From NCBI GenBank assembly GCA_038817485.1, contig JAWAZL010000018.1, positions 1 through 35,028 of the forward strand: a stretch of 35,028 nt of DNA, written 5' to 3'. The position numbers and the translations under genes are program-made. This DNA is from Nitrososphaerota archaeon (GTDB lineage Archaea; Thermoproteota; Nitrososphaeria_A; Caldarchaeales; JAVZCJ01). Shown here in pieces: positions 1-35,028 of the stretch. A model generated the notes under the pieces. That model saw nothing but the letters and a program-made list of their open reading frames with translations, was not told the origin of the DNA and did no database searches. Positions within the stretch are counted from its first letter, which is position 1; each line of letters opens with the position of its first letter.

Positions 1-159
1 AAAATGATTTTAGAAGATAATAAGAAATATTGCAAAAAATGTAATGAATATATTGATGAAAACTTTAATGCTTCAAACAATATTGTAAAGAAAACAATTG
101 AAGCTCTGCTTCCTAAAAGGAGCTTAACCTTTTTAGGAAGAAGAACCGCCACAATATAG
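1..159 (+). CDS. C-terminal end of an unrecognised protein (5' end outside window)
   Basis: The first reading frame is open from base 1 to a TAG at 157-159. It could start at the ATG at 4 or further left, outside the window. The peptide has one CxxC pair (YCKKC, about residues 10-14), which could be half of a zinc knuckle, and is otherwise Lys/Asn/Glu rich. I do not recognise a family. The last third (from about base 105) runs through a strong hairpin (109-140) and into a second one, so that part of the peptide is probably not ancestral and may have been added when the element to the right inserted. It might be the disrupted N-terminus of the radical SAM gene whose C-terminus lies at 1359-1802, but the CxxxCxxC core is absent, so this stays a guess. 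Confidence 0.35.
   Translation, partial: KMILEDNKKYCKKCNEYIDENFNASNNIVKKTIEALLPKRSLTFLGRRTATI
109..140 (+). other. Hairpin 1 of a structured leader region
   Basis: CTTCCTAAAAGG (109-120) pairs with CCTTTTTAGGAAG (128-140) around a 7-nt loop, with one extra T on the 3' side. It is the first of a series of hairpins that continues to about position 497. No T-run follows, so it does not look like a simple terminator. Confidence 0.7.
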
Positions 160-250
160 GAATGAATTTCCTATATTGGAAAGGCGGGAGAGGGGGGAAC
201 ATTGTACTGCTCCTATGGAGCCGATCCCGCCGTAGGCGATTGAAATGGGA
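146..250 (+). ncRNA. GC-rich structured RNA candidate with two alternative pairings
   Basis: CAATATAGGAA (152-162) and TTCCTATATTG (168-178) form a perfect 11-bp stem, extended by CCGCC (146-150) with GGCGG (183-187). The same GGCGGGA (183-189) can instead pair with TCCCGCC (225-231), enclosing the small hairpin CTCC-TAT-GGAG (210-220). The two pairings exclude each other. The stretch 183-250 is far richer in G and C than the surrounding DNA; in AT-rich thermophiles, GC-rich islands outside genes are usually functional RNA. I cannot match it to tRNA, SRP RNA, RNase P RNA or an intron core by eye. It may be a stand-alone RNA, the leader of the endonuclease gene, or part of a mobile intron. Confidence 0.5.
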
Positions 251-289
251 GCTAATAAACATTTATACTGGCGATGGAAACAATGAGTC

Positions 290-356
290 CCATGCTCTTT
301 TTCTCTTCAATGAAATTTGAAGTATATACTTCACTTTGAGAAGAGAAAGAGTATGG
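290..356 (+). other. Long imperfect hairpin with an apical palindrome
   Basis: Bases 290-304 pair with 342-356 (15 pairs including G-U wobbles) and, after one mismatch, 306-310 pair with 336-340. The apex contains the 16-nt perfect palindrome TGAAGTATATACTTCA (318-333). It precedes the still longer hairpin at 368-497. Confidence 0.65.
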
Positions 357-367
357 TATGAGTTTCC

Positions 368-497
368 CTCCTCCTTTTTACTTATGGTATTTATACCAAC
401 TGTTTTCTTGGGTTCAATTCCCAACCTCCGCTCTTTTTACTGCGGAGGTGATAGGATGGAAGCAGTTGGTGTAAGTACCATAAGTAAAGGGGAGGAG
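368..497 (+). promoter_or_regulatory. 40-bp helix closing over the Shine-Dalgarno site of the homing endonuclease
   Basis: Bases 368-407 pair without interruption with 458-497 (40 pairs, a few of them G-U). Inside the junction are two further hairpins: TTGGG/CCCAA (408-424) and CCTCCGC/GCGGAGG (425-431 with 442-448). The second one buries the ribosome-binding site GGAGGTGAT (444-452), a near-perfect match to the archaeal 16S 3' end, 3 nt before the ATG at 456. The first 14 codons of the gene are one strand of the long helix. If the RNA folds this way, initiation should be strongly repressed unless the fold is opened. Confidence 0.6.
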
Positions 498-1355
498 AAA
501 AGAAGATATTTGCCATTGGAAATAAGAGCAACGATGTATGATGATGTTATTGAACTAAAAAAGCAAGGACTAAGCTATACTCAAATTCAAAGAAAAATCT
601 ATGAAAAGTGTGAAATACGATTACCTCGATCTACTATTAGTGATTGGGTTAATAGAAAACGACATCCACTTGGAAAAGTCAATAAATTTGATGGTAAACC
701 TTCATTAGAACTTGCGTATGCTATTGGAACGAAAAATAGTGATGGTTGCTTATACTTTAACAATGACAGAAAATATTCTATAATATTAGCCGTTAATGAT
801 AAAGAATTTGCAGAGGAGTTTGGAAAATGCTTAGCTAAACTATTACACCGAAAAGAGCCTTATAAACCATTTTGGGATAAAAAACATAAACAATGGAGAG
901 TAGAATGTTGCAGTATTCTACTTTATAAATTCTTAAATAAGCCATTAGAAGAGCTAAAACCGTACATTGAATATTCTAAAGATTGTGTTTCTGCATTTCT
1001 AAGAGCATTATTTGATGGAGAAGGTAGCATATATGTAAGTAGAAAACGCTCCAGACGAATATTAATGCTTTTTAATACAAATATAGAACTATTAAATTAT
1101 GCTAAATATTTATTGAAGAAATACTTTGATATCGATGCTACAGGGCCATATTTAGCAAGAAAAGGCGGTGAGATTTTGCGTTTTCCAAATGGTAAAGTTG
1201 TTAAAACTAAAAAAGACTATTATTACATTTATATTCGTGCAAAAAGCTTATTAAACTTCTATAAATACATCGGATTTACGATAAGACGAAAACAACAAAT
1301 TTTAATAGAAGCTAACAAAGAACCACTCCCCCTTTTTCTTTTTAGTTTTTATTAA
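456..1355 (+). CDS. LAGLIDADG homing endonuclease with N-terminal helix-turn-helix
   Basis: A 299-aa protein that would cut a long asymmetric DNA site and promote its own spread. The two LAGLIDADG helices are LAYAIGTKNSDG (about residues 86-97) and FLRALFDGEG (about 181-190), each ending in the acidic D/E-G expected at the active site. Residues about 28-70 form a helix-turn-helix (QGLSYTQIQRKI then STISDWVN). The open frame extends left to 336, but the ATG at 456 sits just after a perfect Shine-Dalgarno GGAGGTGAT, and the extension lies in hairpin DNA, so 456 is chosen. Its stop TAA is followed at once by an in-frame TAG and then the radical SAM remnant in the same frame. A decayed copy lies at 25473-25978. 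Whether it belongs to an intron, intein or free-standing element is not clear. Confidence 0.85.
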   Translation: MEAVGVSTISKGEEKRRYLPLEIRATMYDDVIELKKQGLSYTQIQRKIYEKCEIRLPRSTISDWVNRKRHPLGKVNKFDGKPSLELAYAIGTKNSDGCLYFNNDRKYSIILAVNDKEFAEEFGKCLAKLLHRKEPYKPFWDKKHKQWRVECCSILLYKFLNKPLEELKPYIEYSKDCVSAFLRALFDGEGSIYVSRKRSRRILMLFNTNIELLNYAKYLLKKYFDIDATGPYLARKGGEILRFPNGKVVKTKKDYYYIYIRAKSLLNFYKYIGFTIRRKQQILIEANKEPLPLFLFSFY

Positions 1356-1358
1356 TAG

Positions 1359-1802
1359 AAAGTTCCAATATTTATTATACTAGAAACAAACGGAATAATA
1401 TTAGGTTCTAATAAAGGTTATGTAAAAAAACTTGCTGAATTTAAAGATAAACTTTATGTTAGAGTCTCTTTTAAAGCAGCTACACCAGAAGGTTTTACTA
1501 TGAGAACTGGAGCTTTAGGAAAATACTATGACCTTCCATTTAAAGCATTAAAATATCTTTTAGACGAAGGAATTGATGCTAGAGCTGCAGCAATGACAGA
1601 TCCAAGAATAATGTCAAAAGAAGAGAGAAAACTTTTAATTCAAATATTAGATGAAATAGATCCTAAAGCAAATTATAATAGAACTTTAGAAGAAGAAGTA
1701 ATAGATCCTTATGATACAACTATTAAGAGATTAAGAGCTTTTACCGATAGAGAATTTGCAAAAAAGCTTGAACAAGAACTTAAATCTGTGAAGAATATTT
1801 AA
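1359..1802 (+). pseudogene. C-terminal remnant of a radical SAM protein
   Basis: The frame is open from 1359, right after a TAG, and encodes about 147 residues starting VPIFIILETNGIILG. This matches the late beta-strands of an archaeal radical SAM family (ETNG-IL-IG, then LYVRVSFKAATPEGF, then an R/L-TGA motif). The N-terminal half with the CxxxCxxC cluster motif and GGEP-like strand is absent; upstream is the homing endonuclease. A downstream ATG at 1500 could start a 100-aa piece, but neither piece can bind the catalytic cluster. The gene seems to have been cut by insertion plus deletion. Its stop TAA (1800-1802) shares bases with the convergent Yip1-family pseudogene stop. Confidence 0.75.
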
Positions 1803-2320
1803 AATCGTGTAGTTGTACCTTTTATAGAGAATTTAATAAAAATTAAAGCAAGTATAATAGCTAAAAAATTATTGCTCTTGATTCTTTGACTTGATATAAA
1901 ATTCTTGGTCCGATGTAAAATAAATGAATAAAGGGCTGCAAATAGTGATATGTATGACAAAAATCCACCAATTATACATGGTCCAACTCCATAACATAAA
2001 GCTTTCCAAGCATTTAATATTGAACCTTTACCACCCATAAATTTAAAGACTAAATGTAAAAATGTTAAAAATAATAATATCAGGAGAACTTCAATTAAAT
2101 ATACAAATTTTTCATATCGATGTAGTAATATATATTTTAAAATCCTATAAGCTAAAATTTGAGCCTGGTATGCAGAAGATAAATCTGTACTTTCAATTCC
2201 AAGAAAATTCACAATTGGCGTGATAATAGAAAAGGATTATTGTGATTATTAAAAAAGAATTTTATCTTTAATATTTTTAAAAAATTCTATTGGGTTTTTT
2301 AATAAATTAAGTAATTCCAT
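1799..2320 (-). pseudogene. Frameshifted Yip1-family membrane protein
   Basis: On the minus strand an ATG at 2320 opens MELLNLLKNPIEFFKNIKD, the usual start of Yip1-like archaeal proteins (a 'NP-EFF' helix before the membrane part). The frame hits TAA after an A/T run (six T in mRNA sense). The hydrophobic continuation LIITIIL is in another frame, after which the first frame resumes through NFLGIES and the family signature GGKGS (helix, then 'YG-GP'). Near the end, FYIGPRILYQVKESRAIIF again lies in a shifted frame before a last hydrophobic segment. At least three small indels are needed, so this is a dead gene or a poorly assembled stretch. A GTG at 2212 would give a 137-aa product lacking the first membrane helix. 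Confidence 0.65.
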
Positions 2321-2350
2321 ATAATCACAACAATGAAAATTTTATTATGA

Positions 2351-3535
2351 TTAAAGCTTATTTATGATATTTTCAATTAGAATATCTGCTTTCTTTTTAT
2401 CTTCTTCTGTAATTTTTCCTTTTGTTAGTAAACAAGGTTCTATAAGATTCATTCCAATTTCTTGAAGTTCATTTTTAATTTTTTCTGAAACTTTACTTTC
2501 TCCCCATGTAAAATTCACAAATAAACCAAATGCTTTAGGTCTAATATTTTTAATCTTAATTAATTCTATCATATTTGCCATAAGAGGGAATATTGATGCT
2601 TCATATACTGGAAATCCCAAAAGAAATATTTTACAATCAAATAAATCTGTGAGAATATAACTTGGATGATTATAGCTTAAATTGTATGATGCAACTTTTA
2701 TTTTCTTTTCTTTTAACTTTTTTTCTAAATATTCTACAAGCTCATTAATATGACCATACATACTTCCATAAATTATGATGACTTTATCTTCATCTTTTAA
2801 GCTCCACTGTAAATATTTTGAAATTGGAAGCTCTACATCCTTTTTATATATTGGGCCATGTGTTGGACAAAGGATTTTTATCTGAAGATTATCAATTTTC
2901 TCTTTTGCTTTAATTACAAATTCTGAATAATGTGACACTATGTTTGCAAAATATCTTTTCATTTCCTTTTCATAAAAAGAAAAATTTATCTCTTCATCAA
3001 AAATTCCTTCCTTTAATGCTCCAAAACTTCCAAAAGCATCACCTGAAAAAAGAACTTGATCTTCAATATCGTAAGTAAAAATGGTTTCAGGCCAATGTAA
3101 CCATGGTGTTGAAATAAATTTTAATGTTACATTTCCTAAAGAAAGAACATCTCCATCTTTAACTATAATACTTTCAAAATTATTTTTATAATATATTTTT
3201 GCAATATTTATTGCAAGTTGAGAACCTATAACTTTAACTTTTGGTGCTATTTTCAATATTTCTTCAAATGAACCGCTATGGTCTGGCTCTAAATGATTCA
3301 TTATTAAATAATCTATATTTTGTGGATCTACTATTTCTTTTATATTTGAAATAAATTCTTTTGCGTAGAATTTATCGACAGTATCTATTAATGCTATTTT
3401 CTCGGAACCTTTAATAATATACGAATTATAACTTATTCCGTATGGTATTGGCCAAAGTCCTTCAAAAAGGAAGTTTTTTCTTTCATCATTTACACCAACC
3501 CAATAAATATTTTCTAAAATTTTGATCGAAGTCAT
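2351..3535 (-). CDS. fprA: Flavodiiron protein, F420H2 oxidase type
   Basis: A 394-aa A-type flavoprotein that reduces O2 to water, in methanogens using reduced F420. The N-terminal beta-lactamase-like domain carries the diiron ligands: HLEPDH (H-x-E-x-D-H), a later SGDAFGSFG and CPTHGPI. The C-terminal third is a flavodoxin domain (IIYGSMYGHINELVEYL, the FMN phosphate loop). Length and domain order are those of the family; there is no rubredoxin extension. It is divergent from the FBP aldolase/phosphatase gene, with an A/T-rich TATA-like stretch (about 3552-3560) just upstream, so the transcript may be leaderless. The electron donor cannot be read from the sequence; F420H2 is the usual one in archaea. 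Confidence 0.9.
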   Translation of the reverse strand: MTSIKILENIYWVGVNDERKNFLFEGLWPIPYGISYNSYIIKGSEKIALIDTVDKFYAKEFISNIKEIVDPQNIDYLIMNHLEPDHSGSFEEILKIAPKVKVIGSQLAINIAKIYYKNNFESIIVKDGDVLSLGNVTLKFISTPWLHWPETIFTYDIEDQVLFSGDAFGSFGALKEGIFDEEINFSFYEKEMKRYFANIVSHYSEFVIKAKEKIDNLQIKILCPTHGPIYKKDVELPISKYLQWSLKDEDKVIIIYGSMYGHINELVEYLEKKLKEKKIKVASYNLSYNHPSYILTDLFDCKIFLLGFPVYEASIFPLMANMIELIKIKNIRPKAFGLFVNFTWGESKVSEKIKNELQEIGMNLIEPCLLTKGKITEEDKKKADILIENIINKL

Positions 3536-3643
3536 GAAATATTACCTTATTAAATTTAAAATATCTAATGTTATTTAAATTTTTTTATAGTTAAAAATTT
3601 TTATTTCTAATATAAAACAATTTTTTAAATAAAGGAAAATAGC

Positions 3644-3651
3644 TTTAAATA
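3644..3651 (+). promoter_or_regulatory. TATA box of fbp
   Basis: TTTAAATA centred near 3647. A start site about 25 nt downstream would fall near 3673, past the ATG at 3668 but before the ATG at 3698, which supports the later start. Confidence 0.55.
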
Positions 3652-3697
3652 ACCTTATATCATAAGAATGGAAAAAGAAAGGGGTGAAAAAATAGAA

Positions 3698-4813
3698 ATG
3701 GTTAAAACAACAGTTTCAGTTATAAAAGCAGATATTGGAAGCATAGCTGGACATCATACAGTTCATCCTAAGCAAATAGAGTTGGCAAAACAAATGATGG
3801 AAGAGGCAAAAAAGAGTAAATTGGTAAATAGCTATCATGTAACTCATGTAGGAGACGATTTAGAATTAATAATGAGCCATAATAAAGGAGAAAATAATTC
3901 AGAGATACATAAATTGGCATGGGATATATTTACAACAGTGACTAATAAAGTATCTAAACCTCTAAAACTTTATGCAGCTGGACAAGATTTACTATCAGAT
4001 ACTTTTTCAGGAAATGTTAAGGGAATGGGGCCAGGTGTAGCTGAATTAGAATTTGAAGAAAGAAGGAGCGACCCGATAATAGTATTTATGGCAGATAAAA
4101 CTGAACCTGGTGCATGGAATATGCCATTGTATAGAATCTTTGCAGATCCATTTAATACGGCTGGTTTAGTGATAGACCCTGCTCTTCATGATGGTTTCAT
4201 CTTTGAAGTATTGGATGTAGTTGAGGGAAAGACGGTAAGAATGAATACTCCTGAAGAATCCTATGATTTACTTGCATTGATAGGAACAACTGGCAGATAT
4301 GTAATATCAAAAGTTTACAGAAAAGATGGACTTCCTGCTGCAGCTGCTTCAACAAGTAGATTATCACTTATAGCTGGGAGGTATGTTGGAAAAGATGATC
4401 CAGTACTTATAGTTAGAGCTCAACATGGATTACCAGCGGTAGGAGAAGTATTAGCACCATTTGCTTTCCCACATTTAGTAGCTGGATGGATGCGTGGTTC
4501 ACATTATGGCCCCCTCATGCCTGTAAGTGTAAAAGATGCTGTTGTAAGTTACTTTGATGGACCACCAAGAGTTGTAGCTTTAGGATTCCAAGTTTCTAAT
4601 GGCGAATTGATTGGTTTAAATGGTAGTGAGCCTGCAGATCTCTTTGCAGACCCAGCTTTTGATCGTGCACGTCAACTTGCAAATGAAATTGCTTTCTACA
4701 TGCGTTTACATGGTGAATTCATGCCTGCCAGACTTGGACCAGAGGAAATGGAGTACACTACATTACCAGGCGTACTAGAAAAATTAAAAGGAAAATGGGA
4801 AAAAGAAAAATAA
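3698..4813 (+). CDS. fbp: Fructose 1,6-bisphosphate aldolase/phosphatase (bifunctional, archaeal type)
   Basis: A 371-aa cytosolic enzyme that condenses dihydroxyacetone phosphate with glyceraldehyde 3-phosphate and removes the 1-phosphate, committing carbon to gluconeogenesis. Family signatures are plain: TTVSVIKADIGSIAGHHTVHP at the N-terminus, HVGDDLEL, DTFSGNVKGMGPGVAELEF, and RAQHGLPAVGEVLAPFAFP; length is normal. The open frame begins at 3668, but the ATG at 3698 is preferred: homologues start with this MxKTTVSV stretch, GGGGTGA (3681-3687) is a good Shine-Dalgarno before it, and the TATA box position agrees. It lies in the same neighbourhood as rpiA and fae-hps, in line with a gluconeogenic and ribulose-monophosphate sugar metabolism. 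Confidence 0.93.
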   Translation: MVKTTVSVIKADIGSIAGHHTVHPKQIELAKQMMEEAKKSKLVNSYHVTHVGDDLELIMSHNKGENNSEIHKLAWDIFTTVTNKVSKPLKLYAAGQDLLSDTFSGNVKGMGPGVAELEFEERRSDPIIVFMADKTEPGAWNMPLYRIFADPFNTAGLVIDPALHDGFIFEVLDVVEGKTVRMNTPEESYDLLALIGTTGRYVISKVYRKDGLPAAAASTSRLSLIAGRYVGKDDPVLIVRAQHGLPAVGEVLAPFAFPHLVAGWMRGSHYGPLMPVSVKDAVVSYFDGPPRVVALGFQVSNGELIGLNGSEPADLFADPAFDRARQLANEIAFYMRLHGEFMPARLGPEEMEYTTLPGVLEKLKGKWEKEK

Positions 4814-4848
4814 ATTAGAACTACTTAGTTTGATGTAGAAACTCCAGC

Positions 4849-4855
4849 TTTTTTT
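4849..4855 (+). terminator. Oligo-T terminator after fbp
   Basis: Seven T in a row about 35 nt after the fbp stop, the usual archaeal intrinsic termination signal. Confidence 0.45.
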
Positions 4856-5043
4856 ATATTAATAGTTCTAATTTTAAAAATTATCTTTTTTTATATTTGT
4901 TTATAGTAGTATTAGATATATTTTTCATATAAAGAAGCTGTGAATCCAAATCCTTGTTATAAGCTTAAAACATTTATAACTAAGAGTTTTTAAGAGATAG
5001 TATTAAATTCAGGTAGGAGTATTTTTGAAAAATAAGACAAAGT

Positions 5044-5833
5044 AAATTTGAGAGATGCAATTTATGTTTATATTTCTTAATTGCCTTTATCTTTTCATGG
5101 ATATTTTGGATCCCTCAAGCTTTAGTTTCAAATAGTTTATTACTAATCCCTTCAATTCTTGCTGATTTTCTATTTAGCCCTTTTAATCCAGCAGCTTTTG
5201 GTCCATTTATTTCAGCTTTTTCTCTAACTTATTTGAATGAAGGAAAAGAAGGAATAAAGAATTTACTGAAAAGAGGAATAAATTACAAATTCAATAAAAA
5301 ATGGTACATTCCAATTTTCTTCCTTTTTCCTATTATAACTGGTGGTGCTCTCTTGCTCACAATACTTAGTGGAGAGGCTTTACCTGAACTATATGTGCTA
5401 TCTAACCCTTTCTTGATTTTAGTTGGTTTTATTTATATATTCTTTCTAGGAGGGCCATTCCAAGAAGAGTGGGTTGGAGAGGGTATGCCTTAGATAGGTT
5501 ACAATCAAGATGAAGTGCGCTTGTCTCAAGCATAGTGCTTGGGATTATATGGGGGGTCTGGCATTTACCCTTATTCTTCATTCTTGGAACAATTCAATCC
5601 CAAACTCCAATATGGGGTTCATGATTTTAATACTTTGCGGAACAATTTTATTCACTTGGATATATAACAACACAGATGGCAGTATCTTAGCTGTAATGCT
5701 CCTCCATACAATGAATAATCTATCATTTTTCGTGTTTCCAACACTTGAGACCACATTAGGTGGTCTTTATTTGTTAGTCTTAAACATTATTTTTGTAACA
5801 GCAATATTGATAATATGGGACCTAAAACATTAG
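5044..5833 (+). pseudogene. Broken CPBP-family (CAAX-type) intramembrane protease
   Basis: Three overlapping frames rebuild one CPBP protease of 250-260 residues. The first frame is open from about 5044 with no clear start codon, runs through FLIAFIFSWIFWIPQAL, then GPFISAFSLTYLNEGKEGI and GGPFQEE. There a one-base shift is needed to continue as GWRGYALDRLQSR, giving the catalytic EE-xx-WR motif. An in-frame TGA stands where homologues have a residue before SALVSSIVLG, then comes IIWGVWHLPLFF with the second catalytic His region. Another shift near 5620 leads into GFMILILCGTILFTWIYN and the last helices, ending at 5833. Two frameshifts and one stop make an active product very unlikely. Confidence 0.85.
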
Positions 5834-5921
5834 TTCGTAAAAAGTAAAAATAATGAAAGATATTTATTAGATAAAGAGGCATATTCTCACTAGAGTAAAA
5901 TTAGAAATATTTAAAATGATT

Positions 5922-6611
5922 TTATATTATTTTTACTTCTCCATTTTTATATCCTATGTAAACTTTACTTATCATACTATTTATAAATAACCCATGCTCA
6001 ATTATTCCATGTATACTATTTAATTCATCATTAAGTTTTTTTGGATTATTTATTTCTCCAAAATTTGCATCCACTATAATAAAACCATTATCAGATATTA
6101 TTGGACCAACTTTTCCATTTCCAATTCTTATATTTGCTTTTCCTCCTAAATCTTCTATTTTCTTAATCACATAATTTAAAGAAAATGGGAATACTTCAAG
6201 AGGTATTGGTTTATTTAATTTTTCTATAATTTTTTCTTCATCTATTATAATAATTGTTTTTTTAGAAGCAGCAAATAATATTTTTTCTCTTGTATGAGCA
6301 GCACCTCCGCCTTTTATTGCATTCTTATTTATATCTACTTGATCTGCACTATCAATCGTCAGATCTAATTCCTTCTTATCTAAATAATTTTTTATTGGTA
6401 TGTCATTTTCAATTGCAATTTGCATTGATTGATAAGAACTAGGTACAGCTATAATTTTCATTTTTTCTTTTTTTAAATATTTACTTAATTCTTGAATGAA
6501 AATCTTCATTGTAGAGCCGCTTCCAAGACCTATAATGTATCCATTTTCAATTTCTTTTAGAGCCTCCATGATAGCTACTTTCCTTGCCTTTTCAATTTCG
6601 TTTAGATTCAT
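5922..6611 (-). CDS. rpiA: Ribose-5-phosphate isomerase A
   Basis: A 229-aa cytosolic enzyme interconverting ribulose 5-phosphate and ribose 5-phosphate. It has the phosphate-binding GLGSGSTM near residue 30, the catalytic DSADQVD (about 87-93) and KGGGAAHTREKI (about 99-110). Length matches the family. Its start overlaps the end of the upstream small membrane protein by 20 nt, so the two are cotranscribed. With Fae-Hps on the opposite strand next door, it would turn the ribulose 5-phosphate released by the reversed ribulose-monophosphate route into ribose 5-phosphate for nucleotides, or regenerate the acceptor when formaldehyde is fixed. Confidence 0.95.
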   Translation of the reverse strand: MNLNEIEKARKVAIMEALKEIENGYIIGLGSGSTMKIFIQELSKYLKKEKMKIIAVPSSYQSMQIAIENDIPIKNYLDKKELDLTIDSADQVDINKNAIKGGGAAHTREKILFAASKKTIIIIDEEKIIEKLNKPIPLEVFPFSLNYVIKKIEDLGGKANIRIGNGKVGPIISDNGFIIVDANFGEINNPKKLNDELNSIHGIIEHGLFINSMISKVYIGYKNGEVKII

Positions 6612-6939
6612 ATTCTTCCATCTCTTTGAATAAGTCTTCAGCTTTTTTAATAGTTTCTTGTATTTTCTTTTTTAATAAATATTCATTATCTTTATTTTTT
6701 TGTAAAAAATCTTTAATTAGCTCATCTACAGTTAATTTTTCTTCTTTAGGGAAAAGAGGTAATTTAGAGAATGATTTTTTCTCCTTTTCCTTAAACATTT
6801 CTATATTTAAATTTTCAAAATGTTCTTTTTTACCATGCATTCTTCTTTTAGAAAATAGAGTATTTAATAAATAACAAAAAATAAATCCTGCAATAAACAT
6901 TGCTAATAAAAGAAAAATATCTAACATTATTTTAATCAC
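6592..6939 (-). CDS. Small single-span membrane protein with charged coiled-coil tail
   Basis: A 115-aa protein I do not recognise. Residues about 5-28 are one hydrophobic helix, followed by a KRR stop-transfer patch and a Lys/Glu-rich tail predicted to be helical (FLQKNKDNEYLLKKKIQETIKKAEDLF). It would sit in the membrane with its tail in the cytosol. The start is GTG at 6939 or ATG at 6927; a TATA-like TTTAAATATTTTAAAT (6960-6975) lies about 25-30 nt before the GTG, which suggests a leaderless start. It is first in an operon with rpiA, overlapping it by 20 nt. The overlap and good coding character make it a real gene; its role is unknown. Confidence 0.65.
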   Translation of the reverse strand: MIKIMLDIFLLLAMFIAGFIFCYLLNTLFSKRRMHGKKEHFENLNIEMFKEKEKKSFSKLPLFPKEEKLTVDELIKDFLQKNKDNEYLLKKKIQETIKKAEDLFKEMEEYESKRN

Positions 6940-6983
6940 TTACGTTCTTTCTTTAGCTCTTTAAATATTTTAAATAGAAAACC

Positions 6984-6991
6984 TTTAAATA
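6984..6991 (+). promoter_or_regulatory. TATA box of fae-hps
   Basis: TTTAAATA, 35-42 nt before the TTG start, with GGTG (7015-7018) as a Shine-Dalgarno between. It is separate from the TATA-like stretch of the divergent operon. Confidence 0.55.
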
Positions 6992-7025
6992 TAAAAGTTA
7001 AATTAAAAATAAGTGGTGTAGAAAT

Positions 7026-8246
7026 TTGAGTGAAGAATTTTTCGTTGGAGAAGCTTTAATAGGTACTGGAAATGAAGTAGCTCATATAGACCTTATTATT
7101 GGAAGTAAAAATGGTCCTGTTGGAATAGCTTTCTCAAATGCTTTATCTCAACCTTCTATGGGCCATACTCCTATGCTTTCGGTTATTCGTCCAAATTTAC
7201 CAACAAAACCAAGTACTATAATTGTTCCTAAAGTGACTGTTAGAAGCCTTGAAGATGCAAATAAAATATTTGGTCCTGCTCAAACTGCAGTAGCAAGAGC
7301 AATTGCAGATGCTGTAGAAGAGGGGATAATACCTAAAGAAAAATGTGAAGAATGGGTTGTAATAGTATCAGTATTCATTCATCCAAAAGCCAAAGATTAT
7401 AGGAAAATTTATCAATATAATTATGGTGCAACAAAAACAGCTATAAGAAGAGCATTACAAAAATATCCATCAATAGAGAAAATTCTTAAAGAAAAAGATA
7501 GGTCTACTCATCCTATAATGGGCTTTAGAGTTCAAAGATTGTGGAATCCACCATATTTACAAGTAGCTTTAGACCTTGACTCTTTAAATGAAGTTGAAAA
7601 AATCGTTAGAGAGCTTCCATTGAGAGAAAGAATATTGTTTGAAGCAGGAACGCCACTTATTAAAAAATTTGGTGTAACAGTTATAGAAAAAATAAGAGAA
7701 ATAAGAATGGACGCATTCATAATTGCTGACTTAAAAACTATGGATGTAGGTAGAATGGAAGTTAAGGAGGCTGCTGATGCAACTGCGGATGGAGTATGTA
7801 TTTTAGGAGTAGCATCAAATGAAACAATTGAAAAAGCAATTCAAGAAGCGCAAAAGCAAGGTATTTATTCAATACTAGATATGATGAATGTTCTTGATCC
7901 TATAGAAAAACTGAAATCTCTTAAAATAAAACCAGATATAGCTTTACTTCATAGAAGTGTAGATGTTGAAAGATTAGCTGCTGAAAAAGGAAAAACAATA
8001 GAAGCTAAATGGGGGAATATATTAGAAGTTAAAAAAATTGTAAAAATGGTTGCAGTTGCAGGTGGAATAACACCACAAACAGCAAAAGAAGCATTAGCTC
8101 AAGGAGCAGATATAATAGTTGTAGGAAGATACATTATAAGAAGTAGAGATCCAAGAAGAGCTGCTGAAGAATTTCTTGAATATATGCCACCAGATGCAGA
8201 TACTATGAGATTAATATTAGATGAAGATGAAATACCTGGCGAATAA
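7026..8246 (+). CDS. fae-hps: Bifunctional formaldehyde-activating enzyme / 3-hexulose-6-phosphate synthase
   Basis: A 406-aa fusion. Residues 1 to about 165 are Fae, which joins formaldehyde to tetrahydromethanopterin; it shows [14 protein letters not shown] with the conserved catalytic His (residue 20) and [11 protein letters not shown]. Residues about 170-406 are Hps, a TIM-barrel enzyme that makes or splits hexulose 6-phosphate from formaldehyde and ribulose 5-phosphate; it shows [12 protein letters not shown], the VAGGI strand and the phosphate-binding VVGRYI. In archaea the fusion is known to serve pentose synthesis by running backwards, with Fae trapping the released formaldehyde; in methylotrophs it can work forwards. 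The start is taken as TTG at 7026, giving [11 protein letters not shown] as in homologues; GTG at 7030 is in another frame. No separate isomerase (Phi) gene is in this window. Confidence 0.96.
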
Positions 8247-8306
8247 ATTACCAGAAAAAACTAAATTAAATAATATAATTAAAGAATTTTATCTTCTAAT
8301 TAATAC

Positions 8307-8319
8307 TTTTTTCTTTTTT
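8307..8319 (+). terminator. Double oligo-T terminator after fae-hps
   Basis: Two runs of six T separated by one C, about 60 nt after the stop. Confidence 0.4.
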
Positions 8320-8402
8320 CTATTTATTTATAATAAGTTCTATAGTTCTATTTTTAAAAGTATATCAATTTCCTTATTTTTTTAAAATAATTTTCAATAA
8401 AA

Positions 8403-8410
8403 TTTATATA
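8403..8410 (+). promoter_or_regulatory. TATA box of the ZIP transporter gene
   Basis: TTTATATA, about 33 nt before the GTG start at 8440, so the transcript has a very short leader. Confidence 0.5.
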
Positions 8411-8439
8411 AAACACTTTTTAATTTAGAATGTTATTTA

Positions 8440-9195
8440 GTGAAAGAAATGCTTTTATTATGGATAATATTATTTAGTTTGTTAAGTAGTATTGGAGTTA
8501 TTATTTTAATTGCAGCTTTCCTTTTTATTAAAGAAAAAGTACAAAAAATTCTTATTCCTTGCTTAATTTCCTATGCTACTGGAACATTGCTTGCTGCAGC
8601 TCTATTAGGATTAATACCTGAAGCATTAGAAAGTGGATCTTCTTTAAAAGTGATTTTATTAACTGTTTTAGGAGGAATTATTCTATTCTTTATTCTTGAG
8701 AAAATTGTCATTCTACGCCATTGTCATGAATTGGAATGTGATAGACACAATATAGCAGGGTACATGATCATTATTGGAGATGCTTTCCATAATGCTATAG
8801 ATGGTATTACGATTGCTGCAAGTTTTTTATCTTCTATACAACTTGGTGTAGTTGCAAGTATTTCGATAATAATGCATGAAATACCTCAAGAAATTGGTGA
8901 TTTTGGAATACTTCTTTATAGTGGATATTCCAAAATGAAAGCATTATTTTGGAATATTGTATCTAGCTCGACTACTTTAATAGCAGCAATAATTGCTTAT
9001 TATGCTTTGGGAGTGATTAGTAATATAATCCCTTATGTTATGGCAATTTCTGCAGCAGGTTTTTTATATATAGCATTAACAGACCTATACCCAGAATTAC
9101 ATCATAGAGGTGGATTTCGACATTCTATTTGTCAGTTTATTATAATGTTAATTGGAGTTGGAACTATTCTTTTACTTTTGCAATTCCATTTATAA
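8440..9195 (+). CDS. ZIP-family divalent metal transporter
   Basis: A 251-aa integral membrane protein with about eight hydrophobic helices. The metal-binding helices are GDAFHNAIDGITIAASF (H-N-x-x-D-G) and HEIPQEIGDF (H-E-x-P-x-E-x-G-D-F), the hallmark of ZIP carriers for zinc and related metals. A short His/Cys-bearing loop (RHCHELECDRH, about residues 89-99) precedes them and may hold metal on one side of the membrane. Start is GTG at 8440, with ATG at 8449 as an alternative in the same frame. It stands alone, with its own promoter and no partner gene. The metal cannot be deduced; zinc, iron or manganese are all possible. Confidence 0.9.
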   Translation: MKEMLLLWIILFSLLSSIGVIILIAAFLFIKEKVQKILIPCLISYATGTLLAAALLGLIPEALESGSSLKVILLTVLGGIILFFILEKIVILRHCHELECDRHNIAGYMIIIGDAFHNAIDGITIAASFLSSIQLGVVASISIIMHEIPQEIGDFGILLYSGYSKMKALFWNIVSSSTTLIAAIIAYYALGVISNIIPYVMAISAAGFLYIALTDLYPELHHRGGFRHSICQFIIMLIGVGTILLLLQFHL

Positions 9196-9355
9196 GACAT
9201 GACATTAATTTTATTATAAAAAATATTTTCTATATTAATTTTTTATCATAAAGCAGAGTTTTCACATTTAAAAAACTATAATATTGCTTACCCAATAATT
9301 TAAATTAAGATAACATATAACATTATCGTAAAAATTAAGCAAATTTATTTGTAAT

Positions 9356-10318
9356 TTAATGATACAAATAACAGGATACTCTATGATTTTTTCTTATATC
9401 TAGCATAACAGGTTCTTTTTCTTTACATATTTCCATAGCATAAGGACAACGTGGATGAAATCTACAACCAGGTGGTGGATTTATTGAACTTGGAACTTCG
9501 CCACTTATAATATTTACTTTTCTCTTAATTTTAGGATCAGGTATAGGGATAGATTCTATTAACATTCGAGTGTAAGGGTGTAACGGTTCATTGAATATTT
9601 CATGAGAGTTGCCAATTTCTACAATTTTACCTAAGTACATTATACCAACTCTTTCACTCATATATTTAACGATCATTAAATCATGCGATATAAATAAGTA
9701 GGATAAATCGAATTTTTTCTGAAGCTCTCTAAGTAAATTAAGTATTTTTGCTTGAACTGAAACATCTAAAGCTGAAGTAGGCTCGTCTAAAACAATAAAT
9801 TCAGGTTTAAGGATTAAGGCTCTTGCTATACTTACCCTTTGTCTTTCTCCACCACTAAGTTCATGTGGATATCTATACATATGTGCTTCTGTTAAACCTA
9901 CATTTCTTAATGTTTCTATAATTCTATTATCAATTTCTTCTTTTGTTAATTTGAAATGAGTATTTAAAACTTCATTTAACATAGCATATACCGTCATCCT
10001 TGGATTTAAAGATTGATAAGGATCTTGAAATACAATTTGCATTTTTCTTCTTAATTCCTTTATTCCTTTTTTTGACAATTTCGTTATATCTTTATCTTTG
10101 AATATTACGTTTCCTTCAGTTGGCTCGATCAATCTAATAATAGTTCTTCCTAAGGTAGATTTTCCACACCCAGATTCTCCAGCTAATCCAAAAGTTTCCC
10201 CTTTTTTAACTTCAAAATCCACTCCATCTACAGCTTTTACCCATCCTAAAGTTTTCAGAAAAGTCTTAATTGGATAATATTTTTTTAATCCTACAACTTT
10301 TAATATTATATTATTCAT
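9356..10318 (-). CDS. dppF: Oligopeptide/dipeptide-type ABC transporter ATPase (second ATPase)
   Basis: A cytosolic ATPase powering the two permeases of the operon. It has Walker A GESGCGKST, the Q-loop, signature LSGGERQRVSIARAL, Walker B EFIVLDEPTSALD and switch His (FISHDL). The C-terminal extension with PPGCRFHPRCPYAMEIC is the cysteine motif typical of Opp/Dpp ATPases. The open frame can start at 10336, but the ATG at 10318 (MNNIILKVVGLKKYYP) is preferred, as it overlaps the end of the previous gene by only 8 nt. It is last in the operon. A 60-nt stretch near its 3' end is identical to the matching part of the neighbouring ATPase gene, probably by gene conversion. Confidence 0.92.
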   Translation of the reverse strand: MNNIILKVVGLKKYYPIKTFLKTLGWVKAVDGVDFEVKKGETFGLAGESGCGKSTLGRTIIRLIEPTEGNVIFKDKDITKLSKKGIKELRRKMQIVFQDPYQSLNPRMTVYAMLNEVLNTHFKLTKEEIDNRIIETLRNVGLTEAHMYRYPHELSGGERQRVSIARALILKPEFIVLDEPTSALDVSVQAKILNLLRELQKKFDLSYLFISHDLMIVKYMSERVGIMYLGKIVEIGNSHEIFNEPLHPYTRMLIESIPIPDPKIKRKVNIISGEVPSSINPPPGCRFHPRCPYAMEICKEKEPVMLDIRKNHRVSCYLYH

Positions 10319-11279
10319 TCTTCTCACTATAGACAAAACATGATACTACATGATTTTCTGTAATGTTCATTAACATAGGTTTTTGTTTTTTACATATTTC
10401 CATAGCATAAGGACAACGTGGATGAAATCTACAACCAGGTGGTGGATTAAATAGATCTGGAACTTCGCCACTTATTATTTCTAATTTAGTAGTATTTGCC
10501 TTAGGAATAGATTTTAGAAGGCCTTGCGTATAAGGATGTAAAGGTTCATCATATATTTTTTCTATATTCCCAATTTCAACAATGTTACCAGCGTACATCA
10601 CGGCTATTTTTTCAGTAAGTTGCGCTGCAACAGCTAAATCATGTGTTATATAGAGAATTGAAGTTTCAATTTTATTCTTCAAATCTTTTAATAATTCTAT
10701 AATTTGTGCTTGTATACTTACATCAAGAGCAGAAGTTGGTTCATCAGCTATTAAAAGGTCTGGATTACATGAAAGGGCCATCGCTATGAGTGCCCTTTGA
10801 CACATTCCGGTACTTAATTCATGAGGATAAGAATTGATAACTCTTTTTGGATCTGGAAGGCCAACCATTTTGAATAAATTTTCAACTTTCTGTAAACTCT
10901 CTTTTTTACTTAAATTTTTATGTGTTATTAAAACACGCGTTATTTGTTCTCCAATTGTAAATAATGGATTAAAAGAAGCTCTAGGATCTTGAAAAACTAT
11001 CGATATTCTTTTACCTCTAATTTTTTTCATTTGTTTTTCATTCATTTTTACTAAGTCTAATCCATTAAAAAATATATTACCATTTTTAATTATTCCATTT
11101 GGAGGTAATATTTTTAGTATTGATAAAGCTAAAGTAGATTTTCCACACCCAGATTCTCCAACTAGGCCTAATATTTCTCTTTTATTTAATTTTAAATATT
11201 CAATATCTAAAGCAGAAATTATCCCTTCATAAGTATAATATTCAACTTTTAAGTTTTTTATTTCAAGTAAAGATTCCAT
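10311..11279 (-). CDS. dppD: Oligopeptide/dipeptide-type ABC transporter ATPase (first ATPase)
   Basis: A 322-aa ATPase, partner of the next gene in a heterodimer. Walker A is GESGCGKST and Walker B DLLIADEPTSALD, with a His switch (YITHDLAV). The signature motif reads LSTGMCQRALIAMAL where LSGGxxQR is usual; replacement of the second signature residue is common in DppD-type subunits and may make the two ATP sites unequal. The C-terminal extension PPGCRFHPRCPYAMEIC matches the partner. It follows the permease gene dppC with 4 nt between them. Substrate is set by the binding protein, not by this subunit. Confidence 0.92.
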   Translation of the reverse strand: MESLLEIKNLKVEYYTYEGIISALDIEYLKLNKREILGLVGESGCGKSTLALSILKILPPNGIIKNGNIFFNGLDLVKMNEKQMKKIRGKRISIVFQDPRASFNPLFTIGEQITRVLITHKNLSKKESLQKVENLFKMVGLPDPKRVINSYPHELSTGMCQRALIAMALSCNPDLLIADEPTSALDVSIQAQIIELLKDLKNKIETSILYITHDLAVAAQLTEKIAVMYAGNIVEIGNIEKIYDEPLHPYTQGLLKSIPKANTTKLEIISGEVPDLFNPPPGCRFHPRCPYAMEICKKQKPMLMNITENHVVSCFVYSEKNE

Positions 11280-11283
11280 TTTT

Positions 11284-12201
11284 TTATCTTCTCCAAAATC
11301 TCCTAGATTTTGGATCTAAGATATCTCTTAAACCATCTCCAAGTAAATTTAATATAAGAACCGAAATAACTATAGCTAAACCAGGGAAAGTAGCTACCCA
11401 CCAATTAGTTAGAAAGTATATTCTTCCAATATTACACATTAAACCCCATTCAGGTTGAGGTGGTTGAGCACCTAATCCTAAAAAGCTTAATGATGCTGCA
11501 GTTAGAATAACCGATCCAAGATCCATCGATGCTTGAACTATTAATGGAGTTAAGCAATTTGGTAAAATATGATAAAATAATATCCTAAATTCACTAATTC
11601 CAGTAGCTTTTGCAGCTTCTATAAATTGCTTTTCCCTTATAGAAATTGTTTGTTCATAAGCCAATCTACTATACCAAGGCCACCATGCTATTGCAATAGC
11701 TATCATAGCATTTGTTAAGGAGGGGCCTAAACTTACTGAAATTGCAAGAGCAAGTAAAAGAGGGGGGAAGCTTAAAAACATATCAGTTATTCTCATAATA
11801 AATTCTCCTACAAAACCTCCAAAATATCCACTAATTATACCTAAAGGTAAACCTATAATTAATGATAAAGATATCACTATTAAGCCTATTACAAGTTCAA
11901 TCCTAGTACCATATAAAACTCTACTAAATATATCTCTACCTAAATCATCAGTACCAAATGGATGTTCAAAAGATGGTGGAAGAAATACTCTTTCTGGGTG
12001 TGTAGCACCTAATGCATCTTCAGGATAAGGTACTATATATGGTGCTATAAGAGCTATTATAAACAATGAAGTTAAACCAAACAATCCAACTATACTTAAA
12101 TTATTTTTCCTAATAACATACAAAGTATATTTAAATTCTTTTAATCTGAAACTTTTTAAAACTTTTTTTGGATCAATAATTTTAATTAAAAATCCTTTCA
12201 T
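11284..12201 (-). CDS. dppC: ABC transporter permease, DppC type
   Basis: A 305-aa membrane protein with an N-terminal segment and helix (residues about 38-56) followed by the conserved periplasm-side loop GATHPERVFLPPSFEHPFGTD and the five-helix permease core. The EAA loop that contacts the ATPase reads EAAKATGISEFRILFYHILPN. Length and layout match DppC/OppC. It is 4 nt from each neighbour, so the genes are in one transcript. Confidence 0.93.
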   Translation of the reverse strand: MKGFLIKIIDPKKVLKSFRLKEFKYTLYVIRKNNLSIVGLFGLTSLFIIALIAPYIVPYPEDALGATHPERVFLPPSFEHPFGTDDLGRDIFSRVLYGTRIELVIGLIVISLSLIIGLPLGIISGYFGGFVGEFIMRITDMFLSFPPLLLALAISVSLGPSLTNAMIAIAIAWWPWYSRLAYEQTISIREKQFIEAAKATGISEFRILFYHILPNCLTPLIVQASMDLGSVILTAASLSFLGLGAQPPQPEWGLMCNIGRIYFLTNWWVATFPGLAIVISVLILNLLGDGLRDILDPKSRRFWRR

Positions 12202-12205
12202 TTAA

Positions 12206-13240
12206 TCACCTTAATCTGATTCTTGGATCTAGGTAAGCAATAATTAAATCTACTAGTAAGTTTAAAAAGAGATATATAAAAGCTATGAACAAAGTTATAC
12301 CCATTATTGCTGGATAATCTACAGATATTATTGCTATGGAGGCGTATCTTCCTAATCCAGGCCAATCAAAAACATATTCTATTAAAAAAGTTTCTGTAAG
12401 AGAATATGCAAAACTAAGAGCAAGAATTGTTATAAATGGAGGTATAGCATTCTTTAACGCATAAAAGTAATTTATTATTCTATCTGGAATTCCGAATGCT
12501 CTAGCAGTTCTAATATAATCTTCTTCAAGAGTTTCTATCATAGTTGCTCTTATCATTCTTGTTGCTAAAGCCATTGGATAAGCTGCCAAAGTAAGAGCCG
12601 GTAAAATCATATGAGAAATAACATCGCTTAATGCAATCCAATTCCCACTTAATAAACAATCTATTGTATAAAAACCAGTTATTCTATTAATAGGTGAGAA
12701 AATCGCTATACTGGAACTCACTCTACCACCAGCAGGAAGTATGCCTAAATTTTTAAAAAATATTAATTGAAGAATCATACCTAACCAAAAGCTTGGCATA
12801 GAAGCAAAACTAATAGATATTATTCTATTAAAATGATCTATATGTCTATCCTTTTTGAGAGCAGAAAATATTCCCAATGGTATTCCAATAATTATCCCTA
12901 ATAACATTCCACTAACTATAAGTTCTAAGGAAGCTGGAAGAAAGGTAAGTATATCTTCAACTACAGGCCTATGTGTTTTAATAGATATACCTAAATCACC
13001 ACGTAAAAGATCATTCATATAAATAATATACTGGATATATAGAGGTTTATTCAAACCCAGTGTTTCTCTAGCAAGTTCTACCTGTTCTTTCCTTGCATGA
13101 GGCCCTACCCATAAAGCAGCTGGATCTGTTGGTATTACACGAGTTAAAGTAAACGTTATTATTGTTATCCCAAATAGTACTATGATGCTTAAGATTACCC
13201 TTCTAAGTATGTAATAACGGAGGGTCGAAATTTTTACCAC
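12206..13240 (-). CDS. dppB: ABC transporter permease, DppB type
   Basis: A 344-aa membrane protein with an N-terminal helix (RRVILSIIVLFGITIITFTL), the DppB signature RVIPTDPA shortly after it, and a permease core with the EAA-like loop EEDYIRTARAFGIPDRI. The only useful start is GTG at 13240; it lies directly against a hairpin (13240-13259) in the gap after the binding-protein gene, and its Shine-Dalgarno would be within that hairpin. So translation or mRNA level of the permease may be set lower than that of the binding protein. Confidence 0.92.
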   Translation of the reverse strand: MVKISTLRYYILRRVILSIIVLFGITIITFTLTRVIPTDPAALWVGPHARKEQVELARETLGLNKPLYIQYIIYMNDLLRGDLGISIKTHRPVVEDILTFLPASLELIVSGMLLGIIIGIPLGIFSALKKDRHIDHFNRIISISFASMPSFWLGMILQLIFFKNLGILPAGGRVSSSIAIFSPINRITGFYTIDCLLSGNWIALSDVISHMILPALTLAAYPMALATRMIRATMIETLEEDYIRTARAFGIPDRIINYFYALKNAIPPFITILALSFAYSLTETFLIEYVFDWPGLGRYASIAIISVDYPAIMGITLFIAFIYLFLNLLVDLIIAYLDPRIRLR

Positions 13241-13259
13241 CTCTATAAAAAAATAGAGG
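13240..13259 (-). promoter_or_regulatory. Intercistronic hairpin between binding-protein gene and dppB
   Basis: CCTCTAT and ATAGAGG form a 7-bp stem around six A/T bases in a 39-nt gap. In the mRNA the loop is a U-run. It could stop most transcripts after the binding-protein gene or protect their 3' end, and it overlaps the dppB start region. Confidence 0.5.
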
Positions 13260-13279
13260 GGGTGATTTTAACTTATTTC

Positions 13280-14923
13280 TTATTCTTTTCTATAGCAATT
13301 ATACCAAAATACAATATGTGGATAAGATGGGTCATCAACATAACCCATTAGATCCGCCCTCATAGGTCTAACATAATCTTGGTCGTATACGAATATTGCT
13401 GGAGCTTCGTATACAAGTATTTGCTGAGCCTTGAAGTATAACTCTTTAGCTTTCGCTTTATCCAAGCCACTAATGGACCATGCCTCATCTATAAGAGAGT
13501 CGAATGTAGAGTTCTTCCAGTATGCCATACCAAAGTATGGTACTTCTTCAGAGTGAAATTGATTCACAAGATATGTATATGGATCTCCACAAACATCTGG
13601 CCACCAATACATAACAAATATGTCTTGACGTTGCTCTGCAGGTCCTTTAGCTTTAGCCCATTGCTCATCCCATGGCATACTTCTAATCACTAAATTTATT
13701 CCAAGTTTTGCTAATTCTGCTTTATATAATTCTGCAGCTCTTCTTTCATCTTCATTCCCTGCAAGATAAGTAAGCTCTAAGGCTCTATCAAATCCGTTTG
13801 GGAAACCAGCTTCCGTTAAAAGTTCTTTGGCTTTTGTTATATCGTATTTATATTGGAATAATCTATCATCAAAAGCCCACATTCCGTGCGGTATAGCTCC
13901 TTTTGCTTGGATTCCATATCCATGTAATACTGTTTTTATTACTTCTTCATATGGAAATGCATACGATAAAGCTTGTCTAACTTTCACTATATTTAATGGA
14001 TATCTCTCAGTATTAAAGAAAAAGAATAAATTCTGGAAAGAGTGAGTGACTGATATTTTAATATTAGGATTATTTTTAAGGGCTTCTATATGCTCGTATG
14101 GTAATGCTTCAACAATATCTACTTCTCCTGCTTCCAATTTATACCTACGAGTTGTTGGATCTTCTATACCCTTTATTATAATCTTAGTGAAATGCGGCTT
14201 ATTCCATCCTCCCCAATATTCATCAAACTTTTCTAAAACTACGTAATTTTCTGCTTTATTCCATTCAACCCATTTATAGGGACCAGTGCCAGCATCATTG
14301 CCTTTATAAAACCAATCTTTTCCTTTCTCTTCCGTAACTACCGGATCCATTATAAATGCACCATAAGGTGATGCAAGTATTGAAAGTAAGGGCGCAGGAT
14401 GCTCTAATATTATCTGCACTTTATACTCGTCTAATATTTTAATTTCTTTTATTGGAGTTAATAGAAATGCCGGACCAGCCCCTAAATTTTTAGTTCTTTC
14501 TAAAGAATATTTAACAGCATTAGCATCAAATTTATTTCCAGTATGGAATTTGACCCCTTTTCTTAATGTAAATGTCCATGTTAATCCGTCTTCTGAAACA
14601 CTCCAATCAGTTGCTAATTGAGGGATAAATTTATCTTCAGCTGTGACGTAATGAACTAACTTTTCATAAATATTGTTTAATACTACTATCTCATTAGAGA
14701 AAGATTCGCTAGGGTCAGCAAATATAACTACATCAGAAATCATACATTGAGTTGCGATTTTTTCTATTGGAGTTGTAGTAATAGTTTTTGGAGTTGTTAC
14801 AACAGTCGTAGTAGGTTGAACTGGTTTATAAAAATAAGTAGATGCAAATATTCCTATTATTGCTAAAATTGCAATAATCGCAACAATTATTGCTAATTGT
14901 ATTCTTGTTATAGCCCTTTTCAT
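13280..14923 (-). CDS. dppA: ABC transporter substrate-binding protein, family 5 (peptide/nickel type)
   Basis: A 547-aa extracellular protein held at the membrane by an N-terminal helix (residues about 9-30) and a Thr-rich linker (TTTVVTTPKTITTTP), the usual archaeal arrangement instead of a lipobox. The body has family-5 motifs: YEKLVHY, the segment DWSVSEDGLTWTFTLRKGVKFHTG, GTGPYKW, and the late DQDYVRPMRADLMGY. It binds the ligand for DppBCDF. The family carries peptides, but also sugars and nickel chelates, so the substrate is open; the DUF917 and M29-like genes beyond suggest a small amide or peptide. Promoter TTTATAAA lies 25-32 nt upstream. Confidence 0.92.
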   Translation of the reverse strand: MKRAITRIQLAIIVAIIAILAIIGIFASTYFYKPVQPTTTVVTTPKTITTTPIEKIATQCMISDVVIFADPSESFSNEIVVLNNIYEKLVHYVTAEDKFIPQLATDWSVSEDGLTWTFTLRKGVKFHTGNKFDANAVKYSLERTKNLGAGPAFLLTPIKEIKILDEYKVQIILEHPAPLLSILASPYGAFIMDPVVTEEKGKDWFYKGNDAGTGPYKWVEWNKAENYVVLEKFDEYWGGWNKPHFTKIIIKGIEDPTTRRYKLEAGEVDIVEALPYEHIEALKNNPNIKISVTHSFQNLFFFFNTERYPLNIVKVRQALSYAFPYEEVIKTVLHGYGIQAKGAIPHGMWAFDDRLFQYKYDITKAKELLTEAGFPNGFDRALELTYLAGNEDERRAAELYKAELAKLGINLVIRSMPWDEQWAKAKGPAEQRQDIFVMYWWPDVCGDPYTYLVNQFHSEEVPYFGMAYWKNSTFDSLIDEAWSISGLDKAKAKELYFKAQQILVYEAPAIFVYDQDYVRPMRADLMGYVDDPSYPHIVFWYNCYRKE

Positions 14924-14947
14924 GCCTTTTATTTAAATAATTTCTGG

Positions 14948-14955
14948 TTTATAAA
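14948..14955 (-). promoter_or_regulatory. TATA box of the peptide ABC operon
   Basis: TTTATAAA centred 28 nt before the ATG at 14923; a near-leaderless transcript is expected. Confidence 0.55.
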
Positions 14956-15131
14956 GTTTATTTAAAATATAGTTTTTAATTTATCTTCTTAAATTAAAAA
15001 TTATATTTTTAAAAAAATCTTCATTCCCTTTCGTTGTTTTAATATAAAAGCTCAAAAACATTATTAATTTATTAAAAAGAAAAAAGTTAATTTACATATT
15101 TACATAGATTCTAATTATATTCTAGTAAAGC

Positions 15132-15139
15132 TTAAATAA
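15132..15139 (+). promoter_or_regulatory. TATA box of the DUF917 gene
   Basis: TTAAATAA centred 26 nt before the ATG at 15162, and no Shine-Dalgarno is seen, so the mRNA is probably leaderless. Confidence 0.55.
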
Positions 15140-15161
15140 AATAAAAAATAGAACTAAGAAC

Positions 15162-16259
15162 ATGTATTCATTAACTTCCTTTGAAGAAATCGAGGCATTA
15201 GTTTATGGGGCAACATTTTTTGGTACTGGAGGTGGAGGAAACCCAATAAGAGGCCTAAATCTTTTGCTTAAGAGTTTTAAAGTAAAAAAGAAGATAGACA
15301 TAATAAATATTGAAGAATTATCAGAAGAGGAAATGATTGTTTGTCCCTATTATGTAGGAACTATAGCTCCAACAGCAAAAACTAAAAAAGCTATAAAAAT
15401 AGAAGAGCCGATAAGTTTAGCAATAGAGAAAATGGAAAATATTTTAGGTAAAAAAATTGGAGCTATAGTAGCATCTGAGCTTGGAGGTGCAAATACTGCT
15501 GTTGCTGTTAGTATAGCTACAGAAATGGGCATACCAATTATAGATGGCGATTTATTAGGAAGAGCTGCACCAGAACTTCATCAATGTACCGTTCATATAT
15601 TTGGAATACCTATGTACCCCTCTATACTTGTTACAGAAACTGGCAATATTGTAATGGTAGAAAAATATGCTGATATAGATGATTATGAATCTATAGCTAG
15701 ATATTTATCTGTTCTTGCTGGGAGATTTGTTGTAGTGGTTGATACTCCATTAAATAAAGAAAATGGAAGAAAAGCTATAGTTAAAGGTACTATTTCAAAA
15801 TGTATTGAAGTAGGGAAAATCATAAAAAAATCTAAAGATAAGGGAAGAGTTTTAATTGAAGATATAATTAAAGCTACAAATGGGTGGGAAATTTTCGAGG
15901 GGATTATTAAAAAATACAATTGGAAAGATGAGGGAGGGTTTTTATATGGTGAAGTTTTTCTTGAGGGCATTAATAAATGGAAAAATCATAATTTAAAAAG
16001 CTGGATAAAAAATGAGCATATAATGGTATGGAGAGATAATAAACCAATAGTTATGCCTCCAGACTTAATGAGTTTTATATTAGATGATGGAAATATTGTA
16101 ACAAATAGTGATTTAAAGGAAGGAATGAAAGTACACGCTATTGCTATAAAATCTCCAGAAGTCTGGAGAACACCTAAAGGTTTAGAATTATTTGGCCCAA
16201 GACATTTTGGTTTTGATATAGATTATGTACCAATCGAAAAATTGATTTCTGAGATATAA
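15162..16259 (+). CDS. DUF917 / S-methyl-thiohydantoin desulfurase-like protein
   Basis: A 365-aa cytosolic protein of the DUF917 family. Signatures are GATFFGTGGGGNP near the N-terminus, ASELGGANTAVAV, and IIDGDLLGRAAPELHQCT in the middle, with a C-terminal beta domain (ILDDGNIVTNSDLKEGM, VWRTPKGLELFGPRHFG). Family members are often encoded beside hydantoinases and peptide or nucleobase transporters, and one branch removes sulfur from S-methyl thiohydantoin. Here it diverges from a family-5 ABC importer and lies near an M29-like hydrolase, which suggests catabolism of a small cyclic amide or peptide. The exact reaction is unknown. Confidence 0.85.
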   Translation: MYSLTSFEEIEALVYGATFFGTGGGGNPIRGLNLLLKSFKVKKKIDIINIEELSEEEMIVCPYYVGTIAPTAKTKKAIKIEEPISLAIEKMENILGKKIGAIVASELGGANTAVAVSIATEMGIPIIDGDLLGRAAPELHQCTVHIFGIPMYPSILVTETGNIVMVEKYADIDDYESIARYLSVLAGRFVVVVDTPLNKENGRKAIVKGTISKCIEVGKIIKKSKDKGRVLIEDIIKATNGWEIFEGIIKKYNWKDEGGFLYGEVFLEGINKWKNHNLKSWIKNEHIMVWRDNKPIVMPPDLMSFILDDGNIVTNSDLKEGMKVHAIAIKSPEVWRTPKGLELFGPRHFGFDIDYVPIEKLISEI

Positions 16260-16261
16260 AC

Positions 16262-16591
16262 TTGTATGCTTATTGTATAAATAAATTTAGACAAAAAAGC
16301 AATCATTTAATTCAAATATTTAAATTGATAGTATATCCAATTTTGCTAAATTTATTAATAACATTATTTATTTATGCGATATTCAAATTACCCTTCATTA
16401 AAATATTTGAATTATTAATGTTGCTAGAATCTGGAATATTCATATGTATAGGAGCTTTATCACTATTTCAAAGAAAGTTAAGATATGAAAAAGATCCGTT
16501 CGTAAGTAAATTTGATTTTAAATTATTAATAGCAGGCTTTTTTCTCTTTTTCTTAATAATCGCTATTGATATGATAGCTTCATTTTTCTAG
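16262..16591 (+). CDS. Small three-helix membrane protein
   Basis: A 109-aa protein of unknown family with three hydrophobic stretches (about residues 22-45, 49-67 and 89-108) separated by short basic loops. The open frame starts with TTG at 16262, 2 nt after the DUF917 stop, so it is probably cotranscribed and translated by coupling; no ATG exists early in the frame. It ends 2 nt before the stop of the convergent M29-like gene. Hydrophobic content and tight packing favour a real gene, but the start is uncertain and no function can be given. Confidence 0.5.
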   Translation: MYAYCINKFRQKSNHLIQIFKLIVYPILLNLLITLFIYAIFKLPFIKIFELLMLLESGIFICIGALSLFQRKLRYEKDPFVSKFDFKLLIAGFFLFFLIIAIDMIASFF

Positions 16592-16593
16592 AA

Positions 16594-17655
16594 TTAAAAT
16601 TTCCCAAGTGTCTTGGCTAATTCTATAAGATCTGAATGTACCACCTTACCTTTATTAAGTAATTGTATATCATCAAGCCATATCGATGCATTTAAACATA
16701 TTCCATCACAGTGAGATTTAGCTTGCCTACCATTTGGCGGTAAAGTTCCAGGGTCTACGCTACCTATACCCCATTCTATGCATCCCCAAACTCTTTCATC
16801 TTCTAATATATTCCCAGATAATATGGCATTTGGATGAAAACCATAGCATACATGGGCTAATAAAAACATATTTTCATCATTAAGGCTTTTAAGCCATGAT
16901 TCGAAAATTGTTGCTTCCATTCCTCCTTCAATTTTTTCAATTTTCCCTTTTTTTATGTATAATTTTATAGGATTTCTTAACAAACCTATTGGTGGTGATA
17001 GTGATCCATCAAAAACTATTAAACCTCCTATTGATTCATATATAGGAGCCCAACCAATCTGTCCAATCATAAAATGCGAGCCTGGAGTATCGGCATATCC
17101 AGATTCGTATGTTATTGGCAATTTTGGATCATTTTCGAAAAAAATATCCGTTCCCGCTGGAGTAGTAATATGTACATTCTTTGCTTTTTTTGTTAATTCT
17201 ACTATTTTAGCTTGGAATTTATTAAGTAATTCATAATTAACTCTTCCAATACATCTAACCATCATATCAGTATTCATTCCAACTAAGCACATATGTCTTA
17301 ATTTTTTATTCTCTTTTAAAGCAATCTCCCATGGTGTAGAATACAATAACCATTTATTATTAAATTCAGCCCATGCATCTGCTTCTTTAAGTAAAGAAGT
17401 AAGTGTTTTTAAAGGTATCATTGAATCCGCTTCTTTACCTACACCAAGAGGAGCTGGTATCCAAATAACGATTGGTTTTGCGCCAATTGAGAAAGCAGCA
17501 CTTGCTACAGTATCAACAACTTTCGAGTCGGATTCTGTATCAGCTGTTATTACAAATTCTTCTCCTTTTTTTAATTTAAATAAATCTTTAACTAAAATAA
17601 AAGCACTTTGAGTTAATTCATATTCATAATAATATGGCAAATTACTCAACCCCAT
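16594..17655 (-). CDS. M29-like metallohydrolase (leucyl aminopeptidase / dihydroxypyridine-dioxygenase fold)
   Basis: A 353-aa cytosolic protein with the layout of aminopeptidase T-type proteins: an N-terminal domain (LKKGEEFVITADTESD, then IGAKPIVIWIP) and a C-terminal metal domain with a Glu in the segment GGMEATIFESWL, the segment HVCYGFHPNA, the strand VWGCIEWGIGS and the segment KSHCDGICLNA, which supply the expected Glu/His/Asp ligands. The family includes metallopeptidases and ring-opening dioxygenases of the NicX type. With the peptide-type importer and DUF917 gene nearby, hydrolysis of an imported peptide or amide is likely, but ring cleavage is not excluded. ATG at 17655 has a TATA box 27-34 nt upstream. 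Confidence 0.8.
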   Translation of the reverse strand: MGLSNLPYYYEYELTQSAFILVKDLFKLKKGEEFVITADTESDSKVVDTVASAAFSIGAKPIVIWIPAPLGVGKEADSMIPLKTLTSLLKEADAWAEFNNKWLLYSTPWEIALKENKKLRHMCLVGMNTDMMVRCIGRVNYELLNKFQAKIVELTKKAKNVHITTPAGTDIFFENDPKLPITYESGYADTPGSHFMIGQIGWAPIYESIGGLIVFDGSLSPPIGLLRNPIKLYIKKGKIEKIEGGMEATIFESWLKSLNDENMFLLAHVCYGFHPNAILSGNILEDERVWGCIEWGIGSVDPGTLPPNGRQAKSHCDGICLNASIWLDDIQLLNKGKVVHSDLIELAKTLGKF

Positions 17656-17681
17656 TATATAAGTTTAAGTTAATAAATTTC

Positions 17682-17689
17682 TTTATAAA
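17682..17689 (-). promoter_or_regulatory. TATA box (palindromic) between M29-like and radical SAM genes
   Basis: TTTATAAA, 27-34 nt before the minus-strand start at 17655. Being its own complement, it might also serve the plus-strand gene at 17728 with a leader of about 20 nt. Confidence 0.45.
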
Positions 17690-17727
17690 ATTTTTAAATT
17701 ACTTTTTATTTTTAAAAATAAGAAGAT

Positions 17728-18948
17728 ATGTTTTATGTCGCTGAAAAAGATTTTAATAAATGCAAACAATGTGGATGGTGTGAAGAAATAGTAGCATGTT
17801 CAAGTAAATATGTTGGTTATGAAAGAGAATGCATAGGTTGTGAAGCTTGTTATATTGCATGCCCATATGAAGCTATTAGAATAAAGAAAGAAAAAAGGGA
17901 AAAATATGTTAAAATAAAAGTTAATGGAGAAAGTTTTTCAATTCCAGAAAGGATAACTATTAAAAAAGCTCTTGAATTTGTTGGTTATAAAATTAGTAAA
18001 TTTCCAGGAGAAGGGGATTTCTTCGCTCCTTGTGAAGTTGGAGGTTGTTACAGTTGTGTAGTAGATGTTGATGGGGAAATAAAACCAAGCTGTACTACTG
18101 GGGTTAAAAATGGAATGGAAATAAAAACGGAATTACCTAAGGATTATATTCCTAAAAGACTTGTTCATGGTTGGATGGGACATCCTGTTGGTGGGGTAGG
18201 AACACCATGGTGGCTTAAAAGAAAATATAGATATATAGAAGCTGCTGTTTTTGCTTGTGGTTGTAATTTTCGTTGTCCACAATGCCAAAATTGGACAACA
18301 ACTTATTGTGGAAAAGAAGTTGCATTAACACCAAAAGAAGCTGCTTTATTAATGACAGATACAAGAAAAAGATATAGAGTAGATAGAATGGCAATATCAG
18401 GAGGGGAATGTACTTTAAATAGAGAATGGTTAGTACAATATATTAAAGAATTAAAGAAATTAAATCCCGATCCAAAAGCAAGATTTCATGTAGATACAAA
18501 TGCATCAATACTTACTAAAGATTATATTGATGATCTTATAGAAGCGGGAATGACAGATATAGGGCCAGACCTTAAAGGATTGTATACAGAAACTTTCATG
18601 AAAATAACAGGAATAAAAGATAAAAAATTAGCAGAAAAATATTTAAAAACAGCTTGGAATGCTTTCGAATATATTATTAATAATTATAAAGATAAAGTTT
18701 TTATTGGTATAGGAATTCCATATAACAAAGATTTAATTTCATTAGAAGAGATTATTAAAATTGGAGATGAAATTTATAAAATTGATTCAGAAGTACAAGT
18801 TTGCGTTTTAGACTATAGACCAGAATTTAGGAGAATAAATATTTCAAGACCAAGTTATGAGGAAATGGTTAAAGTTTGGAAAAGTTTAAAAGAAGTTGGT
18901 CTTAAAACTGTAATCTGTCAAACTGAATATGGATATATAGGACCATGA
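17728..18948 (+). CDS. Radical SAM protein fused to 2[4Fe-4S] and [2Fe-2S] ferredoxin domains
   Basis: A 406-aa enzyme with three Fe-S regions in order. Residues about 13-50 hold two four-cysteine motifs (CKQCGWC... and CIGCEACYIACP) for a bacterial-type ferredoxin. Residues about 65-135 look like a [2Fe-2S] ubiquitin-fold ferredoxin (CEVGGCYSC, later a single PSC). From about 170 on is an activase-type radical SAM barrel with CNFRCPQC (CxxxCxxC), followed by SGGECTLN and the late strands of the barrel. The domain order suggests an internal electron path to the SAM cluster. Activases of this class install glycyl radicals or modify proteins or cofactors; no glycyl-radical partner is in the window, so the substrate is unknown. 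Confidence 0.85.
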   Translation: MFYVAEKDFNKCKQCGWCEEIVACSSKYVGYERECIGCEACYIACPYEAIRIKKEKREKYVKIKVNGESFSIPERITIKKALEFVGYKISKFPGEGDFFAPCEVGGCYSCVVDVDGEIKPSCTTGVKNGMEIKTELPKDYIPKRLVHGWMGHPVGGVGTPWWLKRKYRYIEAAVFACGCNFRCPQCQNWTTTYCGKEVALTPKEAALLMTDTRKRYRVDRMAISGGECTLNREWLVQYIKELKKLNPDPKARFHVDTNASILTKDYIDDLIEAGMTDIGPDLKGLYTETFMKITGIKDKKLAEKYLKTAWNAFEYIINNYKDKVFIGIGIPYNKDLISLEEIIKIGDEIYKIDSEVQVCVLDYRPEFRRINISRPSYEEMVKVWKSLKEVGLKTVICQTEYGYIGP

Positions 18949-18961
18949 TAATTTTATTTAT

Positions 18962-19104
18962 TAAAGTCATTACTTGACCACAATAAACTAATTCTCCATC
19001 ACTAACTTTTTTACTTCAATAACATTACCGCAAATTTTACATCCATAAATTTCTCCAATTTTTTAAACTCTTAACACTATTTTTTCATCAATTTTATAAT
19101 ACAT
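18962..19104 (-). pseudogene. Broken desulforedoxin-like (superoxide-reductase N-terminal) fragment
   Basis: From an ATG at 19104 the minus strand reads about 13 residues to a TAA, then in the same frame KIGEIYGCKICGNVIEVKK, and after a one-base shift KVSDGELVYCGQVMT. This is the rubredoxin-like iron knot of desulforedoxin and superoxide reductase (CxxCGN-IEV, then GELVxCGQ-M), with one of the usual two adjacent cysteines replaced by Tyr. The catalytic superoxide-reductase domain is missing. An in-frame stop and a frameshift make it a remnant. It hints that superoxide defence was once coded beside these genes. Confidence 0.7.
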
Positions 19105-19215
19105 ATTAACGTCTTTTAAAGTTTTACATAAAAAATAAAATATTAATGGATTTTTCATAATATTCTTGCAAAAATCATTAATTTTTTATTTAATATTTTT
19201 TATATTTCTATAAAA

Positions 19216-19983
19216 TTAAGAGATTTCTATATATTCAATTTCTAAGAAGGCTCTACTTCTATTTTCTTGAGTTGCATGCCTATATACTTTACCTGGATCT
19301 CCTCTCTCTATTTTAAATACTGCATTATCTATCCATACATCTGCTCTAGTTTTTGCTTCGATTGATTCAAAAGGTATACTTGCAACTTCTTTCCCATCTA
19401 TATAAAATTTAATAATTTTTTTCCATTCTATTCTATATAAATGCCATTCTTCAAGATTTATATCTTGCATAGAGGGAGACATTGAGACAATTTTTACTTT
19501 TGATAATCTTTTAGAAAATTTTGATAACAAATATGCCATCATAAATTGATAATTCTTTTTAAAAATTTTTATGGGTTGAAATATTATTCCAACTTGTGCA
19601 AAAAATCCTTGAAATGGATACATACCTCGAGATTTAAGATAAATAAACCAAATAGGCATACTTTTATCCAAAACCATACTATGATTCCAGAAGCCCCATC
19701 CTGCACTACCATAATGATCTCCTTTAAGTCTAATTTTTGCTTCAAAATTTTTAAAACTCCATAATAAATCATCAAAAAGACCATCAGAAATTTCAGCATT
19801 TGAATAATAAAGAGCTTCTGTAGGACCCATATACATTTGAAGTATGCTATTAGATAACTCAAAACCAGCATAATTATCGATTCTCCAATTCCAATATTGT
19901 GATTTTTCCTCAAAATCATCTTTAATTCTGCCTTCTTTAAGTACTTTTTCTCTAAGTTCTGAATTTCTAAAAGCGCACATCAT
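19216..19983 (-). CDS. Concanavalin-like (GH16/LamG fold) protein
   Basis: A 255-aa protein from the ATG at 19983. Strands typical of the jelly-roll fold are visible: WNWRIDNYAGFELSNSILQM, AKIRLKGDHYGSAGWGFWN, and EEWHLYRIEWKKIIKFYIDG followed by KEVASIPFE. These resemble glycoside hydrolase family 16, but the catalytic ExDxE is not visible, so it may bind sugars without cutting them, or act on another ligand. There is no signal peptide. The frame extends to 20100, overlapping the next gene by 80 nt, but the TATA box ATTTAAAT (20005-20012), 25 nt before 19983, supports a leaderless shorter protein. Linkage to the ECF genes is only positional. Confidence 0.7.
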   Translation of the reverse strand: MMCAFRNSELREKVLKEGRIKDDFEEKSQYWNWRIDNYAGFELSNSILQMYMGPTEALYYSNAEISDGLFDDLLWSFKNFEAKIRLKGDHYGSAGWGFWNHSMVLDKSMPIWFIYLKSRGMYPFQGFFAQVGIIFQPIKIFKKNYQFMMAYLLSKFSKRLSKVKIVSMSPSMQDINLEEWHLYRIEWKKIIKFYIDGKEVASIPFESIEAKTRADVWIDNAVFKIERGDPGKVYRHATQENRSRAFLEIEYIEIS

Positions 19984-20004
19984 AGATTTTTTATATGTAG
20001 TATG

Positions 20005-20012
20005 ATTTAAAT
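20005..20012 (-). promoter_or_regulatory. TATA box of the concanavalin-like gene
   Basis: ATTTAAAT centred 25 nt before the ATG at 19983; used to choose that start. Confidence 0.5.
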
Positions 20013-20018
20013 TTTTAT

Positions 20019-20825
20019 TTAATAAATAAAAATTATTAAAGCAATAATGAATATTATGATAATTGAGATTAAAATTATTATATAATCCCAAATACTCCAT
20101 TTAATTGTCTCTAATGATGTACGATTTTTTATTCCAATTTTAAAGCCTCTTGATTCTGCAGCATAATCAACTTCCTTTATTTTATTTAATGTTATTATTA
20201 TTAATGGTATAGTAATTGATACATAATTTCTTAATCTTTTAATTATGTTTCCTTTGTTTATATCTATTCCTCTAGACCAATATGCATCAAGAATAGATTT
20301 CCAATCTTCACTAAACATTGAAATTGCACGTAAAGATAATGATATAAGAAAACAAAAAGTATAAGGAAGTTTTAATTCTCTTAATGCTAATACTATATCT
20401 GTATCGCTAGTGGTCGATAAAAATATAAGAGCAACAAAAATCATCGACCAAATTCTAAAAGCAACAGATAAAGCTCTTGGAAAAGTATTTTCTGTTATAA
20501 AAGTTCCCCATGGAAACTTAATATAAATATGCTCTCCAGGAATTTTGCTTAAAAGAGTATACATTGTTGTAAGAAAAATAAGCATAAAAGCAAAACCATA
20601 TAACCATAGCTTTAAATTTTTTAAAGGAACTCTAGCTATAAAAAGGAGTAATATTGTTATTAAAAGTATTATAAGATTAATTTTAAAATCTAGTATGGAT
20701 AAAGCTAGGAAACTAACAGTAAATACTATTAAAAGTTTAGAAATTGCATTAATAGAAAGAAATGGGGAGTTTTCAGGTAAATAAAAAAGGAAAGATTTTT
20801 TTGTTACCATGATTTTTCTATGCAA
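20019..20825 (-). CDS. ecfT: ECF transporter transmembrane T component
   Basis: A 268-aa membrane protein of the CbiQ/EcfT family, which couples the two ATPases to a substrate-binding S subunit. It has five or six hydrophobic segments and the two cytosolic coupling motifs that dock into the ATPases: DAYWSRGID and DYAAESRGF (the A/S-x-x-RG motifs). Its start overlaps the end of the S-component gene by 8 nt, so the two are cotranscribed. ATG at 20811 (MVTKKSFLFYLP) is an alternative start in the same frame. The ATPases are coded divergently at 21596. Confidence 0.88.
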   Translation of the reverse strand: MHRKIMVTKKSFLFYLPENSPFLSINAISKLLIVFTVSFLALSILDFKINLIILLITILLLFIARVPLKNLKLWLYGFAFMLIFLTTMYTLLSKIPGEHIYIKFPWGTFITENTFPRALSVAFRIWSMIFVALIFLSTTSDTDIVLALRELKLPYTFCFLISLSLRAISMFSEDWKSILDAYWSRGIDINKGNIIKRLRNYVSITIPLIIITLNKIKEVDYAAESRGFKIGIKNRTSLETIKWSIWDYIIILISIIIIFIIALIIFIY

Positions 20826-21417
20826 ACCATTTTTCTACATAAAGGCCAGTTCTTTTAACGAAGGGGGTTACGATTTTTAAAATTGGAGTGCCAATTATTG
20901 TTACTACAATGTAATTCCCAAGATTCCAACTTATTACTCCAAGCCAAAAAGCTTCCCAACTAGGAATCCAACCTATGTATAAATTGATCAAATTATAGTA
21001 AATCGATCCTGGAATACTTGAAAGGAAAATCCCGGCAATTATATAAACTATCCAATCTTTTAGATTTTTTAATTCAGGATTAGCTTTAAAAATTCTGAAG
21101 AAAGCTGCTGGAATAAAAGCTGCTAAAAAATCACTAATAGCTAAAACAATTCCAAGTGGTAATGGAAACCAACCAGCATAACTTCCAGCAATGAGAAGCC
21201 CAATATATGCTGCAATCCCACCCCATACACCAAACCATATTCCAAATACAACTTCAAATGCTGTTGCTGGATATAGAGCCGCAACACCAGGAACGATCGT
21301 TGTTGTGATAGCTGCATAAAGTATTAAGATTCCTAGAACTCCTGCCATAATGGCTGTTAGTACTATATGCAATGGGGTTACTCTTTTTTTAGTCTTAAAC
21401 TCTTTAGTTTCTTCCAT
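20818..21417 (-). CDS. ECF transporter substrate-binding S component
   Basis: A 199-aa membrane protein with about five or six hydrophobic helices and a short basic cytosolic N-terminus, ending near RTGLYVEKW. The size, the FGIWFGVWGGIAAYIG helix and the position directly before the T component identify it as an S component. S components set the substrate, usually a vitamin or its precursor; I cannot match this one to a known vitamin class. A good Shine-Dalgarno GGTGA (21424-21428) lies 6 nt before the ATG, and a TATA-like stretch (21458-21467) further up, so unlike many genes here it has a leader. The linked corrinoid methyltransferase operon makes cobalamin or a precursor a reasonable guess. 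Confidence 0.8.
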   Translation of the reverse strand: MEETKEFKTKKRVTPLHIVLTAIMAGVLGILILYAAITTTIVPGVAALYPATAFEVVFGIWFGVWGGIAAYIGLLIAGSYAGWFPLPLGIVLAISDFLAAFIPAAFFRIFKANPELKNLKDWIVYIIAGIFLSSIPGSIYYNLINLYIGWIPSWEAFWLGVISWNLGNYIVVTIIGTPILKIVTPFVKRTGLYVEKWFA

Positions 21418-21570
21418 AATTCTTCACCAAATATTTTAAATATGGTTTTTAATTTAATTTATAAAAAGCTTTTTGTTTCATTTAAAAATTTTTTATAAAT
21501 TCATATTTTCATTATCATGTTAAAATTACACAAACATAGAAAAAAATATTAAGTAGTTCCTAATGAATTA

Positions 21571-21578
21571 TTTAAAAA
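21571..21578 (+). promoter_or_regulatory. TATA box of the ECF ATPase - mttC - mttB operon
   Basis: TTTAAAAA centred about 22 nt before the ATG at 21596, giving a leaderless transcript. Confidence 0.45.
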
Positions 21579-21595
21579 TATCCATGGTAATCTAA

Positions 21596-23326
21596 ATGAG
21601 TGTTATCGAGTTTAATAACTTCAGTTGGCAATATGCAGGATCAAAAAATTGGGCTCTTAAAGAAATTAATTTGAAAATAAGGGATGGAGAATTTGTAGTA
21701 ATTACTGGACCTTCTGGAGCAGGAAAAACTACTCTTTGTCTATGCATGAATGGATTAATACCTCAAAGAATTAATGGTATTTTAAAAGGTAATGTAAAAA
21801 TACTTGGTAAAAGTACTTTGGAACATGATATATATGAATTTGCAAAAGATGTTGGAATGGTCTATCAAGATCCTGAAACTCAATTCATTTCTATGAGTGT
21901 AAAAAATGAAATTGCTTTTGGAATGGAAAATTTTGGTGTATCAAGAGAAGAAATGCAGAAAAGACTTGAGTGGGTATTAAAAATAATTAGAATGGAAGAT
22001 AGCTTAGATAAATCTCCAATAGAGCTTTCAGGAGGGCAAAAGCAAAGAGTTGCTATTGCATCAATTTTAGTTATCGAGCCAAAAATTTTTATTTTTGATG
22101 AGCCTACAAGTGACTTAGACCCTATTGGAAGAAGTGAAGTATATTCAGTTATTTCAAAAATAAGAGAAGAGAGAAAATCAACAATTATTATGGTAGAGCA
22201 TAATTTAGAAGAAGTAGTACCTTATGCTGATAGATTTATATTAATGCATGATGGAAGCATAATATTAGATCTTCCTAAAGATGATTTTTTTGAAGAGATT
22301 GAAAAAATTTTAGAAATAAGTAGGAATGTCCCACAAATTTCTGAGTTTTTTTATATTTTAAGAAAAAAAGGAGTATGGGATGGAAAAATTCCAATAACAT
22401 TTAATGACGCTTATGAGGAATTTAAAAAAATTTATTCTAAAAATCTTATAAAAATAAAAAATTTTCATTCATCTAAATCTTTTAAAGAGGATAAGAACTC
22501 ATTTAATGAGAATGAGCCTATAATAATTGTTAAAAATCTATATTATCAATATCCAGATGGGACTATTGCTTTAAAAGATATAAATCTTAATATAAAAAAG
22601 GGAGAATATTTAGCAATAGTTGGCCAAAATGGCTCAGGTAAAACAACACTTGTTAAACATTTTAATGGTCTTCTTAAACCTACTCGTGGAAAAGTAATTG
22701 TTAAAGGAATAGATACAAGTAGCTCCAGAGTTAGAGAACTTATTACTCATGTGGGATATGTTTTTCAAAATCCAGATCATCAACTTTTTTGCCAAACTGT
22801 TTTTGATGAAGTAATGTTTAATTTTAAACAATTAAAAATCGATGAAAAATATGCTAAAGAGAAAGCTTTGAAAATTTTAGAATCGATGGATTTACTAAAA
22901 TATGCTGAAGAACATCCTTTCTTTCTTGGAAAAGGGCAAAGACGTAAGTTAGCTATAGCTTCTGTTCTTTCATTAAATCCAGAAATTATTATTGTAGATG
23001 AGCCAACTACTGGACAAGATTGGAAAGGATCAAAAGAAATAATGAATATTCTTGATAGATTAAATAAAGAAGAAGGACGTACAATCATAGTTATTACTCA
23101 CAATATGAGAGTAGTTGCTGAACATTGTGATAGAGTTATAGTAATGTCAAATGGGAGAGCAATTTTTGATGGAAGTGTTAAAGAAGCATTTACTTCAGAA
23201 AAAATTCTTGAGCAAGCATTTCTAAAACCACCACAAATAACTGAGTTTGCAAAAATGTTAAAAAATTATGGCTTTAAAGAAGATATTATAACTTTAGAAG
23301 AAATGATTAATAGTATAGAATTTTAA
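21596..23326 (+). CDS. ecfA: Double ECF transporter ATPase (EcfA-EcfA' fusion)
   Basis: A 576-aa protein with two ABC domains in tandem. Domain 1 (about 1-250) has Walker A GPSGAGKTT, signature LSGGQKQRVAIASIL and Walker B IFIFDEPTSDLD. Domain 2 (about 305-550) has GQNGSGKTT, a degenerate signature LGKGQRRKLAIASVL and IIIVDEPTTGQD. Both have the Q-loop YQDPETQ or FQNPDHQ typical of ECF ATPases. It energises the T and S components coded divergently. The second signature (GKG for GGG/SGG) may make the two sites unequal. Its stop is 2 nt before the corrinoid-protein gene, so importer ATPase and methyltransferase system are made from one transcript. Confidence 0.93.
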   Translation: MSVIEFNNFSWQYAGSKNWALKEINLKIRDGEFVVITGPSGAGKTTLCLCMNGLIPQRINGILKGNVKILGKSTLEHDIYEFAKDVGMVYQDPETQFISMSVKNEIAFGMENFGVSREEMQKRLEWVLKIIRMEDSLDKSPIELSGGQKQRVAIASILVIEPKIFIFDEPTSDLDPIGRSEVYSVISKIREERKSTIIMVEHNLEEVVPYADRFILMHDGSIILDLPKDDFFEEIEKILEISRNVPQISEFFYILRKKGVWDGKIPITFNDAYEEFKKIYSKNLIKIKNFHSSKSFKEDKNSFNENEPIIIVKNLYYQYPDGTIALKDINLNIKKGEYLAIVGQNGSGKTTLVKHFNGLLKPTRGKVIVKGIDTSSSRVRELITHVGYVFQNPDHQLFCQTVFDEVMFNFKQLKIDEKYAKEKALKILESMDLLKYAEEHPFFLGKGQRRKLAIASVLSLNPEIIIVDEPTTGQDWKGSKEIMNILDRLNKEEGRTIIVITHNMRVVAEHCDRVIVMSNGRAIFDGSVKEAFTSEKILEQAFLKPPQITEFAKMLKNYGFKEDIITLEEMINSIEF

Positions 23327-23328
23327 AA

Positions 23329-24003
23329 ATGAGTGATAAAATTATGAAAGAAAAGATCTTGGAAAAATTAAGAATATCAGTTATAAATGGAGATATAGAA
23401 GCTGCTGAAGCTGCTGCAAAAGAGGCTATAAATATAGGATTAGATCCGCTTGAAGCAATTGAAGAAGGTTTATCTAAAGGGATAAGAGAAGTGGGAGATA
23501 AATTTGAAAAATTAGAAATGTTCTTACCAGATATGATACAAGCTGCTGAAGCAATGAGTAGAGCTATAGCAATATTAGAAGAGAAAATATCTTTTAAAGA
23601 ATATTCAGAAAGGGATAAAGGAGTAGTAGTTATTGGAACAGTTGAAGGAGACATACATGATATTGGAAAGAACATAGTAATTGCTTTATTAAAAGCAAAT
23701 GGATTTAAAGTATATGATTTAGGGAAAGATGTTCCATCTATTAAATTTATCGAAAAAGCTGAAGAAGTTAATGCAGATGTTATCGCAATCTCAGCTTTAC
23801 TTTCATCTACAATGATAAAGCAAGAGGAAATAATAAAAATGCTTAAAGATATGGATTTAAGGAATAAATATATAGTTATAGTTGGAGGTGCTCCAGTCAC
23901 TGAAGAATGGGCTAGAAAAATTGGAGCAGATGCTTATGGTAAAACTGCGCAGGAGGGAGTTTTAAAAATTAAAGAACTCTTAAAAAATAAGGGGTTTAAA
24001 TAA
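23329..24003 (+). CDS. mttC: Corrinoid protein of a methyltransferase system
   Basis: A 224-aa cobalamin-binding protein that takes a methyl group from the substrate-specific methyltransferase and hands it on. Residues about 1-95 are the helical B12-binding cap domain (DPLEAIEEGLSKGIREVGDKF, then FLPDMIQAAEAM). Residues about 98-224 are the Rossmann domain with the cobalt-ligand motif DIHDIGKN (DxHxxG, His lower ligand), SALLSST and GGAPVTEEWA. Size and order match MttC/MtbC/MtmC and glycine-betaine corrinoid proteins. It is 2 nt from both neighbours. No reactivating protein (RamA-like) and no second methyltransferase (MtbA/MtaA-like) is present in the window. Confidence 0.93.
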   Translation: MSDKIMKEKILEKLRISVINGDIEAAEAAAKEAINIGLDPLEAIEEGLSKGIREVGDKFEKLEMFLPDMIQAAEAMSRAIAILEEKISFKEYSERDKGVVVIGTVEGDIHDIGKNIVIALLKANGFKVYDLGKDVPSIKFIEKAEEVNADVIAISALLSSTMIKQEEIIKMLKDMDLRNKYIVIVGGAPVTEEWARKIGADAYGKTAQEGVLKIKELLKNKGFK

Positions 24004-24005
24004 TC

Positions 24006-25382
24006 ATGGTTTTAGGGAATTATAAATTATTCGAAATTATTGAAAGAGCAAGAAATGGTCCACTTATAAAAGAAAGTGAATTTGAAGCTAAAATAATTCC
24101 AACAAAATTGAAAGAATTAGTTAAGGAATACGATATAAAACGAGATCCAGAAATTCTTATACCATCTGATAATAATTTAGCTGATTGCGTATTTAAAGCT
24201 GCCTTTGATTTAATAATTGATTTAGGAGTTTATTGTAGTGATACTGGAAGAATAATAAAAATTTATGAAGAAGATATTAAAGAAGCTTTGAAATCTTTAC
24301 CAGAGAAAATAATTGTAGGTTCGGGAAGAGAAATACGAGAAATAAGTGTTAGAAGTATTGAAGATAAAAAACCTCCAATAACAATAGGTGCTCTTGCTGG
24401 TGGAGTTTGTAGTTCAAAGAATTATTTAAATATCCTTACAAGTATCGCCATAGAGCCTGAAGTAGATATATTATGTGCTGGATCACTTACTGAAATAGAT
24501 GGAAAACCTATCATTAGTCATTCTCCAATAGAAATTCATGCTGCTCAACTTGAAGCACATTGGATGAGAGAAGCAGCTTTTAGAGCAGGTCGTCCTGGAT
24601 TATGTTTAATTGGTAGTAGTTTTGAATGGGTTGCTGCTGATATTGCTAGTTTTAATACAAATTATGGTTTTCGTTCTACAGATGCTGGACTAGCTTGTAT
24701 AATTTATCCTATGAAAATTTCATTTAATATATTAAGTAAAATAAAGTTTTATCTTGACTCTGGAAGACCAATTTTTGCTTATTCTGATCAATTAATAGGT
24801 GGTTTTACAAGAGGAGCTGAAGAAACAGCTGTTTCTTCGGTAGCTCATCATTTAGCAAATCTTGTTATAAATCAAGCAAGTTTTCAAGAATTAAATTGCC
24901 AACATATACACTATAATAATAAAAGTAATAGATTAAGTATTTGGTGCCATAATGTAGCTGGCCAAGCAATTGCTAGAAATACTAAGATAATTACTCATAG
25001 TGAATGTTATGCTTCAGCCGGTCCATGCACAGAAATGATCCTTTATGAAGGAGCTGCAGTTGCGCTTTCAGTAGTATCAGGTGTAAATCTAGGGCCTGGA
25101 ATAGTTGGAAGAAGTGCAAAGGAAGTAGATAAATACACTGGTCTTGAATCAAAATTTTATGCTGAAGTAGGAAGAGCTTTTACTGGTATGAGAAGAGAAG
25201 ATGCTAATGATCTTGCAAAAGAATTAGTAAAAAAGTATGAGGATAAATTTAAAAATCCGCCTCCGGGTAAAACTTTTGATGAATGCTATGATATTAAAAC
25301 AATGAGACCAATAAAAGAATGGATTGAAATTTATGAAAAAGTTAAAAAAGAAATCGAAAATCTTGGTGTAAAAATTTCTTAA
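24006..25382 (+). CDS. mttB: MttB-superfamily methyltransferase, non-pyrrolysine type
   Basis: A 458-aa TIM-barrel methyltransferase of the trimethylamine methyltransferase family. Family motifs are VYCSDTGR, IAIEPEVDILCAGSLTE, ITHSECYASAGPCTEMI and the C-terminal DECYD. The frame has no internal TAG, so it lacks the pyrrolysine of true MttB. Non-pyrrolysine members use quaternary amines such as glycine betaine, proline betaine or carnitine; the substrate here cannot be read off. It follows the corrinoid protein by 2 nt and closes the operon. It is slightly shorter than classical MttB (about 495 aa) and ends without a partner gene; a decayed homing endonuclease follows. Confidence 0.9.
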   Translation: MVLGNYKLFEIIERARNGPLIKESEFEAKIIPTKLKELVKEYDIKRDPEILIPSDNNLADCVFKAAFDLIIDLGVYCSDTGRIIKIYEEDIKEALKSLPEKIIVGSGREIREISVRSIEDKKPPITIGALAGGVCSSKNYLNILTSIAIEPEVDILCAGSLTEIDGKPIISHSPIEIHAAQLEAHWMREAAFRAGRPGLCLIGSSFEWVAADIASFNTNYGFRSTDAGLACIIYPMKISFNILSKIKFYLDSGRPIFAYSDQLIGGFTRGAEETAVSSVAHHLANLVINQASFQELNCQHIHYNNKSNRLSIWCHNVAGQAIARNTKIITHSECYASAGPCTEMILYEGAAVALSVVSGVNLGPGIVGRSAKEVDKYTGLESKFYAEVGRAFTGMRREDANDLAKELVKKYEDKFKNPPPGKTFDECYDIKTMRPIKEWIEIYEKVKKEIENLGVKIS

Positions 25383-25472
25383 AAATCATTTTTGTTCTTC
25401 AATATAGAATAAAGGGAAGCTTACGAATTTTATTATTTATTTCTCTTGTTTTTATATCTTTAAATAGGTTTA

Positions 25473-25978
25473 GGAAAAAACATTATCCACTTGGAAGGAT
25501 CGATAAATTTGATGAAAAAACCTTCACCAGAGCTAAATTATGCCGTTGGAACGATAATTGGCAATGTTTATAAACGCTTTGATAGTAGAAATTACTGTTT
25601 TCGCTTAGTTATTAAAGATTATGAGTTTGCAGAAGAATTCGGGAAGTATTTAGCTAAAGTATTAAAGAGAAGAAAACCATATAAACTTTTTTGGAATAAA
25701 AAAGAAAAAAAAGGATAGTGGAAGTATGCAGTATTTTACTTTACAAATTCTTAGATAAACCATTAGAAGAGCTAAAACCATACATTGAATATTAATATTC
25801 TAAAGATTGTGTTTCTGCATTTTTAAGAGCATTATTTGATAGAGAAGGTAGCATACATGGACAAATATTAGAGCTTCACAATACAAATATAGAGTTGCTA
25901 AACTATGCTAAATATTTATTGAAGAAATACTTTGATATTAATGCTATAGGGCCATATTTAGTAAGAAAGACTAATTAA
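25473..25978 (+). pseudogene. Decayed, truncated copy of the LAGLIDADG homing endonuclease
   Basis: The DNA is closely similar to 456-1355, starting in the middle of the protein (KKHYPLGRIDKFDE matches RKRHPLGKVNKFD). A one-base A insertion shifts the frame before KPSPELNYAVG. LAGLIDADG motif 1 is degenerate (LNYAVGTIIGN). A second shift follows an A-run near 25705, and a 6-nt insertion adds a TAA after PYIEY near 25793. Motif 2 is FLRALFDREG, with R for the conserved G. A stretch after it is deleted and the C-terminus is lost at TAA 25976-25978. It lacks the helix-turn-helix domain and the hairpin leader of the intact copy, so it is a fossil of an earlier insertion. Confidence 0.85.
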
Positions 25979-25980
25979 AG

Positions 25981-26478
25981 CTATACAATAGACTTTCCTC
26001 CTTCTTTTTTTCCTTCTACTTCTTCATTATATGATGTTCTATTAATTCTATACTTAAGATGTACTCCTTGGCCAATTCTTTGTAAAATACCTTTATTTGA
26101 TAAACGAGAGAGATATGTTGAAATTGTACTTAATGGTAAAGGTTGGTGGTATTCTAATAAGTATGCTTCATAAAGCTCTTTTGAAGAAAAATATCCAAAT
26201 GGAAAATATTTTTCTATTACTTTTATTAAACGATGAAATTTATTTTCTTCCTTAGAAAGAATATTTTCTTCTATATTACCTCCATATAATTCAATAAAAT
26301 CAGCTAGTTGTAGAATTTTTTCTCTATTTATTCTACCTTCAAATATTAAAGTAAGTTTATCACCATTTTCATCTATTAATTCAAAACGTATTTTTTTCTT
26401 TGTCAATCTCCAGCATATTTCTCTTTTTAGTAATAAAGATTTTAGTATATCCAATGTGAGGTAATACATAAAACACAT
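25981..26478 (-). CDS. Winged-helix DNA-binding protein beside the origin
   Basis: A 165-aa (or 162-aa) protein. Residues about 30-60 form a small beta region (RFELIDENGDKLTLIFEGRI), and about 95-150 a winged helix (FSSKELYEAYLLEYHQPLPLSTISTYLSRLSNKGILQRIGQG, here given as FSSKELYEAYLL, the recognition helix LSTISTYLSRLSNKG, and the wing ILQRIGQGVHLKYRI). The tail is charged. TATA-like TATAAAAA (26487-26494) suits the second ATG at 26469 as a leaderless start. It diverges from orc1/cdc6 across the origin, so it may regulate or take part in initiation, but the family is not one I can name. Confidence 0.7.
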   Translation of the reverse strand: MCFMYYLTLDILKSLLLKREICWRLTKKKIRFELIDENGDKLTLIFEGRINREKILQLADFIELYGGNIEENILSKEENKFHRLIKVIEKYFPFGYFSSKELYEAYLLEYHQPLPLSTISTYLSRLSNKGILQRIGQGVHLKYRINRTSYNEEVEGKKEGGKSIV

Positions 26479-26840
26479 TAAAATAATTTTTATAATATTT
26501 TTAAGTAATTATTACTAGAAATGTGAAAACCATTTTCAGGGAAAATTATTTGAAAAATAATTTTTTTATCGATTTTTTTGAATAAATAAAAAAGAAAAAG
26601 AAAAATTAAACCAATTAAAACAAAAAGGAGAGAGAAGAAAGAAAAATAGGAAGAAAGAAAAATTTTTCAATTTACTAAGTATAATATAATTTTTCAAAAA
26701 ATAACACTTTTCGTGATTTTAAATACTATATTTAATCATTTTATGGAAAAATTTAATAGTAAAAAAGACATAATTTTACTTAAGACAAACATGCTATAAA
26801 TTTCACAATGTTCACATAAAATTAGAAATAAAGCTTTATT

Positions 26841-26864
26841 TTCACCCCTATATTTCCACTGGAA
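26841..26864 (-). repeat. Origin recognition box 1
   Basis: On the minus strand: TTCCAGTGGAAA, then TATA, then GGGGTGAA. This is the dyad-plus-G-string layout of archaeal ORBs bound by Orc1/Cdc6. Confidence 0.85.
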
Positions 26865-27041
26865 TTTACCATTTCTTTTTAAAAAAGAAGATAAAAAGAA
26901 AAATTCACAAAATAAAAAGAAATAATATTAGAAAAATTAAATAAAATTAAGGATTTTTTATAATTTAGAAAAATAGCATTCACTGAAATAGACTGATTGT
27001 GAAAAAAATGCTTATCTTAAAAAATGGAATTATAGGCTCCC

Positions 27042-27064
27042 ATACCCCTTGATTTCCATTGGAA
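27042..27064 (-). repeat. Origin recognition box 2
   Basis: On the minus strand: TTCCAATGGAAA, then TCAA, then GGGGTAT. Same spacing between dyad and G-string as box 1, same direction. Confidence 0.85.
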
Positions 27065-27119
27065 AAGAAAATTCTGAAAAAAGAAAGTAAAAAGAATAAT
27101 TTTAAAATGTTCAATTATT

Positions 27120-27127
27120 TTATATAA
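27120..27127 (+). promoter_or_regulatory. TATA box of orc1/cdc6
   Basis: TTATATAA, 56 nt downstream of ORB 2. A start site near 27150 would leave a leader of about 35 nt with GAGG (27174-27177) before the ATG at 27187. Its closeness to ORB 2 would let Orc1/Cdc6 affect its own transcription. Confidence 0.5.
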
Positions 27128-27186
27128 TTTTTTTGATATTATTTATTTTATTTCTTATTTCGCAAAAATTCACGAGGCTAGTATTT

Positions 27187-28491
27187 ATGAAAAATAACAA
27201 TAATGCTAAAAAAGAAAATAATAAAAATAATACATTTCAATGGAATTTAAGGGGTCCTGGTGACCCTCTTGAAGAACTTATTTCTAAAAAACTTGAATTA
27301 CCGAGTATTTTTATTAATCGTGAAGTATTAAGAGCTGATTATCTCCCCTCCCGATTACCACATAGAGCTGAACATATTAAAAAATTAGGAGAAACACTTT
27401 TACCTATTTTTAGAGGCTCTAGACCCTCTAATATATTCATTTATGGAAAAACTGGAACTGGGAAGACAGCTGTTTTAAAATATGTTTTTAATCGTTTTTC
27501 AGAAGAAGCTTCAAAACGTGGCCTTCCTTTATATTTTACTTATGTTAATTGTAGAATAACTGGAACTGAGTATAGAGTCTTAGCTTCTTTATGTGAAGCT
27601 ATTGGCCTAAAAATTCCCTTCACAGGTTTAGCTACTGCTGAAGTTTTTAATCGCTTTAAAACCGCTCTTTATAATCATAATATATCTTTAGTAATAGGTT
27701 TAGATGAAATTGATGCATTAGTTAAAAATTATGGCGATGATCTTTTATATGAATTGACTCGTATAAATGAAATTTCTTCAAATATTCAACTTTCTCTTGT
27801 ATGTGTTTCTAATGATTTAATGTTTAAAGAATTATTAGATCCTAGAGTCTTAAGTAGTTTAAGTGAAGAAGAACTTGTTTTTCATCCATATACTGCTCTT
27901 GAATTAAGAGACATTTTAAGTGAACGTGTTCCTTTAGCTTTTAAACCTGGGGTAGTCTCAGAAGAAATTATTAATTTATGTGCTGCTTTAGCAGCTGCTG
28001 AACATGGTGATGCTAGAAAAGCTTTAGATTTATTAAGAGTTGCAGGTGAAGTTGCTGAAAGAAATGGTTCTCCTATTATTAAAGAAACACATATAAGACT
28101 AGCTCAAGGTATTATTGAGCGTGGTAGAATTTTTGAAGCTTTAACAACAATGCCTCTTCATTCAAAAATTGTGTTGCTTTCAGTAGTAATTCTCAAAAAA
28201 AGTAATGTTGATGTAATTACTTCAGGAAGTGTTTATAATTTATATAAAGATCTTTGCAATAAACTTAGCTTAGGTCCTTTAACTTTTAGAAGAGTTAGTG
28301 GTTTATTATCTGAACTTGATATGATGGGTTTTCTTAAATGTAAAATAGTTAATTTTGGAAGATATGGAAGAACAAAATCTATAAACCTTAATATCCCTAT
28401 TGACGAAATATGCTCTATTTTTAAAAATGATGATTCCCTCTCTTTTCTTCTTGAAAGTGAAATTAAGATTAAGAAAGAAACATTAGTATAA
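27187..28491 (+). CDS. orc1/cdc6: Orc1/Cdc6 replication initiator
   Basis: A 434-aa AAA+ protein that binds ORBs and loads MCM. Walker A is GKTGTGKT (about residue 87), Walker B IGLDEID (about 171), sensor 1 is in SLVCVSND, and arginine-finger and sensor 2 regions are in LDPRVLSSL and HGDARKALDLLR. The last 90 residues form the winged helix that reads the ORB dyad. The open frame reaches 27133, but those codons are hydrophobic and unlike the family; ATG 27187 has a GAGG 9 nt upstream. The Asn/Lys-rich N-terminus (about 25 residues) is probably disordered. Confidence 0.95.
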   Translation: MKNNNNAKKENNKNNTFQWNLRGPGDPLEELISKKLELPSIFINREVLRADYLPSRLPHRAEHIKKLGETLLPIFRGSRPSNIFIYGKTGTGKTAVLKYVFNRFSEEASKRGLPLYFTYVNCRITGTEYRVLASLCEAIGLKIPFTGLATAEVFNRFKTALYNHNISLVIGLDEIDALVKNYGDDLLYELTRINEISSNIQLSLVCVSNDLMFKELLDPRVLSSLSEEELVFHPYTALELRDILSERVPLAFKPGVVSEEIINLCAALAAAEHGDARKALDLLRVAGEVAERNGSPIIKETHIRLAQGIIERGRIFEALTTMPLHSKIVLLSVVILKKSNVDVITSGSVYNLYKDLCNKLSLGPLTFRRVSGLLSELDMMGFLKCKIVNFGRYGRTKSINLNIPIDEICSIFKNDDSLSFLLESEIKIKKETLV

Positions 28492-28602
28492 CAGATTATT
28501 ATATAGAATATAGTATGAGTAACAATTTTATTTTTTAAATATTAAAGATTATTTTAATTTAAGCTGGATAAAAGTTAAGTATTAGTTTTTTAATATTTTT
28601 CA

Positions 28603-30138
28603 ATGAATATTTCTATGGTAAATGAAACATCGATGCAAGAAGTTATAGCCTATGTAATAGAGTTGGGTTATCAATTAACAGAAGAAGCTTTTAAACTATT
28701 AAGCGAAACTCCTAATCCTTTAGAAATTATTAAAGAAACAATTGAAAATATTAGGAAAAAAAATTTAGATGTAATATTTATTACAGATAAGCATATTGAA
28801 GAAATTTTAAAAGTTGATAAAAAATCTTCAACTATCCCGCCTCCTAAATATATAGAAAAAGAAATCCCTAAAATTGAGGAGAGAAAAGAAAAGAAAATAA
28901 TAAGAATTGAAGAATATAAAACTGAAATAGATATAATAAAAAATCCTGGAGAAGATTTAAAAGTTGTCGGTACTATTAAAGATTTTAAAGAATATTTTTT
29001 TAATAGATATCAAAAAATAAAAAAGATTCTTAGTTCAAGGCCAGATAATTTTATTCCAATTTCTGAAATAAAGAAAATTAAAAGTAATGAAGAAGCTTCA
29101 ACTATTGCAATGGTTTATGATAAAAGAGAAACTAAAAAAGCTATAGTACTTGAATGTGAAGATCCATCAGGTAGAATAAAATTTGTTGCGCCTAGAACAA
29201 ATGAGGATGTATATCTTAAATGTGAAAAAATTTTAATAGATCAAGTAATAGGATTAAAAATAAAACATGTAAATAATCTTTTTATTATTCAAGATGTAAT
29301 TCAACCCGATATTCCTATTATTAATAAAGGTAGGGAAGAAATGGAATTTCCAGAATTATATGTAGTATTAATATCAGATCTTCATATTGGAAATGAAAAA
29401 TTTGATGAAACAGCTTTTATGAATTTTCTAAAATGGCTTAAAGAAGATGATGAAGGTAAGCTTGTTAAATATTTAATAATTTGTGGAGATTTAATAGATG
29501 GTGTAGGAATATACCCAAACCAGGAAAAGGAATTAAAATATAAATCTATTGATCTACAATTAGAAAAGGCACTTCAACTTCTTTCAAATATTCCAAATTA
29601 TATTAATGTAATAATTATACCTGGAAATCATGATCCTGTAAGAAAAGCTTTGCCTCAACCAGCATACCCCAAAAAATATATTGAAAAATTTTCAGAAAAA
29701 AGAAATTTCATTTTTCTTGGAAATCCATCAGAAATAGCTTTACATAAAAGGAGGTTTTTACTATATCATGGTCAAAGCTTTGATGATTTTATTCAATATA
29801 TTCCTGGATTAACATATAGTACTTTAAAAGAAAATATCGATAAACTTCTTGAAGTAATACCATTAACTAGGCATTTAGCACCTGTATATGGAGGAGCTGC
29901 TTTAACATTGCCTTTACAAGAAGATTTGCTTGTTTTAGAAACTATTCCAGATATATTACATGTTGGGCACATTCATGTTGCAGGTATAAAAAAATATAGA
30001 GGATTAACGATTGTTAATTCAGGAACATTTCAAAAGCAAACTCATTATCAAAAAGGTATGGGGTTAGATCCAACTCCTCCTTCTATTGCTCTTTTAAATC
30101 TTCGGGATTTATCCATAGAAATTAAATTTTTTGAATGA
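28603..30138 (+). CDS. polB: DNA polymerase D small subunit (DP1)
   Basis: A 511-aa subunit of the archaeal family D replicase carrying the Mre11-like 3'-5' exonuclease. An N-terminal helical segment (about 1-75) and a charged linker precede the OB fold (about 160-245). The phosphoesterase motifs are SDLHIGN (about 256), GDLIDG (about 295), GNHDPVRK (about 341), HGQSFDD (about 389) and GHIHVAG (about 455), so all metal-binding groups are present. The catalytic large subunit DP2 is not in the window. It follows orc1/cdc6 by 111 nt in the same direction. PolD is absent from the classical Crenarchaeota, which limits the possible host. Confidence 0.95.
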   Translation: MNISMVNETSMQEVIAYVIELGYQLTEEAFKLLSETPNPLEIIKETIENIRKKNLDVIFITDKHIEEILKVDKKSSTIPPPKYIEKEIPKIEERKEKKIIRIEEYKTEIDIIKNPGEDLKVVGTIKDFKEYFFNRYQKIKKILSSRPDNFIPISEIKKIKSNEEASTIAMVYDKRETKKAIVLECEDPSGRIKFVAPRTNEDVYLKCEKILIDQVIGLKIKHVNNLFIIQDVIQPDIPIINKGREEMEFPELYVVLISDLHIGNEKFDETAFMNFLKWLKEDDEGKLVKYLIICGDLIDGVGIYPNQEKELKYKSIDLQLEKALQLLSNIPNYINVIIIPGNHDPVRKALPQPAYPKKYIEKFSEKRNFIFLGNPSEIALHKRRFLLYHGQSFDDFIQYIPGLTYSTLKENIDKLLEVIPLTRHLAPVYGGAALTLPLQEDLLVLETIPDILHVGHIHVAGIKKYRGLTIVNSGTFQKQTHYQKGMGLDPTPPSIALLNLRDLSIEIKFFE

Positions 30139-30368
30139 GTTTTGTGGAAGTGGTATTATAATATTCCAGACTAAGGAACCTAAAAAAAGGTATATCTATA
30201 CGTGAATTTATGAAACTTAAATATAAAAATAAAATAAAGAAGAATTAGTTAAAAATACGAAAATTATTACTTAATTTATCATATAATTTTCTTTAAAAAT
30301 TATAAGTAAAGCTATATATTTTCTAAAGCAAAATTACGTGCCCTTTTTAATAAAGTATATATATAACC

Positions 30369-30376
30369 TTATAAAT
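30369..30376 (+). promoter_or_regulatory. TATA box of tRNA-Leu
   Basis: TTATAAAT centred about 26 nt before the first base of the tRNA at 30398, the spacing expected for a transcript starting at or next to the mature 5' end. Confidence 0.65.
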
Positions 30377-30397
30377 AATAGAAAAATCTTAGAAAAT

Positions 30398-30526
30398 GCA
30401 GGGGTTCCCTAGTCTGGTCAATACTAAGAGTGGCTAGAGGGGGCAGTAGCCCCAATGCCTCGGCTTAAGACCTGCTGGCGTAGACATTGGCGCAAGCCTT
30501 CGTGGGTTCAAATCCCACCCCCTGCA
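30398..30526 (+). tRNA. tRNA-Leu (anticodon TAA) with about 44 nt of inserted sequence, probably three small introns
   Basis: Acceptor GCAGGGG (30398-30404) pairs with CCCCTGC (30519-30525), discriminator A at 30526. The T-arm is GTGGG-TTCAAAT-CCCAC. Anticodon loop CTTAAGA (30464-30470) gives TAA. Total length is 129 nt, while a normal archaeal tRNA-Leu has about 85. A standard cloverleaf results if three pieces are removed: about 16 nt in the D-loop (30422-30437), after which CCC pairs with GGG; about 16 nt in the anticodon stem between positions 30 and 31 (30447-30462), after which GCAGG pairs with CCTGC; and 12 nt at the start of the variable arm (30476-30487), leaving TGGCGCAAGCCTTC. The sum is 44 nt and the spliced length 85. 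For the second, AGCC in the intron pairs with GGCT at the 3' exon, as in a bulge-helix-bulge site. Exact borders, especially of the first, are uncertain. Confidence 0.88.
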
Positions 30527-30847
30527 TAAAAAAGAGATGTTTTGGTATCTTGTGAATGTATTTGATTCTTCATATTTTTCCATTTTTATGAATTATTTCT
30601 AAGTTTTCGAATGAAATTGGAATTTCCACTCTCTTTTTCTCTATAATCAATTAATATCATTTTAATTTTATAATATTTTTAAGAAATAAAGGAAAAATAG
30701 ATTTGGAATTTTAATTATAATTTTATAAAAAATAAGAAATTTATAAATTATAAAAAACATTATAAATAATTAAGCTCTTACATTTTTATTCTTTTTTTAA
30801 AATATATATTCTAGAAAAATACTTCTATAGCAAGGGAACGTTGAGAA
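30527..30847. other. Intergenic region without recognisable gene
   Basis: A 320-nt AT-rich stretch after the tRNA. No coding frame, tRNA or clear hairpin is seen. A TATA-like AT run near 30797-30811 may serve the following gene. Confidence 0.4.
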
Positions 30848-31513
30848 TTGAAAGCCAATTCTTTTATTAAAGATAAATATTTTATTGAAGGTGAAGAACC
30901 TTTAATAATACTTCCTAAAGTAAAAATATCTTATGAAAAAAGTTATAAGCATAAAAAAGGACGTATACATATATTGCAAAGAGAGAATTATAGTTCATGG
31001 ACAATAAGTTATGAAGTTAAAGATTTTTCATATTCTCCACCAGATATTGGAGATGGAGCTTTAAGATGGATAGATTTATTTTCAGAGGGGTCTATGCATT
31101 CTATAATAGAAGCAAAAGGTAATTGGTTAATAAGAGATTATGGAACTGATTTTAAAGTAATTACTCATCCTATTGAAGAAGCTGAAATTGCAGAAAAATT
31201 ATCAGGACGAAAAATAGTAAAACAAATTAAAAATCCAAAAGCAAAAATAGAATATTATGAAGAAATTAAAATTTTAAAAGTACCATTTTGGAAACAAGAA
31301 ATTAAAATAGATACTATAGCTGAAGATGCGAAATATAAATACATAGATATGAAATATATAAGAAAAAAAGATGAAATAAGAATAAATATTGAAAATGAAA
31401 ATTTAGAATATATTAGAGATAATAAGAAAATAATAAAAGTATTTCCATTAAATAAAGAAATTCATTTTTATGGAATTAAGCCTACAATAATAAAACTTGG
31501 TCCAATGAAGTAA
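30848..31513 (+). CDS. Unknown 221-aa protein
   Basis: A Lys/Glu/Ile-rich protein I do not recognise. It is mostly predicted beta strand, with alternating hydrophobic and charged residues (KVKISYEKSYKHKKGRIHI, SWTISYEVKDFSYSPPDIG), and a helical stretch in the middle (IEEAEIAEKLSGRKIVKQI). There is no signal peptide and no membrane helix, so it is likely cytosolic. The start is a TTG at 30848; no ATG is near. It ends 2 nt before the stop of the giant minus-strand gene, with which it converges. Codon use resembles its neighbours. It seems to be a real gene of unknown role. Confidence 0.6.
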   Translation: MKANSFIKDKYFIEGEEPLIILPKVKISYEKSYKHKKGRIHILQRENYSSWTISYEVKDFSYSPPDIGDGALRWIDLFSEGSMHSIIEAKGNWLIRDYGTDFKVITHPIEEAEIAEKLSGRKIVKQIKNPKAKIEYYEEIKILKVPFWKQEIKIDTIAEDAKYKYIDMKYIRKKDEIRINIENENLEYIRDNKKIIKVFPLNKEIHFYGIKPTIIKLGPMK

Positions 31514-31515
31514 AA

Positions 31516-34500
31516 TCATTCATCCCAATAAGCAGGTTTAAAAATTATTTTAGGTTCTCTTATTATATTATCTACTATGGGGACTTCTACAGTTAGTATA
31601 TCAATATATCCAACAGGATTTCCATTCTCATCCACAGGTACTCCAATTACTGTTCCTAATCCTTTTTTACTAGTTATATAATTTGCTTTCTCATGGAAAT
31701 CTTTACGAAGAGCATCATTTATTATATCATACCTCAAAAGTTTATTAAATATCTCCTTAAGTTCTTTTTTACTTGTTCCAACATAATACATAAAAACTGT
31801 AACTTCTCCTGGGCATATCTCTCCTTCCCAAAGTAAATGTAAATCTGCAAATTCTTCGTATCCCTTTCCTAAAGATATTCCTTTCACTTCACAGTTTGGA
31901 ATATATTTGCATACATATGAACCCCATATTTCACCTATTGCCCCTCTTCTTACATTATTAGATCCTGATTTAATATAAGCTTCTAAAGATCCTTTATTTG
32001 GTATACATTCTATTATATTTCCAGAAATTCTTATTATTGGTTCTTTAATAAGATATATTGAATGTGATCTTTCTTCTTTTTCTGAAAGTTTATAATTAAA
32101 TCTTATCTCTTCATCGGTTAATTCTATTTTACTTATCTTCCTTCCATGATCTCTTTCCTCTTCTTCAAATATTATTTCAAGAAATGCTTTTTCACCATCA
32201 TAACATATTGCTATACCTTCATCTTCCCCATATTGTGCTAACATTTTACTTTTTATTCCTAATGCTCCTTCATCACTAATCCAATGAAGAACCATATCTT
32301 CATCATTTAATTTTATTTTTACTGCTTTCCCCTCTTTACTTATTATTTCTATTTCATTAAGAGATTTTAATTTTACAAATGATTTTATTAAATCCATTTC
32401 TTTAACATTTTCTTTGAAAATTTCATAGAAATCTTCTGGTTCAACTATCATTTTTGCTACTCTTACATATAGCTCATTTGTTCCTACTTTTTCACATATT
32501 TCTTTTCCTGTAAAATGGAGTCTTCCAGCACTATCAGGATTGCCAATTTTTCTTATGAATTTAATCAATTCTCCATCTTCAGTAAATGCTTCAAATAATG
32601 CCCATGATGTTTTTTCAAATATTTTTCCTCCTGCTTTTTCAAATAAGTCAACTTTTAAATGTGCATCATATTCTTTTCCAACAAATTTTATCAATACTGC
32701 TTTTAATCTATTGTATACCATATCATTTGCTAATTCTAATAATTCTTTCTTTGATCTTATATTATCAATTTTATTTATTGCATTTTCAATATCAGAAATT
32801 ATATCTTCATTTTTTATTTTATTATTTAATAGAAGTTTAATATTTTTAATTGTTCTTAATGCTTCATCATTTACGTCTTCAAATTTTTCAGATATTTTAT
32901 CTAATAATTTTAATGCTTCACTTGCAATTTTATTATCTTTAATCCATATATAATTTAATTGTTTCTCGATTATTCTTTCTTTTCCTTTAAGAAGTTCTGA
33001 AAGTTTCTTTGGTATTTTCTCATGCAATTTAGAAGCATAGCAAAATGCAGCAGTTATTCCAATGAATTCTCCAAATTTTGCAGCTCTCGTTCTTGTTTCT
33101 AAATTTGGATTGAATGAATCTTCTAATAAAGAATACATATATCCTGGAAGAGTATTTCTTAAATTTCCTGTAACAATTCCAGCTCCTAAATTTATTGGAT
33201 CAATTATATTTTCAATTGACATTAAAAATCCATAAACATAATCTGTTATTTCTTTCTTTGCAACTTCTTTATTTTTAGAATAAATATCTATTATTTCATA
33301 AGATTTTATTATTGCTTCACTTTTTGCTTCATTTATTATTTCTTCTTGTGGTATTCTTTTATATGCAAAATAATCACTCCATAATTGTGTTCCAGCTATA
33401 GCATAATATGCTACAGTTGGTGGGAATATTTTTTGAAAGAAAAATGAAATCGATGCTATAGCAAATGAATTTATTGCAGAACTTACACCTGTTATAAATG
33501 ATAACATTGTTTCTCCAAATTGTGATAGTTTAACTCCACTTTGAAAATTAGGTTCTGCATCTACTAGTCTTAATTCTCCATTATAATAAACATATAAATA
33601 CAGATTCAAACTATGATAATTCTCTCCTAAAAATGACGGTAAATTTTCTTCTTCTAAAAAGAAAATTTTAAGATAATTATCAAGTTTTTCATTTGCTTTA
33701 ATATCGATTATTACTTCATTACTAACTTCAAATCCATACTTTATTAATTTTTCTTTATTTACTTCATGGAATAATGAATATACATTAAATCCTTCATATA
33801 TGCTATCAACATTTGGTTTAATAAGAAACAATCCATTAGACTTTCTACCCCTTTCTCCAATTGAAAGAATACATTTTCTATTTTCATTATCATAACTCTT
33901 TATTATTGGACGTATTTTATAAATAATCATATCTTTATAATATCTATTTTGTTCAACTCTTAATGGAGTAATTTTATAAACTAAGTATAACAATGGAAGT
34001 TTTCTATTTTCTTCTTTTTTCTTTATTTTATCTAAAAATTCTTTATACACATTTTTATTTAATAATATAGAATCTCTTAATAATGGCCCTTCTCTTCTTC
34101 CTCCACCACCTCCATAATTTTGAGAAGAAGTTGTAGAAGTTTTCTTAGTAGTTACTATAGTTGTATAAGTATATATTGGAGTTTTATATGTAGTAGTAAA
34201 TCCTTTTACAGTAACATAAATTGTTTCAGTTTTTAAAGGATAAGTTGTTTTAGTAGTTATAGTTTTTGTAGTATATTTAGATATTGTAGTTGTATAAATT
34301 ATATTAGTTGTAATATAAGAAGTTTTAGAAGATGTTGTAGTTATTGTTATATTAGTTTTTGTAGTAGTAGATGTTACTTTTATTGTTTGAGATGAAGTTT
34401 TCCCTTCATATGTTACTTCTGCTTTATAAGTTTGATTTTCAGTTTTTGTAGTAATGCAATTAGTTTCAGAAAATGAAATATTTTCTTCATAAAATCCTAA

Positions 34501-35028
34501 TGCATGTAATATTCTTTTACTAATATCATTTATTCCTTCTATTATTGATTTTCCAGCATTTACTAATCCATTTGAAATAGAATCTATTGTTCCTTCTAAT
34601 ATGCTTTTTCCAGTACTTACAATTGTATTTCCTATGCTTGTAATAGTTTCTCCAATAGTATCAAGAAAACTTTTCTCTTGTTTAGTAATTGAAGTTATTG
34701 TTGAAGTAGCTGTAGTAGTTGTTTTTGTTACAATTGTTGTTTGAGATTTGCTTTTATAAGAAGTTGATTCACTTTTATAAGGAGGCAAAATATCAACTTT
34801 TGTAATAGTAGAAGTAACTGTAGTTATTGTAATTATAGAAGTTGAAGTAGTTTTTATTTCAGTTTTTATAGAAGTTAAAGATTGAGTTTTAGAAGAAGAT
34901 GTTTTAATTGAAGTTGTAGAAGTTTGTGTGGTTCTAATAGAAGATGAAGTTGTTGATGTTTTTAAAGATGTAGATGTTGAAGTTGTTAAAATTGAAGCAG
35001 AAGAAGTTGTAGTTGTTGTAGCTACTCC
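31516..35028 (-). CDS. Giant Thr/Ser-rich protein with nuclease-like C-terminal domain (5' end outside window)
   Basis: The minus-strand frame is open from the right edge to the stop at 31516, at least 1170 residues; the start is beyond the window. Order from the N-terminal side: a Thr/Ser-only stretch (about 90 residues), an amphipathic repeat (NTIVSTGKSILEGTIDSI and NGLVNAGKSIIEGINDI are two units), a second Thr-rich stretch, a Gly-rich hinge (YGGGGGRREGP), a globular part with a hydrophobic segment (SFAIASISFFFQKIFPP), a charged helical part, and a C-terminal domain with GAIGEIWGSYVCKYIPNC, then FADLHLL-x5-C-x2-EVTV. That last pattern recalls the GE...D...E-x core of restriction-like nucleases but with V for the usual K. 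Thr-rich stretches are typical of exported archaeal surface proteins. The family is not recognised. Confidence 0.75.
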   Translation of the reverse strand, partial: GVATTTTTSSASILTTSTSTSLKTSTTSSSIRTTQTSTTSIKTSSSKTQSLTSIKTEIKTTSTSIITITTVTSTITKVDILPPYKSESTSYKSKSQTTIVTKTTTTATSTITSITKQEKSFLDTIGETITSIGNTIVSTGKSILEGTIDSISNGLVNAGKSIIEGINDISKRILHALGFYEENISFSETNCITTKTENQTYKAEVTYEGKTSSQTIKVTSTTTKTNITITTTSSKTSYITTNIIYTTTISKYTTKTITTKTTYPLKTETIYVTVKGFTTTYKTPIYTYTTIVTTKKTSTTSSQNYGGGGGRREGPLLRDSILLNKNVYKEFLDKIKKKEENRKLPLLYLVYKITPLRVEQNRYYKDMIIYKIRPIIKSYDNENRKCILSIGERGRKSNGLFLIKPNVDSIYEGFNVYSLFHEVNKEKLIKYGFEVSNEVIIDIKANEKLDNYLKIFFLEEENLPSFLGENYHSLNLYLYVYYNGELRLVDAEPNFQSGVKLSQFGETMLSFITGVSSAINSFAIASISFFFQKIFPPTVAYYAIAGTQLWSDYFAYKRIPQEEIINEAKSEAIIKSYEIIDIYSKNKEVAKKEITDYVYGFLMSIENIIDPINLGAGIVTGNLRNTLPGYMYSLLEDSFNPNLETRTRAAKFGEFIGITAAFCYASKLHEKIPKKLSELLKGKERIIEKQLNYIWIKDNKIASEALKLLDKISEKFEDVNDEALRTIKNIKLLLNNKIKNEDIISDIENAINKIDNIRSKKELLELANDMVYNRLKAVLIKFVGKEYDAHLKVDLFEKAGGKIFEKTSWALFEAFTEDGELIKFIRKIGNPDSAGRLHFTGKEICEKVGTNELYVRVAKMIVEPEDFYEIFKENVKEMDLIKSFVKLKSLNEIEIISKEGKAVKIKLNDEDMVLHWISDEGALGIKSKMLAQYGEDEGIAICYDGEKAFLEIIFEEEERDHGRKISKIELTDEEIRFNYKLSEKEERSHSIYLIKEPIIRISGNIIECIPNKGSLEAYIKSGSNNVRRGAIGEIWGSYVCKYIPNCEVKGISLGKGYEEFADLHLLWEGEICPGEVTVFMYYVGTSKKELKEIFNKLLRYDIINDALRKDFHEKANYITSKKGLGTVIGVPVDENGNPVGYIDILTVEVPIVDNIIREPKIIFKPAYWDE

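Follow-up and report, generated by a model that had tools for sequence, protein, structure and literature searches.

We find that a free-standing LAGLIDADG homing endonuclease gene, in an archaeon of the order Caldarchaeales/Aigarchaeota (a placement by named relatives), is preceded by a leader hairpin of ~40 bp that probably hides the gene's Shine–Dalgarno site and start codon and thereby keeps a toxic DNA cutter low. The gene lies near the start of the window, by which we mean the whole stretch of 35,028 nucleotides that was analysed. It corresponds to contig C18 of the assembly G000, which has a size of 1.44 Mb and is 98% complete, and position 1 of the window falls within the left flank of the element (Table 1). 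The results on the hairpin are based on metagenome assemblies of one genus and comprise eight related sequences from two genomes, G000 and that of a sister species (G001).

Table 1. Leader, endonuclease gene and flanks in the window; fold z-scores are relative to 300 dinucleotide shuffles per hairpin.
Feature	Position	Strand	Details
3' end of a TnpB-like ORF (left flank)	1–156	+	zinc-ribbon tail (CxxC) YCKKCNEYIDENFNASNNI; truncated at the contig edge
Hairpin 1	109–140	+	TTCCTAAAAGGAGCTTAACCTTTTTAGGAA; z −4.1
Hairpin 2 (module M2)	146–187	+	variable outer stem, ATATAGGAAtgaatTTCCTATAT; z −6.6
Spacer	188–289	+	GC-richer (49%); holds the TATA-like box; z 0.1, no more structured than shuffles
Putative archaeal promoter	258–270	+	AACATTTATACTG; TATA core 262–267; predicted start ~287–293
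Hairpin 3	290–356	+	at the predicted mRNA 5' end; z −6.6
Hairpin 4	366–499	+	arms 368–405 and 460–497; z −14.5
T-arm-like hairpin	408–424	+	TTGGG-TTCAATT-CCCAA; apex of hairpin 4
Shine–Dalgarno hairpin	425–448	+	CCTCCGC/GCGGAGG; Shine–Dalgarno site GGAGGTGAT (444–452)
LAGLIDADG homing endonuclease ORF	456–1355	+	299 aa, intact; helix-turn-helix-like N-terminal part; motifs LAYAIGTKNSDG and FLRALFDGEG
C-run and T-run	1328–1347	+	terminator-like, at the 3' end; common to aligned copies
3' part of a radical SAM gene (right flank)	1377–1802	+	truncated at 1377; found only to the right of the element

The original prediction, that an intact homing endonuclease follows a chain of hairpins, holds. 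A Pfam search matches the ORF to the LAGLIDADG_3 domain (PF14528, E 9.6e-13), and the acidic residues of its motifs are kept in alignment A1, Asp96 being invariant and Asp187 and Glu189 nearly so. Possession of both motifs with their acidic residues, together with the profile match, places the protein in the LAGLIDADG family. Its closest solved structure is I-DmoI (PDB match, E 3.3e-11). The dN/dS ratio is ~0.3 between the window copy and a second copy on contig C29 of G000, and also relative to the sister-species copies; the protein is therefore, or formerly was, under purifying selection. In G000 two copies are intact (window and C29), a third (C1:124 kb) is frameshifted and several fragments are present besides; G001 has at least five further intact ones, such that intact and decayed copies occur across the two genomes. 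Homologues are found in 25 of 41 genomes of the wider order. A decayed copy also lies between genes in the window itself (25472–26002); the G001 insertion at the corresponding place (L054) is intact.

Hairpin 4 encloses both the Shine–Dalgarno site and the AUG (456), and the first codons of the ORF form its 3' arm. The N-terminal residues that this arm encodes precede the conserved protein core and are missing from most homologues as aligned. This architecture is present in all eight copies from G000 and G001, and the arrangement at its centre, a T-arm-like hairpin stacked on the Shine–Dalgarno stem, is recognisable in five of the eight. The T-arm-like stem itself covaries, TTGGG/CCCAA being replaced by TCGGG/CCCGA in L054. 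Moreover, loci L054, L055, L056 and L059 have Shine–Dalgarno-holding stems that are analogous to the one in the window and built from other sequences.

The pairing of the long arms is maintained through sequence change. Across 29 arm pairs and eight copies, 96.5% of arm cells are paired, and double compensatory changes are seen at 13 of the 29 pairs. None of 500 shuffled alignments reaches the covariation score of 0.431 (shuffled, 0.238), and slid controls give 0.09–0.15. The arms of L059 are near-perfectly paired despite their different letters, and its endonuclease is only 33% identical. Among the arm combinations, G-U outnumbers A-C by 29 to 4, which indicates selection on the sense RNA rather than on a DNA palindrome. 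A covariance model of hairpin 4 (R1) finds exactly eight sense matches in 41 genomes, each preceding this endonuclease gene; since the model was built from the same eight sequences their recovery is expected, and the informative part is the absence of other matches, with no orphan matches and none in the other 39 of the 41 genomes searched. Weaker antisense echoes of R1 occur at the same eight places (sense, 139.5 bits and antisense, 63.1 bits). Hairpin 4 is conserved, covarying and selected on the sense strand.

The copies also differ in how far leader and ORF have diverged. The window copy and C29 share ~97% identity over the leader and first codons, whereas dS for the rest of the ORF is 0.71. 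L055 and L056 show the same contrast between a near-identical leader and a diverged ORF, here confined to the 3' half of the leader. This reflects either extreme constraint or gene conversion of the stretch between copies. It is also what would be expected if the long inverted repeat acted as DNA, as a cruciform, break hotspot or recombination site, with gene conversion making the copies alike. We consider such a role for the DNA improbable, since compensatory changes at 13 pairs are not created by conversion alone, and since the excess of G-U over A-C and the higher sense score of R1 argue that a sense RNA has been kept.

A further alternative is that the hairpins serve chiefly in mRNA stability, in ending upstream transcription or as an RNA thermometer, the burial of the start codon being incidental. 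The position of hairpin 3 at the predicted 5' end and the C- and T-runs at the 3' end are in keeping with this proposal. In every copy examined, however, the arms of hairpin 4 flank the Shine–Dalgarno site and AUG, with the 3' arm in codons outside the conserved protein core, a placement that a stabiliser does not need, and a thermometer would itself count as a form of silencing. Hence, we regard this proposal too as having little chance of being right.

Translational silencing appears, from these comparisons, to be the best-supported reading of hairpin 4. A conserved hairpin over the ribosome-binding site and start of a gene outside any intron or intein assigns the leader to the class of hairpins that hide ribosome-binding sites. 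In the mechanism we propose, the mRNA leader would fold into the ~40-bp hairpin, burying the Shine–Dalgarno site and start codon with the first codons as 3' arm. Synthesis of the toxic DNA cutter would then remain very low until something opens the hairpin, the benefit of lower translation being less DNA damage. The gene would spread by cutting unoccupied chromosomes, into which it would be copied along with flanking DNA. A point against this mechanism is that all of hairpin 4 is downstream of the predicted promoter, with no obvious transcription start inside the stem.

Only G000 and G001, which belong to one genus, carry hairpin 4. Beyond this genus, 34 homologues have leaders that are mostly no more structured than their own shuffles; the endonuclease family is thus old and broad and the start-hiding hairpin a lineage-specific addition. 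Because relatives in other families lack such a leader, the hairpin is not needed for the endonuclease gene as such. Unrelated leaders and an absence of covariation had been named as the observations that would count against a link between RNA and gene; the first is seen in homologues from other families, yet the stems covary strongly. Of 38 endonuclease loci in other Caldarchaeales families, 16 end beside or overlapping a convergent tRNA gene, and the tRNAs are of many types (L072, L074, L076, L077, L080, L082, L083, L086–L091, L094, L096 and L102). Candidate causes of this adjacency are that the tRNA gene is a target, that it is a safe site, or that integration occurs at tRNA 3' ends. The segB gene of phage T4 likewise lies among tRNA genes.

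The other three inverted repeats were also found where they had been predicted, and none of the 300 dinucleotide shuffles made for each of the four hairpins folds as well as the hairpin itself. The 430-nt stretch overall has a z-score of −12 relative to shuffles. The GC-rich core said to lie among them is GC-richer, but it is not structured beyond its shuffles. The 3' strand of hairpin 1 is similar across other leaders, and its 5' strand differs from copy to copy. Hairpin 2 covaries, with double changes in 10 of 14 pairs (nine copies). As module M2 it occurs nine times in G000 and G001, and four of the nine occurrences, located in a G001 gene cluster and the corresponding one of G000, are in leaders of other genes, among them TnpB (PF07282, E 2e-14). 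Hairpin 2 is therefore not specific to the endonuclease. In support of the putative promoter, an 11-mer, ACATTTATACT, recurs in the leaders of C29, L059, L025 (twice) and L190 (twice), and the block from ~251 to 360, which holds the TATA-like box and hairpin 3, is 86–90% conserved with L059. If the box is the promoter, transcription would begin near hairpin 3, leaving hairpins 1 and 2 outside the main endonuclease mRNA. Since TnpB and other genes have hairpin 2 ahead of them too, and since the TATA-like site is located between hairpins 2 and 3, the hairpin chain is composite and not one folded RNA element. The prediction that RNA and endonuclease form a single element is thus borne out in that the two recur together at all eight model matches, but not for the chain as a whole, M2 being found elsewhere too.

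Loci L190 (G001:C1:314000-326000) and L025 (G000:C2:132000-134537) have a gene cluster in which small ORFs accompany TnpB and a PCNA-like protein. The cluster, which may be an integrated virus or plasmid, has tandem RNA modules M2 and M3 in its intergenic stretches. By eye, M3 appears to have an outer stem of ~10–17 bp whose sequence changes. A bolder proposal, which we think doubtful, is of an RNA control system for selfish nucleases that is specific to the lineage: the LAGLIDADG and TnpB genes of the genus would share a kit of covarying leader modules (M2 and M3) and hide their Shine–Dalgarno sites. On this proposal the apex of hairpin 4 in the endonuclease copies, which resembles a tRNA minihelix in that a Shine–Dalgarno stem of 7–8 bp directly follows a canonical T-arm, might be recognised by a host factor that binds tRNA and gates expression.

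The flanks bear on whether the element interrupts a gene. Insertion into a radical SAM gene had been proposed, and the right flank is indeed the 3' part of such a gene, the intact sister of which matches PF04055 (E 2.5e-10). The left flank, however, is TnpB-like and not the other half of the radical SAM gene, and therefore no split gene is seen. The 52-residue left-flank fragment has no significant Pfam match itself; TnpB-type ORFs of G000 and G001 match it at their C termini, and one of these ORFs (L199) has a Cas12f1-like TNB domain. The uninterrupted radical SAM locus sought in a sister genome is present in G001, and also on contig C2 of G000. Contig C2 ends in an exact 127-nt overlap with C18:1377-1503. 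This is a common assembler k-mer length, and hence the inserted and uninterrupted versions would both be present in the population.

Almost all other flanks examined are intergenic. L055 is a clean 2085-bp insertion between genes that includes a fragment of an ERCC4-nuclease gene, and at the empty site in G000 the two flanks are 2 nt apart; comparison of the two sites reveals no target duplication and no sign of splicing. Co-conversion of flanking DNA or break capture fits this insertion better than splicing or classical transposition. The original prediction, in which a gene is interrupted by a mobile RNA of an undescribed kind, is not supported by these copies.

Its expectation that no known intron class would match did hold. 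At gathering score no Rfam family is found anywhere in the window, and at relaxed thresholds no intron model (group I, or group II including domain V) is found in 1–1600 or in the sister loci; the relaxed matches are to miRNA, snoRNA and sRNA models under their cut-offs and were judged chance. A group I intron was rejected for want of a catalytic-core match in Rfam and of two flanking exons, the element having TnpB-like sequence on its left and radical SAM on its right; a group II intron was rejected on the Rfam result, domain V included. No exon pair of an archaeal bulge-helix-bulge intron flanks the window element. An intein was rejected since the ORF has its own Shine–Dalgarno site, AUG and stop and the host frame is discontinuous. 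By eye, the G-run 3' of hairpin 2 seemed able to form a closing stem with the C-run that follows the ORF, but partners from the same copy pair no better than partners exchanged between copies (rank 264 of 720). A tRNA or permuted tmRNA was dismissed, the only match being sub-threshold (24.8 bits, gathering 47). The endonuclease gene of the window is free-standing, neither intron- nor intein-borne. It is very unlikely that RNA and endonuclease are instead a mobile intron of an undescribed kind, self-splicing or RNA-based in some other way, that interrupts host genes. In favour of this idea, the RNA is structured, covarying and multicopy, and M2 stands before both LAGLIDADG and TnpB nuclease genes in a manner reminiscent of introns colonised by different endonucleases. 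Against it, no copy has the two halves of a split gene beside it, other copies are intergenic, Rfam intron models go unmatched even when relaxed, and the closing pairing is no better than that of swapped copies.

Further observations concern neighbouring elements. A probable tRNA gene with an intron, missed by ARAGORN and Rfam, lies at 30399–30526 of the window, with ends GCAGGGG...CCCCTGC and T-arm GTGGGTTCAAATCCCAC; after it, at 30617–30664, is a fragment resembling an ERCC4-gene region. Pieces of ERCC4-type nuclease genes recur near endonuclease and TnpB copies and elsewhere (L055:1193-1785, L018, L057 and L059, and in G000 C2:37177, C38:83, C4:9970, C2:133046 and C1:124676), and represent either a target gene or a co-mobilised flank. 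At L197–L207 a conserved GC-rich RNA directly downstream of tnpB, ccagaaccaagcttcctacccatagg ... gaggggctagactatggtaggaagctattctggca, is probably the omega RNA and right end. The hairpin region of the window was rejected as an omega RNA of the adjoining TnpB, as the RNA conserved 3' of other TnpB genes is a different one and C29 has the region but no TnpB tail.

Several known systems resemble the leader and its gene in part. IS605-type TnpB elements of the same genus share leader module M2 with it, and a TnpB-like end abuts the window copy; unlike them, the window ORF is a LAGLIDADG protein, and the RNA conserved 3' of other TnpB genes is absent here. Archaeal group I introns likewise have LAGLIDADG-type genes adjoining structured RNA, but the 39 described are all in rRNA genes (Nawrocki et al. 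2018, PMC6125680), whereas the window has no group I match, rRNA host or split gene. The window ORF belongs to the same protein superfamily as I-DmoI, its best PDB match. I-DmoI is an rRNA-intron endonuclease; the window gene, in contrast, is free-standing and has a helix-turn-helix-like N-terminal extension. Common leader RNAs before LAGLIDADG and TnpB genes, and homing genes beside tRNA genes across the order, are further relationships to which the analysis points.

The closest likeness is to phage T4-type systems, in which homing endonuclease genes have their ribosome-binding sites masked by stable RNA hairpins. Such hairpins are described for I-TevI, I-TevII, I-TevIII and segB of T4 and mobE of Aeh1, of which segB and mobE are free-standing homing endonuclease genes (PMC2988022). 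Searching the open literature by title and abstract, we found no account of a start-hiding hairpin on an archaeal homing endonuclease; known from phage T4, the arrangement has, as far as we could find, apparently not previously been described in archaea. The present hairpin differs in that it precedes an archaeal LAGLIDADG gene and in its form, a ~40-bp arm helix of which the first codons are part and within which two smaller hairpins lie. Moreover, transcription of I-TevI starts inside the stem, whereas no promoter is apparent inside the stem of the window gene. If correct, our reading offers a simple way to test how hosts put up with DNA cutters encoded in several chromosomal copies. It would also mean that start-codon hiding of homing endonucleases arose in archaea too, among endonucleases of an unrelated class, and that there the RNA fold makes use of the first codons of the protein.
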